DNA of 64,000 nucleotides from contig NZ_KB235911.1 in NCBI RefSeq assembly GCF_000332175.1, forward strand, positions 1-64,000. The letters are read 5' to 3'. Under the pieces are notes generated by a model, which saw nothing but the letters and a program-made list of their open reading frames with translations, ran no database searches and was not told where the DNA came from. The translations under genes and the position numbers were made by a program. Below, piece after piece: positions 1 through 64,000 of the stretch; positions within the stretch are counted from its first letter, which is position 1, and each line of letters starts with the position of its first letter. This DNA is from Pseudanabaena sp. PCC 6802 (GTDB lineage: Bacteria; Cyanobacteriota; Cyanobacteriia; Pseudanabaenales; Pseudanabaenaceae).

Positions 1-1242
1 TATGCTCTGATCCTGTTACTGAGCGGTGGAGTCTCCGGAGCTTTTGTATCGCAAAATCTAATGCTGTTTTTCCTGTTTTACGAAGTAGAACTAGTACCGC
101 TGTATCTGTTAATTGCCATCTGGGGTGGAGCGCGGCGGGGCTACGCGGCGACAAAATTCCTAATTTATACAGCCGTATCCGGCATTTTACTTGTAGCGGC
201 TTTCTTTGGGACAGCGGGTCTGGTGGGTTCGGAACTTCAGTCAGGTCTGAGTTTCGACTTAGACACGCTCCAAACACAGGTTCTGCCTATAGGAACTCAA
301 ACCATCTTGCTAGTGATGCTTTTGGTGGCATTCGGCATTAAAATTCCGATCGTGCCTCTACATACATGGCTGCCCGATGCTCACGTAGAAGCTTCCACAC
401 CCGTATCTGTCTTACTTGCAGGCATTCTACTGAAGTTAGGCACCTATGGCCTCCTTAGATTTGGACTTCAATTATTCCCAGAGGCGTGGCAAGAGATCGC
501 GCCGATACTCGCAACCTGGGCGGTAATCAGCGTCATTTACGGCTGCCTCACCGCCATCACCCAAACCGACATGAAGAAAATGGTCGCTTACAGTTCCGTC
601 GGCCACATGGGTTACATTCTCTTAGGAAGCTCGGCAGCTTCATCACTTTCACTACTGGGCGTGTCATTACAAATGGTGAGCCACGGCTTAATTTCCGCCT
701 TACTATTCCTGATTGTGGGCGTGATTTATAGCAAGGCGGGGACGAGAGATATCAATAATCTCAACGGACTGTTCAACCCGGAGCGAGGAATGCCTTTAAT
801 TGGCACCTTAATGGTGCTAGGTGTGATGGCCAGCGCTGGGATTCCAGGCATGATGGGATTCATTTCCGAATTTATTCTATTTAGAGGCAGCTTTACCGTA
901 TTTCCAGTGCAGACGCTTTTGTGCATGATCGGTACTGGCTTGACTGCTGTCTACTTCTTGATCTTGATCGATCGCGTGTTTTTTGGCCGCATCTCCATAT
1001 CTACACTCGATATCGATCGCCCCATCAGTCTGCAACCCACCCTACCGCGAGTCACTTGGAAAGAACGCACGCCCAGCATTATCCTGGCGATCGCAATTGT
1101 GGTGCTAGGCTTGCAGCCCAGTTGGGCAGTGCAGTCGATCGAGCCTACGACTTCAGCCATCGCTAAGACAATCCCAGTTCGCACGGCGATCGCACCTACT
1201 ACATCAAACATCGCATCAAAGATCGCATCGAACTTGCTCTAG
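1..1242 (+). CDS. ndhD4: NDH-1 subunit NdhD4 (partial, 5' end outside window)
   Basis: Proton-pumping antiporter-like membrane subunit of the NDH-1 variant that drives CO2 hydration at the thylakoid membrane. The frame is open from the first base, and the reading before the first ATG (position 61) continues the family's hydrophobic N-terminal helices, so the gene starts upstream of the window. The NdhD/NuoM hallmark is visible: the FYEVELVPLYLL helix with its essential Glu, followed by the LPDAHVEAS and KKMVAYSSVGHMGYI segments. cupB follows after 16 bases, the gene order of the constitutive ndhF4-ndhD4-cupB operon, and this pairing is why I call it NdhD4 rather than NdhD1/2/3. ndhF4 would be expected just outside the window. 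Confidence 0.9.
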   Translation, partial: YALILLLSGGVSGAFVSQNLMLFFLFYEVELVPLYLLIAIWGGARRGYAATKFLIYTAVSGILLVAAFFGTAGLVGSELQSGLSFDLDTLQTQVLPIGTQTILLVMLLVAFGIKIPIVPLHTWLPDAHVEASTPVSVLLAGILLKLGTYGLLRFGLQLFPEAWQEIAPILATWAVISVIYGCLTAITQTDMKKMVAYSSVGHMGYILLGSSAASSLSLLGVSLQMVSHGLISALLFLIVGVIYSKAGTRDINNLNGLFNPERGMPLIGTLMVLGVMASAGIPGMMGFISEFILFRGSFTVFPVQTLLCMIGTGLTAVYFLILIDRVFFGRISISTLDIDRPISLQPTLPRVTWKERTPSIILAIAIVVLGLQPSWAVQSIEPTTSAIAKTIPVRTAIAPTTSNIASKIASNLL

Positions 1243-1258
1243 ACACGAGGACAAAAAA

Positions 1259-2398
1259 ATGACAACTACGAGCACTAACAGAACGATCGGCAATCCCACC
1301 GCTCCCATCTTGGAACGTTTAGAAGCAGGTGGTGCCTTACTGCCAGACAATCCCCAAAATCTCAAGGAAGTGGTGGGCATCCTCAAGAGTTATGGTGTGG
1401 TTTTAGATGCCTACAATCGCAATCTGATCGCGATCGCCGACCGCCAGTTCCTCAACTTCTTTCCGTTCTTCAAATACTTCAACGACAAGGTAGAGATCGG
1501 TCAACTGCTCAAGCACTGGTGGCACGATCGGATTAATTACGAGTTTGCCGAATATTGCATGAAGGCAATGCTCTGGCACGGCGGCGGCGGCATGGATGCC
1601 TATTTGGATACGCCGGAGTTCAAACAACTGGCTGAGAAAGCGATTCAAGCCAAGTTTAAATGGAATCCGTTGATTATGGGGCTGCACCGCGCTTTCCCAG
1701 AATTCCTGCCAGAGCAGATCCGCCAGATGTGCTACTACAGGGCATTAGGAGTATTCTGGTCAGTGATGGCTCCGATGTTTCTGAATCTCAGCGATCGCTA
1801 CGATCGAGGTGAAATTAAAAATATCCCCGATGTGGTCGCGCACGTCCTCGATGGCTTAGTAGAAGCTGCCAATCTCCCGGTTGACTATACAGTTAATATC
1901 GGCGGTCAGGCTTATGAAATTATGCCCAGATCTGCAGGTCTCACTTTCCTAATGGATACTGCTGTTCCCTATGTCGAAGCCGTCTTTTTCCGCTCGTTCC
2001 CATTCCGAGGCACGGTTTCCTACAACGCTCAAGCATACCAAATCTCCAGCGATCCTGCCGACTTTAACTATGGCGCTCTCTATGCCGATCCGCTACCCGT
2101 AGGTGGCGCTGGCATCCCACCCACATTACTGATGCAGGACATGCGCCACTTTATCCCAGACTATCTGCAAGAGATCTACGATCGCAGTTCGCGTGGCGAA
2201 GCCGACGTGCGGGTGCAAATTTGCGTCTCCTTCCAAAAATCGATGTTTTGCGTTACTACCGCTGCCATTAAGGGCTTAGCACCGCATCCAATGGACACGA
2301 CCGATCCAGAAGAAAAGCAAGCCAACCGCGTCTATTTACAAAAGTGGTTGAAGCGCCTGGAAAAGTCGCGCCTACTAGACGTGCAAACTGACACATAG
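1259..2398 (+). CDS. cupB: CO2 hydration protein CupB (ChpX)
   Basis: Peripheral, carbonic-anhydrase-like subunit of the NDH-1MS' complex, which converts CO2 to bicarbonate at the expense of electron flow. The 379-residue length fits CupB and is shorter than CupA (438 aa, also in this window), which has an extra stretch before the conserved His-rich block. The block KHWWHDRIN (H86, H89, R91) followed by MLWH (H107) aligns with LFHHWWHDRIN (H130, H133, R135) in the window's CupA. In CupA family members the first His and the Arg are the reported metal-site residues; I rely on memory for that. It sits 16 bases after ndhD4 with the purine-rich sequence GAGGACAAAAA before the ATG, so it is the last gene of that operon. 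Confidence 0.93.
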   Translation: MTTTSTNRTIGNPTAPILERLEAGGALLPDNPQNLKEVVGILKSYGVVLDAYNRNLIAIADRQFLNFFPFFKYFNDKVEIGQLLKHWWHDRINYEFAEYCMKAMLWHGGGGMDAYLDTPEFKQLAEKAIQAKFKWNPLIMGLHRAFPEFLPEQIRQMCYYRALGVFWSVMAPMFLNLSDRYDRGEIKNIPDVVAHVLDGLVEAANLPVDYTVNIGGQAYEIMPRSAGLTFLMDTAVPYVEAVFFRSFPFRGTVSYNAQAYQISSDPADFNYGALYADPLPVGGAGIPPTLLMQDMRHFIPDYLQEIYDRSSRGEADVRVQICVSFQKSMFCVTTAAIKGLAPHPMDTTDPEEKQANRVYLQKWLKRLEKSRLLDVQTDT

Positions 2399-2501
2399 TA
2401 CACCAAAACCAAAGTTTTGGAGGGGGGTGGAGGGGGTGAAACCCCCTTCTGGGGGCTTTGCCCCCATTCCCCCATGTTGCAAAATTTATGATTTGCAACA
2501 C
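2399..2501. repeat. Family B palindromic repeat, copy 1
   Basis: It begins at the cupB stop codon. One end is the hairpin CCAAAACcaaAGTTTTGG and the other is GTTGCAAAatttatgATTTGCAAC. Between them lie G-runs that pair with C-runs (GGGGGCtttGCCCCC). A second copy lies at 13436-13537 in the opposite orientation. It probably also works as the transcription end of the ndhD4-cupB operon, which is an inference from its position. Confidence 0.75.
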
Positions 2502-2535
2502 TAGTTTATCGAGTCAGAGGTTTTGAGAAAAACTT

Positions 2536-3248
2536 TTAAAAACTGAGCCAGTTAAAAATCTGCTCAGAAGTTAATTCTAATTCAAGACCATTGAGCACTG
2601 GAATGCGATCGCTTCCTTGGAAAATTTGGATGCGGCGATCGCCAAACACAACTAAAATATTCCGATCTTCAGGATCGAGCAACCAACCCAACTCCGTGCC
2701 ATTTTCGATGCAATGTAATAAATTTGCTAAGACCTTATAGCGTTTTTCAATTGAGAACAGGTTTTATTGACGGGGTGAAGGGGTTCCACACGGCAGTGGC
2801 TCTAGCGGGGAACCCCCAAGACCGCCCTGCCTCCCCTTCTTGGGGGCAACGCCCCCAAACCCCCTTCTCGTTTTCATCTGAAAACCGCTATATTTTGTCT
2901 TTGTTCGTGAGAGAGAATTTCAATCGCCCAGTCAGGATGAGTCTCAAAACGGTTCGCAACTTCACCTAAGTCATTACACGGGATTCTACCCCAACGAAAT
3001 ACAGACAGATCGGGAACGATAGAAGCTCCAGCAAAATTACAGCGCAACTCTGGAAAAGCGATCGCGAGCTTGGCAGGTCGCGTAGATTGGTTAATAGTTT
3101 CGCAAAGCGTACCTTGTAATAAGCTATGTTTTCCTTGCGGCATAGCTTTTTGAGTAATTTTCTCGTTGAGAAATTCGGAGGCAGGCTTAGTCTCAGGCAG
3201 ATTGAGAAATGCTTCTAAGCTAATCGGCTTTGTTGATGTGGTTACCAT
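2536..3248 (-). pseudogene. Uma2-family endonuclease gene split by a miniature element
   Basis: The N-terminal half starts at 3248 and reads a typical Uma2/DUF820 protein (ETKPASEF, MPQGKHS, VPDLSVFRW, DWAIEILS) until residue 118, where it runs into the repeat at 2736-2892 and stops soon after. The C-terminal half resumes beyond the repeat with KVLANLLHCIENGTELGWLL and ends at 2536. Removing the repeat and one of the two flanking TA dinucleotides rejoins the halves in frame as EQRQN-KVLANLL, giving about 185 residues, the usual family length. Uma2 proteins have a PD-(D/E)XK-like fold and are abundant in cyanobacteria; their role is poorly known. The split copy is presumably inactive. Confidence 0.88.
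2736..2892 (-). repeat. Family A MITE, copy 1 (long form, 157 bp)
   Basis: The ends are TATAGCGTTTTTCAATTGAG and its near-inverse CTGAAAACCGCTATA, flanked by a duplicated TA. It carries an extra ~45-bp module (CGGCAGTGGCTCTAGCGGGG and following) that the standard 113-bp copies lack and that is present twice in the copy at 53356. It interrupts a Uma2 gene. Confidence 0.92.
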
Positions 3249-3369
3249 TATTTCACGGTTGTTTCAGAAATTAAAGGTTGCAAATTAATGAATGTGCCCT
3301 CACAGAAACCTACATGATTAGTAGATTTTACAACGCTTACAAACGTCTTTGACTTTACAACCGGAACCC

Positions 3370-3482
3370 TATAGCGTTTTTCAATTGAGAACAGGTTTTA
3401 TTGCCGGGGTGAAGGGGTAGAACCCCTTCTTGGGGGCAACGCCCCCAAACCCCCTACTCTTTCCGATCTGAAAACCGCTATA
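3370..3482 (-). repeat. Family A MITE, copy 2, with an adjacent solo end
   Basis: Standard 113-bp copy with TATAGCG...CGCTATA ends and internal hairpins GGGGGCaacGCCCCC and AGGGGtagaACCCCT. A solo right-end fragment (ATTGAAAAACGCTATA) lies at 3505-3520, suggesting decay of a neighbouring copy. This stretch (3249-3606) between the Uma2 remnant and the exporter gene holds no gene that I can support. Confidence 0.9.
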
Positions 3483-3606
3483 GAGCAGGCATCGATTCAA
3501 TGACATTGAAAAACGCTATACGATCGATCGAGTAATCACTGAGAGATTTCAAGAATTAGCTTTTTACATATTAATTCCAGATAATGTTGCTTTATCTGTA
3601 TTTAGG

Positions 3607-5769
3607 TTATGGACGCAGAAAATCCAGGTGGTTCCCCGGTTTACTGTGCAGATCGTGGAGAGTTCCTTCCAAAACTAGCTCGCCGCGATCTAGCACTACA
3701 AGCCAATCCGCTCGATTAATTACTCTGGGACGGTGACTGATTAGAACTGTTGTCTTACCCCTGCGATGTAACAATAATCGATCGAGTACTTGGGCTTCGC
3801 TGGCAGGATCGAGACCAGCAGTCGATTCATCCAAAATCAGTATGGGTGGATCGCTAACAATCGCTCTAGCGATCGCCAGCCGCTGCCGCTGCCCGCCGGA
3901 TATGTTGGCACCGAACTCACCGAGTACCGTTTGATATTTATCCGGTAGATTGCTGATAAAATCATCAGCTTCAGCAATCTGACAAGCTTTCACAATCTGC
4001 TCGAAAGTCGCGTGCGGAGCACCTAAACGGAAATTTTCTAGAATAGAACGGCTCCAAAAATGAGGTTCTTGTGGGATTAGAACTACCTGTTGGCGAAGGC
4101 AATCGAGGGCGATATCTTGCAGGTTATAGATACCAATGCGAATGTTGCCAGATTGAAGATCGTACAGGCTGGCAATTAATTTCGCCAAACTGCTTTTCCC
4201 ACAGCCAGATCTTCCAATCAAAGCGGTAATCTTACCACCTGGAATAGTTAAAGAAAAATCTGTCAGCAAGTTCACTCTACCAGCATAGTGATAATTAAGT
4301 CGCGTACAAGCGATATCTGCATCGCTAGGAATAGCAACCCAGGGTTTGGGAGCGCGGCCTTGGGTTTCGGGGGTAGAATCAATCACTTCAGCAAGACGCT
4401 GGACTGCAGTATTGGCGCGAATAAAATCACTAACAAAGCGAACGACGACATTGAGGAATACGAGGAAGTTTGCATTCATCGTGTTGAATGCCAGTAGCTG
4501 ACCGATGCTGAGTTCCTGACTAATTACCAAGTGGCTGCCAAACCAGAGCAAAATCACATTGCCCACTCCTGCCACAAAAATGGAGAACGTGCGATTGATA
4601 ATACCAATTTGAATTGTTTTAAAAGTGACATTGGCTAAGCGTCCGAATCGACTTTGAAATTCCTCCCAAAATTGTGGGGCGGCACTTGTGGTTTTGACGG
4701 TAAGCGCCCCCTTAAACGTCTCCACCAAAACACCTTGATTCTCTGCTTCTATTACCAATAACCTGCGGATGCGATGGCGCAACACGGGCATCAAAACAAT
4801 CGTCGATATCGTCATAAATGCCGCGATCGCTAGCGCCACAGCCACTAATTTCCCACTGTAGTACAGCATTAAGCCTAGAGATATGACAGCAACAAACAAT
4901 TGGCTGGGTAAACTCACCACCACCTGGGAAACTAGCTGGTTAATTTCTTCAATATCTCGCAAACGACTGACTATTTCTCCACTGCGATGGGATTCGTAGT
5001 ATGAGAGTGGCAAGCGTAAAATTTTTCGCCCAAACTCCAGGATTAGTCCCAGTTCCAGCCGCTGGGCAAAGTGGGCAATTAGATTAAATTGCACGAGCTG
5101 CAAGCTACTACTCATGAGTTGCATTACCCCTACAGCCGCGACAATTCCCACTAGCAATTGACGATCGCCCCGTACCAATACATCATCAGTGAGGATTTGA
5201 ATTAAAAATGGCAAGGCAAGCGAGAGTAAGCCCAGTATGAGATTAATCAGTAAAGCTTCGCCCAAGATAGAACGATAACTCCAGACAGGATTGAGAAATC
5301 GCCAAAAGCTAGCGATCGCATCGTCCTCTTTCTCTGTAAAGCGGATTGGATCTGGCTCTAATAAGAGCGTTACGCCATGCGTCCAACCTGCTAACAGTTC
5401 TTTTCTAGACAGATAGAGAATCCCAACTGCTGGATCGGCAATGACGTAGTTTTGCCCTCGCTGCCCGTAGAAAACTACATAGTGATTGCCTTGCCAGTGA
5501 ATAATTGCTGGTAGAGGCAGTTCCTTCATCCGATCCAGGATCTGTGGGTCTGCTTTAACGCCTCTGGAGTTGAACCCCAGTGTCTCTGATCCTTGAATCA
5601 ACCCTAGCAGTGTAGTACCTAGTTGCCCAGTACCAACGGCTTCGCGGATATGACTGATGCTAAAGTTACGTCCATAATATTTGGATATTGTTGCCAAACA
5701 AGCAGCACCGCAATCTTCTTCACTATGCTGTAGGACGTTCTGGTATTTCATTCTCAATATTTTTCCCAT
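3607..5769 (-). CDS. C39-peptidase-containing bacteriocin-type ABC exporter
   Basis: Dedicated exporter that cleaves a double-glycine leader and pumps the core peptide out of the cytoplasm. The N-terminal C39 papain-like protease shows the catalytic Cys in EEDCGAACL, the His in HWQGNHYVVF and the Asp in VIADPAVG. About six membrane helices follow, then a nucleotide-binding domain with Walker A (GRSGCGKSS), signature (SGGQRQRL), Walker B (ILILDEST) and H-loop (LISHRP). At about 720 aa this is the full PCAT architecture. I chose the ATG at 5769; a TTG 14 codons upstream lies inside a hairpin, and an ATG at 5751 is also possible. A matching substrate gene lies 163 bases upstream on the same strand, and an HlyD adaptor lies nearby. 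PteB of Synechococcus elongatus, which exports small double-glycine biofilm proteins, is the closest described cyanobacterial analogue that I know of. Confidence 0.93.
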   Translation of the reverse strand: MGKILRMKYQNVLQHSEEDCGAACLATISKYYGRNFSISHIREAVGTGQLGTTLLGLIQGSETLGFNSRGVKADPQILDRMKELPLPAIIHWQGNHYVVFYGQRGQNYVIADPAVGILYLSRKELLAGWTHGVTLLLEPDPIRFTEKEDDAIASFWRFLNPVWSYRSILGEALLINLILGLLSLALPFLIQILTDDVLVRGDRQLLVGIVAAVGVMQLMSSSLQLVQFNLIAHFAQRLELGLILEFGRKILRLPLSYYESHRSGEIVSRLRDIEEINQLVSQVVVSLPSQLFVAVISLGLMLYYSGKLVAVALAIAAFMTISTIVLMPVLRHRIRRLLVIEAENQGVLVETFKGALTVKTTSAAPQFWEEFQSRFGRLANVTFKTIQIGIINRTFSIFVAGVGNVILLWFGSHLVISQELSIGQLLAFNTMNANFLVFLNVVVRFVSDFIRANTAVQRLAEVIDSTPETQGRAPKPWVAIPSDADIACTRLNYHYAGRVNLLTDFSLTIPGGKITALIGRSGCGKSSLAKLIASLYDLQSGNIRIGIYNLQDIALDCLRQQVVLIPQEPHFWSRSILENFRLGAPHATFEQIVKACQIAEADDFISNLPDKYQTVLGEFGANISGGQRQRLAIARAIVSDPPILILDESTAGLDPASEAQVLDRLLLHRRGKTTVLISHRPRVINRADWLVVLDRGELVLEGTLHDLHSKPGNHLDFLRP

Positions 5770-5792
5770 ATCTGACTGCTCGCAAGATGATG

Positions 5793-5823
5793 GGAGCCGA
5801 TCGCGACTCAATCGAGCGGCTCC
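5793..5823 (-). promoter_or_regulatory. Hairpin between peptide gene and exporter gene
   Basis: Inverted repeat GGAGCCG/CGGCTCC with a 17-base spacer lies in the leader between the peptide gene and the exporter, without a T-run. Partial terminators or processing hairpins are common between an abundant precursor-peptide gene and its exporter. That role is an inference. Confidence 0.45.
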
Positions 5824-5932
5824 ATCACGAGTCGTGTATGTCAGCTTGAGCCATCTTCTGCAATCTAGACAGGGTTACATGTCTAAATAGCAAATCGCGC
5901 TCAAGGCTCTTCTACAGATACATTAAGAAAGA

Positions 5933-6067
5933 TTAACGACGTCCACCTTTGTCATCACCAGCATCATGCCCAGGAGGATCGTCAGCACCGTGTTTGCCAC
6001 CATTGATAGCAGAGGCTTCTGCTGCCGTCAGTTCGATCAGAAGTTTGCTCTTTTGATTATCTTTCAT
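5933..6067 (-). CDS. Double-glycine precursor peptide (44 aa), likely exporter substrate
   Basis: A 45-codon reading frame with a good ribosome site (GGAG six bases before the ATG). Residues 9-24 (LLIELTAAEASAINGG) fit the classic double-glycine leader, with hydrophobic residues at the usual spacing, an acidic residue, and Ile-x-Gly-Gly directly before the cut. Predicted cleavage after Gly24 releases KHGADDPPGHDAGDDKGGRR. This 20-residue core is rich in Asp, Gly, His and basic residues and has no Cys, Ser or Thr, so lanthionine or thiazole formation is impossible on it. The gene is followed on the same strand by a C39-type exporter, the enzyme class that recognises such leaders. It could be a bacteriocin, a signalling or biofilm peptide, or a metal-binding peptide; I do not recognise the core. 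Confidence 0.85.
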   Translation of the reverse strand: MKDNQKSKLLIELTAAEASAINGGKHGADDPPGHDAGDDKGGRR

Positions 6068-6416
6068 GATTTTCTCCGTAAAAAGTTATTTTGTAGTGAA
6101 CGAGCGGTTACATATCCAAAGACAACTCTCATCATGCCAGCTATAGATGAGGGGAAATTGGACAAAATGCTATTGTGAATCGAACAGCGATCGCGCAGAA
6201 TCCTTGGCCAACTAGAAACTAGCGATTTTGCAGAGAATACTACTTCAGCATTCCCAAGATAAGCATGATAAAGTGTTAGGTTTACCAATCGATTCAAAAG
6301 CTTCTATGTAACCATCTAGGGGTATTACGGAGTTACCCTGATTCTGGATCACAATTTCTGAAAATTTTTTGCTTAACCACACAACTCCTACCAACAAAGG
6401 ATTAGAGGTTTTCCTG
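6068..6416. other. 349-bp leader region upstream of the peptide gene
   Basis: No convincing gene is seen on either strand. A 77-codon frame on the minus strand overlaps the peptide start and has no recognisable content. Because the anti-sigma gene ends at its far edge, this is the likely promoter region of the peptide-exporter operon. GTAAC...GTTAC repeats are present around 6310-6340, but I cannot assign an element. Confidence 0.4.
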
Positions 6417-7163
6417 TTACAACTCGCTAGTCATCACGAGAAATTTTTTCTTAGGATCGGAAGAGTTAGTGGTTGATTCACGCGATATCCGCATGAACTT
6501 CACAGCGCTGCTATATTCTTTAACAGGTATTGGAAGTACGCTGACAATTTGACCAGTCGAAGTAGTATTGAACTTGCCACAGAGAATTTTCTTATCCTGG
6601 GTAAACGCCCATAAGTAATATGCTTCTCCTTCTGGTAAGGTCGGTAGATTGTGGAGACCAAATAACGCTTTACCAGTGTGTAAGTCCAATATAACTTTCC
6701 CTGAGGCGTTTACAGCAGCAGGCGTGCCCCTCAGTTCAAACACATAAGTTTCCACCACCTCTCGATTGCTATCAAACGTCATCTTGACCGAGGTCAGTTT
6801 TTGGCGCAAGTAATAATTGTCAACTCCGAGTGCTAGAGTTGCTAAAGCAATAGCGGCAAGGACAACTTTCCCCCAGTCAGGTTTAGGCAACCGTCTAGCT
6901 CTAGGCAATTCAGCCACAGAAGATCGTACTGCCCCCATAATCTTTGTTTTCAGATGAAGAGGTGCAGTTAATCTAGGGGAGAGGTGCGCCATCAGTCCCA
7001 TGACTTCTTGCAACTGTTCTATGCGAGCGAGCGATGCAGGATTTTCCTGGAGGTAACGTTCGAGTTCCACCGTTTCTTCAGGGGAGAGCGCATTAAGAAC
7101 ATATCCTGCCGCTAACTCTTCCAAGTGTTCTGGTAATGGCTGTTGGGAGGTTGGTTCAGGCAT
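6417..7163 (-). CDS. RskA-type anti-sigma factor
   Basis: Membrane-anchored anti-sigma factor of 248 aa. The N-terminal cytoplasmic part has the zinc-free anti-sigma fold signature (ELAAGYVLNALSPEE, then ERYLQENP). A single membrane helix lies around residues 98-117 (VVLAAIALATLALG), and the C-terminal part matches the RskA domain (GTPAAVNASGKVILD, LPEGEAYYLWAF). The ATG lies 8 bases after the sigma gene's stop, so the two are co-transcribed. In such pairs the anti-sigma holds the ECF factor until regulated proteolysis releases it. The next genes on the same strand are the double-glycine peptide and its exporter. Confidence 0.9.
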   Translation of the reverse strand: MPEPTSQQPLPEHLEELAAGYVLNALSPEETVELERYLQENPASLARIEQLQEVMGLMAHLSPRLTAPLHLKTKIMGAVRSSVAELPRARRLPKPDWGKVVLAAIALATLALGVDNYYLRQKLTSVKMTFDSNREVVETYVFELRGTPAAVNASGKVILDLHTGKALFGLHNLPTLPEGEAYYLWAFTQDKKILCGKFNTTSTGQIVSVLPIPVKEYSSAVKFMRISRESTTNSSDPKKKFLVMTSEL

Positions 7164-7170
7164 AGAATAT

Positions 7171-7755
7171 CTAGCTCATCAGGTCTTGTAGTGATTGTCT
7201 TAGCTTAGTAAACCCCAAACGAAACCAACTTTTAACAGTGCCGACGGAAACTTCCAGATGCTGGGATATTTCCTGTTGTGTCAGCCCACCAAAGTAGGCC
7301 ATTTCAATTGCTATACGCTGCTTGTCTGGCAAATCCTCTAGCGCAGATCGGACGCGCTGAGCTACTTCATCAGAAGCTACTTCATCTAGAGAAACTATTC
7401 CAGGTTGTCCAGTATTAACCTCCTTACCCGATCGCTCCAGCATGTTTAAAGTTTTCTTTTGCCATCGCAAGCGATCGATTGCCCGCGATCGCACCAATAT
7501 CATCAAAAAAGTCTTGAGCGATCCTCGCTCTGGGTTGTAAGTACAGTTTTGCCATAAGTTCAGAAAAACTTCTTGAAGCAGATCTTCTGCCTCTTGATGA
7601 TTTCTGAGAATTTGCCATGCCAGGCTATACATGAGATCTCCGTAGCAGTCATATAACTGCTCCAAAATAGAGGGATGTTTTGCTTTTAGCGCCCTAAACA
7701 GCTCTAAATCCGAGAGCGGGTTTTCCACAGGAGATGCAAAGTAGCCGATAGTCAA
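7171..7755 (-). CDS. ECF-type sigma-70 family RNA polymerase sigma factor
   Basis: A 194-residue protein with sigma region 2 (YSLAWQILRNHQEAEDLLQEVFLNLW) and region 4 (LTQQEISQHLEVSVGTVKSW, a helix-turn-helix), joined by a short linker. It lacks regions 1 and 3, as ECF factors do. The start is a TTG with GAGA a few bases upstream; the only nearby ATG is out of frame. It forms an operon with the RskA-type anti-sigma gene, a pairing that is standard for this group. It may direct transcription of itself and of the adjacent secretion genes; this is inferred from the layout only. Confidence 0.92.
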   Translation of the reverse strand: MTIGYFASPVENPLSDLELFRALKAKHPSILEQLYDCYGDLMYSLAWQILRNHQEAEDLLQEVFLNLWQNCTYNPERGSLKTFLMILVRSRAIDRLRWQKKTLNMLERSGKEVNTGQPGIVSLDEVASDEVAQRVRSALEDLPDKQRIAIEMAYFGGLTQQEISQHLEVSVGTVKSWFRLGFTKLRQSLQDLMS

Positions 7756-8051
7756 TTGGATCTCATTTAACCAGAAAATCAGAGTACTCTCTAACCGTTT
7801 TCCACTTTCCCCTGTAAGGAAGTAGTCCTACTTGCTCCTTCATCCCATGACGTTAGTGGCCATATAAAACAACTACACCATAATTAACTATCGCTACTTA
7901 ATAATGTATACGGCAGACAAAATCACTTGGATCACTGTCTAGCATTAATTTTTGCAATTATTGTGATCCGAAAATAGCCCTTCTTCGTAAGTATAGTGTT
8001 ACAGAGTTCGGTATGGGTCGCAAAGGTATTGATTGCAACCTAGGGTGTTAG
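7756..8051. promoter_or_regulatory. Divergent promoter region between sigma and HlyD genes
   Basis: No gene is seen. It holds an inverted repeat AAGTAG-TC-CTACTT at 7820-7833, extended imperfectly by AAGGA/TCCTT on the outside. It lies 65 bases upstream of the sigma start and could be an operator for either direction. The HlyD gene is preceded by AGGGTGTTAG as its ribosome site. Confidence 0.4.
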
Positions 8052-9386
8052 ATGCTTAACGAAACCAATTTTGACTTTCTCAAGCCCATTCAAAGTGAAG
8101 AATTTCTGCCCCCGCTAGGTCGATGGACGGTAATGGGCGGGCTGTTTATTTCTACTGCATTTGTGGCAACAGTCACCCTTGCAGCCGTTATTCGGTATAC
8201 CCCCAGTGTCAGAGTCTATGGCACAATTCGCCCAACCGGAGAAATAAGGCTTGCCCAGTCAGCAATTGAAGGGATTGTTAGCAGCATCCACGTCCAAGAA
8301 CATCAGACGATAAAACGGGGTCAGGCGATCGCCACGGTTGACAATTACCAACTCCAGACCAAACAAAAGCAGCTAGAGGCGTCCATCCAAAGCAGCCAGG
8401 CACAACTGACTCAAATAGCCACTCAAGTAGTTGCTCTAGATCGGCAGATGGCATCAGCCGCCCATTTGATGCATCGCACCGTTGCCTCTGCTCAAGCAAC
8501 CCTCAGCCACAATCAACGCGACTATCGAGATCGGCAAATTACCACGCAGGCAGACGTGCAAGAAGCCTTATCTGCCATGGAGATGGCAAAGATAGAGATG
8601 CAGCGCTATCAAAAATTGGCAAACACTGGAGCCATTACCGATCTGCAAATTCAGGAAAAGGAACAGGCATTCAAAATTGCCCAGGCTCGCCTGGAGAAAG
8701 TAAAAGCGGCACTCGACCCCAGCAATGCTTCAGTCGCGATCGCGACAGAACAAATCGCCCAGGAACGAGCTAGGGGAGAAGCAGCACTGGCTGCGTTGCT
8801 TCAAGAACGCGATCGCGTACTCAGCAGACAAATCGATTTAAAGAATCAACTCGATCGCGATCTCCAGGAACTGCAAAAGATTAAAAGCGATCTGCAAAAG
8901 AGAACAGTTGTGGCACCAATCGATGGAACAGTGCTCAAACTAGATCTGCGCAATCCAGGTCAGATGGTACAGCCCGGTACTGAGATCGCCCAAATTGCCC
9001 CCAATCGCGCTCCACTCATTGTGAAGGCTCTAGTACCATCGCGAGATATTAGCAAGATCCAGATCTGCCAGGCAGAAAAGGCGACAGACTGTCAGGAGGG
9101 CAGGGTACAACTGCGAGTGGCTGCCTATCCTTACCCGGAATACGGTACGCTCAACGGTGCGATCAGATCGAGATCGCCTGACGCGATCGCTACTCAAAGT
9201 AATGAAATCGGTACGCCAAGCCAGTACTATGAAGTGACTATTCAACCCGAAAAGCTGTATTTAGAGAAGGGCGATCGTCAATATCCAATTCAAGCTGGCA
9301 TGGAAATTTCCGCAGATATCCTCTCTCGCGAAGAGACTGTTTTGACTTTCTTGCTAAGAAAGACAAGACTATTAGCAGGTTTTTAG
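8052..9386 (+). CDS. HlyD-family periplasmic adaptor protein
   Basis: Membrane-fusion component that links an inner-membrane ABC exporter to an outer-membrane channel. The 444-aa protein has one N-terminal membrane helix (about residues 28-48), a biotinyl-lipoyl-like half motif (VYGTIRPTGEIRL, GIVSSIHVQEHQTIKRGQAIATVD), a long coiled coil (about 90-300) and the closing half motif plus beta-barrel (TVVAPIDGTVLKLDLRNPGQMVQPGTEIAQI). This is the architecture found with C39 ABC exporters. It is transcribed away from the sigma/anti-sigma/peptide/exporter block, sharing its promoter region with the sigma gene. Its likely partner is the C39 exporter. Confidence 0.92.
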   Translation: MLNETNFDFLKPIQSEEFLPPLGRWTVMGGLFISTAFVATVTLAAVIRYTPSVRVYGTIRPTGEIRLAQSAIEGIVSSIHVQEHQTIKRGQAIATVDNYQLQTKQKQLEASIQSSQAQLTQIATQVVALDRQMASAAHLMHRTVASAQATLSHNQRDYRDRQITTQADVQEALSAMEMAKIEMQRYQKLANTGAITDLQIQEKEQAFKIAQARLEKVKAALDPSNASVAIATEQIAQERARGEAALAALLQERDRVLSRQIDLKNQLDRDLQELQKIKSDLQKRTVVAPIDGTVLKLDLRNPGQMVQPGTEIAQIAPNRAPLIVKALVPSRDISKIQICQAEKATDCQEGRVQLRVAAYPYPEYGTLNGAIRSRSPDAIATQSNEIGTPSQYYEVTIQPEKLYLEKGDRQYPIQAGMEISADILSREETVLTFLLRKTRLLAGF

Positions 9387-9515
9387 GGCTAACAGGGATA
9401 TTCGCAGTACTCCGACACCCACTTTCTTTAGGGAGTCGTGAAGTGGAGCGGCACCGGAGCAAATCTTTGATACAATCGAGGCATTGCACGGTGGCGAACC
9501 TTTCAAAGGAAAAAG

Positions 9516-9725
9516 ATGAAAATTACCCTTGATATACCCCAGGTCGAACTGGAAAGATTAATTGCGAGCGCGATCGCGGAACCGCGTATAACCCTCTATG
9601 ACGTAAATTGGCAGCAATACCAAAACTTTATCGACCTGGTCTCCAGACATATCCAACCCGATCGAGAACCTGAAATGGTCAGGGCATGGCGCAAACTGGT
9701 AAGCACGTTGCAAATCGATGAATAG
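9516..9725 (+). CDS. Small conserved protein preceding a recombinase (69 aa)
   Basis: Acidic/hydrophobic 69-residue protein with no domain I recognise. It has a good ribosome site (AAAGGAAAAAG before the ATG), and its last 8 bases overlap the start of the recombinase gene, so the two are translationally coupled. The close coupling suggests an accessory or dosage role for the recombinase; this is inference. Confidence 0.65.
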   Translation: MKITLDIPQVELERLIASAIAEPRITLYDVNWQQYQNFIDLVSRHIQPDREPEMVRAWRKLVSTLQIDE

Positions 9726-10692
9726 CTATCCTCTCCCTTCACTCACACAGAGTACTCATACGGATGAGAGACGGTCGGGCGATCGCCCGACCGACCTGAG
9801 ATCTAGATACATCCACGATTTTTTGGCATCGCGCCATCTCGCTCCCAATACGCGCAAGGCTTATACCAAAGAATTAAATCGATTTCTCACCTGGAGCAAT
9901 CTTCCACTTCCTGAGATCGGGACTAAGCAGATCGTTCAATTCAAACAATATTTAGAAGCGGAGCGACATCTCAAACCTGCTTCGATCAATCGCGCGATCG
10001 CGGCGATCGCGAGTTTTTACAACTGGCTAATCCAGGCTTATCCCAGCCAATACAGCCAGAATCCCACGCAGGCGATTGACTTCGCATCCGTGCCTGTTCC
10101 CATCGCTCGAGATTTATCAGAATCTGAGGTTATGCGCCTGTGGCATGTGGTGACAAATTCTAACGCTTCAGACTCCGTACAGTTGCGCAACGCCGCATTA
10201 TTATCTATTCTCAGCCACGGGTTGCGCGCTAGCGAAGTAGCGGGTTTAACTGTCGGCGATTTTGACGGCAAGCGATTATACGTTCGAGTTGCTAAGGATG
10301 ACTCCACAGGGACAGTACCTTTGAACGGACAAGCTAGAGAGCACATTACCAACTATCTCAACTGGAGAGAAAAGCAGTTTCAAAAACTAGCAGACTCATC
10401 TCCCCTACTACTTTCTTGCAGCAATCGCAATCAGGGAGAAGCTCTCAGCTATGAGGGCATTTACAAAATTGTGGCAGCGTGGGGGATAAAGGCAGAGATT
10501 CCAAACTTACATCCCCACAGGCTGCGACACACCTATGCTACCAAGCTATTGCTGCTAGGCATGGATAGCTATCTGGCTCGCAGTCTAACCCGCCACCAAT
10601 CAGAGGCCAGCTTCAATCGCTATGCCAAGCGAGCCAGGTCTATAGCTGCTGAAAAAGCTTTTTATCAAGCGATCGGCGAGGAGAATGATTAG
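9718..10692 (+). CDS. Tyrosine recombinase / XerC-like integrase
   Basis: 324-residue site-specific recombinase. The N-terminal SAM-like core-binding domain is at about residues 27-115 (RHLAPNTRKAYTKELNRFL). The catalytic domain shows the first Arg in SHGLRASEVAGL, the HPHRLRHTYAT box (His-x-x-Arg), the second His in LTRHQSEASF and the Tyr nucleophile in FNRYAKRA. It overlaps the stop of a small upstream gene and converges with a Uma2 gene, with which it shares 4 bases. It could be a mobile-element integrase or a resolvase of a plasmid-like replicon; no att site was identified. Confidence 0.92.
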   Translation: MNSYPLPSLTQSTHTDERRSGDRPTDLRSRYIHDFLASRHLAPNTRKAYTKELNRFLTWSNLPLPEIGTKQIVQFKQYLEAERHLKPASINRAIAAIASFYNWLIQAYPSQYSQNPTQAIDFASVPVPIARDLSESEVMRLWHVVTNSNASDSVQLRNAALLSILSHGLRASEVAGLTVGDFDGKRLYVRVAKDDSTGTVPLNGQAREHITNYLNWREKQFQKLADSSPLLLSCSNRNQGEALSYEGIYKIVAAWGIKAEIPNLHPHRLRHTYATKLLLLGMDSYLARSLTRHQSEASFNRYAKRARSIAAEKAFYQAIGEEND

Positions 10693-11279
10693 AATGCATC
10701 AAACCGCTCGACCTTTAAAACAAATCCAGGCAAAACTGCTTCCCCAGATAATGCCGTTGGCAGTTGGCGAATCTCTTTGGGTTGCCCTTGACGATAAATC
10801 TCTACTTCCTGCGCTTGGGGATTAAACATCCAGGCAAGTCGCACGCCGCTGTTCATATACTCTTGCATCTTTTGTCGTAACGTCTCCAGCTTATCTGTAG
10901 GAGAGCGCAGTTCGATCGCAAAATCTGGGGCGATCGGTGGGAATTTTTGGCGCTGCTCGGGAGCGAGTGCTTGCCAACGAGAGATCTCAACCCAAGCCAC
11001 ATCTGGCGAGCGATCGCCCCCACCCGGTAACTTAAATAGCGTAGAAGAGCTAAACACCTTACCTAATTGCGTCTGACGATTCCAGATTGCCAAATCTGTA
11101 CCAATCTCTATTTCATTGTTGCCGCTCTCTCCTCCAACTGGTGACATAACAATCAAAGCTCCTTGGGCATTCCGTTCGAGCGGAATATCGGGATTGTTGA
11201 TACAGAGTTGATAAAACTGCTCGTCGCTCAGATGTACGTGGGTGAGATCGAATACGAGTGGCAGTGTGAGCGAAGTCAT
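10689..11279 (-). CDS. Uma2-family endonuclease (intact)
   Basis: 196-residue DUF820/Uma2 protein with the usual landmarks: LSDEQFYQLC, MSPVGGESG near the N-terminus, SPDVAWVEISRW (acidic active-site residue), APDFAIELRSPTD (second acidic segment) and GVRLAWMFNPQAQEVEIYR. Length is typical, with no breaks. The fold is PD-(D/E)XK nuclease-like; the cellular role is not established. It is convergent with the recombinase gene. Confidence 0.88.
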   Translation of the reverse strand: MTSLTLPLVFDLTHVHLSDEQFYQLCINNPDIPLERNAQGALIVMSPVGGESGNNEIEIGTDLAIWNRQTQLGKVFSSSTLFKLPGGGDRSPDVAWVEISRWQALAPEQRQKFPPIAPDFAIELRSPTDKLETLRQKMQEYMNSGVRLAWMFNPQAQEVEIYRQGQPKEIRQLPTALSGEAVLPGFVLKVERFDAF

Positions 11280-11370
11280 AACAACACCTAGTCAATGGGT
11301 GAGTTTCAAACTATTATGCCATACTAGCTATAGCCATAGACAGATCTGTTAGGCCAGGGGGGTGTGGGGG

Positions 11371-12282
11371 TGTTACCCGACACGCGGTTAGAACATGTAG
11401 AACGACACAAGATTTAACCCTCCTCAGGGGAAGTAAATGGTACACCAGAATTAAGTCAGGATTTGAGATCTCAGGAGGTGTATATGCCCAGTGCAGTAGC
11501 TGTCCCCATCCGTCAACGGATGATAGAACTGCGTCAACAAGGCAAAAGTTATAGAGCGATCGCAGAGGCATTAGGACAATCGCGCCACAGTGTGCGGCAA
11601 ATCTGTCGGCGCTGGAGCCAAGGAGGAGACAGTGCATTGACCCCGGATTATCAACACTGTGGACATGGAGGGATCCGCTCAGAGCGATTAATTTGGCGAG
11701 CCGCAATTTAGCTGAAACGACGTCACCCCGACTGGGGCGGCGGCATCATCCGGGTGCAATTGCAACAACGCTGGCCACAACAGCAAATCCCGAGCGAACG
11801 GACATTGCAGAGGTGGTTTGTGCCAGCAGGGGTGTCCATCCCATTTTATCCCGCTGTCAGGGGACGAACCCGCTTAGAACTCCATCCTGATTTACTCATC
11901 TGCACTCGTCCCTATCGACGCTCCCAGGAAGCACAACTGTGGTCGTTACAACGGGTTTACACCTACCTGGCGCAGGGTTGCTGGCAACGGAAGGTGGATG
12001 CGTCTGGCAGAATCTCTCTCTACAACCGCAATTACACTGTTGCTCGTGCTCTAGCCAAACACCCCGTATGGGTGCGCTTTGATGCCTCCACTGGAGATTG
12101 GCTCGTTTTCGATGACGCTGGTCGCGAAGTCGCACGTACATTGGCATTGGAAATTAATCCGACCGTTATCTGTCAATTGCAACAGTATCGTTCCACAGCT
12201 AAGTATCGTACCCTCTTCCCCAAAACTACTCCTTGATGTAACCTGATGTCGCACACATGAGTGAACTGCGTGTCGGGTAACA
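11371..12282 (+). mobile_element. Insertion sequence with 19-bp terminal inverted repeats
   Basis: The ends are TGTTACCCGACACGCGGTT (11371-11389) and AACTGCGTGTCGGGTAACA (12264-12282), inverted repeats with one mismatch. The flanks GGGGG|IS|GGGG against the five-G run of the uninterrupted family C copy suggest a 4-bp target duplication. Its only gene is a damaged IS481-like transposase, so the copy is non-autonomous. 912 bp. Confidence 0.8.
11484..12236 (+). pseudogene. Broken IS481-like transposase
   Basis: It starts at an ATG preceded by AGGAGG. The N-terminal helix-turn-helix region is clear (IELRQQGKSYRAIAEALGQS, then RQICRRWSQGG). An in-frame TAG at 11709-11711 interrupts the frame, which then continues (LKRRHPDWGGGIIRVQLQQR, RTLQRWF). 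The C-terminal part (RKVDASGRISLYNRNYTVAR, WVRFDASTGDWLVFDDAGRE) matches the region after the catalytic core of such integrases. The DDE catalytic core that should lie between these parts is absent, so there is an internal deletion as well as a stop. It cannot be an active transposase. Confidence 0.75.
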
Positions 12283-12468
12283 GGGGCTGCGCCCCCACGC
12301 AGGGGTGAAACCCCTGCACCCCAAAAATAAAACCCGTTCTTAAGTGAAAACTGCCATAGCTTGATTTCTCTAAGGTGAATGCGATCGCTCTCTTGAGAAC
12401 ATTGCGATCTTTTCTACGTTTTGGTGTGACTTAGATCGCAGGTATTATGACTCCGGCAACAATAGAGC

Positions 12469-12738
12469 CTACAAACTTTTTGCATATTCGTGCCAGTAAG
12501 CCGCAGTCTCAGAAGTCTGCTTCAAAACCACATCTGGAAGTAAGTCTGCTGGCCAAAAAGCAAGATATAGCGTTTTTCAATTGAGAACAGGTTTTATTGA
12601 CGGGGTGAAGGGGTAGAACCCCTTCTTGGGGGCAACGCCCCCAAACCCCCTACTCTTTCCGATCTGAAAACCGCTATAATAGAAATCTACAGGTTCTTCT
12701 TCCTCAAGAATAGTATCGACTTCTTTGCCGCGATCCAT
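12469..12738 (-). pseudogene. Small gene split by a MITE (52 codons when rejoined)
   Basis: From the ATG at 12738 the frame reads MDRGKEVDTILEEEEPVDFY and then enters a family A element. Beyond the element the frame resumes with YLAFWPADLLPDVVLKQTSE and ends at 12469. Deleting the element plus one flanking TA restores a single frame (VDFY-YLAFWPAD). I do not recognise the protein: it is short, acidic at the N-terminus, and aromatic in the middle. The start could be slightly upstream, overlapping the end of the next gene. Confidence 0.6.
12566..12678 (-). repeat. Family A MITE, copy 3
   Basis: Standard 113-bp copy with TATAGCG/CGCTATA ends, almost the same sequence as the copy at 3370. It splits a small reading frame, with a TA duplication visible on both sides. 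Confidence 0.92.
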
Positions 12739-12755
12739 GTCACGAGCACAGCAGA

Positions 12756-13355
12756 TTATTGTACAGTATTCTTTACGTTCTTCAACTCCTCAGCGTTAAG
12801 CACTTTCGGGACAACAATCGGAGTACGGGATTCCATAACAAAGAAGGGGGTTTGTTTGTACCTACCATCAAAACGCGCTTTCAGCATCATACCGATCGCG
12901 CGCAAGGTGCCAGATAGAACTCCTGCTGGTTTGGGCTTATTTTCCCCGATCGCCGATTCGGTGTTGACGTACATTCTGACAGGCCCCAACACGCTGTCCA
13001 ACGAAGTTGGATCTGAAATCAAGCAGGTATGGATAACACCAATGAAAGAGAGGTTGGGGGTTGAAAGCGTATTACCGATTGGAGTATTACAACACGCAGC
13101 GTACCATCGCAGCATCCCATTCGCTGTAAGACGCATACAGGCCAAATTCTCGATGCCTTCGGTAAACGTGATATTAGCAGGGATGGTCTGAATAATGTTA
13201 GTTCCTCCCACTTCGTCGAGTATTTCAGGCTCTCGTTTTAGGAAACGGGCGAAGGCTTGGCAATCCGCACAGTAGCACACACATCTGTTTACTGCTTGAC
13301 TTTGGTTCAGCGTGCCCTTGAGTTTGCCACAATGACAACGAATCGAGTTAGCCAT
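12756..13355 (-). CDS. DUF6151 / GFA-like zinc-binding protein
   Basis: 199-residue protein resembling the GFA (glutathione-dependent formaldehyde-activating) beta-fold group. The N-terminal RCHCGKLKGTL and CVCYCADCQAFARF supply the paired zinc-binding cysteines, and RWYAACCNTPIGNT gives the second set. These are the features of DUF6151 proteins. No enzymatic activity is established for the group. It has no clear operon partner; downstream lies a MITE-broken small gene whose start nearly touches this stop. Confidence 0.8.
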   Translation of the reverse strand: MANSIRCHCGKLKGTLNQSQAVNRCVCYCADCQAFARFLKREPEILDEVGGTNIIQTIPANITFTEGIENLACMRLTANGMLRWYAACCNTPIGNTLSTPNLSFIGVIHTCLISDPTSLDSVLGPVRMYVNTESAIGENKPKPAGVLSGTLRAIGMMLKARFDGRYKQTPFFVMESRTPIVVPKVLNAEELKNVKNTVQ

Positions 13356-13435
13356 AGTTTTTTGTGCCTCTTCTTAAAGAACCTGCGATCGTACGCAGTA
13401 TAACGGTCGCAATCACCGGCCTCAGATAAACCTCA

Positions 13436-13537
13436 TGTTGCAAATCATAAATTTTGCAACATGAGGGAATGGGGGCAGAGCCCCCAGAAGGGGATTTCAC
13501 CCCCTCCACCCCCACCAAAACTTTTGTTTTGGTGTAC
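13436..13537. repeat. Family B palindromic repeat, copy 2
   Basis: Reverse-orientation relative of the element after cupB. One end is GTTGCAAATcataaATTTTGCAAC and the other is ACCAAAACttttGTTTTGGT, with GGGGGCagagCCCCC in between. Confidence 0.75.
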
Positions 13538-13582
13538 TAGCCACAAACCAGCATACTTTTAAGTTCTGGTGCATTGCGGTTG

Positions 13583-13993
13583 TTATGCATTGCTTTGATG
13601 TTTCAGAGAAGGTACTAAATGCATCATAAAGTCACGCTTACCTATTGGTGCTCCTGCCATACGCAGGATATTGTACGCCGTTGTTATATGGAAATAAAAG
13701 TTTGGCATCAGAAAATCATCTACATACGAAAGTCCAGATAATTCTGCATATAGCCCTTGTCCAAGATCGAGCCGATTGAGTTCTGACAGTTTAGAATCAG
13801 TAATATTAATACTTGCCAACAACTCCTTAGTCGATGAAATATGACCACGCGCCTCATCTAGAGATGCTACATCGGGGTTCAAGTTATTCGCCGACTGTCC
13901 TAAGCACCACAATGCGAAATTGCGAGGCTGATTGCAAGTAAATGCGATTTGTGTGCCGAAAGGAAACATATCGGGCGCTATAGCAGTTTTCAC
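13583..13993 (-). pseudogene. DUF1993 protein, N-terminus lost to a MITE
   Basis: The body matches DUF1993: APDMFPFGTQIAFTCNQPRN near the start, then TKELLASI, FYFHITTAYNILRMAGAPIGKRDFM. Full-length members carry about 40-45 further residues before the (L)APDMF motif. Here those codons are replaced by the end of a family A element, which supplies the only possible start (MKTAI). Beyond the element the sequence contains an in-frame stop and no clear N-terminus. Either the gene is dead or a shortened protein is made from within the element. Confidence 0.72.
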
Positions 13994-14091
13994 TTGAGAA
14001 CGGGTTTTATTTTTGGGGTGAAGGGGTGGAACCCCTTCTTGGGGGCGTTGCCCCCAAACCCCCTACTCTTTCCGATCTGAAAACCGCTATA
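13979..14091 (-). repeat. Family A MITE, copy 4
   Basis: 113-bp copy with TATAGCAGTTTTCACTTGAG at one end and CTGAAAACCGCTATA at the other. It abuts and truncates the DUF1993 gene. Confidence 0.9.
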
Positions 14092-14180
14092 GCTAAACTA
14101 AACCCTGACAAACCAATACTGCTCGGCATTGGCAATAATAAATTTCAGAGATAGGATGAAGCGATTTTGTCGATTGTTTG

Positions 14181-14753
14181 CTACGGCGTGACTACACCAC
14201 ATGCAATTCTAGTTTTCGCATCGACACCCGGAATTGTAGATTTGCCATTAGCTCCCGCATGAACGATTACAGCGGTACCGCCTGGTTTTAGTAGCGAATT
14301 GGAACCATTTCCTAGATTTAGACCTGGCAGAATCGCAGTTAACGTCCCCGTACCATCTGATTTTACTTTGATGTTGGGCAGATCGCCGGCTGGTGTTTTC
14401 CCTTTTGTCTTCGCTTCGTGTTTTGGCTTTTTAGTGGTTTTTGATGGATCGAAATGCTCGCCAGCGGATAAGAAGTTGGGCGGATCGCACTTACCGAATT
14501 CATGGACGTGAATGGCATGTTCGCCAGGATTCAGCCCCTTCACCTCTACAGTGGCTTGCAGTCCCTTGGGAGTTTCCGCGAATTTAACAGTGCCGATCGC
14601 CTGTTTTTTCGCATCCAGGAGTTTAGCTGTGGCAGTCTTGCCAGGAGCGGCTGACGTGCGGGTGGCTGGTAGGGCAATTGCGATCGGTAGGGCAATGCCG
14701 ATCGTGAGGGCGAGACAAATCGATCGGCGATTGTGCATGGACTGCGTTAACAT
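14181..14753 (-). CDS. sodC: Secreted Cu/Zn superoxide dismutase-like protein
   Basis: 190-residue SodC-family protein with an export signal (residues 1 to about 36, ending TSAAPG), so it is periplasmic or extracytoplasmic. Copper ligands are in place: H82 and H84 (IHVHEFGKC), bridging H100 (SAGEHFDP) and H165 (VIVHAGAN). The disulphide pair C89/C185 and the active-site Arg (TRIACGVV) are also present. For zinc, H112 and D124 remain, but the His of the usual HxGDLPN box is Pro121 (TPAGDLPN). Zinc binding may therefore be weakened while copper chemistry could remain. GGAGAG precedes the ATG; a second possible start lies 5 codons in. Confidence 0.9.
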   Translation of the reverse strand: MLTQSMHNRRSICLALTIGIALPIAIALPATRTSAAPGKTATAKLLDAKKQAIGTVKFAETPKGLQATVEVKGLNPGEHAIHVHEFGKCDPPNFLSAGEHFDPSKTTKKPKHEAKTKGKTPAGDLPNIKVKSDGTGTLTAILPGLNLGNGSNSLLKPGGTAVIVHAGANGKSTIPGVDAKTRIACGVVTP

Positions 14754-14771
14754 ATAAATTCTCTCCTTAGC

Positions 14772-15728
14772 TTAGGTAAAAATTGTCTTCTGTTGGAGTT
14801 GATGCCACAGATCTAGAGCGTGCCTGGAAGCGTCCTCTTTGCCTTTAGCTAGAAACTCGTTAGCTGCAATTTGCAGGTCATGGAGTGCTTCTCTGTTCTG
14901 TCCCTGGTTATGCAGCGCGATTGCTCTGCCCATGTACGCATCTGGGTTATGCGGATCTAGATCCAGCGATCTAGTGAAGTCTGCGATCGCTTGTGCCAAA
15001 AATCTTTGTCTGTGGTGAGCGCAACCGCGATTGAAGAACGCTCTGGCGTTGTGTCGATCCAGTTCGATCGCCTGACTGAAATCCCCAATTGCCGCGCTGA
15101 CATCGGCTGACATAAACTTAGCGATTCCTCGATCTGTATAAATATTGGCGTAGTCAGCCGCCGAAGATCCACCTGCTTGAGATATTTGAGATATCTTCAG
15201 CGCTTGAGTGTAGTCAGCGATCGCTGTTTGATAATGTCCTTGAGCCATCTCTGCCAAGCCGCGATTGTAATAAGCTCTAAAGTCATCTGGTGAAAGCTCT
15301 AACATAGTGTTATAGTCCGTCAGCGCTGCTTGATAATTACCAGAACGAAAATAGGCAAGCCCCCGATTGAGCAAAGCTTCTAAATTCCGGGGATTCATGC
15401 TAATTGCTTGCGTGCAGTCTGCGATCGCGCTCTGATAGCGATCTGTTTGCAGATAGGCCAGACAGCGATTGCTATGGGCTGTAGAGTTTCGATCTTCTTG
15501 CCGAGCATTCTGTTTAAGTGCCTTAGTAAACTCAGCGATCGCTCCTTCATAATCATCCTTTTGCATGCGCTCGATCCCCCGTTGGAGGAATTCCCCATGA
15601 GAGATATGGGTAGGAGAATATGGTGAGGCGATCGCGAGGCTCTGGTTGGGATTAATGGGCAAAAGTAGCATCGTCAGCAAGAAGCTGATAATCGTTAGCG
15701 ATCGGAATCCTTTGCATAAAAAGTCCAT
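14772..15728 (-). CDS. Exported tetratricopeptide-repeat protein
   Basis: 318-residue protein with an N-terminal hydrophobic export signal (residues about 10-31) followed by at least six TPR units of the form GxAxxxxGxYxxAIxDxxxALxLxP (for example RGLAYFRSGNYQAALTDY). TPRs are protein-binding scaffolds; no partner is evident. It lies 18 bases upstream of sodC on the same strand, so the two may be co-transcribed. Confidence 0.88.
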   Translation of the reverse strand: MDFLCKGFRSLTIISFLLTMLLLPINPNQSLAIASPYSPTHISHGEFLQRGIERMQKDDYEGAIAEFTKALKQNARQEDRNSTAHSNRCLAYLQTDRYQSAIADCTQAISMNPRNLEALLNRGLAYFRSGNYQAALTDYNTMLELSPDDFRAYYNRGLAEMAQGHYQTAIADYTQALKISQISQAGGSSAADYANIYTDRGIAKFMSADVSAAIGDFSQAIELDRHNARAFFNRGCAHHRQRFLAQAIADFTRSLDLDPHNPDAYMGRAIALHNQGQNREALHDLQIAANEFLAKGKEDASRHALDLWHQLQQKTIFT

Positions 15729-15789
15729 AGCTTTATCGATATGTAGAGGGCAATCTAAGGATGGTTCTTGTCGGTACGATAGATATAGC

Positions 15790-15887
15790 TATAGCCAATA
15801 GGCTTATGACGGGGTGCAGGGGTGGAACCCCTGCGTGGGGGCGCAGCCCCCACACCCCCTGTCCTAACAGATCTGTCTACGGCTATA
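15790..15887. repeat. Family C palindromic repeat
   Basis: 98-bp element with ends TATAGCC and GGCTATA, internal pairings GGGGGCgcaGCCCCC and AGGGGtggaACCCCT, and the unit AACAGATCTGTCTACGGCTA. It has the same plan as family A but a different sequence, and is the uninterrupted relative of the element at 11329. Confidence 0.8.
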
Positions 15888-15947
15888 TTTAGGGGCAGGC
15901 ACGGGGGCGCTGTCCCTACGGTAATCGATACGTTCTCTGGTAGAAAT

Positions 15948-16313
15948 CTACTTAGACTTTTTCCAACCGTTATCGGCTTGAGCCAAGACGTAACTGGCGA
16001 CGTTCTCAATTTCAGCCGCTTTCAGTTTCTTGCCAAAGGCAGGCATGGCATTTTTACCGTTTTTGACTTGGGCGACGATCGCTTCTAGGGAGTACTTGTC
16101 ATTGGCTTTAAGCGCGTCAATTTTTAGCGTCTTTTCCTTTTGGACGGTATTATTGCCATTGAGATGACAGCCAACACAGTTAGCTTTAAACAGTTTGGCA
16201 CCAGCTTCTATGTCTGCGGCATAGGCGGGCTGACTAAAATTGAATATGCCTAGACTCAATACTAGTAACGCTATTAGGAGTGCTGAGGCTATGTTTCTAA
16301 ATAGAGACTTCAT
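15948..16313 (-). CDS. petJ: Cytochrome c6
   Basis: Soluble lumenal c-type cytochrome that replaces plastocyanin as electron carrier from cytochrome b6f to photosystem I when copper is scarce. From the chosen ATG there is a signal peptide ending QPAYA, then mature ADIEAGAKLF. Heme attachment is CVGCH, and the axial Met lies in NAMPAFGKKL. The C-terminal helix is the usual one (EIENVASYVLAQA). Longer in-frame starts exist upstream, but this one gives a normal signal peptide. It faces the petR-petP pair across 163 bases, the copper-responsive regulators of this gene. Confidence 0.94.
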   Translation of the reverse strand: MKSLFRNIASALLIALLVLSLGIFNFSQPAYAADIEAGAKLFKANCVGCHLNGNNTVQKEKTLKIDALKANDKYSLEAIVAQVKNGKNAMPAFGKKLKAAEIENVASYVLAQADNGWKKSK

Positions 16314-16332
16314 GGTTATCGCGATCGAAAAT

Positions 16333-16425
16333 TTAAGCATAAGTTCAAACCACATTGTTTAAGCTCTATAATGCTTAAGTCAAAAGACAAGCCGTCAAAC
16401 TTGCCGAATATACAGGAATGCTTAA
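16333..16425. promoter_or_regulatory. Repeated TTAAGCAT boxes between petJ and petR
   Basis: The divergent intergenic region holds TTAAGCAT at 16333-16340 and its inverse ATGCTTAA at 16371-16378 and 16418-16425. Spacings are 38 and 47 bases, and a partial TTTAAGC lies at 16358. BlaI-like dimers bind short inverted repeats near promoters, so these are candidate PetR operators for petJ and for autoregulation of petR. This is inference from placement and repetition. Confidence 0.5.
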
Positions 16426-16476
16426 TATTCTTGCCATTATTGTTGATTTATCCCTGAAGCGTAGACAAAGTAATTT

Positions 16477-16896
16477 ATGGTTCCTCTTCCCAACTATCGT
16501 CCCAAGCAGTTGTCTCTGGGGCCTCTAGAGACAGAGATTCTGCATCTCATCTGGGAGCTTGGTACTACGACAGCCAGAGAGATTCACGATCGCATTCTCT
16601 CCGATCCCGATCGCGAGCTAACCTACTCATCAGTCATCACCGTATTGTCGCGGTTGGTCAAGAAAGGCTGGCTGACTTCCCATAAGCGCGGCAAAATCCT
16701 GTTTTGGCAGGCTGCCATTTCGCGCCCTGAAGCACAGGCATTAGAAGCCCACGAGCGGTTAAATCGATTTTTGGAAGTGGGCAATGCTGATATTGTGGCG
16801 GCCTTTGCCGATGAACTCGATCTTGCTAGCGTCGATCGCTTAGAAGCGATCGCGCAGCGGCTAAAAGCGATTCGCCAGGAACGGGAGGAAAGATAA
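16477..16896 (+). CDS. petR: BlaI/CopY-family repressor PetR
   Basis: 139-residue winged-helix regulator of the BlaI/MecI/CopY family: LGPLETEILHLIWELG, TAREIHDRIL and TYSSVITVLSRLVKKGWL are the DNA-binding domain, and the C-terminal helix is for dimerisation. In Synechocystis the orthologous PetR represses petJ and activates petE, and the membrane protease PetP removes it when copper is present. Here it is divergent from petJ and its stop overlaps the petP start by one base (TAATG), exactly that arrangement. Confidence 0.9.
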   Translation: MVPLPNYRPKQLSLGPLETEILHLIWELGTTTAREIHDRILSDPDRELTYSSVITVLSRLVKKGWLTSHKRGKILFWQAAISRPEAQALEAHERLNRFLEVGNADIVAAFADELDLASVDRLEAIAQRLKAIRQEREER

Positions 16897-17795
16897 TGCA
16901 CGTAATCATAATTATGGTGGTATTGAGCTTAGCCTGGTGTTTGAGGTGGATTTATCCTGGTTTGCTCAATTTCTCGGATATCGATCTGGGTGGATATCAA
17001 GCGCGATGGCAAAAAATTCTGTTCCTATTTCTATTCCCACCTTTGCTCATCCTGATGACAGCGATCGCCGTGCTCTGCATGGGGCCAACTGGGCAGATGC
17101 TGGGGTTTCATGGTGGCTGGTTTAGCTATGCGATCGCGATCGCTTTTCTTGGCTATGCGATCGTTTGGGGTTGCACGCTTGGGGCACAAGGTATCATTGC
17201 TGCACGCAAGATTGCTCGCTATCCTCACAGCGAATTTGCAACTCAATTAGCGGGGCAAACGGTGAGGGAGCTGGATTCTCCCCAGATCTTTGCCGCCCAA
17301 GTTGGGTTTTGGCGACCTCAACTTGCGGTCAGTCAGGGCATGTTGCAGGCACTCGATCCGATTCACTTGGAAGCGGTTTTGAAGCACGAACAGGCACATT
17401 ACCATTATCGCGATACCTTTTGGTTCTTTTGCTTGGGATATATCAGACAAGTAACGAGGTGGTTGCCGCATACGGATGCTCTATGGCAAGAACTGTTGTT
17501 ATTGCGAGAAATGCGTGCCGATCGCTGGGCTGCTCAGTATGTAGACAGACTGGTATTGGCAGAAGCGTTATTATGGTCTGTGAGTAGCGCGTTAGTTTAC
17601 GTGGCGCAGCCAATCGCGCCGGAGTCAGAAATTTTCTGTGCTGCTTTTAGCTACCCCACACCGCGCAGCCGTCTCGAAAAAAGGATTGATGCTATTTTAG
17701 ACGAGACTGTACCTGAGCCTGAATCTAATAATCTCCTGTTGGGTTTGCTAGTCCTCTCTTTACTACCTTTAACCTCTATTCCATTTCACTCTTAA
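16896..17795 (+). CDS. petP: BlaR1-like M56 membrane metallopeptidase PetP
   Basis: 299-residue membrane protease with several helices (about residues 1-20, 40-62, 75-100 and a C-terminal one at about 280-297) and the zinc motif HEQAH (H164, E165, H168) followed by the downstream acidic segment RADRWAAQY. It lacks the penicillin-sensing domain of BlaR1. Its partner in Synechocystis degrades PetR in response to copper, switching cytochrome c6 to plastocyanin use. Translationally coupled to petR. Confidence 0.88.
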   Translation: MHVIIIMVVLSLAWCLRWIYPGLLNFSDIDLGGYQARWQKILFLFLFPPLLILMTAIAVLCMGPTGQMLGFHGGWFSYAIAIAFLGYAIVWGCTLGAQGIIAARKIARYPHSEFATQLAGQTVRELDSPQIFAAQVGFWRPQLAVSQGMLQALDPIHLEAVLKHEQAHYHYRDTFWFFCLGYIRQVTRWLPHTDALWQELLLLREMRADRWAAQYVDRLVLAEALLWSVSSALVYVAQPIAPESEIFCAAFSYPTPRSRLEKRIDAILDETVPEPESNNLLLGLLVLSLLPLTSIPFHS

Positions 17796-17801
17796 AATTT
17801 C

Positions 17802-18191
17802 ATGATGCGAAAGTCTTTGCTTTTTCTATTACCAATTGCAGCACTACTCTCTACTACTTCGATTTCTGGTCTGAGCGCACAGAGTAAGGTTGAGAAAAGA
17901 TGCGGTTGGTTCCAAAACCCCACACCAGCAAATGCTTGGCTGAGCGATCGCGATGGTTTGTGGTTAATTTCTTCCCAAGGTGGCTATCAGGCTCAAGGTG
18001 ACTGGCCGCCAGAGTTCCCGCCCAATCAATGGATTCGTACAAATGTGGGCAGTTATGGCTATGGCTGTGCTTGTTTTGATGTCACGGTAGATCGCTCGAC
18101 CAACCCAAAACGTATAGTTGAGATTAAGTCTGCGCAAGCCCAGGCTCTGAAAGTATGTCGCACCGATCCCAATCTGCGCGAACCAGGGTAG
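17802..18191 (+). CDS. Exported DUF4087 protein
   Basis: 129-residue protein with a signal peptide (residues 1 to about 26, ending SGLSAQ). The mature part matches DUF4087: EKRCGWFQNPTPANAWLSDR, ISSQGGYQA, and a cysteine pair in GYGCACFDVTVD. Family function is unknown. It begins 6 bases after petP, so it is probably the third gene of that operon; a link to copper is possible but unproven. Confidence 0.82.
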   Translation: MMRKSLLFLLPIAALLSTTSISGLSAQSKVEKRCGWFQNPTPANAWLSDRDGLWLISSQGGYQAQGDWPPEFPPNQWIRTNVGSYGYGCACFDVTVDRSTNPKRIVEIKSAQAQALKVCRTDPNLREPG

Positions 18192-18210
18192 CGATCGCGA
18201 TGAACGCGAA

Positions 18211-18234
18211 AGCCCTGCAGCTACTTGCAGGGCT
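18211..18234. terminator. Shared hairpin between convergent genes
   Basis: AGCCCTGCA-gctact-TGCAGGGCT, a 9-bp perfect stem between two converging genes. There is no T-run on either side, so it is a plausible but not classical bidirectional terminator. Confidence 0.6.
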
Positions 18235-18270
18235 AGAAACAGAACTAGTTTTGGAGCTATCTGCTTAAGT

Positions 18271-18753
18271 TTATTGGCAGCTTAGCTTGCCGCTGTTGGT
18301 GTAGGTGTAGGTGCCATAGGTACCGTTGACCGTGCGGCAAACCTGACCTTCTGAATAGTTAGTAGTTTTGTCATAGGTATAGTCCGTGCCGTTGTAAGTA
18401 CCGCTGCGATTGGCATTGCGGACTCCCGTTTTGGTGGTTTTGTCGTAGTCGTTGCTGACCGTGCCAGAGCCGTTGTTGCCATTGTTGCGCGTCCAGCTAG
18501 TATTTCTGCGATTGCTAAAGTTGGTGCTGGTATTGCTGTAGTTACTCTGACCTTTAAACGTATTGCCAGTGCCGTCGTTGTAGTTAGCTCTGCAGCCGCC
18601 CTGGGTCGTGTTGCCGAGGCAACCTGCTGCTCCGTTAGTGCTGCGAACTCCACCAAAACGAGCTTGGGCGTGTGCTGCCGATATGTGGAAAGGGGCAGCG
18701 AGAATGATAGCGGAAAATGCGGCGATCGCGGTCTTATTAGCTAAAAATTTCAT
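18271..18753 (-). CDS. Secreted Asn/Gly/Thr-rich protein of unknown function
   Basis: 160-residue protein with a clear signal peptide (to about residue 30, SAAHAQA). The mature part is low in hydrophobics and rich in Asn, Gly, Thr, Ser and Tyr, with recurring YDKTTK / YDKTTN units and four cysteines (CLGNTTQGGC near the N-terminus and QVC...SC near the end). No domain is recognised. A long frame on another register of the same strand is a codon-composition shadow. Confidence 0.75.
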   Translation of the reverse strand: MKFLANKTAIAAFSAIILAAPFHISAAHAQARFGGVRSTNGAAGCLGNTTQGGCRANYNDGTGNTFKGQSNYSNTSTNFSNRRNTSWTRNNGNNGSGTVSNDYDKTTKTGVRNANRSGTYNGTDYTYDKTTNYSEGQVCRTVNGTYGTYTYTNSGKLSCQ

Positions 18754-18862
18754 GGGATCGACTCCTGTTAACCTTTTGTGAACTTTTGTTGTCTTTAAGC
18801 TACCAAGAATAACTGGAGTGCGTCATCGGACATAGGTCACGACTTAGGCATGACTTTAGTTA

Positions 18863-18975
18863 TATAGCGGTTTTCAGATCGGAAAGAGTAGGGGGTTTGG
18901 GGGCGTTGCCCCCAAGAAGGGGTTCTACCCCTTCACCCCGGCAATAAAACCTGTTCTCAATTGAAAAACGCTATA
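18863..18975 (+). repeat. Family A MITE, copy 5
   Basis: 113-bp copy in forward orientation (TATAGCGGTTTTCAGATCGG first). It lies between the secreted protein gene and cupS in a stretch (18754-19045) with no other content that I can support. Confidence 0.92.
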
Positions 18976-19045
18976 GTTTAAAAAACATCTCGGTTAAAAA
19001 AGATGTATCTATCAAACTGGACTCCAGGCAGAGATGTCAGTCAGA

Positions 19046-19513
19046 CTAGCCGCAGATACCAGTTTCCATGCTCTTGCGACCGGAAGCCATAATGTTGGCT
19101 ACCCAGTGCGGGCGCATGAGGATGACGTTGTCGATGACGTGGATGATGCCGTTATCTGCTTCGATGTCGGCGGCGACGACAGTGGCATTATTCACTTCAA
19201 AGGCATTGTCATCGATATCGATTTCAATGGTTGTACCTTCAAGTGAGGTTACGGTCTTGAGCTTAGCCAGATCTTCTTTTTTATATCTGCCAGAAACTAC
19301 ATGGAATGTGAGAATTCTGGTCAGTTGAGGGATATTTTGTACTAGGGTTGTAATGGTGCCGGGTGGGAGTTTGGCAAATGCGTCATCATTTGGTGCAAAG
19401 ACCGTAAAGGGGCCTGGGCTTTTGAGCGCATCGACCAGATTTGCAGCCTGTACCGCTGTGACTAGAGTTGTAAATGCACCTGCTCCTACAGCAATATCAA
19501 CAATATCAGCCAT
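19046..19513 (-). CDS. cupS: Fasciclin-domain protein CupS
   Basis: 155-residue single fasciclin (FAS1) domain: [19 protein letters not shown], the [16 protein letters not shown] box, [10 protein letters not shown] and [12 protein letters not shown]. It has no signal peptide and therefore is cytoplasmic. It is the last gene after ndhF3, ndhD3 and cupA, the position of CupS (Sll1735 in Synechocystis), the small subunit of the NDH-1MS CO2-uptake complex that associates with CupA. It lies 18 bases after cupA. Confidence 0.93.
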
Positions 19514-19531
19514 GTGTTTCTCTAATCTCCT

Positions 19532-20848
19532 TTATCTATAACTTTGTTTTTGGATGTTGCGCAGGCGGGCTGCTTCATTCATGCCATATTTACGGTTGCA
19601 GAATCGATTGATCTGTCCCTCAAAGTAGGCGCGATTTGCCAGCAAATGTTTGGGATTGGGATCGTCAAGTGGATAGAAAAAGGCGGCGCGTCCGGCCTGG
19701 ATTACCGCAGAGGTAACGCAGTACATCGATCGCTGAAAACTAACTGCCAATTGAATCAGCGTGTCATCCTCGCCGCGACAGTGTTGCTTGTAGTATTCCA
19801 CCAGATAGGGCGGTAAGAAATGGAACATGTCTTGATGGAGCAGCGTAGGTGGAATACCTGCCGTGCCTACAGGGAACTTGTCGGCATAGAGAACTCCATA
19901 GTGGAAGTCATTTTGATCGTCTGGTACCTGACCCGCTTGAGCGTTGTAGGATTTAGTGCCACGGAAAGGAGAAGTGCGATAGAACACTGCCTCTACATAG
20001 GGAAATGCTGCTTCGTACAGCCAGGTAAAGCCTTTTGACTTAGGAATGATTTCATAGCATTCTCCCCTGATATAGACGTGATGGTAGATGGGACGACCGG
20101 CGATCGCAAAAATCCCGTTAATCAGAAAGTTCATCGCATCGGGTACGCTGGCTATTTTGCCTTCATCGTAGAGATCGCTCATCTCAAAGAAGACCGGAGC
20201 CATAATTTCCCAAAATAGACCCAGATTGGCGTAGTAGGACATCTGACGGCACTGTTCCAGGAATAAATCGGGGAAGAGCTTGTACAGCCCCAGCATCAGC
20301 GGGTTGTATTTGAAATAGGCTTTGATGGCGCGATCGGCATTGGCTTTGTATTCGTCGCTGTCGAGATAGGGATCGAACTGACCGCCCATATTCCGATGCC
20401 AGAGCATGGCTCGCATGCACTCTTCGGCAAATTCCATATTGATGCGATCGTGCCACCAGTGATGGAAAAGGCGAGGGATTTTCATTTTCAGTTCTCCCTT
20501 GTCCATGAACTCCAGGAGTTCCTTGTGCGCTGTGGCATAACCGCGCCAGATTCTCAGATCCGCATCGTCACCGGCATAGTGATTGTGCAGTTCTAAATAT
20601 TCCTTGGGCAGGAAATACTTAAAGAAAGGCAAGGGATCGAGAAAGACACGTTCGGCAATGTAGAGGAGGTCGCGCCAGTAGAAATCCATCGGGACAGCAT
20701 AGGCTTTGTATAAGCCAATAATCTGCATGAGATTCTCTGGGGTGTCGGGTAGCATCGCACCACCTGCTTCGAGGCGATGGATGACATCCGCAAATTCGTG
20801 CTGAGAAGGGGGCAGCTTCGTGCCGGGTTGTGGTGGGGCTTGTACCAT
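19532..20848 (-). CDS. cupA: CO2 hydration protein CupA (ChpY)
   Basis: 438-residue hydration subunit of the inducible, high-affinity NDH-1MS complex. Metal-site block: LFHHWWHDRIN with H130, H133 and R135, followed by MLWH. It aligns along its length with the CupB of this window but has an extra stretch (about residues 85-125) before this block. It is flanked by ndhD3 (23 bases upstream) and cupS (18 bases downstream), which identifies it as CupA rather than CupB. Confidence 0.94.
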   Translation of the reverse strand: MVQAPPQPGTKLPPSQHEFADVIHRLEAGGAMLPDTPENLMQIIGLYKAYAVPMDFYWRDLLYIAERVFLDPLPFFKYFLPKEYLELHNHYAGDDADLRIWRGYATAHKELLEFMDKGELKMKIPRLFHHWWHDRINMEFAEECMRAMLWHRNMGGQFDPYLDSDEYKANADRAIKAYFKYNPLMLGLYKLFPDLFLEQCRQMSYYANLGLFWEIMAPVFFEMSDLYDEGKIASVPDAMNFLINGIFAIAGRPIYHHVYIRGECYEIIPKSKGFTWLYEAAFPYVEAVFYRTSPFRGTKSYNAQAGQVPDDQNDFHYGVLYADKFPVGTAGIPPTLLHQDMFHFLPPYLVEYYKQHCRGEDDTLIQLAVSFQRSMYCVTSAVIQAGRAAFFYPLDDPNPKHLLANRAYFEGQINRFCNRKYGMNEAARLRNIQKQSYR

Positions 20849-20871
20849 GATTGAAAATTCCTAGATAATTC

Positions 20872-22455
20872 CTAATTTTGATTTTGAAGTGATGGAGGGC
20901 TAGCGAGAGAAACCTGCGTGCTGGTCGGGATAGCTGCAACCATTTGATTCGTTGTTGCTTCGCTCCAGCGCACCAGCCAGGTGGGCTGCACGCCTAGGAA
21001 AATAATCAGCACAGTCAAAATTAAGGCAGGAACCTGTTCGGTAAAGGTAATGCGCGGATAGTAGGATTTCTCATTATCTAACTTGCCGAAACAAGTGCGA
21101 TTGAGCAGAATCACAAAATACACGGCAGTAAAACCCGTTCCCACGATGCATAGCAACGTGGAGATGGGGAATTTGGCAAAACTACCCTGAAATATTAAGA
21201 ACTCCGAGATAAAGCCCACCATGCCTGGAATCCCAGCACTGGCCATACCGCCAAATACCAACATGGCACCGATCGCTGGCAAACCACGAATGGGATTGAG
21301 CAATCCGTTCAAGACATCGAGTTCGCGCGTTCTAACTTTGGTTTCGATCACGCCGACCAGATAGAACAGAATCGCTAGAATTAATCCGTGACTCACCATC
21401 TGGGATACAGCACCAACCATGGACAAGGGGGTAGCAGCCGCGCAGGCCAGCAGAATATATCCCATGTGACCGATGGAGCTATAGGCCACCATGCGTTTGA
21501 TATCTTTTTGAGCGATCGCCACGATCGTGCCATACAATACGCCAGCAGCAGCCCAGATCGCAAACCAGGGGGCAAAGTAAGCCCACGCCTCGGGGAACAT
21601 GCCCAAACAGAAACGGATAATGCCATAGGCACCGAGCTTAGCCAGAATACCGCCCAGGAGAATCGCGGTTGGCGTGGATGCTTCCACGTATGTATCTGGC
21701 AGCCAGCTATGTAAAGGCACGAGTGGGGTTTTAATCCCAAATCCAATCAGTAACGACAGTAGAATGGGAATCTGCAAGCTCAGCGGTAAGGCGGCACCTT
21801 TGAGCGTGGCATAGTCAAAGGAAGGATTGGGGTTAGCGGCAATCCAGCCGAAAGCCACAAAGCCAGCCAGAATCAAAATGCCAGAAATCGCTGTATAAAT
21901 CAGAAACTTCATCGCCGCCTTTTCGCGTTTGGCACCGCCCCAAATCGCAATCATCAAATAGAGCGGAATTAGTTCCAGTTCGTAGAACAGAACGAACAGC
22001 AGCACGTCCTGCGCCAAAAAAGCACCAGCCAGTCCGGCATTAATCAGGAAAACCAGGGTATAGAACAGTTTGGGACGTTCTTGCTCGATGGGAGTACTGA
22101 GTACAACTAACCAGGTAAGCAGCGCATTCAGAACGATCAACGGTAGCGAAATCCCATCTACACCAAGACTATAACTGATCCCCAAAGATTGCAGCCAGGG
22201 AAAATGCTCCTGGAACTGCATGGTCGATCTACTAATATCAAATTGAGTAGTTAGATAGATCGATAACCCAAGAACGATCGTAGCGATCGCTAAGGCCAAA
22301 TTCCTGAGCGTGGCGTTGGCGGTGCTGGGTTTAAGCACGGATAAGGGGGGTGCTTTACCATCGGATGTATTTGCATAAGTGGTGTCGGTGGCGATCGGCA
22401 AGAAGCCGATCAGTAGGGCACCCATAATTGGCAACCAGATCAGACTACTGAGCAT
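20872..22455 (-). CDS. ndhD3: NDH-1 subunit NdhD3
   Basis: 527-residue antiporter-like membrane subunit. It has the FYELELIPLYLM helix with essential Glu, LPDTYVEASTPTAILL, and the KRMVAYSSIGHMGYI segment, with about 14 membrane helices. It closely resembles the NdhD at the start of the window, but sits with ndhF3, cupA and cupS and so belongs to the inducible NDH-1MS module. Confidence 0.94.
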   Translation of the reverse strand: MLSSLIWLPIMGALLIGFLPIATDTTYANTSDGKAPPLSVLKPSTANATLRNLALAIATIVLGLSIYLTTQFDISRSTMQFQEHFPWLQSLGISYSLGVDGISLPLIVLNALLTWLVVLSTPIEQERPKLFYTLVFLINAGLAGAFLAQDVLLFVLFYELELIPLYLMIAIWGGAKREKAAMKFLIYTAISGILILAGFVAFGWIAANPNPSFDYATLKGAALPLSLQIPILLSLLIGFGIKTPLVPLHSWLPDTYVEASTPTAILLGGILAKLGAYGIIRFCLGMFPEAWAYFAPWFAIWAAAGVLYGTIVAIAQKDIKRMVAYSSIGHMGYILLACAAATPLSMVGAVSQMVSHGLILAILFYLVGVIETKVRTRELDVLNGLLNPIRGLPAIGAMLVFGGMASAGIPGMVGFISEFLIFQGSFAKFPISTLLCIVGTGFTAVYFVILLNRTCFGKLDNEKSYYPRITFTEQVPALILTVLIIFLGVQPTWLVRWSEATTNQMVAAIPTSTQVSLASPPSLQNQN

Positions 22456-22539
22456 AATTTAAGGTTTGGTGGAATTTAAAGTGGAATTTAAAGTTTTTAG
22501 TCATAAAGTGGTCAATGCCCACCCTACAACAGGCTGGAT

Positions 22540-24405
22540 TTAGGTACGGATGGCGAAACCGAGTACTAAAAGTATCAAAACCGCTATCCCGACTAAAATA
22601 GTTAGCAGATATCCCTGAGATTGGCCGACGGTGCTGTACTTCAGGTTTTGACCGCTCCAAATTGTTGCCAATCCAAACAGCCTGCCAAAGCCATCGATAA
22701 AGTAGCGATCGAACGCATCAGAGAGTTTAGAAATCCAGTCAACTCCAAAAACTATGCTCATTTTGTAGAGTTTAGCCGTGTATAGATCGTAGGAGAGAAA
22801 ATCTTGCAGGGCTTTACTGGGAAGGGATACGGGCTTAGCTACCTTGTCATTCAGGTAAAATCCAGCTCCCGCCGCCAATCCGATCGCACTGGACGAAATT
22901 AAAACAATGGATGAGGGTTCCGTCAGGACTGACCATCCAGGAACGACCTGCCAAACGAACAACAATTGGGGAACGTGCAGGACAATACCCATCAGAAATA
23001 CCATTGGTAAGGCCATCGGCCAGTGGATTTCGGGCGATCGCTCGGTCATTTGCTTGGGTTTACCGCCAAAGATGAGGCCGAACGTGCGGACGAGGCTAAA
23101 GGCAGTGAGGGCATTGACCAAAAACAGGACGGCGACTAACCAGGGCTGAGTTTGCCATGCTGCTTCCGTCAGTTGCTGTACGGCCCAGAACGATCCGAAG
23201 GGAGGTATAGCTACTAAGCCCAGAGTGCCGACTACAAATGAGAATCCACTCACCGGACGACGAGACCACAGCCCACCATAGAGTCGTAAGTCTTGCGTGG
23301 TGCAGTTCCAGATCGCGCCGCCAATACTCATCACCAGCAGCGCGATCGCGACGGCATAGGCGAACATCAGCAACAGAGCCGTATTAGTTTGATGCAGTCC
23401 AACCGCGATGAAGGCTAGACCCATGTAGGCGCTGACCAAATAAGAGAGCGCTCGCTTGGCATCAATCTGGGCGATCGCAATTAAAGTGCCACCGATAGCC
23501 GTAGCAGCACCGATCGCGATCGTGGCGGTCATTACCACTGGAGACAGAGAAAGCACCGGCTCTAGCTTCACCAATACCCAAGCTCCGGTGGCAACCACAA
23601 CAGAATTACGCAAAATCGTACTGGGTAAAGGACCTTCCATAGCTTCATCCAACCACAGGTGTAGCGGAAACTGGGCGCATTTACCCATCGGCCCCGCCAG
23701 TAGAGCTAAGCCCACCAGAGTAGCGATGGTTGGATCGACATTGGCTGTTTTAGCCCAAGCTGCTAGCTCGGTAAAGTCCCAGGTACCTGCCAAAGGCAAC
23801 AGAGCCACAACACCCATGAGGAGTATTAAGTCTCCTATCCGTTTGGTTAAGAAAGCATCCCGCGCGCCCGTTATTACGAGGGACTGGTTAAACCATAAGC
23901 CTACTAATAGGTAAGTGCCGAGCGTGAGAATTTCTAGAATTACATAACTGAAGAACAGCGAGTCGCATAGAACCAGGGCTGTCATCCCTGCTTCAAATAA
24001 GGCTAGTAAGGAAAAGAAGCGCGCCCAGCCCCAGTCCATCTCCATGTAGCCAATCGCATAGATCTGAGTGAGGAGGTTCAGACCGCAGATTAAAGCTGCT
24101 GCCCCCACTGCTACTTCAGATATTTCTAGAGAAATGGTCAGATCGAGATTGGCAACTTTCAGCCAGGGAATAAATAGTTGCTGTGGGGGCTGACCCCAAA
24201 TGTCCCTGAGCGCCAGGAGGCTCTGAGTCAGAGCGAAAAAGGTGGCGATCGCATTGACATAACCCGCCGGTCTCGGTCCCGTCCGACGTGTAATGGATGG
24301 GAACCAGAGCACCGAAATGAATGTTCCTGCTAGGGCGTAGCAGGGGATTAGCCATATAGTCTGGAGAACTATGGAATTCATTGATAATTGTCTATGGAAG
24401 AACAA
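22540..24405 (-). CDS. ndhF3: NDH-1 subunit NdhF3
   Basis: 621-residue NuoL/NdhF-type proton-channel subunit with about 16 helices and the C-terminal amphipathic segment (DLYTAKLYKMSIVFGVDWIS). Landmarks are LICGLNLLTQIYAIGYM, KCAQFPLHLWLDEAMEGP and KRALSYLVSAYMGLAF. It is the first gene of ndhF3-ndhD3-cupA-cupS. In cyanobacteria this operon is induced at low CO2 and repressed by the LysR-type NdhR/CcmR; no such regulator is in the window. Confidence 0.94.
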   Translation of the reverse strand: MFFHRQLSMNSIVLQTIWLIPCYALAGTFISVLWFPSITRRTGPRPAGYVNAIATFFALTQSLLALRDIWGQPPQQLFIPWLKVANLDLTISLEISEVAVGAAALICGLNLLTQIYAIGYMEMDWGWARFFSLLALFEAGMTALVLCDSLFFSYVILEILTLGTYLLVGLWFNQSLVITGARDAFLTKRIGDLILLMGVVALLPLAGTWDFTELAAWAKTANVDPTIATLVGLALLAGPMGKCAQFPLHLWLDEAMEGPLPSTILRNSVVVATGAWVLVKLEPVLSLSPVVMTATIAIGAATAIGGTLIAIAQIDAKRALSYLVSAYMGLAFIAVGLHQTNTALLLMFAYAVAIALLVMSIGGAIWNCTTQDLRLYGGLWSRRPVSGFSFVVGTLGLVAIPPFGSFWAVQQLTEAAWQTQPWLVAVLFLVNALTAFSLVRTFGLIFGGKPKQMTERSPEIHWPMALPMVFLMGIVLHVPQLLFVWQVVPGWSVLTEPSSIVLISSSAIGLAAGAGFYLNDKVAKPVSLPSKALQDFLSYDLYTAKLYKMSIVFGVDWISKLSDAFDRYFIDGFGRLFGLATIWSGQNLKYSTVGQSQGYLLTILVGIAVLILLVLGFAIRT

Positions 24406-24411
24406 GCATAC

Positions 24412-24427
24412 TTAGAGTATTAACTAA
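24412..24427 (-). promoter_or_regulatory. Candidate LysR-type box upstream of ndhF3
   Basis: TTAG-N8-CTAA (TTAGTTAATACTCTAA read on the minus strand) lies 7 bases upstream of the ndhF3 start. It fits the loose T-N11-A rule of LysR regulators such as NdhR/CcmR. The rest of the 312-bp gap (24406-24717) holds the divergent promoter region and no gene that I can support. Weak evidence. Confidence 0.3.
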
Positions 24428-24717
24428 TAATGTTCTGTAATAAGGCTAAAAGTCAAAGCTTTTTGACCTTGCCATGCATCGGAATACCTAATGGTTTGGC
24501 AAAGATTAATTTATATTAAGCAGTCGTCGGCCAGTTTTTCTAGACTTGCCCAGTTTGCCTAAACGCACTTTCCGGGCAAAGTCGAGGGCAAGCAGCTAAA
24601 TTTCGCTCTTGATGCGATCGTTTTGCTGATTTGTGGGAAGTATATGTCTTAAGGGGGAATGAAATGAACCTCTACCTGTCAAGTGTCAATTTAAGGAATT
24701 AAAAGGTATTTAAGGTA

Positions 24718-24969
24718 ATGCAAAAACTTTTCTCTTTGGGCGCGATCGCTACTCTCAGTGCAGCAGTTCTGGTGGGTTTTAGCGCTCCTGCTAAGGCTGG
24801 TGAAACGTCTACTGCGTGTTCTACTGATGGGGAAGTAGCTGCCTGTGCGGCAGTGGACGAACATGGTAATGCGGCGGTTTCAATAGTCGATGAGAATGGT
24901 AATCAGGTTACCGTTTCAGAAGATGCCAACGGCAATCGCACTACAGAAGTAATCGAGCAAGCTCAATAA
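24718..24969 (+). CDS. Small secreted acidic protein with D-x-x-G-N repeats
   Basis: 83-residue protein with a signal peptide ending APAKA. The mature part contains two cysteines (TACSTDGEVAAC) and three degenerate tandem units: DEHGNAAVS, DENGNQVTVS and DANGNRTTEV. Function is unknown; the D-x-x-G-N units resemble short acidic loops but I cannot assign metal binding. A strong terminator follows. Confidence 0.72.
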   Translation: MQKLFSLGAIATLSAAVLVGFSAPAKAGETSTACSTDGEVAACAAVDEHGNAAVSIVDENGNQVTVSEDANGNRTTEVIEQAQ

Positions 24970-25022
24970 GTCTGACTTGGCTACTTTTGCTCCCATAGAA
25001 ACTACAAATTAAAACTCAACAA

Positions 25023-25062
25023 GAGCCATAAATTTACGGGGGGTAAGTTTATGGCTCGTTTT
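25023..25062 (+). terminator. Rho-independent terminator
   Basis: A 15-bp stem with one mismatch (GAGCCATAAATTTAC / GTAAGTTTATGGCTC), a G-rich 5-base loop, followed by GTTTT. It ends the small secreted protein gene. Confidence 0.85.
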
Positions 25063-25080
25063 CCTATGTTTGTGTGGTTC

Positions 25081-25193
25081 TATAGCGGTTTTCAGATCGG
25101 AAAGAGCAGGGGGTTTGGGGGCGTTGCCCCCAGGTCGGGGTTCCACCCCTTCACCCCGTCAATAAAACCCGTTCTCAAGTGAAAACCGCTATA
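25081..25193 (+). repeat. Family A MITE, copy 6
   Basis: 113-bp forward-orientation copy (TATAGCGGTTTTCAGATCGG...GAAAACCGCTATA). It accounts for most of the gap between the terminator and the MFS gene (24970-25297). Confidence 0.92.
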
Positions 25194-25297
25194 TCAATCT
25201 GATTGCTTTCGATCGCCGATCGCACGAAACTAAATTATGGGAAGGAACGTACCTACTATTGCGGAGTAAATGACTAAAGCGAGCGATTTGGAAAGAT

Positions 25298-26512
25298 ATG
25301 AATGCGATCGAAAATGAGCGAAAAATTTTGTGGCAACAGGTAGTTGGACTAGCCGCTATGTTGGCGGCGATCGTATTTGCCTGGACGATCTACGAGTTTT
25401 ATCAGCCCCAAATTCTCAGGAATATGGGCTTTGTGGAATTAGCAACCTGGTTGGGAGTAGTTCAGGGTGTCCTGGTAGCTGGAGTCGAGCCTGTGGTGGG
25501 AGGTATGAGCGATCGCATCATGCGCTCGTTCGGTAGCCGTCTACCCATAATAGCCGTCGGCGTAACGATCGCTGGCTCCATTTTCTTAATAGTTTCCTGG
25601 TTGCTGGACGGTCATTTGCCTGACGGTATGCGCTGGCTAGTTCCCATCCTGATGACAGCTTGGGTAATTGCCATGATTATTTTTCGGGGGCCTGCGATCG
25701 CGATTTTGCAACAACTCGCACCTACAAAATTTCTGCCTCAAGCCAATTCTCTACTTGTCTTTGTATTTGCCTTAGTCGGTGCGTGTCACCCAGTTATTAA
25801 TAGCCTCTTAAAGAATTCTGGAGCTGGAAAGGCGTTCATTTTTGGTGCTGTGGGGTTGCTAATTGGTGCTACCTGGCTCTGGCGATCGTCGCCTAAATAT
25901 CTATCTCCATCCCCGCAAGCTGCTTCTCAAATGCTGTCTGAGGCACGAACTTCGACAAGATCGATGTTCCTGGCCTTCCTAATTGGGATGGGAGCAGCAA
26001 CAGAAGTGAATTTGATGATGGCTGTGGTACCGCGAGTATTATCCCAAACTTCATCTTTAAATCTCAGTGGAGAATACACAGCCTCGGCGATCTTGTTAAT
26101 TGCCGCGATCGCGACCTTTCCTCTCGGGCAATTAATAGTCAAGATCGGCGAGCGTAAAGGCATGGTAATAGGTTTGTGCGCTGTATCAGTTGCGATCGCC
26201 ATGTCCTTTCTGCGGCAAACTGCCTTCGGCTCGAATCTCATATTCGAGTTGTTCCACATATTCCTCGCTGGGGTGGCCTTTGGGTTAGTTTTCACCAGCA
26301 TGATTCCGTTTGCTCTAGCCATGCTTGCCAATGGGAATGAGGGGCTGGCGACAGGTTTATATTTTGGCGGAGGTGGTTTAGCGACGGCTTTACTGAATGG
26401 ATTCGCCTTGTACTTTGGCAGCCAACTGGATCGAATAGAGGTGGGTGTAGGAATTGCGATCGCGCTGGTTGCCTTACCTATAACCTTGGTATGTATTAGA
26501 TTAAATCGTTAA
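25298..26512 (+). CDS. MFS transporter
   Basis: 404-residue major facilitator with about 12 helices. The loop-2/3 signature region reads [16 protein letters not shown], and a second Arg-containing loop lies midway ([10 protein letters not shown]). The substrate cannot be read from the sequence; the fold resembles the sugar-cation symporter-like branch. The rubredoxin gene starts 86 bases downstream on the same strand. Confidence 0.82.
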
Positions 26513-26598
26513 GTGTTAATTCTTGTTTGGGATTTGAAAATTCCTTTGTTGATAGCAGTTATTCTGAGAACGTACATTTGCAAACGAGGTGTCCTGCT

Positions 26599-26757
26599 AT
26601 GCAAAAATATGTATGTTCGACCTGCGGTCATGTATACGACCCCGAAGAAGGCGATCCCGATTCGGATATCCCGCCTGGTACGCCCTTTGAAGATTTACCA
26701 GAAGATTGGGTGTGTCCCGTGTGTGGCGCAAGTAAAGAAGATTTTGCCCCAGAATAA
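26599..26757 (+). CDS. Rubredoxin
   Basis: 52-residue iron protein with both knuckles, [15 protein letters not shown] and [11 protein letters not shown], and the conserved [11 protein letters not shown] core. The ATG at 26599 with GAGG upstream gives a normal rubredoxin N-terminus (MQKYVC), so the longer upstream frame was not used. It is a soluble form without the membrane anchor of RubA, which assembles photosystems. Confidence 0.93.
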
Positions 26758-27007
26758 GGAACTAAAACTCCTGTTGCTCGCCGACTGTATAAAATTAGTC
26801 GTCAACCGCAAATGTTTTGGCGATGGGTGAAGCGGAACGTTATTTTGCATTTTGTTAAATAAAACCCTAAATAAGGACGTTACCTAACAAAAGTGTGGAT
26901 AATAACACCAATGGTTGATTTATTCTGCAGATAGTAGGATAACAACCACTATGGGGTGTTTATCTAGCATTTTGCATAGTAATAAATAGTTATGCTGAAA
27001 ATAACCC

Positions 27008-28066
27008 TTACTCAATTTTTCTTACAAGATCTTCTATATTCGGTACTTGTTTATCTAGTTGAGATTGATTGACCGTAATGTTCTTACCAGCTACTGTTTT
27101 TTGTCCAGCGGTCAAGGATGCGATAGGTATTCCTAAAGCTCCCGAAACAACTGATGCAGTATTAGCATCATTGACTTCATATTGAAACATTTCTCGAAAA
27201 GCTCTTTGACTAACTGGTGTTGAAGCACCACTAGGATGTATACAGAAAGACTGAGGAGTTGTTTTCCAAACACCCCATATTTCTTCGCCGATCTCATTTA
27301 CAACAGTTCTAAAAGCCGACGCGGAGGAACTGTTCATCTGTGTAAGTCTATTTCCTACATACATGTATATTGTTGGCAACGCCATCCGATATCTATCCGA
27401 CTCTAAGAAGAACTCTGATTGAGTGTCTCCAGTATGTCTTCGGATACCGTAAACTAAGGCTAGAACTGCTTTTACTGCTCGCTTTGAAGAACCGTCAGCA
27501 GAAAAAGGAATTATTAATCGTTCAGCCGCTGTTAGTGCCAATTCCGTGTAAATAGAGAAACTGGGGTTACAGTCAATGAAAACACAGTTATTTTCATTGT
27601 GCCAAGAGTTTTGAACATCTGCTATCAGATCTCGTATCCATAAGTGGACAATTCGCCAAGCATCCTGCGGACCTGGATTTGTCGCGCTTGATACTCTTGA
27701 AGACTGTGTTTCAAGTTGCTCATCTCCAACCACAAGGTATACATTGCTTGGTACTTCACTGTTGTATCGGGACACTTGTGTGATGTAGCTAGTGCCTGAG
27801 TTCGGAGATACGTATGGACTCCGAATTCGATCCTCGATATACCCGGAGATTGTAAGTCTTGGTTGTTGTGTATGGATTTGAGTAAGTTTTGTTTCTCCTT
27901 GATCCATTCCACCTAAAAGCATAGAGGATGAGTTAGCCTGTGGGCATAGGTCAACTACTAGAACTTTTTTATACGGATTCTGACGTGCATACTCTGAAGC
28001 TAATTGAAAAGTTAGGTAGCTTTTACCCACACCGCCTTTGTTGTTCCATATTGCGTAGATTGCCAT
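27008..28066 (-). CDS. Orphan ParA-like ATPase
   Basis: 352-residue P-loop ATPase of the ParA/MinD group with a deviant Walker A (NNKGGVGKSYLTFQLA), Walker A' (VVDLCPQANSS) and Walker B (CVFIDCNPSFS). No ParB-like gene is adjacent. Composition is A+T-richer than the NDH genes, and it opens the mobile island that runs to 37.7 kb. It could be a plasmid or phage remnant; distinct from the parA at 52.4 kb. Confidence 0.85.
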   Translation of the reverse strand: MAIYAIWNNKGGVGKSYLTFQLASEYARQNPYKKVLVVDLCPQANSSSMLLGGMDQGETKLTQIHTQQPRLTISGYIEDRIRSPYVSPNSGTSYITQVSRYNSEVPSNVYLVVGDEQLETQSSRVSSATNPGPQDAWRIVHLWIRDLIADVQNSWHNENNCVFIDCNPSFSIYTELALTAAERLIIPFSADGSSKRAVKAVLALVYGIRRHTGDTQSEFFLESDRYRMALPTIYMYVGNRLTQMNSSSASAFRTVVNEIGEEIWGVWKTTPQSFCIHPSGASTPVSQRAFREMFQYEVNDANTASVVSGALGIPIASLTAGQKTVAGKNITVNQSQLDKQVPNIEDLVRKIE

Positions 28067-28325
28067 TTACCTCAAAATCCTTTTAGTTAATTACTTTCGA
28101 GAATTCTAGACGAGTTTGGTCTATTACTGGTAATACAATTTTGGTGGTAATTTGGCTCAAAGCACAAAAGAGTGTTGCTTTAGAATGTTAACGTTGAAAT
28201 ATACAGCAATAATACTCAGCCTAATCGGGTCGAGAAGGGTGTTTAGCCCTTCCCTCCCACACCACCCGGCATGCGGGTCCGCACCGGGCGGTTCATAATC
28301 GCCGCGCAAACAAACCTCAAGAAAA

Positions 28326-29657
28326 TCAGGCATAACCCTGGACTTTCATCCAAAGTTCTCGCACTGAAAGCCAACCCTGTAACTGTAACCACTGATTCGT
28401 CATTCCCGTATGGGTTGCCAGAGTCTTTGACAAACGCCAATAGCCTTTGCGACTAATGCCGGTCAAAATCGCCTGTCGCTTACTGGTTCCGAGAGCAAGC
28501 AAATGGCGAATACGAGTGCGAGGTCTGCGCCACTGTTGACCGTAACACATGCGAATCCGTCGCCGCAACCAACCATCCAACTGCTCAATTGGACTGTAAT
28601 GCTGGGAAATGCCGTAGTAGTTCATCCAGCCCCGTAAGTATCGGTTCAATCGTTCCATGCGGTACTCCATTGAAACACCCCAACTACGTGACGTTAAGCC
28701 CCGCAGTCGATGTATGAAATCCCGATAGGCTTGGTCTGACCACCAAATCCGAATTCCTCGGAACGTAAATCCCAGAAATTCTAATTTGTCAGTCCTGACC
28801 ACACGACTTTTCTGCCGATTTACTTTGAGCTTCAGCTTTTGGCTCAGGTATCGGCTGATATTAGCCAACACCCTCTGCCCTGCCCGTCTACTTTTGACCA
28901 GAATTACCAAGTCATCCATATAGCGAGCAAAGCGATGTCCTCTTGCCTCTAACTCTTTGTCGAGGTCATCCAACAAGATGTTGGCGAGCAACGGTGACAG
29001 TGGCGACCCTTGTGGAGTGCCCCAATCCGTTGCCGCGAAAGTGTGACCGACCATAACTCCCGCTCGCAGATACCGTCCGATTAAACCCAGAAGTACCTTA
29101 TCGGTTACTTTCCGAGCAATGCGGGACATCAGCATGTCGTGGTCTACATTGTCAAAGAATTTCTCCAAATCAATGTCTACCGCAACTTGATACCCTGCTT
29201 TGATGGCGGACTTTACCTGCCGAATTGCTCCGTGGGCAGATCGCTTGGGTCGACTGCCATAGCTTGAGTCCGAAAATCCTGGCTCAAACATTGGCGATAA
29301 CACTTGTAGAATGGCTTGCTGGATTACCCGGTCTATGACACAAGGTATTCCTAGCTTTCTCTCGCCGCCTCTTGGCTTTGGTATTACTACCTGTCGCACT
29401 GGCTGCGGTTGATACGTACCATCCTTCAGGGAAGCGCGAATCTCTGTCCAATGCTCCCTTGCATAGTCGAGGAAATCTCCTATAGTCATACCGTCGATTC
29501 CGGCTGCTCCTTGGTTCGATTTCACCCTTCCCCATGCCTGTTGCACATTGTTGCGCTCTAATATTCGCGCCATCAGGTTGTCTAAGGCTGGCTTTATGTC
29601 AGCACGCCATCCGTCATCTCCCCCGGTCGGGTTCATCGATGCGTCTGAGTTGTTCAT
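28326..29657 (-). CDS. ltrA: Group II intron reverse transcriptase/maturase
   Basis: 443-residue intron-encoded protein. The reverse transcriptase has GTPQGSPLSPLLANILLDDL and the catalytic RYMDDLVILV. Thumb and maturase domain X follow (RLNRYLRGWMNYYGISQ), and there is no C-terminal HNH endonuclease domain, which fits short bacterial intron proteins. It helps splicing and reverse-splices its own intron into DNA. GGAGGAG precedes the ATG. The frame is intact, so the intron may still be mobile despite the MITE upstream. Confidence 0.93.
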   Translation of the reverse strand: MNNSDASMNPTGGDDGWRADIKPALDNLMARILERNNVQQAWGRVKSNQGAAGIDGMTIGDFLDYAREHWTEIRASLKDGTYQPQPVRQVVIPKPRGGERKLGIPCVIDRVIQQAILQVLSPMFEPGFSDSSYGSRPKRSAHGAIRQVKSAIKAGYQVAVDIDLEKFFDNVDHDMLMSRIARKVTDKVLLGLIGRYLRAGVMVGHTFAATDWGTPQGSPLSPLLANILLDDLDKELEARGHRFARYMDDLVILVKSRRAGQRVLANISRYLSQKLKLKVNRQKSRVVRTDKLEFLGFTFRGIRIWWSDQAYRDFIHRLRGLTSRSWGVSMEYRMERLNRYLRGWMNYYGISQHYSPIEQLDGWLRRRIRMCYGQQWRRPRTRIRHLLALGTSKRQAILTGISRKGYWRLSKTLATHTGMTNQWLQLQGWLSVRELWMKVQGYA

Positions 29658-29869
29658 TGCTCCTCCTTATGGCAATTATGTTCTGTCCTTCGTCCTGGAT
29701 TGGACTACTATGACTTCTGCTGACTTCTGCAAGGCTTGACACCAAGAGTTCCCTCTTAGTGGGCTGTCCTTTTTGCTTTAGGGTTCTGTGGCTTCCTAAC
29801 CGTTTCCGGCTCTTACCTCATTCAGACTCCCTTTACTCTTAGAACCGCAACCTTACAGACCTCCCCAGA

Positions 29870-29983
29870 TATAGCGCTTTTCAGATCGGAACGATAAGGG
29901 GGGGTTGGGGGCTGCGCCCCCAAGAAGGGGTGAAACCCCTTCACCCCATAAATAAAACCTGTTCTCAATTGAAAACCGCTATA
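29870..29983 (+). repeat. Family A MITE, copy 7, inside the group II intron
   Basis: 114-bp forward copy. The sister intron at 32.6 kb has the same flanking sequence without the element: CTCCCCAGATAAGAACGTGA, against CTCCCCAGATA[element]TAAGAACGTGA here. The insertion therefore duplicated a TA. Confidence 0.93.
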
Positions 29984-30360
29984 AGAACGTGAACTGTCCC
30001 GCCGCAACCGTGTCATTTACTGTGCCCCTTGAACCAGAGGTTTTGTTGTGTTGTGCCAACTCACCCAGGGGTCTCAGCCTTCTATGACATTTCTGTTCGT
30101 CGGCTCGTCGGTTTGCTATCCGGCTTCCTTCAAACACTTCCTCGCGAAAGCATTCTTGCCTTAAGCTAGTAGTGGTCGTCACTCGGATCTGTAAATTGAT
30201 CATTTGGACGCTGGTTCTCCTACAGGGGACTTTCACCCCATTAGTTCACGCCCATGCTGGGCGTACACACATCATTGGAGCGGACAATATTGTGATATTT
30301 CGGGGTTGAGTTGTGGGACGATCTTTTGCCGCTCAATTCGACCGTTAGACAGTGAGTTAG

Positions 30361-31395
30361 ATGCAGTTAAATTCAATCGAAGAGAAAATTGAAATGATTC
30401 TTAAGATTCCACAAAACTCCAATTTCAAACTAGAAATTGCTAAAGAGCTTCTTCTATTGATTGAAGAAGCTCATAAAGAATTTGATAGATCTCAAAGCGA
30501 TCCTGACTGGGAGTGGGACACGGATAGAAGCTCAATAACCGTTGACGGCAAAACATATGAAATCAAGTTAAGGTTTGGTTTTGCTGAATATTTTTTCACG
30601 TTAGGAGAAATCTTAAAGACGGACATTAGAGATCTAGGAGGCGTAGGGAGAGAAAGGGTTCCATTTGGATTTATTGCTTACAATAAAGAGAGTAATGCAG
30701 TCTATATTGTTTTTCGCGGAACAATGACCCCAGCAGAATGGATCACTAATGCTCAATTTAAACCTGGATGTGAATCTTTCCTTGGAGAAAATGATTTAGG
30801 TAAAGTTCATCGTGGATTTCATAAGATTTATACCCGTAAAGATATTGGGTCAAATCCCGTCAAAGAAGAGGACGATATACCTTCAATCCGAGAATGTATA
30901 GAAAATGCAATTAAAGGTTGTCCTAAACATACTATTGGACTATGGCCCACGGAAGCTATTGAAAAATGTCCTACAGATGCTACGGTATATATTACAGGCC
31001 ATAGTTTAGGTGGAGCTTTAGCTACATTATCAACACTTCATATTAAAGCAAAAATTAACCCCTTTAACCCCATTCTTTATGCTTTTGCTAATCCGAGGGC
31101 GGGAGGTGTCAACTTTTCTAAGAGATTTGAAGGATTAGAATGTTTTCGTATTGCTAACAGCGAGGATATTGTTCCTACCCTACCTTTAGCAAGCATTGAT
31201 TTAACATCTGGTTCAAATGATACGACTAGCAAGTCTTTAGCAAAGACAAAAAATCTGCCTAAACTTTTTTCTTCTCTACTTCCCGATCTTGATTACCATC
31301 ATATTGGTGAGCCTATTTACTTTACTCATCACAAAGGAGCAATTGCCGATAATCACATTATTCCGGCATACAAAGAAGCTTTAGGCATTATCTGA
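30361..31395 (+). CDS. Class 3 lipase-family alpha/beta hydrolase
   Basis: 344-residue hydrolase. It has an oxyanion/entry segment AVYIVFRGTMTPAEWITNAQ, nucleophile elbow TGHSLGGALA (catalytic Ser), the expected Asp in NSEDIVPTLP, and His candidates in DYHHIGEPIYF or DNHIIPAY. No signal peptide is seen, so it is probably intracellular or acts on a delivered substrate. It is A+T-rich and lies just outside the group II intron's 5' boundary, in the accessory island. Confidence 0.85.
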   Translation: MQLNSIEEKIEMILKIPQNSNFKLEIAKELLLLIEEAHKEFDRSQSDPDWEWDTDRSSITVDGKTYEIKLRFGFAEYFFTLGEILKTDIRDLGGVGRERVPFGFIAYNKESNAVYIVFRGTMTPAEWITNAQFKPGCESFLGENDLGKVHRGFHKIYTRKDIGSNPVKEEDDIPSIRECIENAIKGCPKHTIGLWPTEAIEKCPTDATVYITGHSLGGALATLSTLHIKAKINPFNPILYAFANPRAGGVNFSKRFEGLECFRIANSEDIVPTLPLASIDLTSGSNDTTSKSLAKTKNLPKLFSSLLPDLDYHHIGEPIYFTHHKGAIADNHIIPAYKEALGII

Positions 31396-31493
31396 TCCTT
31401 GATTTAGTACCATGGTTCTTTATGGCTTTGTAGAACTAAAAAAGCAAATCGAAGAAATTTAAGTAGTTTATTAAATGAGGCTATAGAGCAATA

Positions 31494-32157
31494 ATGATGT
31501 CATCAGCTAAGTCGTGGGCGGTTTTCATTGGAGTAGCTACAGTTGACATAGTTCTGCTTATCAAGCTATTAACCAGCCAATCTTCTACAGATCTCCTTGT
31601 GGCTATCGGTGTTATCACAACCCTCTTGATCTTCTCTTTTCGGCTTGAGGACATATTGCTCCGGCAATGATAGAGCGTGCATTTTTTAGGTAGTGACCCT
31701 TGAAACAACCGTATCTCCTGTAATATCTCAGGTTGCCGGAGCAATAATAAGAGCTAATATTGGCAAAGACGGGTTACAGATTGAGTTAAGCAATCTCAAC
31801 ACAAGGTTAGAGAAAACCGAGAATAATTTGACAGAAGCTCAAGCTGAGATCGAAGCTAACAAGGAAAAGGTAGACAATTTATTTTTACTCTCAATGGGTC
31901 CTGATCTATATATGAACTTGAAGAAAATAGCGTCAGGTCATTTTGGAAAATATCACAAGAACCCTGATGGAGGTTTAGATCGTGAGCTTCGCCACCTCCG
32001 CAATATTGGTTACATAGAAGTAAAAGATAACTCTGTTAGCAAGATTCCTGAGTATGGTGAGAATCTTTCAGAGTATGTATGGGTTACTGAAACTGGTAAG
32101 GATTTTGTTACTTTGCGGGAGTTGGTTGAGCAGCACAAGTCGCAAGGTACAGGCTAA
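31494..32157 (+). pseudogene. Membrane coiled-coil / winged-helix protein gene split by an IS630-type MITE
   Basis: The first part encodes two membrane helices (WAVFIGVATVDIVLLIKLL and LLVAIGVITTLLIFSF), ending in FRLEDI. A 93-bp element follows, and the frame then resumes at IIRANIGKDGLQIELSNLNT, a coiled coil (NTRLEKTENNLTEAQAEIEA) and a C-terminal winged-helix-like domain (ASGHFGKYHKNPDGGLDREL). Removing the element and one TA joins the parts in frame as RLEDI-IRANIG. The rejoined protein has about 190 residues. The C-terminal domain recurs in cyanobacterial proteins of unknown role. A fragment starting at a GTG inside the element could still be made. Confidence 0.75.
31654..31746. mobile_element. 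93-bp IS630-derived MITE
   Basis: The ends TATTGCTCCGGCAA and TTGCCGGAGCAATA are perfect 14-bp inverted repeats whose outer bases are the duplicated TA. They match the left end of the IS630 element at 35998 (TTGCTCCGGCAATGA). It has no coding capacity, so it would move with that element's transposase. Confidence 0.85.
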
Positions 32158-32191
32158 CAATTAAAATGCAGTGCGATCGCCGATCTTGTAG

Positions 32192-32220
32192 GGTGCGTCC
32201 CACGCACCTTTTACCTTTTT
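32192..32220 (+). terminator. Hairpin followed by T-rich tract
   Basis: GGTGCGT-ccc-ACGCACC followed by TTTTACCTTTTT, 34 bases after the preceding gene. The GTAGGGTGCGTCCCACGCACC form also recurs as a short repeat in cyanobacterial genomes. Confidence 0.6.
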
Positions 32221-32221
32221 A

Positions 32222-32938
32222 AATACAAGCCCGTCTAATCGGGTAACCAGGGGATTTTCTCCCCCAGTCCCCACAGCACCCCGCGTGCGGCTCCGCACGG
32301 GGCGCTTCCCCAGAAAGGTTTAGATATTTAGGCTCAAAAGAACCGATATCCAAGGCTGGTTGTGCAATTAAGCGCCGACAATATGGCTCCCCCGGTCGGG
32401 TTCATCACCAAGTCGAGCTTTGCAACTCCTCCTTGCTTGCCAAGGTTCAGCCCTTCACCGTGTCTCACCCATTACGATGAGCGTTTGGCTACTATAGCAT
32501 CTGCTGACTTCTGCCCAATCATGAGTAACGTTGCCGCAACTCACGCGGTCTGAGTTGTCTTAGGGTTCTGTGGCTACCTAGCCGTTTCCAGCTAGACCTC
32601 AATCAGACTCCCTTAGCTTCAAAGACCGCCGTTTGAGCAGATCTCCCCAGATAAGAACGTGAACTGTCCCTGCACAACCGCGTCATTTACTGTGTTCCCC
32701 GAACCAAAAGGCTTTGTGATGTTGTGCTCACTCGCCACGGGAATTTCAGCCTTCTATGACGTTTCTGTCCGTCAGCTCGCAGGTTTGCCGCTGGCTTCCT
32801 TCAGACCTTTCCTCGCGGAAACGCCCTTGCCTTTGGCTAGGAGTTTTCGTCACTCGGCTCCAAAATTTACGAGCATTTGGACGTTGGTTCTCCTCCAGGG
32901 GACTTTCACCCCATTAGTTCACGCCCATGCTGTTCCTA
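32222..32938 (-). mobile_element. ORF-less group II intron remnant
   Basis: Its 5' half (read on the minus strand) parallels the intact intron at 28216-30270 nearly base for base (CATGGGCGTGAACTAATGGG, AGTGACGA- and GTGAGTTGGC-like segments), and a domain V-like hairpin plus CCCGATTAG closes the 3' end. The maturase is gone; only a short stretch around its start (CCCCCGGTCGGGTTCATC on the plus strand) remains. The first ~10 bases of the 5' end are altered. It serves as the empty site for the MITE inserted in the intact copy. The remaining DNA from 32158 to 33008 holds no gene. Confidence 0.78.
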
Positions 32939-33008
32939 TGATGGATTGTAAAGCGCTCAACAAGGTGCGAACCTGAAGGTAGGAATGTATTAACCTCTCT
33001 AATTCGTA

Positions 33009-33951
33009 AGCATCCCCTCAAACTCTATCCCTACAACTCATTAAATATTTTGATGGAGCCACCATCCATACTGCCTATGAAGCTGGGTTTTCAGGGTTTG
33101 TTCTACATCGAGAACTTAAGAAGCATGGAATCCAGAATCTAGTGGTGAATGCATCATGGGTTGAAGTTTCCGTCAATGACCGCGTCAAGACCGATAAACG
33201 AGATGCGCTCAAATTATCCACCCTGCTGGAAGTAAGGCGATTAAAGGGAATCCGCATTCCCAGTGAGGTAGAAGAAGCCCATCGGTTGCTGAGTCGCACC
33301 AGACAACAGCTTGTCGAAGATCGCACTGCTGTCAAAAACAAAATCAGGATGAAGTTTCACCAGTTTGGGCTGATTGATGATGATGAGACCCGCCAGATGA
33401 CCCACATACTCGTCGATGAGCTTCTGGAAAATGCTCCATCAAAAGAATTAACGATTGCGATTAACGCCTACTGGAGCGTTTGGAGAAATCTAGATGAGGA
33501 AATTAAGAAGATTGAGGAAGAACTGAAGCATCAAGCTAAAGAAGACCCCAACGAAAAGACCTACCGCTCCGCCCCTGGCGTTGGGCCACTGTCTGCTCGG
33601 ATCTTGTCAAATGAACTGGGGAATATGTGCCAATTTAAGAATGAACGTCAGTTGTTCTCATTTACAGGTCTAACCCCCAGTGAACATTCTAGTGGTGAAA
33701 CGATCCGTCGAGGTCACATCAGTCGCCAAGGCAATAGTCGAGTTAGAGGGATATTAATCGAGATCGCATGGAGAGCGATTGGGAAAGATAAAACACTGGC
33801 TGATTTTTTTGAGAGGCTTTATCCTAGAACCGGAAAGACCAAAGCCATCGTTGCCGTCGCTCGGAAACTTATTGGTCGGATTCGCGCAGCCTTTCAAAAA
33901 AGAGAGCACTACCAAAAAGAATTTCTTGTTGCGGAAACTCCAGCAGCTTAA
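33009..33951 (+). pseudogene. 5'-truncated IS110-family transposase
   Basis: The frame is open from 33009 without a good start and joins the IS110 family in mid-domain (YFDGATIHTAYEAGFSGFVL, then DRVKTDKRDALKL). The C-terminal half is complete: GVGPLSARILSNELG, FTGLTPSEHSSGE and the RGHISRQGNSRVRG segment with the conserved Ser region. The N-terminal DEDD residues (GLDVSK-type start) are missing. A GTG at 33142 could give a 269-aa fragment, but catalysis would be lost. Confidence 0.85.
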
Positions 33952-34002
33952 ACTCCGGGAAAATTCATTAATGTAGTACAGCACTAGAAAAACGAGAGTG
34001 CT

Positions 34003-35335
34003 CAGATTTTTGTGTAAGCGAGAAATAAGGTCAGTAATTTAAACGTCCTGGGAATAGGATAGCAAAATATGACAACGCTGCCTTCCAATCTTTAAGGGGG
34101 CGAGTCCAACGCTTGGCAATGTTATGCATGGCCAAGAACATGAGCTTGAAGACAGATTCCTCATCGGGGAAGACAGCCTTGGTTTTAATCACCTTGCGCA
34201 GGGAGCGATTGAGGGATTCAATGGCATTGGTAGTGTAGATGACTTTGCGGATGTCCATGGGATAGTCAAAGATGGGGATAATGTTCTGCCAATGGCGCAG
34301 CCAGATTTGGCTAATCGCGGGGTATAGGCGATCCCACTTGGCGGCAAAAGCCTCAAGCGCAGCTTCGGCTTCTGCCAAAGTGGCAGCATGATAAATGGGC
34401 TTGAGGTCAGCCACAACAGCTTTAGCGTCTTTCCAGGGCACATGACGCAAACAGTTGCGGATCAGATGCACAATACATAGTTGCACCTGGGTTTGCGGGA
34501 AAACAGCCTCAATCGCCTGGGGGAATCCCACTAAGCCATCGCAACAGGCAATCAGAATGTCCTTGACCCCACGGTTTTTGAGGTCAGTCAGCACCTTGAG
34601 CCAGAACTTAGCGCCTTCGGATTCCACCTCCCCAATCCACAGCCCAAGCAATTCTTTGTTGCCCTCAACCGTAATACCCAAGACGACATAGACCGCTCGC
34701 TTGCTCACCCGACCCGACACCTTGATATTCACGTAGAGGGCATCGAGGTAAATGATGGGATATACAGGTTCCAGGGGACGGCACTGCCAAGCCTTGACCT
34801 CGTCGCTAACTGCATCAGTGACCTCACTGATGAGTGCGGCGGAGATCTTGGCACCATAGAGTTCTTCGAGTTGAGCACTAATGTCTCGGGTGCTTAATCC
34901 CCGTGCATACATAGCCAGGATTTTCTCATCGAGTCCTGCTATTCGCCTTTGGTGTTTCGGTACCAGCACGGGGTCAAACTCGCCGTTACGGTCTCGCGGT
35001 ATCGACAACTCCATTTCGCCCTGTTGCGACTGCACCGTCTTCTGCGAGTAGCCATTGCGGCTGTTGCGTCGCACAACTTCGTCTTCTACCGCTTCCTCTC
35101 CCTTAGGCGTGCTTGATTTGAGGTGATGGCTCAGCTCTCCCGTGAGCGCTCGCTCGATTAGTCGTTGACTCAGTTGCTTCAGTAAGCCCGATTCTCCTAG
35201 AATGTCCTCGGGGCTATGGCACTCTGACACCAACTCGTCTAGTAGTTCATCTGTACGATTAGTTGCTTGTTTGCCTCTTAACATGTTGCGGTCTCCTTGG
35301 TTTTTGTGATTCTAGACCGCTTACACAAAATTCTG
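34003..35335 (-). mobile_element. IS256-family insertion sequence
   Basis: Terminal inverted repeats CAGATTTTTGTGTAAGCG at the left and GCTTACACAAAATTCTG at the right enclose one intact transposase gene. No clear 8-9 bp target duplication is visible at the flanks. About 1.33 kb. Confidence 0.85.
34031..35284 (-). CDS. IS256-family (mutator) transposase
   Basis: 417-residue DDE transposase. It has an N-terminal region (ERALTGELSHHL, RNSRNGYSQKTVQSQQGEME), first Asp in PIIYLDALYVNIK, second Asp in ILIACCDGLVGFP, the C/D(2)H-type segment QLCIVHLIRN, and the Glu in TTNAIESLNRSLRKV. Full length, no breaks, so probably active. Confidence 0.94.
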   Translation of the reverse strand: MLRGKQATNRTDELLDELVSECHSPEDILGESGLLKQLSQRLIERALTGELSHHLKSSTPKGEEAVEDEVVRRNSRNGYSQKTVQSQQGEMELSIPRDRNGEFDPVLVPKHQRRIAGLDEKILAMYARGLSTRDISAQLEELYGAKISAALISEVTDAVSDEVKAWQCRPLEPVYPIIYLDALYVNIKVSGRVSKRAVYVVLGITVEGNKELLGLWIGEVESEGAKFWLKVLTDLKNRGVKDILIACCDGLVGFPQAIEAVFPQTQVQLCIVHLIRNCLRHVPWKDAKAVVADLKPIYHAATLAEAEAALEAFAAKWDRLYPAISQIWLRHWQNIIPIFDYPMDIRKVIYTTNAIESLNRSLRKVIKTKAVFPDEESVFKLMFLAMHNIAKRWTRPLKDWKAALSYFAILFPGRLNY

Positions 35336-35398
35336 ATCAGTCTCGAAAAACTCATTACAAGGGAATACTCCAAATAAGCTTTTTGAATAAACATCTAT

Positions 35399-35713
35399 AT
35401 GTCCATTGAAATTCAGGATGAATATGCGTTCGCCTTAGATAGCTTGATACCCACATTGAAAAGCTCATATGAGAAGATGAAGCTATCATGTGCTTCTAAT
35501 GGCAGTTTCGATTATTCTCAAGCCATCATTAATCGGCTACGTGCCTTTTATTTTTCACAATCAGGAATGAAAGATTTTCTTGATAAGAAAGTTGCTCAAG
35601 CAGGTTCGGATTTTTTTGTAGAAACAATTTTATTCTTTCTGAAGTTGTTCAATGATGTGGAAAACCTTGGTCTTGAAATTAAGTCAGAACAAACTAGACT
35701 TTATTGGAAATAG
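35399..35713 (+). CDS. Hypothetical protein (104 aa)
   Basis: Hydrophilic, helix-rich 104-residue protein (ALDSLIPTLKSSYEKMKLSC, YSQAIINRLRAFYFSQSG) with no recognised domain. A+T-rich, it lies between IS256 and the nested IS5/IS630 block. It may be a remnant of the island's cargo. No strong ribosome site is seen. Confidence 0.45.
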   Translation: MSIEIQDEYAFALDSLIPTLKSSYEKMKLSCASNGSFDYSQAIINRLRAFYFSQSGMKDFLDKKVAQAGSDFFVETILFFLKLFNDVENLGLEIKSEQTRLYWK

Positions 35714-35997
35714 GAGTGATAAAATTTAATCGCAATTCCTCTTTATCTGCGAGGATTTAGCCAGCCGTCACCTGGCGGTGAGTGACCCTGAAGTTATGTA
35801 ATCCACAGGCAGTTTCCATCACTATATCCACATATTGTGCCTTGCGATTGCGGAAGGGATCGCGCACGATGCGCGCACGCTTCACCCCACTGAGATGATG
35901 TTCAACTATGATGCGTTGACTCGAAATCTCGCGATTACGCTCCTTTGCGGCTGTAGTTAACTCCCCTCCACGCGGTTTCTTCTTCGGTTGCAATATA

Positions 35998-37128
35998 TTG
36001 CTCCGGCAATGAAAAAGAAAGCATAGGATAATAGAAGTAAAGGCACAAGGAGGTTTGACATGGATAAACCAGATGGCCGACACCTATCGATAGAAACGCA
36101 AAATTACCTTCGACAGCAAGCGATCCGGTTGCGAGAACAAGGGAAACGAGTATGTGATATTAGTGAGTACCTGGGGATTCATCGTAACACGATTACGGAG
36201 TGGTGGTGGGCGTATCAAGATTACGGAGAAGCAGCCCTGTTTCAGCAGCGACGAGGACGAGAGGTAGGGGAAGGGCGCAGTTTAAGTGCCTCAGAGGAAA
36301 CAACGATTGAAGCAATGCTGCGGGGACACAGCCCGGAGGAATACCAGATCGAGAGCGCCTTGTGGACTAGACAAGCCGTGCAAATACTAATCGAGCAAGA
36401 ATTAGGAGTGGAGATGCCGATACGCACAGTGGGGGAATATCTCAAACGATGGGGCTACAGCCCCCAGAAGCCGATCGAACGTGCCTATGAGCAAGACCCC
36501 GCTGCCGTGAAACACTGGTTACAGGAAGAATATCCCGCGATTGAGCAACGGGCACAAGCAGAAGGTGCCGAAATCGAGTGGGGAGATGAATCGGGACTCA
36601 GTTCTGATGAGTATGGAGGGCGAGGTTATGCACCCAAGGGACATCCCCCTGAAATTCGTCCTAGTAAACGCGAGCGGACACGGTTGAATTTCATTGCTAG
36701 CATCAGTAATCAAGGCACGATTCAATTTATGCTTTACACCTGTACCTTGACAGCCCCAGTATTTATTGAATTTCTGCAACGGTTGATTGACAAGCGTTCA
36801 AGCAAACTGTTTTGGATCGTGGATCGCCATCCCGTCCATCGAGAGCGCCCCGTGCAGCAATGGTTAGAACAGCACTCCCAGGAGATCGAGTTATTTTATT
36901 TGCCTTCCTATGCGCCGCAGTTGAATCCAGTAGAGTATTTCAATGGTGATGTGAAACAGGGAGTTCACGCCAAACCTCTGACGCGAAACCTGGGTCAATT
37001 AAAACATAGATTGCTATCTCAACTGCAGAAATTGCAGAGATTGCCTGCCCACATTAGGAGTTACTTTAAGCATCCATCTATTATTTATGCTGCTCTATAG
37101 ATTGCATTCTATTTTATTGCCAAGGCAA
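35998..37128 (+). mobile_element. IS630-family insertion sequence
   Basis: The ends TTGCTCCGGCAATGA (left) and TTGCCTTGGCAATAA (right, inverted) are flanked by TA on both sides, the Tc1/mariner/IS630 target duplication. It contains one intact transposase and is nested in an IS5-like transposase gene. About 1.13 kb. Confidence 0.9.
36060..37100 (+). CDS. IS630-family transposase
   Basis: 346-residue transposase. The N-terminal helix-turn-helix is at QAIRLREQGKRVCDISEYLG and a second HTH region at RTVGEYLKRWGYSPQKP. The DDE core has the first Asp in EWGDESGL, the second in KLFWIVDRHPVH, and the Glu in LPSYAPQLNPVEYFNGDVK. Intact, with AAGGAGG close before the ATG. It could mobilise the 93-bp MITE at 31654, which has the same ends. 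Confidence 0.95.
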   Translation: MDKPDGRHLSIETQNYLRQQAIRLREQGKRVCDISEYLGIHRNTITEWWWAYQDYGEAALFQQRRGREVGEGRSLSASEETTIEAMLRGHSPEEYQIESALWTRQAVQILIEQELGVEMPIRTVGEYLKRWGYSPQKPIERAYEQDPAAVKHWLQEEYPAIEQRAQAEGAEIEWGDESGLSSDEYGGRGYAPKGHPPEIRPSKRERTRLNFIASISNQGTIQFMLYTCTLTAPVFIEFLQRLIDKRSSKLFWIVDRHPVHRERPVQQWLEQHSQEIELFYLPSYAPQLNPVEYFNGDVKQGVHAKPLTRNLGQLKHRLLSQLQKLQRLPAHIRSYFKHPSIIYAAL

Positions 37129-37869
37129 TAGTTACCCCCTCAGGTGCATATCCCTGAAATCCCGTATCTTGCCACAGGCTACTCCCTGTTGGAAATTGAT
37201 ACCCCTCTTCGTCTGCCAGTTTCTTGTCATGCTTCTTGCCTGCTACCGTCTGCGAGAGATATTTTACCTTCCCGCCGCGGATGCGTTCGCTGATGATGTT
37301 GTTCTTCACCGTCGTGCCTTTTTTTCCGAGTGCCTGATTCAACACTCCTGTTAAGCGATGTATCCATTCATGCGCTTGCGCTTGCCCAATCCCAAACAAA
37401 TATCCTTGCACCTCCTGCGTGGGATATTGTCGAAAGTAAAACAGGATAAACAGCAGTTTGTCTTGCGTTTCGTGCAGTTCTGCCTTGCGCCCTCCTCCAT
37501 ATCTGCGCACTCGACTGTCCCGCTTCTTGTAATGCTGGTTTAGATAGTCTTGCCATGCCTGCTCAAAGCTTCCGAGTAATTGCTCAAATTCTGGCAAGCT
37601 TAGTCCTGTTAAACTTTGTAATATCCTCGGCTTGTTTTGTAGCTCTTTATAGCTCAGCATGGCTTCATGGTTGCCTCTAGACATAAAGCAATCGTATCAG
37701 CTTCTGTCTTAACTTATTGCCGATAAAGTCTATTGATTTTATCTCGTCAAAATTGTGCAAAAGAAGAGCAAAGTACCATGTAAAGGATCAACTGGGAAAA
37801 TTTCATCTTTAAATAGCGAAACTTATTCCTCATTCTCATAACTGGTGTGAGTCAAAAATACGAGCTAAA

Positions 37870-38104
37870 TCTGCATAACTATTATTTAGACTGAATTTTT
37901 TCTGCCTAACTAACCCATAGAGGCATATAGCCAGACGATATTCTGCCTAAGATCCCAAATTTGGGGATATAGGCTGAAATATATCTGCCTATACAGCATA
38001 TCAGTCTGAGTTGGCAACGTAAACGTTGTTAGAAATTCAGGCTGGATTTGGATTAAGAGAGTTTAGATTGATTTTTGGTTAGTATTTTAGGCAGAACTCC
38101 CGCA
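37870..38104. promoter_or_regulatory. Repeated TCTGCCTAA boxes in a 584-bp gene-free stretch
   Basis: The gap 37685-38268 has no gene that I can support. It holds TCTGCATAA at 37870, TCTGCCTAA at 37901 and 37942, TCTGCCTAT at 37984, and the inverse TTAGGCAGA at 38096. Start-to-start spacings of 31, 41 and 42 bases are close to whole turns of the helix (3, 4 and 4). They lie upstream of the secreted protein/TauE-like operon and look like binding sites for a regulator; which one is unknown. Confidence 0.5.
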
Positions 38105-38268
38105 TTTTACAGAACATGCGATCGCGCCATTAGCACCACCAAATTGCCACTATAGTTTTTACAACCTGGACAAAGAGCAAATGGCAAGCCGATCGTTCTA
38201 GGTTTGCTGGCAACAGCGTAGAATAGCTTGTGGTGCAGTCATGCCATAGCCAGTAACTAGAAAGCCCA

Positions 38269-38904
38269 ATGTCAAAAATTACAGGTATAGGATGGCTAGC
38301 AGCCGCTTTGTTAGTGGCTGCGCCCATCTACGCCCATGAGGTCGAAATCTCTGGTGAAGTCGGTGCCACCCTGCATATAGAGCCAGACGATCGCGCCAAA
38401 GCGGGAGAACCAACGCAGGTGTGGTTCGCGCTTACTGAAAAAGGGGGAAAGGTAATTCCCTTGTCAGAATGCGATTGCAAGCTCAAAGTATATACAGGCA
38501 AGCAAACGGATAAACCTCTAGTAGAGCCACCCCTCAAAGCGATCGCAGTAGAACAATATCAAGGTATCCCCGGTGCAGAAGTAACTTTTCCCAATGTGGG
38601 AGCATATAAACTCGAACTCAGCGGCAGCCCCAAGTCCGGTGCTAAATTTTCCCCGTTTAACTTGAGTTATGACGTAGTAGTAGCGGGAAAAGTAGAGACA
38701 GCCAAAGAGTCGCCCAAACCCGAACAAAAACCAGCGGAAACAGAGAACAAATCGGGAAATAAGGCAGAAAAACTCAGCGAAGTATCCAGACAAACTGAAT
38801 CCGACTCAAATACTCCCCTCTGGTGGATAGTCCCTACAGGGATCTTGCTTACGGCTGGGGTTGTCGTTGGTGCGATTTGGTTGTTGAGGTCAGATCGAGG
38901 CTAG
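38269..38904 (+). CDS. Exported membrane-anchored protein, partner of a TauE/UreH-type protein
   Basis: 211-residue protein with a signal peptide (to about residue 22, APIYA), then a beta-rich domain beginning HEVEISGEVGATLHIEPDDR with a CDC pair (SECDCKLKV). A Lys/Glu-rich linker (about 140-180) and a C-terminal membrane helix (WWIVPTGILLTAGVVVGAIW) complete it. The new N-terminal His after cleavage, HEVEI, is reminiscent of copper-handling proteins, but I do not recognise a named family. The next gene starts 3 bases later, so the two surely act together. Confidence 0.7.
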   Translation: MSKITGIGWLAAALLVAAPIYAHEVEISGEVGATLHIEPDDRAKAGEPTQVWFALTEKGGKVIPLSECDCKLKVYTGKQTDKPLVEPPLKAIAVEQYQGIPGAEVTFPNVGAYKLELSGSPKSGAKFSPFNLSYDVVVAGKVETAKESPKPEQKPAETENKSGNKAEKLSEVSRQTESDSNTPLWWIVPTGILLTAGVVVGAIWLLRSDRG

Positions 38905-38906
38905 GT

Positions 38907-40163
38907 ATGCTAGATCTGCTCCTAGTTGCTGCACTGGGTTTTCTGGGTAGTTTTGGACACTGCGTCGGCATGTGCGGCCCCTTAACTGTGGCATTTTCCC
39001 TATCGGGTCAACAGGAGTCAGAAGCATCGCGATCGCCACAACAAACAACCCATAATTGGCGGCACTATCTCTATTTCCATACCACGCTCAACCTCGGGCG
39101 CATTCTGAGCTATGCCCTGGCAGGCATGGGTATCGGGGGTCTAGGCTCCGTCCTGGTTGCAGGCGGACAACTAGCAGGGATTGATAGCTCGTTAAGGCAA
39201 GGGCTGGCTATCTTCACGGGAATTTTATTGATATGGCTGGGTATTGCCCAGATCGATCCCAAACTTCTGCCGCGAATTCCCTTACCCCATCCTATCCAAA
39301 ACCTCAATCTCCATCAAAAGCTCAGTACTGCGATGGTTAAACTCTCACTAAGTTCCTCCTGGTGGACACCTGGTTTGCTGGGCATGGCGTGGGGTCTGAT
39401 TCCCTGCGGCTTTCTCTACATTGCCCAGATCAAAGCAGCAGAAACGGGCGATATGCTCAAAGGTGCCATGACCATGCTGGCTTTCGGTTTGGGGACGATG
39501 CCCGCTATGGTGGGAGTGGGAGTGTCGGCCAGTTTGCTGAGCAAAGACAAACGCAGCCAGCTATTTCGCCTGGGCGGTTGGATTACCCTAGCGATCGGCA
39601 TTCTCACGCTAACGCGCACGGCAAATCAAACTGACTACACAGGACACGCTTCTCTATTTCTACTCATGCTAGCCCTGGTTGCTCGCCCCTTAGCAAACCT
39701 GTGGTCCCATCCCCTCCGTTACCGTCGTGCCATTGGTGTAGGTGCTTTTGTCCTCGCGATCGCCCATACAATCCACATGCTAGAGCATACCTTTAACTGG
39801 AAACTGCAAGTCCTGGAGTTTATGCTACCTACACACCAGTGCGCGATCTGGTGCGGTCTAACTGCCCTCATACTCATCACCCCAGCGGCTATCACCAGTT
39901 CTGACTGGATGGTACAGAAACTTGGGAAACACTGGCGATCGCTGCATCTCTTAGCCGTCCCCGCACTTTTACTAGCTGCCATCCATACGATCGCGATCGG
40001 GTCGCACTATCTCGGCAGTCTTGAGTCCACGCACTCTGGCAAAATTACGTCCGCGATCTGCGGTGTCCTGGTTTTATTAGTAATGGCAGTGCGCTGGCGC
40101 TGGCTGTGGCGGTTAGTCGGCCTCGAAAAGTTCTATACGGCACCGTCGCGAAGTTCTGGCTAA
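38907..40163 (+). CDS. TauE/SafE-UreH-type transporter with C-terminal ferric-reductase-like part
   Basis: 418-residue polytopic membrane protein. The first half is the UreH/DsbD-like domain with the signature GHCVGMCGPLTVAF and the matching GLIPCGFLYIAQIKA, which puts two Cys in membrane helices. The second half (from about residue 265) has His-containing helices (AIAHTIHMLEH, LHLLAVPALLLAAIHTIAIG) like heme-binding ferric-reductase segments. Relatives with this signature act in metal (often copper) or sulphur-compound transport. I chose the ATG directly after the upstream stop rather than an upstream out-of-context start. Confidence 0.8.
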   Translation: MLDLLLVAALGFLGSFGHCVGMCGPLTVAFSLSGQQESEASRSPQQTTHNWRHYLYFHTTLNLGRILSYALAGMGIGGLGSVLVAGGQLAGIDSSLRQGLAIFTGILLIWLGIAQIDPKLLPRIPLPHPIQNLNLHQKLSTAMVKLSLSSSWWTPGLLGMAWGLIPCGFLYIAQIKAAETGDMLKGAMTMLAFGLGTMPAMVGVGVSASLLSKDKRSQLFRLGGWITLAIGILTLTRTANQTDYTGHASLFLLMLALVARPLANLWSHPLRYRRAIGVGAFVLAIAHTIHMLEHTFNWKLQVLEFMLPTHQCAIWCGLTALILITPAAITSSDWMVQKLGKHWRSLHLLAVPALLLAAIHTIAIGSHYLGSLESTHSGKITSAICGVLVLLVMAVRWRWLWRLVGLEKFYTAPSRSSG

Positions 40164-40813
40164 ACTAAACCACTACGCAGTGCGACTACAGCCGCCTGGA
40201 CGCGATCGTCAACCGATAATTTATTCATAATGCCGCGTACGTGGGTTTTAATCGTGTTGGTACTGAGGAACAATTCCGCCGCAATTTCAGGGTTACTCTT
40301 ACCATCTACCATTAGTCTCAGCACGTCCAACTCGCGCTCCGATAGCTCCCCAAAGCCCGTTGATGGCATGGGGGGCTTGAGATATTCAAAAATCTTTTTG
40401 CCCACCTGCGGGTCCAAATAGGTAGCACCTTCATAGGCGGCCTCGATCGCTGCCATTAACCGATTCATACTCGTGCCCTTAATGCAGTAAGCCTCCGCCC
40501 CACTCGACAGTGCTGCCACAATTTCCGTACTATCGGTATGTGAAGTTAACATGACTACATGCACGTTTGGTAGCTCCGCCTTTATCCTTTGCGTTGCCGC
40601 AATCCCATCCAGGCGGGGCAAGCCTATGTCCATGACGATGACATCGGGTTTGTGCGCGATCGCAGCACTGACAGCCGAGTAACCATCACCTACAACTTCT
40701 ACAACCGTGGCTTGAGGATACTTAGAAAATGCTTGTTCTAACCCAAGTTGAATCAGAGGGTCGTCCTCAACAATCAAAATCTTTATTTGGGGAACGCTTG
40801 TGGGTAAGTTCAT
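40160..40813 (-). CDS. NarL/FixJ-type response regulator
   Basis: 217-residue two-domain regulator. The receiver domain has acidic pocket VEDDP, phospho-acceptor Asp in VIVMDIGLPRLDG and Lys in CIKGTS; the LuxR-type output has the helix-turn-helix LSERELDVLRLMVDGKSNPE and STNTIKTHVRGIMNKL. Convergent with the TauE-like gene (4-base overlap) and divergent from a hybrid kinase 88 bases away, which may be its partner. Confidence 0.93.
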   Translation of the reverse strand: MNLPTSVPQIKILIVEDDPLIQLGLEQAFSKYPQATVVEVVGDGYSAVSAAIAHKPDVIVMDIGLPRLDGIAATQRIKAELPNVHVVMLTSHTDSTEIVAALSSGAEAYCIKGTSMNRLMAAIEAAYEGATYLDPQVGKKIFEYLKPPMPSTGFGELSERELDVLRLMVDGKSNPEIAAELFLSTNTIKTHVRGIMNKLSVDDRVQAAVVALRSGLV

Positions 40814-40901
40814 GATTAGCTTGAGTACGTAACATCCTCTAAATGCAAACTAGCACAGAACCGCAAACCAACGCAGAAAAAACTTAGAAATTTAGCGATC
40901 T

Positions 40902-43559
40902 ATGGGAAATACACACAGCCGCAGCCATTCTCACCCCAATCACCTGCCACTGTGCCTCTTCTTAGTGGTACCGTTCCTGTTGCAGATGATTTTAGCAGTA
41001 GGTCTGACAAATTGGCTTTCCTGGCGTAATAGCCAACAGGCTGCCGTGCTTGGCCTCATATCCATAGGCATATCTATGTTCTTTAGCATAGTAACTTGCC
41101 GATTGATTAGTAAACCAATTCAAAAGTTAATCCAAGCTACAGAAGCGATTGCCAACGGCCAACTAGATCAATTTGTTCGAGTACCTCAAATTAAGGAATT
41201 AGGACTGCTATCCCATTCCTTTAATAGAATGGCAGCGCAGTTGCGCGAATCATTTCAGAATCTGGCGCAAACCAATGAAGAATTAGAGATGCGCGTAGAA
41301 GCAAGAACGCAGGAGTTACGCAAGTCAGAGAAAAAATTTGCCCAGATATTCTTATCCAGTCCCAATCCCACCAGCATCGTCAGGATGAAAGACCGTCAAG
41401 TCGTAGAGGTTAACGATAGTGCTCTCAGGTTCTTTGGGTACGTCGGCACCGAAGAAGCTGATAGTGGCTCCTTAAGATTAGATATTTGGGAAGACGAGCG
41501 CGAACGCAAAGAAGTATTCCAACTACTCAAAGAAACTGGCTCGGTACGCAATCGCGAATATACGTTCCACACCAAATCGGGGGAACCGAGAACTGTTTTA
41601 TATTCCGGTGAAATTATCGAATTAAATGACGAGCCTTATCTCCTGGGCATTCTGAACGATATTAGCGATCGCAAACAACTGGAAATGGAGCTATGGCGAT
41701 CGCAAAAATTTCTGGATAATATTATCGAAAATATTCCCCTCGCAGTTTATGTTAAAGATGCCAGCAACGATTTTCGCACTGAGATCTGGAACCAAGCCAG
41801 CGAAGACATGTTTGGCATCACCAAAAGAGCCATCTACTGGCGACGAGCAGAGGAGTTTTATTCGCCCAAACAAGCAAAGTTCTTTGTCGAGGGCGATTTG
41901 GAGGCAATCCAGAAAGGCAAGATCGTTGAAATTCCCGAAGCAGTACTGGACACCATGGAAAAGGGTCATTTAGTACTGAGGACGCTTAAGGTTCCTGTTT
42001 TCAATGAGAATGGGCAAGAAGCTTATCTCATTTGTATTTCCGAAGATATTAGCGATCGCAAGCAAGCTGAGATCGCGCTCCAAAAAGCTAAAGAAGCGGC
42101 TGAGGTAGCTAACCGTGCTAAGAGCGAATTTCTCGCAAACATGAGCCACGAGCTAAGGACTCCCTTGAATGGCATCCTTGGCTACGCTCAAATCCTCAAA
42201 CGACATCCCAATCTATCAGATCGGCAGGAAGAAGGGCTAAACATTATTCAACAATGCGGCGAACACTTGCTAACGCTCATCAGCGATATTTTAGACATTT
42301 CCAAAATTGAAGCGCGGCGCATGGAGTTACACCCCCATACATTTAACCTCCGCAGTTTTCTCCATAGTATCGCTAACATTTTCGAGATCAGAGCCGAGCA
42401 AAAAGGTATCACCTTTGAGTACATAGTACCAGATCGATTGCCTACAGGCGTTAATGCCGACGAACAAAGACTGCGTCAGATCTTAATTAACCTCCTGGGT
42501 AACGCTATTAAGTTCACCGATCGCGGTCACGTACACTTTCAAGTCAGCGTCCTGAACTCTGTTAGCCCTGATGCAATCGAATTACGCTTTCAGGTTGATG
42601 ATACAGGCAGCGGCATCAGTAGCGATCAACTCGAAGCTATCTTTCTCCCCTTTCAACAGGTAGGCGATAGTAGGCGGATGACAGAGGGTACGGGATTGGG
42701 TTTAGCGATCAGTAAAAAATTAGTAGAAATGATGAATAGCAAGCTTCTGGTCAGCAGCACTTTAGACCAAGGTAGCAGCTTCTGGTTCGATCTAGATTTA
42801 CAGACAGACGACAAATTCACGGATTTCAACGGCGATCGCGAGAGAAAGATCGCGAGTTATAAGCGAAGCCCGGATCGAGGCGCGCTCCGAGTTCTGATCG
42901 CCGATGATAAGCGAGCGAACCGTTTAGTTTTAAGCAATCTGCTCAAACCCTTGGGGTTCGAGACGATGGAGGCGATCGACGGTGCAGAGTGCATCCAGAA
43001 AGCAATCGAGTTTAAACCAGACCTCGTCCTGCTAGATTTAGTCATGCCCGTGATGGACGGTTTTGAGGCCACCCGTCAACTGCGTCAGATCCCAGATTTC
43101 CAAGACACGGTCATTTTTGCTGTATCTGCCAGCGTATTTGGCTGCGATCAGGATGCCAGCCTTGATGTGGGCTGTAATGCCTTTATCCCCAAGCCGGTGA
43201 GCGAGGAAACTTTACTCGATCGCATCAAAACCCACTTGGGTTTAGAGTGGGAATACGCGCCGGAACAGAATGCAACGCCTTTAGCAGCAGATCGAGGATC
43301 GGACAAGCGCAACACTACGCAAACAATTTCACCATCTAGCGATCGCGTTAATGACATCCCAGATCCAGAAACCCTTAACAACTTACTACAGTTAGCCATG
43401 ATGGGCGATGCGATCGGGATCGAAGAACGAGCGATTCAAATCGAGCAACAAGATGATAGATTCAGGGAGTTCGCAAGGCAACTCAAGCAATTATCCAAAG
43501 GATTTCAAATTAAGCAAATTCAAGCGCTCTTGAAAAGTTATTTGACAGAGAAAAACTAA
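40902..43559 (+). CDS. Hybrid sensor histidine kinase (HAMP-PAS-PAS-HisKA-HATPase-REC)
   Basis: 885 residues. Two membrane helices (about 17-35 and 47-65) are separated by only about 12 residues, then HAMP (about 66-118), PAS (about 145-255), PAS (about 268-390), HisKA with the phospho-His in NMSHELRTPLNG (about residue 416), HATPase with the N box INLLGNAIKFTD and G boxes DDTGSGIS and GTGLGLAIS, and a receiver domain with Asp in LVLLDLVMPVMDG. Family members with this HAMP usually have a large periplasmic sensor between the two helices; here it is missing, so sensing must come from the PAS domains. Confidence 0.9.
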   Translation: MGNTHSRSHSHPNHLPLCLFLVVPFLLQMILAVGLTNWLSWRNSQQAAVLGLISIGISMFFSIVTCRLISKPIQKLIQATEAIANGQLDQFVRVPQIKELGLLSHSFNRMAAQLRESFQNLAQTNEELEMRVEARTQELRKSEKKFAQIFLSSPNPTSIVRMKDRQVVEVNDSALRFFGYVGTEEADSGSLRLDIWEDERERKEVFQLLKETGSVRNREYTFHTKSGEPRTVLYSGEIIELNDEPYLLGILNDISDRKQLEMELWRSQKFLDNIIENIPLAVYVKDASNDFRTEIWNQASEDMFGITKRAIYWRRAEEFYSPKQAKFFVEGDLEAIQKGKIVEIPEAVLDTMEKGHLVLRTLKVPVFNENGQEAYLICISEDISDRKQAEIALQKAKEAAEVANRAKSEFLANMSHELRTPLNGILGYAQILKRHPNLSDRQEEGLNIIQQCGEHLLTLISDILDISKIEARRMELHPHTFNLRSFLHSIANIFEIRAEQKGITFEYIVPDRLPTGVNADEQRLRQILINLLGNAIKFTDRGHVHFQVSVLNSVSPDAIELRFQVDDTGSGISSDQLEAIFLPFQQVGDSRRMTEGTGLGLAISKKLVEMMNSKLLVSSTLDQGSSFWFDLDLQTDDKFTDFNGDRERKIASYKRSPDRGALRVLIADDKRANRLVLSNLLKPLGFETMEAIDGAECIQKAIEFKPDLVLLDLVMPVMDGFEATRQLRQIPDFQDTVIFAVSASVFGCDQDASLDVGCNAFIPKPVSEETLLDRIKTHLGLEWEYAPEQNATPLAADRGSDKRNTTQTISPSSDRVNDIPDPETLNNLLQLAMMGDAIGIEERAIQIEQQDDRFREFARQLKQLSKGFQIKQIQALLKSYLTEKN

Positions 43560-43579
43560 ATTTTTACAGGGAGATCGTA

Positions 43580-43969
43580 ATGACTACAGCAATATATGCA
43601 TCGCTTTCAGCCCTTCTGATCGTTTACCTATCCTTAAACGTCATCAAAGAACGCGGGCAAAACAAAATATTGTACGGCGATGGCGGCAACAAGGATTTAC
43701 AAATTGCTAGAGCAGCCCATTCTAATGCCACTGAATACATTCCGATCGCTTTACTACTTCTATTTACCTTAGAGTACAATCGTGCCAACATTTGGGTTAT
43801 CCATGCCTTAGGGATTGCGCTTATTTTAGGGCGATCTATTCATGCATACAGCCTTCTATCCAAAAATCTCCCAGGGCGAGTGTTGGGAATGCAAATTACA
43901 ATTTTTACAATCGCTGGTTTAGCAATTCTAAATTTTTTCTACATCCCATACAATTTGTTCAAACTCTAA
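43580..43969 (+). CDS. MAPEG-family membrane protein
   Basis: 129-residue, four-helix protein of the MAPEG group (glutathione/eicosanoid-type membrane proteins). It has the characteristic ARAAHSNATEYIPIALLLL segment and GRSIHAYSLLSKNLPGRVLG. Its start is 21 bases after the hybrid kinase stop, with AGGGAG before the ATG. The substrate is unknown. Confidence 0.87.
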   Translation: MTTAIYASLSALLIVYLSLNVIKERGQNKILYGDGGNKDLQIARAAHSNATEYIPIALLLLFTLEYNRANIWVIHALGIALILGRSIHAYSLLSKNLPGRVLGMQITIFTIAGLAILNFFYIPYNLFKL

Positions 43970-43991
43970 CCTGAACTGAACTTACCCAACC

Positions 43992-45152
43992 ATGTCCAAC
44001 CTCGACAATAAATCCACTCCAGGTACCATTTTAGTTGTAGATGACAACCCTAATAACCTCAGCGTTCTGGTTAGTTTGCTCCGCGAGTTTGGTTACAAAA
44101 CCCTTGTTGCGGAAGATGGGGAAAGCGCGATCGCGCAAATTCCCTATGCTAGACCTGATATCATTCTGCTTGATGTCATGATGCCTGGCATCGATGGTTT
44201 TGAAACGTGCGAGCGCTTGAAAGCAACCCCTGATACTGCTGAGATACCGATAATTTTTATGACCGCCTTAGCCGACACAATCGATAAGGTAAGGGGCTTT
44301 AATCTCGGCGCTGTGGACTATATCACTAAACCCTTCGATCGCGAGGAAGTTTTGGTGCGCCTGAAAACCCATTTAACCATCCAAAAACTTAACCTTTCCC
44401 TCAAACAAGAGATCGAAGAACGCAAGCGTGCTGAGAAAGCTTTATGGGTATTTCTCCATGCCGTTTCCCACGACCTGCGCAACCCAGTGACGGGAATGAA
44501 TATGGTGCTACAGAATTTTTTAGAGGAGTCTGACGATAAAATCAGCATAAATCGCGGGGTCGTAGAACGCATGACCCAAAGCAACAATAGACTATTAAAC
44601 CTGATCGACTCATTACTGGAATCCCATGCCAATGACATCCAGGGGATAGCTCTCAAATGTCAACCTGTTAAACTAAGCGAAATAGTCCAGGGAGCAGTTT
44701 ACGATTTAGAACCTATTCTTCGGGAAAATCACACTACGCTACTCAACCAGGTTAGCCCCGATTTGCCGAATGTAAATGTGGATGCTTTACAGGTGGGTCG
44801 AGTCTTCCAAAACTTAATCGCTAATGCCGTCAAACATAATGCTCCCAACCTAAACCTTAAAATTACTGCCCATCCCCACACTACAGAGGATAAAGTAGAA
44901 GCCCCACCCCAAATGTTGATATGCACGGTCGAAGATAACGGAACTGGCGTATCGCCAGAACAATGCGAGAGTATGTTTGAGTTATACGCACAAGGGGCAA
45001 GTAAAAGGCGATCGCTCGGTCTCGGTCTCGGTCTTTACATCTGCAAGCAGATCGTCGATGCCCACGGCGGCAGCATAGGCATCAAGAGCGAAGTGAACGT
45101 CGGCTCTCAGTTCTGGTTCACCCTGCCGATCGCAAATCCCCCAGTTGCCTAA
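43992..45152 (+). CDS. Response regulator-histidine kinase hybrid
   Basis: 386 residues: N-terminal receiver domain (acidic pair VVDDNP, phospho-Asp61 in IILLDVMMPGIDG, Lys in YITKPFD), a short coiled linker (LKQEIEERKRAEKALW), HisKA with the His in HAVSHDLRNPVTG (about residue 160) and HATPase (NLIANAVKHNAPN, EDNGTGVSPEQ, GLGLGLYICKQIV). It has no membrane segment, so it is soluble. Begins 22 bases after the MAPEG gene and may form one transcription unit with it and the hybrid kinase. Confidence 0.92.
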   Translation: MSNLDNKSTPGTILVVDDNPNNLSVLVSLLREFGYKTLVAEDGESAIAQIPYARPDIILLDVMMPGIDGFETCERLKATPDTAEIPIIFMTALADTIDKVRGFNLGAVDYITKPFDREEVLVRLKTHLTIQKLNLSLKQEIEERKRAEKALWVFLHAVSHDLRNPVTGMNMVLQNFLEESDDKISINRGVVERMTQSNNRLLNLIDSLLESHANDIQGIALKCQPVKLSEIVQGAVYDLEPILRENHTTLLNQVSPDLPNVNVDALQVGRVFQNLIANAVKHNAPNLNLKITAHPHTTEDKVEAPPQMLICTVEDNGTGVSPEQCESMFELYAQGASKRRSLGLGLGLYICKQIVDAHGGSIGIKSEVNVGSQFWFTLPIANPPVA

Positions 45153-45227
45153 TTTCCATAAAAAATCACCATGACTGTAGGGGCAGTGCCTCCCTACCAC
45201 AACAAGCCTTCTCCAGAGAGAGTTGGC

Positions 45228-45253
45228 AACTAATCATAACGTTATGATTAGTT
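45228..45253. promoter_or_regulatory. Perfect 26-bp palindrome, candidate parS site 1
   Basis: The half site AACTAATCATAAC is followed directly by its exact inverse. The inner 24 bp are identical to the palindrome inside parB at 51932-51955. It lies at the 3' end of a Uma2 gene. A partition site is the most likely reading, because the second copy sits inside a parB gene. Confidence 0.55.
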
Positions 45254-45849
45254 CAGAACGGCATGGGATTGTCGTCTTTTAGTTCAAACGTCACGTTTTC
45301 GTATATGTCCGCGATCGCGATCTCTAGATTAATAGTAGCCAGAGCCACCTTCTCAGCATCAGATTCATAAGCTCGAAATAACCAGGAATTATCTTCCTGT
45401 TTTACATACTGCTCGATCCCAATTTCATACTGGTCTATCAATATGTACTCTCGAATCTCTACAACAGAACGGTAATAACGAAATTTCTCAGTACGGTCAT
45501 AGTTCCTTGTAGACTTAGACAAAACCTCAACAATCAAACAAGGATTCAAAATCGTATCCGTACGTTGCTCGTACAAAACTGGTTGTCCCTGGATTAAAAG
45601 CACATCTGGATAAGTGTATTGTCGATACTGAGGGATCCACAGACGCAGATCGTTAATGTACGGCTTAATGTCTGTTTTGCGCAGCATGAATTTCAAATAG
45701 GCATAGACATTACCAGCAATCTGGTTACGATCAATCGATCCGTCCGTCATCGGCACAATTTCCCCATCTCGATACTCGCTGCGAAACTCAGAAACTTCTT
45801 CCTGTAATAAATACTCTTGTGGCGTGTAGTAGCGTTGTTGAGTTTGCAT
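45253..45849 (-). CDS. Uma2-family endonuclease (intact)
   Basis: 198-residue Uma2/DUF820 protein of a different subgroup from the two near the window start: YYTPQEYLLQEEVSEFRSEY, YPDVLLIQGQPVLYEQRTDT (active-site Asp), LIVEVLSKSTRNYDRTEKFR (acidic/Lys segment), RYYRSVVEIREYILIDQYE. Intact. The role is unknown; the fold is PD-(D/E)XK-like. Confidence 0.9.
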   Translation of the reverse strand: MQTQQRYYTPQEYLLQEEVSEFRSEYRDGEIVPMTDGSIDRNQIAGNVYAYLKFMLRKTDIKPYINDLRLWIPQYRQYTYPDVLLIQGQPVLYEQRTDTILNPCLIVEVLSKSTRNYDRTEKFRYYRSVVEIREYILIDQYEIGIEQYVKQEDNSWLFRAYESDAEKVALATINLEIAIADIYENVTFELKDDNPMPF

Positions 45850-45935
45850 CCCAGCTATTTCACTTTATATTTTTGCCCATTTCCATTTAATAAATTTTAC
45901 TATGCCAGACCGATGGCGAGGTCAAGATATCTACC

Positions 45936-46244
45936 TTACCTACACCACTGCTTCTCGCAGGGGATGCCATCGTTATTGCCATCCATCTTCACATTCGGGC
46001 AATTTTTAAGGAAGAACGTTGCTTCTGCACAGGATGTCATCTGCGAACAATAAGTTCTTCCATCGCATTTGAAAACTGACGACGGACTTGTGTCTTTTGG
46101 CAAGCTTGGGCTTGGCTTGGCGGTATTTGATACCGACTGCTTATTATTAGCGATCGGGTTGGTGAAGGGGAGAAAGCTTTTAGATCTAGCGTATATTTGC
46201 CAACCAACAAAGCCCAGAACCAAAAGAATTATTAGCTTTTTCAT
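45936..46244 (-). CDS. Excalibur calcium-binding domain protein
   Basis: 102-residue protein with an N-terminal membrane/signal helix (LIILLVLGFVGWQIYA), a Ser/Pro linker and a C-terminal excalibur domain: CDGRTYCSQMTSCAEATFFL and DGNNDGIPCEKQWC, the EF-hand-like Ca2+ loop with flanking disulphide cysteines. Extracytoplasmic. It ends 5 bases before the neighbouring gene's stop region on the same strand, so the two may be co-transcribed. Confidence 0.88.
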   Translation of the reverse strand: MKKLIILLVLGFVGWQIYARSKSFLPFTNPIANNKQSVSNTAKPSPSLPKDTSPSSVFKCDGRTYCSQMTSCAEATFFLKNCPNVKMDGNNDGIPCEKQWCR

Positions 46245-46249
46245 TAGTT

Positions 46250-46834
46250 TTAGTAATTGTGATTTGCTCTAATATTTTCGCCTGCCAATCTAACGGTTTC
46301 GTTAATTCGCTTTTGCCTCGTTTCCGGTTTCTTAGCACCTACAATCCATTCCAAAATACCGCGCTTAGACGATCGCGGGAACTTTTCCCAGTTCTCCCAG
46401 GCTGTTTTGTTGCGATCGAACTCTTTTTGCAAATCGTCAGGAATAATCAGATCTTCTACTGCATCTAACGCAGTCCAGGTGCCATTGTGCTTAGCTATTT
46501 CAATCGCTTCCAATCCTGCCGGAGCCATCAGATTTTGCACGATTAGGTTTTCCACCTTTTCTTTATTAACCTTGCTCCAGTTACTTTTGGGACTCCGTTT
46601 AGCAAAAAACTGATAATAGCTGCGATCGTCGCGTTTGTTTGGCTTGCTATCTATCCATCCAAAACATAGTGCCTCGTCAACTGCTTCTGGATAATAAACA
46701 CTTGGGACTTTGCTATCCTTCGTGTAGATAATCAGCCAAACAGATTTTTCCGACTGGTGATTTGCTCCTAACCAATCGCGCCATTCCTGCCTGGATTGAG
46801 CATGGAAAGTTTTTACGCCGTCTTTGAATTCCAT
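46250..46834 (-). CDS. YdeI/OmpD-associated family protein
   Basis: 194-residue protein with VKTFHAQSRQEWRDWLGANH, SVWLIIYTK, the YPEAVDEALCFGWIDSKPNK core and RSPKSNWSKVNKEKVENL, all typical of the YdeI family. The start used (MEFKDGVK) matches the family; a longer upstream start would draw residues from the adjacent MITE. The function is poorly defined. Confidence 0.88.
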   Translation of the reverse strand: MEFKDGVKTFHAQSRQEWRDWLGANHQSEKSVWLIIYTKDSKVPSVYYPEAVDEALCFGWIDSKPNKRDDRSYYQFFAKRSPKSNWSKVNKEKVENLIVQNLMAPAGLEAIEIAKHNGTWTALDAVEDLIIPDDLQKEFDRNKTAWENWEKFPRSSKRGILEWIVGAKKPETRQKRINETVRLAGENIRANHNY

Positions 46835-46867
46835 AGTTGATATAGTTAACCAGAACTTCCATAAACT

Positions 46868-46980
46868 AATAGCGGTTTTCACTTGAGAACGGGTTTTATT
46901 GACGGGGTGAAGGGGTAGAAACCCTTCTTGGGGGCAAGGCCCCCAACCCCCCTGCTCTTTTCGAGCTGAAAACCGCTATA
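46868..46980 (-). repeat. Family A MITE, copy 8
   Basis: 113-bp copy; the left flanking dinucleotide is AA rather than TA, so one side has mutated. It lies just upstream of the YdeI-like gene and next to the IS605 end. Confidence 0.9.
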
Positions 46981-47004
46981 AGTTCTCAAGCGTGGAGCAA
47001 TAAT

Positions 47005-47160
47005 TTGACATACTCACCGGGCTGAAGCCACGGTGATTCTTGACACATCATCTCAACTTGCTACCGAAGTAGTCTTACGGTCGATCCGTGCCCGTTTAGA
47101 GTCGTGGCAATGCCCTATCCCGACTTTGTTTATATTTCTGGCGGCATTCTCGTCTCTGTC
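47005..47160 (-). ncRNA. Predicted reRNA (omega RNA) of TnpB
   Basis: In IS200/IS605 elements the guide RNA comes from the 3' end of tnpB plus the right end, with the guide lying just outside the element. Here the right-end hairpin follows the tnpB stop by about 15 bases. If the end is at 47005, the guide would begin ATTATTGCTCCACGCTTGAG. This is predicted by position only. Confidence 0.4.
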
Positions 47161-48201
47161 GTGTTCCGCCCCGCAATTGATGCAGAGAACAGACCGAACC
47201 AAGAGATCCAGCTTGCCCCATTTGTAGCCGCAATTTGAGCAGATTTGAGAGGTTGGCTCCCAACGGTTAATGACATTGAAGACGCGACCCAACTTCTCCG
47301 ACTTTGCCTCACACAACACCCGAAATTCCCGCCATCCCTGCATACTAATCGCTCTTGCGAGTCTGCGATTTTTGACCATTCCCGACACATTCAAATCTTC
47401 CAGCGTGATTACTTGGTTTTCGTGAACCACACGGGTAGACAATTTATGCAGAAAATCTTTGCGGGTATCTGCGATTTTGTTATGCAATTTGGCGATTTGA
47501 ATCCGCGTCTTTTCCCGACGTTTAGAGCTTTTTACCTGACGGGCAAGTTGCTTCTGTTTGCGTCTCAATCGCTTGTCCAGCCTTGAGTAGTCTGGACTTT
47601 TCACCATTTCCCCGTTGCTCATTGCTGCAAAGGTTTTGATGCCCAAATCAATGCCGATGCTGTGGTTTTTAGCATCAACTTGAACAGGCTCAATCTCTAC
47701 AACAAAGCTCAAAAAATAGCGATTTGCAGCATCCTTAATTACCGTGACAGAGCTAGGCTCTGATGGTAATTCTCTTGACCAGATGGGCTTAACGTCGCCA
47801 ATCTTGGCAAGGTAGACTGCATCCCCTTTGATGGAAAATCCGCCCATCCTGAATCGTGCCGACTGCCGACCAGCCTTCTTTTTGAACTTGGGAGAACCGA
47901 CTTTTTTGCCTTTCCGCTTGCCCTTGAGCGAGTCGAAAAAGTTCTTGTAGGCAACACCTAAATCGGAAACCGACTGCTGCAATGGAATATTAGAAACGGT
48001 TGCCAGCCATTCCCGACCCTCTGTCTTCTTGGCTTGAGTGATGACCAACTTTTGCAAGTCGTTGTTGCTGGGCAGTTTTTCAGCCTGCTTACAAATAGCT
48101 AAGGCATCATTCCAAACCACCCGCACACAACCAAACACCTGAGCGAGACTCTGGCGTTGTTGGTCTGTCGGGTAAAAACGGTATTGATACCTAGCTTTCA
48201 T
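47053..48201 (-). CDS. tnpB: TnpB RNA-guided nuclease
   Basis: 382 residues with an intact RuvC core: Asp185 in GIDLGIKTFA, Glu268 in ITLEDLNVSG and the Asp in EHDRDENAARN (348/350). The zinc finger C321-x2-C324...C340-x2-C343 is complete. The N-terminal part is the usual HTH and wedge region. TnpB cleaves DNA guided by RNA from the element end, promoting element retention, and is the ancestor type of Cas12. All catalytic residues are present, so it is probably active. Confidence 0.94.
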   Translation of the reverse strand: MKARYQYRFYPTDQQRQSLAQVFGCVRVVWNDALAICKQAEKLPSNNDLQKLVITQAKKTEGREWLATVSNIPLQQSVSDLGVAYKNFFDSLKGKRKGKKVGSPKFKKKAGRQSARFRMGGFSIKGDAVYLAKIGDVKPIWSRELPSEPSSVTVIKDAANRYFLSFVVEIEPVQVDAKNHSIGIDLGIKTFAAMSNGEMVKSPDYSRLDKRLRRKQKQLARQVKSSKRREKTRIQIAKLHNKIADTRKDFLHKLSTRVVHENQVITLEDLNVSGMVKNRRLARAISMQGWREFRVLCEAKSEKLGRVFNVINRWEPTSQICSNCGYKWGKLDLLVRSVLCINCGAEHDRDENAARNINKVGIGHCHDSKRARIDRKTTSVAS

Positions 48202-48252
48202 GACTTATACTAGAATTGGTCTGTTACTTGATTATAGATTGGTCTACACCAA

Positions 48253-48651
48253 ATGGCAACCCAATTTCGGAGAGAGCGGCATAGCGTTACAGACCTTAAG
48301 ATTCACTTGGTCTGTGTGACGAAGTATCGTCGGTCTGTGTTCACAGCGAAGGGGCTTGATTTGATTGAGAAGTCGTTTCACGAAGTTGCCAAGAAAATGG
48401 ATTTCCAAATTCTTGAATTTAATGGGGAAGGGGATCATGTCCACGCCTTGATTGAGTATCCACCTAAGCTGTCTGTGTCTCAAATTGTGAATGCTCTGAA
48501 GGGGGTATCCAGCCGTCGCTATGGCCAAGCTGGATTACCAAAGCCTCACAAGGAAGCGCTTTGGAGTCCCAGCTATTTCGCGATAGCCGTAGGCGGTGCG
48601 CCGCTGGAAGTACTTAAGGAATACATCAGGAACCAGGAAAAGCCGTCCTAG
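48253..48651 (+). CDS. tnpA: IS200-type Y1 transposase
   Basis: 132-residue HUH transposase that excises and inserts single-stranded DNA. The HUH pair is H62-V-H64 in GDHVHALIEYP and the nucleophile is Tyr124 in LKEYIRNQ. The N-terminus (SVTDLKIHLVCVTKYRR) is typical. Starts 51 bases from the divergent tnpB start. Intact. Confidence 0.93.
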   Translation: MATQFRRERHSVTDLKIHLVCVTKYRRSVFTAKGLDLIEKSFHEVAKKMDFQILEFNGEGDHVHALIEYPPKLSVSQIVNALKGVSSRRYGQAGLPKPHKEALWSPSYFAIAVGGAPLEVLKEYIRNQEKPS

Positions 48652-48659
48652 AAGGACGG

Positions 48660-49181
48660 GGCTTGAATCCCATATTCTCGGTCAGTCGTATCCACATCTA
48701 TAACATAGACCTTCAGGTTTGCCCATCGAGCTTGAGTCAGAAACAATCCAGGCCAACCAGGTGCATATTTAAGATAGCTTACAGGTATCCCGATCGCATA
48801 TCTACCACAAGATGAAGAAATGTTACCAGAAAACACCATTTTGACGTATTGGTTTACGCACTCCTTAGCTTCTTTGCGCGTAGGGAAAATTTTTTGTATC
48901 TCTGGAATCTCTTGCTTTAGCAGTGCATATTGTTCGTCTCCCGAAAACAGATAAATATTTTGACGCTGTTGCACGGGATATTTTTTGAGCGAATTAGCCA
49001 GCAACCTTATGGTTCGCTCGAATGCATCTTTTTGATCGACCAGAAGTTTTCGATTGGGGAACGACTGCATCACCTCATCAAAAGTAGGCATCAGAGCGAT
49101 CGCTTTGCCACGAAACGGATATGTTTTGCCACCATCAGCCGTATAACCGTAGCCAATATCAAGCTTTTTCAAGGTTTCCAT
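48660..49181 (-). pseudogene. Glycerophosphodiester phosphodiesterase-like fragment
   Basis: The frame begins in the middle of a GDPD-type protein (IGYGYTADGGKTYPFRGK, then MPTFDEVMQSFPNRKLLVD). The ~70-80 N-terminal residues with the catalytic His pair (AHRG, HD) are missing. The C-terminal end runs into the IS605 left end after TTDREYGIQ. If the IS605 is removed at TCAA, reading continues as IIAPRLRT and a stop on the far side (46981-47004), so the insertion cost only the last residues. With no N-terminus the enzyme is inactive. Confidence 0.65.
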
Positions 49182-49335
49182 GCTTTGTTGTGGGTTACAC
49201 CCTGACCGTTCGTTCTACTTTGACAACTCTACTCAATAGTCTCTTTCGCCGTCGATTTGTCGTTCTGGGCATATCTAATTCACATGTGCCTACCTGGGAA
49301 AATAGACGAAGGAAGACAAGAAATAGTTGTCGAGA

Positions 49336-50418
49336 TTACCTGGTTTCTGGGCCAAGAAATTCTCGATTCACTTCTCGAATCTTCGCAGCAGAGTCATCGT
49401 ATAAGAAGGGGAGATAAGCGTACCTGCGCCCTTTGGTAACTGGCGTAGCCTCATGCAACAGCGAGCATGAAAATACAATTGCACCGCCTGCTGGAGCCGT
49501 GTGAGTTTGATATCCAAACTCTGGGAACTTGAGTAGCCCTCCCTCATATTCCCCAGTATTGAGATTGAGCGAGACCGCAAACTTGCGATGAGCAGTGCCT
49601 TTGGTTGTGTTATCTCTATGTGCCTTAAAAAAACCTCCACTTTCACTGTCATAGCAAGCCACCATATGCCGTTCAATGCGCGTTGCCTTAAACTGAAATG
49701 CCTTGTAAATTTCGGGCACTAAAAGATCGTGAATGCGAAACATGGCTGCATTGCGCAGATCTTCATCTTCAATTGCGCAGTCTCGCCGCCGCTTGAAGCT
49801 ACGATCGACAATCGGTACAGTCACTCCTTTCTCATCTCGCATAAACCCTGATTCTTCCCCACCATGCTGCTTGTAGTAAGAAATCAACGCTTGACAAAGC
49901 CCAGTTTCAAAGACGCGAGGTACGACTAAAACAGGTGCTTGCACGGCAGCCATGCCCCGAGCATCGAGTTTTGGTAACTGTGAGAGGAAATCGACTAGCT
50001 GAGTCACATGATTTTCGGGCGCATCAGCAAATGGTACGACTGCCAGTACTCGCAACCGCTCGTCAAAAATATAGGTACATAAGTGGTACGTATCATCGCG
50101 ATCGACTACGCCAAATAAGCGACTGACTTTTTGCTCGAAATCCCAAAAGAAATCAATCCCCGGCAGTTGACCTTTTAGTCGAGATAGGAATTTATCGGCT
50201 GGATCGGTACTGACACCAAGAAAACAACAGAATTTATCATCAAAGAACTCTCGGTATATAGCTAAGTCACCCAGCACTTTTTGACTGGCTGGATCGTGAG
50301 ACGATTTAAGGAAACAGAGTACAACGTATCGCCCAGCGATCGTATCAAAATAAAAGTTAGGATTCGTCGTCGAAGCCGCCACAAACCAGGGTGCAGGTCT
50401 TCCTACTGCCAAAACCAT
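49336..50418 (-). CDS. Redoxin-like domain fused to a 2OG-Fe(II) oxygenase
   Basis: 360 residues. The first ~150 resemble the AhpC/TSA thioredoxin fold (RPAPWFVAAST, GRYVVLCFLKSSHDP, FFDDKFCCFLGVSTDP, FFWDFEQKVSRLFGV), but the place of the peroxidatic Cys holds DPASQ, with no Cys. The second part (about 165-350) is a prolyl-4-hydroxylase-like oxygenase: iron ligands H266/D268 in KAHRDNTT and the distal His near residue 321 in LLHEATPV, with the 2-oxoglutarate Arg in KGRRYAYLP. The hydroxylation substrate is unknown. The catalytic oxygenase residues are intact. Confidence 0.85.
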   Translation of the reverse strand: MVLAVGRPAPWFVAASTTNPNFYFDTIAGRYVVLCFLKSSHDPASQKVLGDLAIYREFFDDKFCCFLGVSTDPADKFLSRLKGQLPGIDFFWDFEQKVSRLFGVVDRDDTYHLCTYIFDERLRVLAVVPFADAPENHVTQLVDFLSQLPKLDARGMAAVQAPVLVVPRVFETGLCQALISYYKQHGGEESGFMRDEKGVTVPIVDRSFKRRRDCAIEDEDLRNAAMFRIHDLLVPEIYKAFQFKATRIERHMVACYDSESGGFFKAHRDNTTKGTAHRKFAVSLNLNTGEYEGGLLKFPEFGYQTHTAPAGGAIVFSCSLLHEATPVTKGRRYAYLPFLYDDSAAKIREVNREFLGPETR

Positions 50419-50629
50419 TTTTCCCGTTACCCCTAACTAAAAAAATGTTGGCAATATTGTAGCTAAGTCAATACATTTTGCAAGTGATGCCCATCACTAA
50501 ATTAACCAATCGTCTTGGTAAATCGATCGCATGTACTGAAGTTCCTATCGGAAAACACAAAAAGCGATCGCACAGGTTAAGGAGAATCTAGATATTCTTC
50601 TTCGCTTATATTCTTCTTGCTTTTTGGGA

Positions 50630-51508
50630 TTAGATTGCTTGCCCTGTTCCATGATTCAACCAGCGCTCTAAGTCAATAATATTATCGAAATCTAACAAAG
50701 CCTCGCTGAGAGATTCCATTCGATCGAGAGTAAGATTGTCAATTTGGGCTTGGTAGCGCTCTAAAGTACCAAACTTTTTTGATAGTTGACGCAATAAAAG
50801 CGATCGCGCCTCATTTTCTCTACCTTGCTGCATACCTTGCTGCATACCTTGCTGCATACCCTCTTGCTTGGCATCCTGATAAACCTTAGTCTGCCGCAGA
50901 TCGTCTAACGTAAACATCGCTTGAATCTCCTCCCGACTTAACTTAGGAAATTTATATACTAGGACCGTCTCCATAAATTCTACTACAGTCTCTTTTAGCT
51001 CTGGCAAGCATCTCTGCTCCACCTCTGCCTTGAGGTTCTCAACTAATTCAGGAATTGTCGCCGATGGTGTCACGATCAATTGCACGATCTTTATTGCCCA
51101 AGAATCGGTTTCGCGCTCTTGCCAATCGTCCAGGTAAACCCGCCTGATTCGATTACTGGCAAATAGTTCGCGAAAATGCTCGGCTTCACCAGGGTCGTAG
51201 CTGCGACGGGCAAAGATAGCAACGGCTTGCCAATTTTGTTCCGGTTCGTACTGGCTGAGGTACATGCAAATCTCCGCCATGAAAGCGCTGTAGAAATTGT
51301 TTTTGCGCTGGGACTGCACCTCGGTAAAGACGATCGGTTTATCGCCAGTTTTGGGTAAAAAAACGCCATCAAATCGAAATGCCTTTTCCTTCACTTCGAC
51401 AGAAACAAACTCATAATCGTCTACACTGGGAATCGGTTGCTCGGTTAGCTCAAACAGGAGCGAGTGAAAGGTTTTCAACAACTGATAGAATAGGGTGTCA
51501 GTTCTCAT
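50630..51508 (-). CDS. DUF2887 / Rpn-family nuclease-like protein
   Basis: 292 residues with the PD-(D/E)XK-like N-terminal part (MRTDTLFYQLLKTFHSLLFE, FRFDGVFLP, KPIVFTEVQSQRKNNFY) and a long helical C-terminal half. The C-terminal part contains three consecutive Gly-Met-Gln-Gln units from a 12-bp tandem repeat (about 50821-50860), a region that varies in length in relatives. Rpn-type proteins are DNA nucleases linked to recombination or phage defence. It lies 6 bases from parB on the same strand, possibly at the end of that operon. Confidence 0.87.
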   Translation of the reverse strand: MRTDTLFYQLLKTFHSLLFELTEQPIPSVDDYEFVSVEVKEKAFRFDGVFLPKTGDKPIVFTEVQSQRKNNFYSAFMAEICMYLSQYEPEQNWQAVAIFARRSYDPGEAEHFRELFASNRIRRVYLDDWQERETDSWAIKIVQLIVTPSATIPELVENLKAEVEQRCLPELKETVVEFMETVLVYKFPKLSREEIQAMFTLDDLRQTKVYQDAKQEGMQQGMQQGMQQGRENEARSLLLRQLSKKFGTLERYQAQIDNLTLDRMESLSEALLDFDNIIDLERWLNHGTGQAI

Positions 51509-51514
51509 ATTGAG

Positions 51515-52444
51515 TTAGGGTAGCTCGTCGCACAGTTTCTCTAGATTGAGTAGTAGTTTCTCCAATTGCTTCTGCTTTTTGGGGTCTTGCCAAATTTGAG
51601 ATTTTTGTACTCTTTGATAGGTGGTTGCAAACCTTGCTTTGAGCGAGGGGGAAGCTGAATCCGCCTCTACCTGACGCAATCCTGCTATGCGATCGCGAAT
51701 TTCCTTGAGCGATAAATTCTGCTCGATCGCCGCTTTTAGCAGTGCCGCCCGCTCTGCCTCGTCCTTAACCTTGGCGATCGCTTTAGCTTTGGTATATTCC
51801 AGCTTGCCCTGCTGCAAGCAAGTCAAAACATCCTGAGGCAGTTTTAACAGCGGCAGGCGGTTTCGAGTAAACGACTCCCAACTCATTTTGCCGAGTTCTA
51901 AAAAGCACGTCTTGACCAGATCCGATTCCGAACTAATCATAACGTTATGATTAGTGTTGCCCACTATGGCATTATTCATCCGATACAGCAGAGACGAGAC
52001 ATCAGCGATCGGAAAATTGAGGCGAAATGCCAGTAATTGCAAGATGCCTTCGGTTTCCTCTACGGGGTTGAGGTCTTCGCGCTGGAGGTTCTCGATCAGG
52101 GCTAACTGCAATGCTTCACTATCCGTCAGATCGCGCACGGTAATCGGTACTTCCGTTAAGCCGATCTCTTTTGCTGCTCGATAGCGCCTCTCACCCGCAA
52201 CCAGTTCGTAGCGACCTGCATCTAAGGGACGCACCAATAATGGCTCAATAATGCCATGCGCTTTGATGGACTCTGCTAGCTGCTCCAGCTTCTCTGGATC
52301 GAAGTAGCGGCGCGGCTGCCGATCGGGTGTCTGGATCGAATCTATACCTACTACAGCAGGGCTGGGGCTATCCGCGTCGCCAAATAGAGCATCTAAACCT
52401 TTGCCCCTGATCTGGCGAAATGGCACTTCTTTTTTACGGTTCAT
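51515..52444 (-). CDS. parB: ParB-family partition protein
   Basis: 309-residue centromere-binding protein. It has a ParB/Srx nucleotide-binding domain (about residues 32-125) with GERRYRAA (84-91) and ENLQREDLNPVEE (118-130), followed by a helical DNA-binding part. Residues 164-171 (TNHNVMIS) are encoded by a perfect 24-bp palindrome, exactly in frame, in what looks like an extra loop (VGNTNHNVMISSES). Overlaps parA by 4 bases (ATGA). It works with ParA to segregate the replicon. Confidence 0.92.
   Translation of the reverse strand: MNRKKEVPFRQIRGKGLDALFGDADSPSPAVVGIDSIQTPDRQPRRYFDPEKLEQLAESIKAHGIIEPLLVRPLDAGRYELVAGERRYRAAKEIGLTEVPITVRDLTDSEALQLALIENLQREDLNPVEETEGILQLLAFRLNFPIADVSSLLYRMNNAIVGNTNHNVMISSESDLVKTCFLELGKMSWESFTRNRLPLLKLPQDVLTCLQQGKLEYTKAKAIAKVKDEAERAALLKAAIEQNLSLKEIRDRIAGLRQVEADSASPSLKARFATTYQRVQKSQIWQDPKKQKQLEKLLLNLEKLCDELP
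51932..51955. promoter_or_regulatory. Perfect 24-bp palindrome inside parB, candidate parS site 2
   Basis: ACTAATCATAAC followed by its exact inverse, identical to the inner 24 bp of the palindrome at 45228-45253. Partition sites often lie in or beside parB, and ParB binds palindromes. Confidence 0.6.
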
Positions 52445-53214
52445 GGTAGCTCCTCCAGGTACGAGGCAACCTGCTCCAGCACTTCTAGAGCAGGATGCTT
52501 GGGACTGTGCTTTAGTAAGGGAATATGTTCTTCGGCAGCATCGGCAAAAGCCGTGGCTCGCACAATCGGATCGAATACCTTGCCATATTCGGACATTTGC
52601 GTTTGGATGGCTTCCAGCGCCCGTACGTCCTGTGAGTTACGCGAGGCAAACATAGTAGGAATAAATCCCGCAATCTTCAGCGATCGATTGGCGCGCGATC
52701 GCACTCTGGCAAACGTCCCCAGCAGCATTTCCGTACCGCAAAAAGCTTTGTATTGGGTTTGTACAGGTACCAACACATAATTAGCCGCCACCAGCGTAAT
52801 GTAGCTTAAAATTCCCAAACTGGGCGGACAGTCTACCAGAATAAAATCATAGTCTTTACGAACAGGTTTGAGGGCATCTTGCAGGCGCAGATCGCGCATA
52901 TCGGCTGTAACTAACTCCAATTCCGCCCCGCTGAGGCGGAGATTTGACGGCACCAGGCTCATGCCATTAATATTTTTTTGCAGTACCGAAGCGATCGGTC
53001 GATCCTCGATTAAAACTTCGTAGATGGTTTGTTTTAGATCGAATGGCTCCAGACCCATAAAAAAAGTTAAAGATGCCTGCGGATCCATGTCAACCAGCAG
53101 CACGTCGTAATCTTTTTGGGCAAGACTATAGCCAATATTCATTGTGAGGCTCGATTTACCCACCCCACCAGCTTGATTAAACAGGGCAACGATCTGGCTC
53201 ATCGGCAATGCCAT
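52441..53214 (-). CDS. parA: ParA-family partition ATPase
   Basis: 257 residues: deviant Walker A (FNQAGGVGKSSLTMN), Walker A' (VDMDPQASLTF), Walker B (FILVDCPPSLG), and the C-terminal DNA-binding helices. It is the short ParA type without an N-terminal HTH, so autoregulation would fall to ParB. First gene of parAB; upstream is a long MITE. Confidence 0.93.
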   Translation of the reverse strand: MALPMSQIVALFNQAGGVGKSSLTMNIGYSLAQKDYDVLLVDMDPQASLTFFMGLEPFDLKQTIYEVLIEDRPIASVLQKNINGMSLVPSNLRLSGAELELVTADMRDLRLQDALKPVRKDYDFILVDCPPSLGILSYITLVAANYVLVPVQTQYKAFCGTEMLLGTFARVRSRANRSLKIAGFIPTMFASRNSQDVRALEAIQTQMSEYGKVFDPIVRATAFADAAEEHIPLLKHSPKHPALEVLEQVASYLEELP

Positions 53215-53355
53215 TTAAAAATGTGAAGTGAAATATAGACAATCTAATATTGCAAGTATCTGTTGACAGAGCATACAGCACTTGGGCGGTAAAATTCTAG
53301 ATAGTGATATAGCGATCGGGTTTCAGCGGTCAGGTTTTAGCTTTTTTAAAGTTTA

Positions 53356-53559
53356 TATAGAGGTTTTCAGATGAAAACGAGAAGGGGGTTTGGGGGCGTT
53401 GCCCCCAAGAAGGTGAGGCAGGGCGGTCTTGGGGGTTCCCCGCTAGAGCCACTGCCGTGTGAAACCCCTTCACCCTTGGGGGTTCCCCGCTAGAGCCACT
53501 GCCGTGTGAAACCCCTTCACCCCACTAATAAACCCTGTTCTCAATTGAAAAACGCTATA
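53356..53559 (+). repeat. Family A MITE, copy 9 (204 bp, with duplicated internal module)
   Basis: The ends TATAGAGG and CGCTATA are as usual, but the interior holds two tandem copies of a module with GGTTCCCCGCTAGAGCCACT and CCGTGTGAAACCCCTTCACC. The 157-bp copy at 2736 has one such module in inverse orientation. This explains most of the 411-bp gap before the TPR gene (53215-53625), where no gene was found. Confidence 0.85.
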
Positions 53560-53625
53560 TATAGTAGGGCTGGCATTGCCCACCTTAAAGGTATAGATAT
53601 CTAAGCAAATCACAAAATAAATTTC

Positions 53626-53943
53626 ATGTCTGAAGAATTAAATACAGCAGAAGATTACTATAACCGTGCTGTCGAACGCGGCGATGCAGGGGATTTTCAG
53701 GGAGCGATCGCTGACTATACCGCAGCGATCGCCCTAGACCCAGAATATGCGGAGGCATATTTCAATCGCGCCTACGATCGCTCTGAGATTAAAGACTACG
53801 AGGGGGCGATCGCCGACTATACCAAAGTAATCGAACTAGCACCGAATGCCGCTGAAGCTTACTTTAATCGCGGGATGGCACGCGCCAAGCTGGGTGATAT
53901 CGAAGGAGCCAGAGAAGACACTAACTACGCAAAAAACATGTGA
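53626..53943 (+). CDS. Small TPR protein
   Basis: 105 residues with two to three TPR units (DYYNRAVERGDAGDFQGAIA, AYFNRAYDRSEIKDYEGAIA, AYFNRGMARAKLGDIEGARE). No signal peptide. Likely a protein-protein adaptor of unknown partner. Confidence 0.85.
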   Translation: MSEELNTAEDYYNRAVERGDAGDFQGAIADYTAAIALDPEYAEAYFNRAYDRSEIKDYEGAIADYTKVIELAPNAAEAYFNRGMARAKLGDIEGAREDTNYAKNM

Positions 53944-53977
53944 AATCTTAAAAAGCTATTAGCTATTAGCTTTCAGC

Positions 53978-54424
53978 TTAATCAACCCAATACTCTCTAT
54001 ACAAAAGTTCATCAGGGTCGCTGCTAAATTGCCATTTGGCAGGGAATTGGTACCCTGGATAGTCTTTAGCAACGTCTCGAATAGCAAACAGCCATGCCGT
54101 ATCAAAAGATTCACCCCATATACTTTTCAAGCTAGGCGAATCCGATAACAACCATATAATTTGCTTGCGTTGCTCCCTAATTGTGCGTTCCCAGCCATTA
54201 AAATCATTGGGTAGATTGACGTACAAGCGCTTAAGTAGATGTTCGATTAAAGTGTTGAGTCGATTTCTTAGTTGCTGCCGTTCGGATCTTCCCAAAGCCT
54301 CTAGTTCCTCAATTAAATTTTCCCAGTCTATCTCGCTGAATTGTTGCGATCGCAATTTCTCAACAGTTTGCGACAACCACAAATGATAGTCTTGCTCGTA
54401 AAGCGTCTTGTTAACTGCAATCAT
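53978..54424 (-). CDS. DUF29-family protein
   Basis: 148 residues with DYHLWLSQTVEKLRSQQFSE, DWENLIEELEALGRSERQQL and RLNTLIEHLLKRLY, typical of DUF29, a family common in cyanobacteria. Function unknown. Confidence 0.88.
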   Translation of the reverse strand: MIAVNKTLYEQDYHLWLSQTVEKLRSQQFSEIDWENLIEELEALGRSERQQLRNRLNTLIEHLLKRLYVNLPNDFNGWERTIREQRKQIIWLLSDSPSLKSIWGESFDTAWLFAIRDVAKDYPGYQFPAKWQFSSDPDELLYREYWVD

Positions 54425-54460
54425 AGCGATTATTCCTATACATTTTTATTGAATTGATAT

Positions 54461-54564
54461 GCATTGACGGGTTATATATAGGAGCAGGTTTAGCTAAAAC
54501 TTCCTGACTTAAACGAGTAAAGCCTTTACAAAACCTGCCCCTGCCCCTACTGCGCCTACGTCAA
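54461..54564. repeat. 104-bp inverted-repeat element
   Basis: Outer arms CATTGACG/CGTCAATG enclose a second inverted pair GCAGGTTT/AAACCTGC. It resembles a MITE or long hairpin of a family different from A-C. Only one copy was found in the window. Confidence 0.45.
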
Positions 54565-54584
54565 TGGATTTCTACATCAGCAAA

Positions 54585-55364
54585 TTACGTGCGATCTTCT
54601 TTAGAAAGTTTCTCCAGGTCGGGTAATTGCATCAGCTCTCTTTCTTTTTCTCGAATCGTCAGCGGCAACATCACTGGTTTGGCTTGCTCGATCCAGCAGC
54701 TCGCCACAGGTAGGGTTTCTTCGAGATCGTCGAGCGGTCTAGGAATAATCATCAGGGTGTGAAACTCGCCAATCCTTTCGGCTTCATACATGCCAGCTTC
54801 GATCGCCACTGCCACATCCGCCACCGAACCGCGCACGATCGCCGTACATAAACCAGCCCCAATCGTCTCGTAGGCAGCCAGATGCACTTCCGCCGACTTG
54901 AGCATGGCATCCGCCGCCCCCACCATCGCCGGGAAGCCACGCGTCTCCAATAGGCCAATCGCTTGATTATTGAGGCGACTGTATTCACCATTGGCATACT
55001 GACTGAGGCGGCTGTTAATCGGTAACACCGCATCCAGGTTAGGAAACGGTCGCGGAATCACCGAGGTAGAAATAAGCTGACCGAACTGCTCCGCCGTCTC
55101 CACGCCCGCCTGCACCGCCAGCCTCACATCCGTAATTCTGCCGCGCACGATCGCCGTGCAATGCCCCGATCCAATTTTCTCGTAGCCCACAAAAGTCACC
55201 GCCGCCGACTTCAGCATCATATCCGCCGTACCGATAATAGCGGGGAAACTACTGACCGAAATCATGCCTAAAGCCATCTCGCGCAGATCGAGATCTTTTC
55301 TAGCTCGCCGAGCGGTTGTCATTCTAGTTGTCATTCTATCCGTATCAGCTATTGGGTCAGCCAT
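54585..55364 (-). CDS. ccmO: Carboxysome shell protein CcmO (tandem BMC domains)
   Basis: 259 residues with two BMC domains, AVTFVGYEKIG...CTAIVRGRITDVRLAV and VHLAAYETIGAGLCTAIVRG, each beginning near ALGMISVSSFPAIIGTADMM / AIGLLETRGFPAMVGAADAM. The tandem fusion is the CcmO hallmark; it forms part of the beta-carboxysome facets or edges and is required for shell assembly. The ATG at 55364 is preceded by AGGGAGGT and starts MADPIADTD. No other ccm gene is near. An RHH protein gene lies directly upstream. Confidence 0.9.
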   Translation of the reverse strand: MADPIADTDRMTTRMTTARRARKDLDLREMALGMISVSSFPAIIGTADMMLKSAAVTFVGYEKIGSGHCTAIVRGRITDVRLAVQAGVETAEQFGQLISTSVIPRPFPNLDAVLPINSRLSQYANGEYSRLNNQAIGLLETRGFPAMVGAADAMLKSAEVHLAAYETIGAGLCTAIVRGSVADVAVAIEAGMYEAERIGEFHTLMIIPRPLDDLEETLPVASCWIEQAKPVMLPLTIREKERELMQLPDLEKLSKEDRT

Positions 55365-55368
55365 GTAC

Positions 55369-55599
55369 TCATACCTCCCTGAGATCGCTTGGCACAGGGG
55401 TATAGAGAGACGGCGAGGATACTTCACCGCTCGTATATAGCGATCCTTCAGATAACGAGCCAGTTAGCGGTTCTGGTAATTGTTTGATTAAATCCCTCAC
55501 AACTTCAGACATGGGCACGTCGTGCTGCTGCGCCAGAAGCTGAATCTTATCAAACTCGCGTTGATTTAGACGAACTCGTAAAGTTTTATCTCTTGGCAT
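55369..55599 (-). CDS. Ribbon-helix-helix (CopG-like) protein
   Basis: 76 residues starting MPRDKTLRVRLNQREFDKIQ; the beta-strand and two helices of an RHH DNA-binding fold are visible (LRVRLNQREFDKIQLLAQQH, VPMSEVVRDLIKQL), then a disordered Ser-rich tail. Its stop is 4 bases from the ccmO start, so they are probably co-transcribed. It could be an autoregulator or an antitoxin; no toxin is adjacent. Confidence 0.75.
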   Translation of the reverse strand: MPRDKTLRVRLNQREFDKIQLLAQQHDVPMSEVVRDLIKQLPEPLTGSLSEGSLYTSGEVSSPSLYTPVPSDLREV

Positions 55600-55897
55600 A
55601 TGCGATCCAGCCTGTGGTGCAGAATGTGCCACACTTCTCTCGAATAGTGTAGCAAACTTGTAGCTACAGTCTACGACCAGTGCAGTATTCTGCGAAAAAA
55701 ATATCTAGATCGAGGCAAATCTGAATGGCAAAAACTCGTAGAATTGCTTATGATAGAAAGCGATCGCGAACTTCAAGAGATACGCCAGGTTTGTGCGAAA
55801 TACCACAGGAAGTCAGTCAGAGCGTCACTGTATATTTGCAACTAGGGCATAATATTGCCTTTACGTTGCCTTCATAACTTTCCTCCATAGCGCCTCT

Positions 55898-57058
55898 ATG
55901 ATTAGCAGCCCACAGAAATCTAGACAACCCAGCCTCTGGTCGGTCGCAGACACAGACAGAGCGCCCAGTTTATTTCGTCAGGAACTGCGCCGGGGCAATA
56001 CCATAGATCACTTCATCACCCCTGCGGTACCTGAAACCCAAGATATTTTGCTGTTTGCCCAAAAGACTACGTGGGAAATTTTGTGCAGGTTTAATCCCGA
56101 CATTGCCAGCCTGCACATGGTTTTGGCTTCCCATGCTTTTAAGCTCGACCAGCCCTGGTCAGGGGAATTTGACCTGGTTGGTAGCAATCTGATTGAAGAA
56201 CTAAATTGGCAGCAGCAGAGCGATGTAACGCAAGCAGAACTGTTCGATCGCATTGCCCATGCAGCTTGGGTTTTAAGCGGTCTGGCTGTCAAACTGCTCT
56301 GGAGCGAAAATACACCTAACAGCAGTAAAGACAATACACCACAGAGCAGCATCGATCACGCCCGTCTTTGGCACGTACCACTAATTCGGGAACACGGTCA
56401 TGCCAACTTAGCAGGTGAAATCGAAGAATCACAAGATTTAGCCCTGTCGATCGAAGTAGGGGCTTGGCCAGAGCATTTTGGCAACAAAGATGCGGCGGCG
56501 GAGTTCGACTGGATGTGTCAACAAGTTTTAAGGATCGATCCCAGGCAGTATGAGCTAGCTTTCCGCATTGCTGTGTACGCGTTTATGTCACAGCATATAA
56601 ATGCTAGATCTGAGTTTCGCCTGCGTCACCTGATTAAAGAAACCTTACCCCACGTTTATGTGGAGAGGTGGCAGGGCGATCGCCGACGCACGCAGGAATT
56701 CAGGCAAGAACTCAACGAGACATTTAAATTACTCGAGACTTTAGGCTGGTACGTTGATGGCTATGGCAAAGAGTCCAGGCTGGAAAATTTGCTGGCCAGT
56801 TGGGTAATAGTCAAGCCACCTAGAATTGGTTCTCAGCTAGCACGCAAACCACACAAGAAAAGAACAGTAACGGTGACCGGGGCGGAGATCAAAGCATTTC
56901 GCGAATCGCAAAACTGGAGCCAGGAAGAACTTGCCGATCGCTTAGGGGTCTCCACAGACATGGTGTCAAAAATGGAGCGCGACCTTCGCAAAATTAGCCG
57001 CCGCGTCGCAGAAACAGTGCAAAGTTGGCGATCCAAGTCTCGTACCGCAAAAATATAG
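55898..57058 (+). CDS. Large protein with C-terminal XRE-type helix-turn-helix
   Basis: 386 residues. The long N-terminal part is not recognised (TWEILCRFNPDIASLHMVLA, LIREHGHANLAGEIEE). The C-terminal 65 residues are an XRE HTH: IKAFRESQNWSQEELADRLG and VSTDMVSKMERDLRKISRRV. In cyanobacterial plasmids, proteins of this type often lie beside the CyRepA replication gene, as here. It may control replication initiation or copy number; inference. Confidence 0.75.
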   Translation: MISSPQKSRQPSLWSVADTDRAPSLFRQELRRGNTIDHFITPAVPETQDILLFAQKTTWEILCRFNPDIASLHMVLASHAFKLDQPWSGEFDLVGSNLIEELNWQQQSDVTQAELFDRIAHAAWVLSGLAVKLLWSENTPNSSKDNTPQSSIDHARLWHVPLIREHGHANLAGEIEESQDLALSIEVGAWPEHFGNKDAAAEFDWMCQQVLRIDPRQYELAFRIAVYAFMSQHINARSEFRLRHLIKETLPHVYVERWQGDRRRTQEFRQELNETFKLLETLGWYVDGYGKESRLENLLASWVIVKPPRIGSQLARKPHKKRTVTVTGAEIKAFRESQNWSQEELADRLGVSTDMVSKMERDLRKISRRVAETVQSWRSKSRTAKI

Positions 57059-57294
57059 GGTCGCAGTTAATAAAAATTAACTCTTTACTTAATATTTACA
57101 AAAGTTAATACTGTCCGGTGGTTTAGCTGTCGCGCCAGGGCAGTCACATGACTAAATCTCTTACTTGGCAAGCATTTTCACAATTTCAATCCAGTCCGAG
57201 TAAAAATACAAGCATGCCCCACATCGACCTTCTTTATACTGCAAAACAAAGGTAAAGCCTTTCCCTATCTAAATCTCAACCTAAAACACAAACT

Positions 57295-57333
57295 AATAAG
57301 CCTTGGCTGTTGCGCATACAGCCAAGGCTTATT
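57295..57333 (+). terminator. Strong 15-bp hairpin
   Basis: AATAAGCCTTGGCTG with a 9-base loop and a perfect inverse arm, followed by ATGATTATTTTAAT. It ends the HTH gene or is a structural element of the replication region. Confidence 0.75.
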
Positions 57334-57404
57334 ATGATTATTTTAATCTGAACCAAGTCCTAAAGTTTTCCAGACCTAGACTTCGATCAGACTCATCTCC
57401 TGAA

Positions 57405-57569
57405 AAGGAGGAAAACAAACCTAGTAAACGAAATTAAAGAAAGAAAGAAAGGAGGAAAGACCAACCTAAAAACCCCAATTTAGTCGCAAGCAACTAGTTC
57501 AGTTTTTAAACCCTAAAGGAGAAAAACCAACCTAAAAAACCAAATTAGCTATAACAACCAACCTAGCCC
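57405..57569 (+). promoter_or_regulatory. Repeated purine-rich leader motif before the replication gene
   Basis: Three copies of an AAGGAGGAAA/AAAGGAGAAAA block, each followed by ACAAACCTA, ACCAACCTA and ACCAACCTA (about 57418, 57463 and 57529), and a fourth ACAACCAACCTA at 57557. Further downstream lie the small stem CGTTT/AAACG and the stem CCCTTCC/GGAAGGG (57671-57688) just before the start. The whole 57059-57707 stretch has no gene. It may be the origin with iterons, or an RNA leader that controls Rep translation. Confidence 0.5.
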
Positions 57570-57707
57570 TTTAGTCTGCTTCTTTCCCGACGGGGGTTTT
57601 CACTACCTAAGAACCCTTACTTTTACAAAAATGACTCTTCAAAAAAGAAAAATCACGTTTATAAAAACGACCCTTCCAAAAGGAAGGGACTACAAATTCC
57701 TAGACCT

Positions 57708-60700
57708 ATGATAACAGAAAAATCGCTATTTCCAACACCCAAATTTGCCCCCCTTCGCAAAAACTGTCCAATTTGTCAAGGCATACGCCGCGATTGCCGC
57801 ATCAATAGGGACTCTGAGATCGTTCACTGCCGCCACGATATTTCTGCCGTCCCAGGTTTTCAGTTCATCGGGCAAGACAAAATTGGCTTTAACATGTGGA
57901 TCGCCGACGATCGCGATCGCAAACCCTACACCGCCGCGCCAAGATCGAATCGTCTAGATCGCAACCGCCGCAAAGCCTCAGCCGTTCCCCGTCTATCGTT
58001 AAGCCTGCACGATCGCGATCGCGCCATCCAGATACTCCTAGCCCAGCTAGATCTAAATCCCGCACACAGACAAAACCTCAGCGATCGCGGCTTGAGCGAC
58101 GACCAGATCGACCAGGGCATGTTCAGGAGCGTTGCCCCTGGGCAACCCATAAGTCATATCGACGCACGTTTGGCTGGCATTGACCCATCAGGGCAAAAAT
58201 TATTAATTAACCAGGCAGGTATAATTTGTCCGATCTGGGACGTATCGGGTCAAATTGTTGGTTGGCAAACCCGCTTCGATCGCGATGAAAATGGCAAGTA
58301 CCGCTGGCCGACCAGCCGCACCAAACAAAACCCCAAAGGTGCCACCGCCCACCTGCCCAATGGCGAGATGCCCCTCACCTGCTGCCGGCCCGATCAAACC
58401 CAGGCGATCGCAGGACAACACAAAATCGGTCTCGCCGAAGGTTTCCTCAAACCCTACATCGCTGCCCAAAAACTCAAAACGATCGTCATCGGCGCGGCAG
58501 GCGGTAACTTTAGCTCGTCGCCTCAAACCCTCAAAACTTATCTAGATACACTGTCCGCAGAGCTATCTACCAAAACCATTCAGCTTTACCCAGACGCGGG
58601 CGCGATCGCTAATTTCAATGTTTTGCGCCAGTACCAAAAAGCGATCGCGCTCGTCACAAGTTGGGGCTACGAAATCGAGATCGCCTGGTGGGGTCAGGCT
58701 GACAAAAGCGATCGCGACATTGACGAACTACCAGATGGTACGAGCATCGACTACATTACGCCCGATGCCTTCTTTGCCCTGTGCAGTCCAGACATGCAAC
58801 GGCGGTTAACGGATAACACGGCTGAAGACATCGGTATGTTGTATCGGCTGAAACTGTGGCTCGGCAGAGCGATCGATCGCTATCTTCCCCATCAAGGCTT
58901 CGAGGCACCACAGCCAAAACCGCCAAAACAGATCCCCACGACAATTACATACAAGCCGGGTAAGCTACCCCGTCCTCAGGACGGCAATTGCCCAGAAATT
59001 ATCATCTTTAAGCCCGGACAAAGACTCCAGCTTCTGCGCGAATTAGTCATGGCAGGCTGGCAGCATATCCTCGATCGCTCTGCCCCCGGCACCGGCAAGA
59101 GTCATGAGGCGGGCACTGCTACACCAGGGAGTTTGGGCGCGCGCCAACTGTTTTACTTCAGCCACCAGCACCGCAACCCTACCGTCGCGACGATTGAGAG
59201 CCACTATACTGATTTACCTGTACGCCACAATGGCATGAAACTAGATCGCGATCGCCAAACCCCCTCTGGCAAGCCCTGGCAAGTTTGGCCGCAAGGTGCA
59301 GAAAAGCCCGACACAACTGGTAACTGCTTCCGAACCCCGCTCTTTCATACTCTGCGTAGCAAAAATATCCCTAATATCGAGAGTGCCGACAACCCTATCT
59401 GTGCTACCTGTCACCTGCAAGCAGTCTGTCAAGGCAAATCCGGCGATGGCTTTGGGTTTAGGCACGGTCGTCGCGAGGCATTGCAGCGCGATCGCGTGCG
59501 CGCCCACCCCGACAGCGCCCCCAATTTGGACTACGACTGGGGAAATGTGGGCATTTTCTGGGACGAAGCCATCCCTACGATTTCACCCACCCATTCGATC
59601 GCGGCTCGCTTAACTGATATAGATCGGGCGATCGCAACCTTGGCAACCGAACTACCAGATCGTTATCAGGAGCTGCGCCCCGCGTTTGCAGCCATTCGCG
59701 CTCGGCTGAATGGGGAGCTAGACAAGCCTTATTACGGTTGGAGCGATCGCGATCTCAAGCAAGCTCTCGGCGAAGTGCCAGCTAATATTGCTGACATTCT
59801 CGCAGAGGTGGCAAAGGTGATGGAGCCGGATCTGAATTTCTTAGAAATGCCCGACGGTATTGACGTTAGTGCGATCGCCGGACTGACCAAAGCCGAAGCA
59901 TCGCTACTACGAAGCGCTAGCCAAAGCCTGCGGCAAGCAGACTACCAGGAGGCCAAACAACAAATCCAGGAACGCCTGCTCCTGAACTGGTTGGTGCCAT
60001 TCCTATTGGTATGGTCGGGGCAGGAGACAGGAGCATTACGCATAGATGGGGACAGACTGACGATTACAACCCGCAACAACCGACACGGTGCGATCGCCAG
60101 GGCAGCCAGATGGAACTGCTACCAGGATGCCACCGCCACCACCGAATATCTGGGTCTATGGCTGGGCATTTCGCCCCAGCAAATTATCGCGATCGCCCAG
60201 GCTCTGCCCCAACACGACAACCTGGAAGTCATTCAAGTTGGCGGCTTAGGTCTAGCAGGGAAAAACCGCTCCGAAGTTTGCGATCTGCGCATTAATGCTC
60301 TCAAGCAATCATTACAGGAAAAATATCCGGATCTCGGTGTAATCGACTGGAAAGCCAAGGCAAAATCGGGCGATGGGGCCTGGTTTGTCACCTCACGAGG
60401 CTCCAATAGTTTTGAGACGCGCAGCGCGATCGCCTCCTTTGGCATCCCCTACACCAATATCGGCAGCCTGGCAGATCGCTATATTGCTTTGACAGGGCAG
60501 GCAATCGATCGCGAAGACAATGCCGAAGATGGCTCATCTGAGTTTCAGGCATTCGTGCAGTGGACGACAAATGCGGAAATTTTGCAAGCGGTAGGTAGAT
60601 TGCGCGCCCACCTCCGACCAGAGCAAAAACTGACGTTTTACTTCTGTGCCGACTACGATCTGCCAGCCGCACTCAAGGCCAAAGCAGTCAGAGCCGTAGA

Positions 60701-61130
60701 TATTACCCCAAAAGCTGGCACTAACGCCGAGCAACTATGGCTGCAGGTAACCGATGCCTTCCAAAAAATTTACGACAATTTGGGTCGCCCCCCCACCCAG
60801 GCCGAAATTACCGACTTTGTCGGTATAAAGCAGTCGTATTTATCCAAGCTATTTACTCAATTTGCCGGAGGTTGGAAGGAGTGGCTAAAAATATTCCAAA
60901 GTCTATTAGATACTCCTTATAGGTTTTGGAATATTTCCGACCCCGACTATCAGTCCTTGGCGGAGAAATATCTACCAATCCTGGCGCACTACCCACCTAC
61001 AGACTTGCTGAAGGAATTTTGCGATATCATTGCGGCTGTAGGCTGGCAGGGCTGGCAAAGAATTTTAGGACTTACTGCTTTTGATACGCGATCGCGCTTA
61101 GCCAGAGCTATGATTAATGCTTTAACTTAG
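57708..61130 (+). CDS. CyRepA1-type plasmid replication protein
   Basis: 1140 residues. The N-terminal zinc-binding primase-like start (CPICQG, C30, HCRH) is followed by a Toprim-like region (KIGLAEGFLKPYIAAQKL, IVIGAAGGNF). Then comes a large helicase part with Walker A (APGTGKSHEAG, about residue 460) and a Walker B-like WDEAIPT (about 617). A C-terminal HTH-like region follows (RPPTQAEITDFVGIKQSYLS). This matches the primase-helicase replication proteins of cyanobacterial plasmids (CyRepA type). Its presence with parAB suggests the window is, or includes, a plasmid-type replicon. Confidence 0.85.
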   Translation: MITEKSLFPTPKFAPLRKNCPICQGIRRDCRINRDSEIVHCRHDISAVPGFQFIGQDKIGFNMWIADDRDRKPYTAAPRSNRLDRNRRKASAVPRLSLSLHDRDRAIQILLAQLDLNPAHRQNLSDRGLSDDQIDQGMFRSVAPGQPISHIDARLAGIDPSGQKLLINQAGIICPIWDVSGQIVGWQTRFDRDENGKYRWPTSRTKQNPKGATAHLPNGEMPLTCCRPDQTQAIAGQHKIGLAEGFLKPYIAAQKLKTIVIGAAGGNFSSSPQTLKTYLDTLSAELSTKTIQLYPDAGAIANFNVLRQYQKAIALVTSWGYEIEIAWWGQADKSDRDIDELPDGTSIDYITPDAFFALCSPDMQRRLTDNTAEDIGMLYRLKLWLGRAIDRYLPHQGFEAPQPKPPKQIPTTITYKPGKLPRPQDGNCPEIIIFKPGQRLQLLRELVMAGWQHILDRSAPGTGKSHEAGTATPGSLGARQLFYFSHQHRNPTVATIESHYTDLPVRHNGMKLDRDRQTPSGKPWQVWPQGAEKPDTTGNCFRTPLFHTLRSKNIPNIESADNPICATCHLQAVCQGKSGDGFGFRHGRREALQRDRVRAHPDSAPNLDYDWGNVGIFWDEAIPTISPTHSIAARLTDIDRAIATLATELPDRYQELRPAFAAIRARLNGELDKPYYGWSDRDLKQALGEVPANIADILAEVAKVMEPDLNFLEMPDGIDVSAIAGLTKAEASLLRSASQSLRQADYQEAKQQIQERLLLNWLVPFLLVWSGQETGALRIDGDRLTITTRNNRHGAIARAARWNCYQDATATTEYLGLWLGISPQQIIAIAQALPQHDNLEVIQVGGLGLAGKNRSEVCDLRINALKQSLQEKYPDLGVIDWKAKAKSGDGAWFVTSRGSNSFETRSAIASFGIPYTNIGSLADRYIALTGQAIDREDNAEDGSSEFQAFVQWTTNAEILQAVGRLRAHLRPEQKLTFYFCADYDLPAALKAKAVRAVDITPKAGTNAEQLWLQVTDAFQKIYDNLGRPPTQAEITDFVGIKQSYLSKLFTQFAGGWKEWLKIFQSLLDTPYRFWNISDPDYQSLAEKYLPILAHYPPTDLLKEFCDIIAAVGWQGWQRILGLTAFDTRSRLARAMINALT

Positions 61131-61161
61131 ACATAAGAATAGTTCGCGTGGAGAAACCTTG

Positions 61162-63654
61162 GTGGCTAAGAAACGTTTTCCAAAACTCGAACAGCGCAGG
61201 GCACCGATTACCCAGGATGGGTTTCAGACGCAACTGCAATCTTTGCTAAGGCAGCAAAAATATCGGCAGGCGATCGAAGAAATTCGCAAGGCTTTACGCG
61301 TTCAGCCCGATCTCAAGATTTCCCCTTCCGAGGCGGAAATTTGGTTGCTGCGTGGCAAGCAGGAATTCCAAAAGAAAGACTTTAAGCAGGCGGCAGCTTC
61401 GTTCCAGTGTGCTGTGCAGCTAGGTTTAACTGGTGAAGTGCACTACTGGTTGGCAAAATCTTTGTTAGAGCGCGATCTGATCGACGACGCGATCGCGCAA
61501 ATTCAGCCTGCCTTTGCAGATGGTAGTTTGCCCAAAGAGTACAGTATTTGCTATGCCAAGCTGTTGTTGCTAAAGGGAGATACCGAAGCGGTCGAGCAGT
61601 TGTTAAGCCAGCAGGTCAAGCGCTTTCCCTCCGCCCATCAAAACTGGCTGCGCGGTGTTTTGGCTCTCAAAGCCGAGCAGCCTAAAGTGGCTCTCACAGA
61701 ATTTCAAAAGGTCAAGCAGCCTGTCACGCAGGGCGATCGACCTGATATTTGGCAGATTTACACTCAACAGGTCTTGCAAAACTGGGAGGCAGCAGCTCAA
61801 AAATTGGGGTTAGACAATACACCCAAGAGCGGGTTCTCCTTCGATCTCAAGCAACCAGCCTATGCCGTCGATCCAAGATTAATGCAGTTAGCTCTCCTCC
61901 AAAAGTTTAAAACTGGCAAGCCGTCTTTACAGAGCATGCGCTTAAATCAGAATAGTCAGGCTTCTATAGAGATGTTGCGCGTTATTGACATGTTGGAATT
62001 GATTGACGAGGACAATCTCCATGATGCTGCCCATGTGTTACTAAAGCTCGATCGTCGCTCTACCCAATTCCCAGAAGTAGCGGCAATGCGTCCATCTCTG
62101 CTACTCCTAGCAGGGCAGCAGGCGATGATCCAAGGAGAAATGTCCTGCGCTTCCGAGTTTTTGCAGCTAGCGCAGCGGGAGCAACCTTTCGATCCGCAGC
62201 GATCGGTCAATTTAATGAAGGTTCTGGATCTTAATGAAGACTATCAAGAACTACAGTTGTTGATTACCAAGTTGCTCAAATGGTTGGAGCGAGAGATCGA
62301 GCAGAATCCCCATGACTGGTCGGACGATCGCCGTAAAGCTACTCTGGCTTATGGGTACTGCCGCTTGGCCGATACCTGGATAGCGATGGGACGGGAGCGC
62401 ACTGCGATGGGGTCTCTGCAAACGGCAGAGCGTATTTGGGCGGACTCTCCCGAGGTCAAAGGGCGGCGGGGGCTAGTTGCCGACATGGAAGGGCGTTATG
62501 ACGATGCCACTCAATTGCTAACTCAGGCACTAGAAGAAGGCTGCCGCTCGCAGGAAGTTTATGGAGCGCTGCTCGAAATCTGGAAAAATTTAGGTAAGCC
62601 GGAAGTTGCGCTGGAGACGCGCCGCCGCTTTGGTAAAAGGTTTGGCGATCTCAGTCCTGAAGCAGATATAGAAGTTTTGCCTTGGGTTGATGCTCTGTCT
62701 ACGGGCAGCTATCCTTTCTTTAGTCGCTTAGTAAAGGAGGCGAGTCAGAACGATCCTGCCATGCGTGCCTGTCAGATTTTTGTAGAATTGGCGCGAGGTG
62801 AAACCAAAGACGGCCAAAAGATCGTGCTCGACCAGTCCCAGGCCGTGCAAAAATGGGATGCCCTGTTACAAGGGCGATCGCCAAAAGAGAGCGTACCGAT
62901 TTTGCAAGCGATCGCCCTGTGCCTGCAAATGTTTGCCAAACGGGAAAAGGGCATTGCCGCTCTCATTACGCAATATATGCTCAAACTGTCCGATCTGCGG
63001 ACAGAACATCCAGAGGCTGCCGTAGCCTATCTCACGATCTTGGCACTCAAGGAGCGCGATCTCAAAAAACTGGAAATTCCATTCCAGTCTTACCTGCGTA
63101 CCGTGCCCCAACCTGGCAATGCTCTGGCTCAGATTCAACTCCACGTGCGCCGCTATGCCCAAACCATTCTCCAGGATAGAGTTTTATCTCCCTCGATCGA
63201 GGATGCCCTCAGCCGAGAACCCCAAAACCCCCTGCTACTACTGGCGAAAGCTACAACTTACCCGATCGATTCTCCCCACTATGAGGAATTCAAGCAACAG
63301 GGATTTGAGATTGCGCGGCGTTTGCAGGATGCCAAAGCTTTGCAAGCGTTTCGGGAGGAAGAGGCTTTCCTGAGCGCTCGGTACGTCCAAGAGGCAATGC
63401 CATCACCCGAGCGCTTCGATGATTTTGATATGGGAGACTTGGAAGACTTGCTCGATAGTCTGATCGGCAACATGCTAGGCGGCAAGGTGCCTCAAGATGA
63501 GTTGAAACGCATGCTACCCGATCTCAAACGCATGATGATGAACGATCTCCCTGACTTTGAAGAGGAGGAAGAAGATAGTGGCTTTGGCTTTGGCTTTCCT
63601 TTTGGTGGCTTCCCTGGCTCTAAAAAATCTTCTAAGCCTAGAAGAAGAGGATAA
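61162..63654 (+). CDS. Large TPR-like scaffold protein
   Basis: About 830 residues, almost all helical repeats: degenerate TPR units such as KYRQAIEEIRKALRVQPD, EIWLLRGKQEFQKKDFKQAA and ADMEGRYDDATQLLTQALEE, and an acidic, Gly/Phe-rich tail (DLEDLLDSLIGNML, EEEEEDSGFGFGFPFGGFPG). GGAG lies 9 bases before the GTG start used; a TTG one codon earlier is also possible. It has no export signal. It could be a chaperone-type adaptor: the next gene encodes a J-domain protein. Confidence 0.78.
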   Translation: MAKKRFPKLEQRRAPITQDGFQTQLQSLLRQQKYRQAIEEIRKALRVQPDLKISPSEAEIWLLRGKQEFQKKDFKQAAASFQCAVQLGLTGEVHYWLAKSLLERDLIDDAIAQIQPAFADGSLPKEYSICYAKLLLLKGDTEAVEQLLSQQVKRFPSAHQNWLRGVLALKAEQPKVALTEFQKVKQPVTQGDRPDIWQIYTQQVLQNWEAAAQKLGLDNTPKSGFSFDLKQPAYAVDPRLMQLALLQKFKTGKPSLQSMRLNQNSQASIEMLRVIDMLELIDEDNLHDAAHVLLKLDRRSTQFPEVAAMRPSLLLLAGQQAMIQGEMSCASEFLQLAQREQPFDPQRSVNLMKVLDLNEDYQELQLLITKLLKWLEREIEQNPHDWSDDRRKATLAYGYCRLADTWIAMGRERTAMGSLQTAERIWADSPEVKGRRGLVADMEGRYDDATQLLTQALEEGCRSQEVYGALLEIWKNLGKPEVALETRRRFGKRFGDLSPEADIEVLPWVDALSTGSYPFFSRLVKEASQNDPAMRACQIFVELARGETKDGQKIVLDQSQAVQKWDALLQGRSPKESVPILQAIALCLQMFAKREKGIAALITQYMLKLSDLRTEHPEAAVAYLTILALKERDLKKLEIPFQSYLRTVPQPGNALAQIQLHVRRYAQTILQDRVLSPSIEDALSREPQNPLLLLAKATTYPIDSPHYEEFKQQGFEIARRLQDAKALQAFREEEAFLSARYVQEAMPSPERFDDFDMGDLEDLLDSLIGNMLGGKVPQDELKRMLPDLKRMMMNDLPDFEEEEEDSGFGFGFPFGGFPGSKKSSKPRRRG

Positions 63655-63672
63655 TAGCCAATAGCTAATAGC

Positions 63673-63785
63673 TATAGCAGTTTTCACTTGAGAACGGGTT
63701 TTATTTTTGGGGTGAAGGGGTTCCACCCCTTCTTGGGGGCAACGCCCCCAAACCCCCTACTCTTTCCGATCTGAAAACCGCTATA
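63673..63785 (-). repeat. Family A MITE, copy 10
   Basis: 113-bp copy with TATAGCAGTTTTCACTTGAG and CTGAAAACCGCTATA ends, between the TPR gene and the J-domain gene. Confidence 0.92.
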
Positions 63786-63813
63786 TATTACACAAATCAT
63801 TTCAGATTGCTAT

Positions 63814-64000
63814 ATGACTTCTCACTACGATCGCCTTGGTGTATTATCCACAGCCACTCCTGCTGAAATTAAAGCCGCCTATCATGCCAAACTGAAGGAA
63901 TTTCCCGCCCACAGCCACCCCGATGAATTTAAAGCCATTCGTTCCGCCTACGAAGCTATTCGTAAAGAAGGATCGTCCCAATCGGATGATTTCTTTTTTA
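63814..64000 (+). CDS. J-domain protein (partial, 3' end outside window)
   Basis: The open frame begins MTSHYDRLGVLSTATPAEIK, the start of a DnaJ domain, followed by AYHAKLKEFPAHSHPDEFKA with the HPD motif needed to stimulate Hsp70, and FKAIRSAYEAIRKEG. Runs off the window. Likely a DnaK co-chaperone; the rest cannot be judged. Confidence 0.85.
   Translation, partial: MTSHYDRLGVLSTATPAEIKAAYHAKLKEFPAHSHPDEFKAIRSAYEAIRKEGSSQSDDFFF

Follow-up and report, generated by a model that had tools for sequence, protein, structure and literature searches.

A TA-flanked 153-bp element with IS630-type ends splits a Uma2-family gene in Pseudanabaena sp. PCC 6802

The direct precedent for the elements described here is RUP of Streptococcus pneumoniae, an element of about 107 bp that is present in about 110 copies, has ends like those of IS630-Spn1 in the same genome, uses a TA-containing target and occasionally disrupts genes, including a restriction endonuclease gene (PMC3049150, PMC2229807). 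The principle of an IS630-driven MITE is thus already known. As characterized in the cited parts of these reports, RUP resembles our elements in size, IS630-like ends, TA target and gene disruption, the likeness being one of description and not of end sequence; RUP is AT-rich, whereas our elements have a GC-rich hairpin core, and the hosts differ. In cyanobacteria, ISY100 (ISTcSa) of Synechocystis sp. PCC 6803, an IS630/Tc1/mariner element with 24-bp inverted repeats, duplicates TA; its purified transposase alone cuts and inserts, and mini-elements with 30 bp of each end were as good as the full element in vitro (PMC2170065). On the portion of that report cited, ISY100 and the candidate partner insertion sequence (IS) found here are both cyanobacterial, IS630-type and TA-targeting, again by description and not by end sequence; ISY100 is an autonomous element whose transposase is encoded by one gene, whereas the transposase of the partner lies in two frames around an A9 run. 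In Anabaena sp. 90, 147 MITEs have been described, of which 15 lie in disrupted ORFs (PMC3542288); no partner IS was recognised for them, whereas a likely one was found here. For Nezha, another MITE of cyanobacteria, mobilisation by ISNpu3-like elements has been proposed (PMC3049150); as that account presents it, Nezha resembles our elements, by description and not by sequence, as a cyanobacterial MITE with a proposed IS mover. Among open-licence papers, no description of the present MITE family in Pseudanabaena was found.

The window, that is, the whole stretch of 64,000 nucleotides that was analysed, contains on its minus strand a Uma2-family gene interrupted by a 153-bp element (Table 1). 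Joining the flanks of the gene with one TA gave a protein of 185 aa with its stop at 2538-2536, whereas joining them without TA shifted the frame (140 aa) and joining them with two TAs led to a stop at 122 aa. The insertion adds 155 bases, and the frame of the interrupted allele terminates at 124 aa, the Uma2 sequence ending after residue 119 and the frame stop lying five residues downstream of the join. The joined protein matched Pfam PF05685 over residues 11-174, nearly its whole length (E 2.2e-24), while the match of the truncated protein covered residues 11-118 only. TA was duplicated on insertion into the Uma2 gene, and the original gene can be recovered by taking the element out. These results agree with the position and strand given for the split gene in the earlier note and with its claim that removal of the element with one TA restores the frame; the length of 157 bp claimed there holds for the span with both flanking TAs, the element itself being strictly 153 bp.

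Table 1. Positions in the window of the split gene, the inserted element and further paired family ends
Feature	Position	Strand	Remark
Split Uma2-family gene	2536..3248	-	5' part 3248-2893, 3' part 2735-2536; one-TA join, Pfam PF05685
153-bp element (putative MITE)	2738..2890		Same sequence as the subfamily consensus (36 sampled copies)
TA target duplication, copy 1	2736..2737		From sequence, joins and flank survey
TA target duplication, copy 2	2891..2892		From sequence, joins and flank survey
Element end including TA	2736..2760	+	22/25 bases match IS630 terminal inverted repeat
Opposite element end including TA	2868..2892	-	22/25 bases match IS630 terminal inverted repeat
Family member, 109-bp form	3372..3480		TA on both sides; outside the Uma2 frame
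Family member, 109 bp	12568..12676		TA on both sides
Family member, 109 bp	13981..14089		TA on both sides
Family member, 109 bp	18865..18973		TA on both sides
Family member, 109 bp	25083..25191		TA on both sides
Family member, 110 bp	29872..29981		TA on both sides; element-free paralogous sequence at 32560-32803
Family member, 109 bp	46870..46978		AA, not TA, on one side
Pair of family ends, 200 bp	53358..53557		TA on both sides
Family member, 109 bp	63675..63783		TA on both sides

The joined Uma2 protein was searched in its own genome, in 38 genomes of the family, of which 37 gave a match, and in genomes of named species (42 loci). The resulting alignment comprised 78 loci, namely seven own-genome paralogues (L034, L036-L040 and L042) and L097-L167, all of which covered residues 112-128; eight weak own-genome matches (L043-L050) were left out. 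The element was absent from all 78 aligned loci, and 77 of them were gapless across the insertion point, the single gapped homologue (L144) having an 8-residue insertion unrelated to the element. TA was present at the exact insertion point in 19/78 homologues. The closest homologue, L097 (74% amino-acid identity), reads AAC AAG without TA, and the second closest, L098, reads AAT AAG GTC, the same as here. Because these 19 homologues and L098 carry TA at the exact point, the ancestral Uma2 site was most likely a single TA, as judged from homologues at no more than 74% amino-acid identity and not from same-species alleles.

The element is one of many in this 5.62-Mb genome. The window contains 10 occurrences of TATAGCGG, where 1.4 would be expected, and matches to the element end numbered 663 genome-wide against 9 for a reversed control pattern. 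With the 157-bp span as query, at least 39 full-length copies of 94-100% identity were found among the 40 scored of 486 candidates, and four copies that are identical over the 157 bp stand at unrelated sites. Flanks were surveyed in 464 kb, consisting of the window and twenty 20-kb stretches spread over the genome. Paired elements numbered 27, mostly of 109 bp (15) and 153 bp (6), and the window was enriched, with 10 in its 64 kb and 17 in the other 400 kb. TA, which the search pattern omitted, stands on both sides of 26 of these 27, the remaining one having AA in place of TA on one side; TA makes up 5.6% of the dinucleotides in the 464 kb surveyed, and from position -3 outward the base composition of the flanks is flat (random). 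Unique elements from the sampled own-genome loci likewise have TA on both sides (72 of 78). Sampled copies of the long form (36) average 94.7% identity and those of the short form (33) 86.2%.

Like a MITE, the 153-bp element is short, has no transposase gene, ends in terminal inverted repeats (TATAGCG.../...CGCTATA) and occurs in many copies at unrelated sites. No full-length match was found in 57 relatives, and plasmid records gave no match to the element; an Rfam scan of window positions 2000-4000 gave nothing at the gathering score. Its GC-rich hairpin core (2833-2868) has short matches in five of the 57 relatives, cyanobacteria of the family and the class (G011, G012, G040, G049 and G051).

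Empty sites were also screened with 122 TA-flanked elements from the sampled loci of all genomes, whose one-TA joins were compared with every locus, and 14 candidates were obtained. Seven of these, with elements of 26-48 bp, were dropped because the element had aligned to itself. The pair L317/L322 was not counted, having an 11-base gap near the join, nor was the 110-bp window element, whose element-free paralogue about 2.6 kb away (79% identical) shows a one-base length difference at the join; L224 and L233, with nearly the same flanks in genomes G026 and G030, were counted as one site. In the genome studied here, the 109-bp element at C1:194938-195046 has two element-free paralogous copies, which align with it over 256-267 bases at about 73% identity and show no gap at the join. 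In G026, another Pseudanabaenaceae genome, two elements have the same ends as this family. The 101-bp element at C1:458504 lies inside a multi-copy palindromic repeat, other copies of which have no element and mostly align without a gap at the join, with small gaps near it in some of the copies compared; at C1:357496, the one-TA join has the length of the other repeat copies and restores the palindrome, and the empty repeat copies are without the TA itself. Empty sites thus reveal the target duplication at Uma2 and C1:194938-195046 here and at two places in G026, in all cases through homologues or paralogues and not through a sister allele. Between G026 and G030 (about 99.5% identical), no indel of at least 8 bases in the compared collinear stretches was an element, giving no filled/empty pair, and no clean empty orthologous site for the G026 elements was found in other Pseudanabaena genomes, the matches there ending at the elements.

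Among 16 IS630-type (DDE_3) matches in the genome, one has identical 25-base ends. This 1,022-bp element (C5:1425188-1426209; L082:1006-2027) is bounded by perfect, identical 25-bp repeats TATAGCGGTTTTCAGATGAGAACAG that begin with TATA, and it is flanked by TA at either end and carries terminal inverted repeats, as IS630-family elements do. The Uma2 element shares its ends with this full-length IS630 of the same genome, as a MITE does (Table 1). The putative transposase is encoded in two frames, one for the N-terminal DNA-binding region and one for the DDE region, and a -1 slip on the A9 run would fuse the two into a protein of 324 aa. Its match to Pfam DDE_3 (E 3.2e-33) is that of an IS630-type DDE transposase; against NCBIfam NF033545, the C-terminal frame scored 124.6 bits (cut-off 100) and the N-terminal frame alone 67.1 bits, below the cut-off. 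The element is the single complete copy in this genome. A second, partial copy stands at the start of contig C5 (C5:1-2000, L333), the contig beginning inside it; since its flank equals that of the complete copy for 258 bases and is similar further on, the partial copy belongs to a duplicated segment and does not represent an insertion of its own. A relative of 67% identity in genome G023 has seven copies there, with similar ends and also an A9 run.

We read the Uma2 element as a non-autonomous MITE of the IS630 (Tc1/mariner) type that was probably moved in trans by the same-genome IS630 or a past relative and inserted at a TA of the Uma2 gene, and on sequence comparison we put the probability of this reading at about 95%. 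The transposase of the full-length IS630, or that of an earlier relative sharing its ends, would recognise the ends of the MITE, excise it and insert it at the TA, and gap repair would then duplicate the TA. The 1,022-bp IS630 with matching ends is most likely the mover, its putative transposase presumably serving as the source for these MITEs; their chemistry would be cut-and-paste, and by analogy with ISY100 the IS630 transposase may move them in trans. The earlier note had regarded the TATAGCGG palindromes as mobile, with TA as target, and as MITEs of the Tc1/mariner/IS630 type. Mobility, as far as sequences can tell it, is borne out by the uninterrupted Uma2 homologues and the empty paralogous sites; the choice of TA by the flanks of 26 of the 27 elements and the TA at the exact site in 19 of the 78 homologues; and the type by the full IS630 with matching ends in the same genome. 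This would link a concrete IS630 element to a small repeat that ranks among the most abundant of the genome, with readable examples of insertion in which the original site is recoverable. It would also provide a clean natural setting in which to ask how hundreds of MITEs can be maintained by one or two copies of a transposon.

The mover may instead have been another TA-targeting transposase, such as that of a more numerous second IS630 type (357-aa transposase), which has many near-identical copies in the genome and, at three loci, a TATAGCG-type end. We consider this very unlikely, because these ends continue CAGCATAAATAAT and not NTTTTCA, because ten loci of that type (L084-L093) lack any TATAGCG, and because it is the 1,022-bp IS630 with which each MITE end agrees in 22 of 25 bases. 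A different objection concerns transposition itself: the 153-bp segment might have arisen by recombination or slippage, the TAs being part of a longer inverted repeat. The element does have a strong propensity to fold (DNA fold z -4.4), and, given ends of the form TATA...TATA, the sequence by itself cannot tell which TA belongs to it. Such an origin is nevertheless scarcely probable in view of the four identical 157-bp copies at unrelated places, the nearly constant TA with random bases beyond it, and empty sites that are equal in length when one TA is kept. Finally, the 155 added bases, the frame stop five residues after the join and the absence of the element from every one of the 78 Uma2 homologues make it hardly credible at all that the element is a functional part of the gene, an in-frame or regulatory insertion kept by selection; all that was found in favour of this idea is that an insertion of the common 109-bp form, lengthening the sequence by 111 bases (37 codons), could stay in frame elsewhere.

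With insertion of an IS630-type MITE as the preferred reading, the event in the Uma2 gene looks recent, since this copy is identical to the consensus of the 36 sampled long-form copies and the gene is otherwise open; the insertion would have abolished Uma2 function. Gene splitting by these elements is rare in our sample. In a frame test on a population of 69 elements, frames of at least 400 bases were seen in 6, 11 and 10 cases for joins with 0, 1 and 2 TA, respectively, and the one-TA joins thus gave no clear excess of open frames among the 69, where longer frames were expected. This flat outcome fits mostly intergenic insertion and adds no support. When eight joined frames of at least 90 aa were inspected, Uma2 was the only convincing gene split among the sampled elements; the joined frames at L043 and L172 were rejected, as they seem only to extend upstream of the likely gene start.

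Of 38 genomes of the family, 26 contain exact copies of the end TATAGCGGTTTTCA, which is most frequent in this one (332), followed by G026 (122) and G030 (117). Between such ends lie interiors of 153, 109 or about 101 bp, and bare double ends of 26 or 42 bp also occur; one of the interiors is the GC-rich hairpin, which is present in distant cyanobacteria as well. It is a tentative and rather unlikely idea that the TATAGCGGTTTTCA IS630 ends have been fitted with several interiors across Pseudanabaenaceae as exchangeable terminator or insulator modules and that the 26-bp double ends are still mobile.

Four 30-bp palindromes in this genome (G000 C1:261916-261945, C5:97622-97651, C5:230616-230645 and, on C5, L168:12228-12257) consist of two element ends back to back, with the same centre (one with two base changes) and different flanks. 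They could have come about by deletion between two TTTTCA stretches of an element. In G030, identical 46-bp double-end palindromes stand at two different sites (C4:32586-32631 and C41:32397-32442).

Near-identical copies of the second IS630 type, with its 357-aa transposase, were seen in the window (36576-37001) and at L081, L083-L086 and L088-L095, those at L094 and L095 carrying a further insert of about 1.35 kb. The copy at L083 (G000 C5) contains an 89-bp insert with 10-bp direct repeats CAATTAAAAC (L083:1931-2019), which is absent from copy L085 at that point and represents another small mobile element with an empty site.

Follow-up and report, generated by a model that had tools for sequence, protein, structure and literature searches.

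The first 64,000 nucleotides of contig NZ_KB235911.1 of Pseudanabaena sp. PCC 6802 (hereafter, the window) contain a locus that most probably exports a double-glycine (GG) peptide through a C39/HlyD system of the cyanobacterial kind, under a dedicated and autoregulated ECF sigma/RskA switch, as judged from its gene content, its putative promoter sites and comparison with other genomes. Cyanobacterial C39/HlyD export clusters are known, as is cluster-encoded ECF control (microbisporicin); what appears to be new is an ECF/RskA switch on a cyanobacterial GG-peptide locus, with a candidate site before the precursor gene. A search of the literature outside subscription journals found no report of an ECF-controlled GG-peptide locus in cyanobacteria. 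Hundreds of GG peptides have been predicted in this phylum, and little is known about how they are turned on. With its defined regulator, its peptide and three exact promoter sites, the present locus makes the regulation directly testable: if the switch operates as proposed, expression of the single sigma gene would turn on both the precursor and the adaptor. Further, the promoter signature could be used to find additional members.

Reading frames, translations and Pfam domains placed all five genes of the preliminary description at the positions given there:

3607..5751, minus strand: C39 peptidase-ABC exporter (PCAT); reading frame open to 5811; Pfam PF03412, PF00664 and PF00005
5933..6067, minus strand: 44-amino-acid double-glycine precursor; leader pattern, with homologous leaders in locus L014 and genome G612
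5996-6067, minus strand: precursor leader, 24 amino acids, MKDNQKSKLLIELTAAEASAINGG
5936-5995, minus strand: precursor core, 20 amino acids, KHGADDPPGHDAGDDKGGRR
6417..7163, minus strand: RskA-type class I anti-sigma; Pfam RskA_C, 1.1e-9
7171..7755, minus strand: ECF sigma; Pfam Sigma70_r2 and r4_2
8052..9386, plus strand: HlyD-family periplasmic adaptor; HlyD_3, 1.5e-17

The five frames were open and of full length, with strong Pfam domain scores, and hlyD was divergent from the sigma gene. The adaptor also matched TIGR01843 (2.1e-40, under the cut-off of that model). The locus had been called complete, which held for the precursor, exporter, adaptor and regulator but not for the outer-membrane channel, for which the locus contained no gene. 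Neither SurA, LanM nor an additional ABC protein without C39 was seen among the flanking frames (window positions 1-14,000, inspected by eye, with a subset scanned against Pfam), and the flanking reading frames contained no lanthipeptide modification enzymes.

In the precursor, the predicted GG cleavage point separates the leader directly from the core. The leader fits the pattern of L at -12, S or T at -11, E at -8, a hydrophobic residue at -4 and GG at -2 and -1, a C39 exporter lies downstream, and a ribosome site (GGAG) is located 6 nt 5' of the ATG. A strict leader expression combined with an ATG start gave a single match in the 64-kb window, and no match in any of 60 windows shuffled by dinucleotide. 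The precursor matched no family model, and searches of 386 genomes of the phylum with the precursor protein and a core DNA pattern returned no convincing relatives; plasmid searches with RskA and the precursor found nothing. Two related precursors were nevertheless identified beside homologues of the neighboring genes. The leader was homologous (62% over 24 amino acids) to that of a precursor just upstream of the exporter of the Cyanomargarita locus L014, in which the leader MKDVSKRTLLVEITPEEAVAINGG is followed by a quite different core. Thus, the leader and exporter are conserved and the cores vary. In genome G612, reached solely through the RskA search and not through the precursor search, the precursor (locus L210, 8181-8369; MNNNLVNQFLTDLTIQEAAVINGG-RRGRGADDAPGDDHGGRRGG...) matched at 47% over 34 amino acids, including the start of the core, and both cores contain GADDxPG and a GGR stretch. 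The preliminary description had made the reality of the 44-codon gene depend on its conservation, and related precursors are present in L014 for the leader and in G612 for leader and core.

The core is rich in Asp, Gly and His and contains no Cys, Ser or Thr, and its only hydrophobic residues are Ala and Pro. A classical pore-forming bacteriocin or a lanthipeptide is therefore unlikely; a matrix, metal-binding or signalling peptide would be a more plausible candidate. The predicted 5' leader of the precursor mRNA is long (about 250 nt); its structure was unremarkable (z 0.06) and it matched no Rfam family.

The exporter is a full-length protein in which a C39 peptidase domain, an ABC membrane domain and an ABC ATPase domain are fused into a single chain, and it is of the short type, without a cNMP-binding N-terminus. 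Its best relative of solved structure was PCAT1 (E about 1e-112), with which the Gln, Cys, His and Asp of the peptidase were aligned. The start most likely lies at 5751 (MKYQNVLQ...) rather than at 5811, because the homologue in L211 starts at MKYQN. The nearest relatives were found in Cyanomargarita (76%), Microcoleus (72%) and Nostoc (about 70%), and in the exporter tree the window protein was sister to that of Cyanomargarita L014. Among the sampled genomes of the window's family, only its own genome contained the exporter at E <= 1e-150, which suggests that the gene was acquired by horizontal transfer. In many related loci the exporter has HlyD, frequently in divergent orientation, and one or more GG precursors as neighbors. 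The earlier reading of the region as a peptide secretion locus was borne out both by its domains and by the same combination of exporter, HlyD and GG precursors in dozens of related loci. No sigma or anti-sigma homologue was found in any of 80 related exporter loci, and the upstream region of the sister locus L014 contained neither a sigma gene nor the ECF motif described below. Thus, the exporter and the switch appear to have separate histories.

The sigma protein possesses only the r2 and r4_2 regions in Pfam and is accompanied by the adjacent RskA-type anti-sigma; the two genes are 7 bp apart and were predicted to form an operon. SigK (4nqw_A) was the best solved relative of the sigma protein, and RskA (4nqw_B) was the sole match of the anti-sigma to solved structures. 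Judged by eye, the anti-sigma probably spans the membrane once, at about residues 94-115, and it presumably inhibits this sigma. The sigma gene opens with a weak TTG at 7755 (GTG at 7728 is an alternative), because the ancestral ATG (7766) is one base out of frame when compared with a paralogue. This paralogous sigma (70%), together with its RskA (53%), is encoded in the same genome 3' of a gene with RTX calcium-binding repeats. In the RskA tree, which was calculated without the later found G612, the window protein grouped with this paralogue and with that of genome G559 (99/95), and G420 joined them (98/89), while a separate pair of the same genome (L146) grouped with pairs of the same family.

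We compared the non-coding regions before sigma, hlyD and the precursor with the region of the paralogous sigma/RskA pair of the same genome. A gapped 11-bp word, GTGATCC-N16-CGTA, was common to four of the five regulatory regions, compared with at most two regions for any word in 400 shuffles. In the window it occurs exactly at three places:

6326..6352, minus strand: ECF-type promoter site of the precursor; exact motif; 258 nt from the end of the site to the ATG
7909..7935, minus strand: ECF-type promoter site of sigma-rskA; exact motif; putative autoregulation
7963..7989, plus strand: ECF-type promoter site of hlyD; exact motif; 62 nt to the ATG

The 5.62-Mb genome contained five exact copies, and the reversed control none. 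In addition to the three window sites, one copy (C5:1449297) precedes the RTX gene upstream of the paralogous sigma/RskA pair. The other (C5:2227253) lies within a coding gene and was taken as a chance match. There was no ECF site directly before the exporter, and a scan for sigma-70 promoter and terminator consensus sequences gave no excess over chance. These sites suggest that the sigma encoded in the locus binds and uses GTGATCC-N16-CGTA.

The motif was discovered in the very locus that it explains, and other genomes were not used for its derivation. When the regions upstream of 53 sigma homologues were searched, four contained it with no more than a single mismatch (one of them exactly); the mean for 200 letter-permuted motifs at the same threshold was 0.095 and the largest value 2. 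At up to two mismatches, it was present in 24/53 regions in the sense direction versus 10/53 in the antisense direction, and in genomes of the same family, at two mismatches, it reads TCATCC-N16-CGTA. Sites equivalent to that of sigma-rskA were found in L152/L183, L160/L184, L161, L169 and L210, so that an autoregulatory type of site upstream of the sigma gene appears to be conserved among the homologues.

Two genomes preserved parts of the gene order. G612 contains, in the same order as the window, a remnant of hlyD followed by sigma, RskA and the precursor (sigma 57% and RskA 44-47% relative to those of the window). The gap between RskA and the precursor carries the exact motif. A motif with one mismatch precedes sigma, and another one-mismatch motif, facing the other way, lies 32 nt ahead of the 79-amino-acid N-terminal remnant of HlyD. 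The contig ends 434 bp beyond the precursor, and no close exporter was found in this assembly, which is 85% complete. In G559, the sigma/RskA pair (51% and 40%) is divergent from an HlyD gene that lacks about the first 120 residues, and the region between sigma and HlyD carries the motif in both directions. No precursor lies beside RskA in G559, and its C39 transporters were distant ones only. Thus, the search for the five-gene order proposed in the preliminary description yielded sigma-RskA-precursor with an hlyD remnant in G612 and sigma-RskA/HlyD in G559, but the full order has so far not been found outside the genome itself. The sigma/anti-sigma control put forward there as an inference is now supported by three exact ECF-type sites, recurrence of the motif at sigma homologues and the partial synteny in G612 and G559.

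On this basis, we propose that RskA holds sigma at the membrane and that an envelope signal would free it, presumably through proteolysis of RskA. Polymerase carrying the released sigma would then start at GTGATCC-N16-CGTA before sigma-rskA, resulting in positive feedback, and likewise at the sites before hlyD and the precursor. The exporter would probably be transcribed by read-through from the precursor promoter. The C39 domain is predicted to cleave the precursor after Gly-Gly, and the ABC/HlyD complex, together with a TolC-like channel encoded elsewhere, would export the 20-amino-acid core. Points that count against this model are the length of the predicted 5' leader of the precursor mRNA, the absence of an ECF site directly before the exporter, the weak TTG start of sigma, the separate histories of exporter and switch, and the restriction of the full five-gene order to this genome so far.

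It could instead be that this is a standard GG-peptide export locus into which an unrelated ECF/RskA pair was inserted between HlyD and the precursor, and that ordinary sigma-70 promoters drive expression of the peptide. In favor of this, cyanobacteria commonly carry ECF/RskA pairs, such a pair is missing from most related exporter loci, and the sister locus L014 lacks both the pair and the motif. However, a chance neighbor would hardly account for three exact and correctly oriented motifs, of which just two further copies exist in the genome, nor for the motif-bearing sigma-RskA-precursor order of G612 and the motif before the divergent HlyD of G559. In addition, the consensus scan detected no sigma-70 sites beyond chance. 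We consider such an insertion unlikely.

Less probable still is that the locus is decaying and no longer functional, as might be suspected from the damaged sigma start, shifted by one base relative to the paralogue, and from the N-truncated HlyD in G559 and the HlyD remnant in G612. In the window, by contrast, the five frames are open, of full length and with strong domain scores, and the three promoter sites are letter-perfect; further, the paralogous sigma could serve these promoters too, as the RTX gene upstream of it has the same motif. It is very improbable that the 44-codon frame is noncoding and that the exporter handles other precursors. Similar exporters do serve several precursors, no family model covers the frame, and its core pattern occurred in no other sampled genome, but the leader match exceeds chance and is accompanied by a ribosome site, a homologous leader precedes the sister exporter in L014, a precursor with a similar core adjoins the same type of sigma/RskA in G612, and the frame has its own putative promoter site. 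The evidence therefore favors a GG-peptide export locus that is probably controlled by its own ECF/RskA switch.

By gene content, this locus would belong to the group III bacteriocin clusters of Wang, Fewer and Sivonen (2011; PMC3140520). As in group III, a short-type C39-ABC protein, HlyD and a GG precursor are present, and SurA, LanM and a second ABC protein were not seen nearby. In contrast to group III clusters, which have several precursors (mean 3.89), the window has one, and it has an ECF sigma/RskA pair inside the locus together with a dedicated promoter motif; sigma factors are not mentioned by Wang et al. (PMC3140520). The EbfG1-4/PteB system of Synechococcus elongatus PCC 7942 (PMC4997328), which had been named as an analogue, is comparable in precursor and exporter type, as small GG-motif proteins are processed and secreted by a C39 peptidase transporter, but not beyond these. 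The EbfG cores are unrelated to that of the window, and the portion of that report considered here describes no sigma pair with EbfG/PteB and states that EbfG regulation is unknown (PMC4997328).

With respect to regulation, the microbisporicin cluster of Microbispora corallina (PMC4973701) similarly encodes an ECF sigma (MibX) with a co-transcribed anti-sigma (MibW), and an ECF consensus precedes several cluster genes including that for sigma. The window has its own consensus, GTGATCC-N16-CGTA versus GAACC-N15-GCTAC in the Mib cluster. Microbisporicin is an actinobacterial lantibiotic with modifying enzymes, whereas the window locus has none, and the Mib precursor operon lacks an ECF site and needs MibR (PMC4973701), whereas the window precursor has an ECF-type site. 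SigK/RskA of Mycobacterium tuberculosis (PDB 4nqw) are the closest solved homologues of both proteins but differ from the window pair in regulon and phylum. Within cyanobacteria, the gene for the ECF sigma SigG is likewise followed by that for its anti-sigma, SapG; this pair is widely conserved and tied to low-temperature and light stress (PMC2758279), and the sigma/RskA pair of the window forms a subclade distinct from it.

Finally, the two copies of the pair in this genome raise a broader idea, which we regard as rather doubtful, that the ECF/RskA module serves secreted, Asp/Gly/His-rich and possibly metal-binding polypeptides, one copy acting on a GG peptide and HlyD and the paralogue on an RTX calcium-binding protein. 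RskA might then sense the exported product, its ion or the state of the channel as part of a feedback loop.

The genome of Pseudanabaena sp. PCC 6802 carries a paralogous sigma/RskA operon:

Contig C5, about 1449297-1451585 (stretch L140, 7798-10086): RTX gene, then sigma, then RskA

The sigma and RskA encoded here are 70% and 53% identical, respectively, to those of the window, and the RTX calcium-binding-repeat protein (237 aa) contains DDRGNHFEI repeats. An exact copy of the window's ECF motif (GTGATCC-N16-CGTA) lies upstream of the RTX gene. The window sigma gene differs in length from its paralogue by one base near the start (7755-7766), and the frame of the ancestral ATG (7766) now meets a stop codon. 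Thus, the remaining starts for sigma are TTG 7755 or GTG 7728.

Truncated HlyD genes adjoin the sigma/RskA pairs of two other genomes, G559 and G612:

L183 4437-5545 (G559): truncated HlyD gene
L210 6139-6378 (G612): truncated HlyD gene

The predicted ECF promoter site is still present at both genes, and searches of both assemblies detected no close relative of the exporter. Separately, the exact motif occurs in sense orientation within a long-type C39-ABC gene of G559 (L198 2175-2201, minus strand), possibly by chance.

GG-leader peptides were also detected near close relatives of the window exporter and elsewhere in the window's own genome:

L197 4342-4668, plus strand: GG-leader peptides near a close exporter relative
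L050 5228-5437, minus strand: the same
L151 9376-12894 (C5, about 3227.4-3230.9 kb): four short GG-leader frames of the MSNI type, forming an array
L143 5344-5929 (C5, about 259.8-260.4 kb): two GG precursors (80-82 aa), SDLFDDxETYLQ...GG

The L197 and L050 cores (KYPSDxEDGG or KFPSDQEDGG) resemble microviridin precursors, suggesting that the exporter family may handle several peptide classes. A second C39-ABC transporter gene of the window's genome is located some 2.6 kb away from the L143 pair. For the MSNI-type array, the surrounding 18-kb stretch showed no C39 domain.

Further, the 64-kb window contains seven exact copies of GGGGCAACGCCCCCAAACCCC, part of a dispersed G+C-rich repeat (none expected by chance), and possible traces of mobile DNA beside the export locus:

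2843, 3433, 12629, 18892, 25110, 53385, 63736: GGGGCAACGCCCCCAAACCCC copies
9516-10692, downstream of hlyD: tyrosine recombinase (324 aa) and a 69-aa frame that overlaps it
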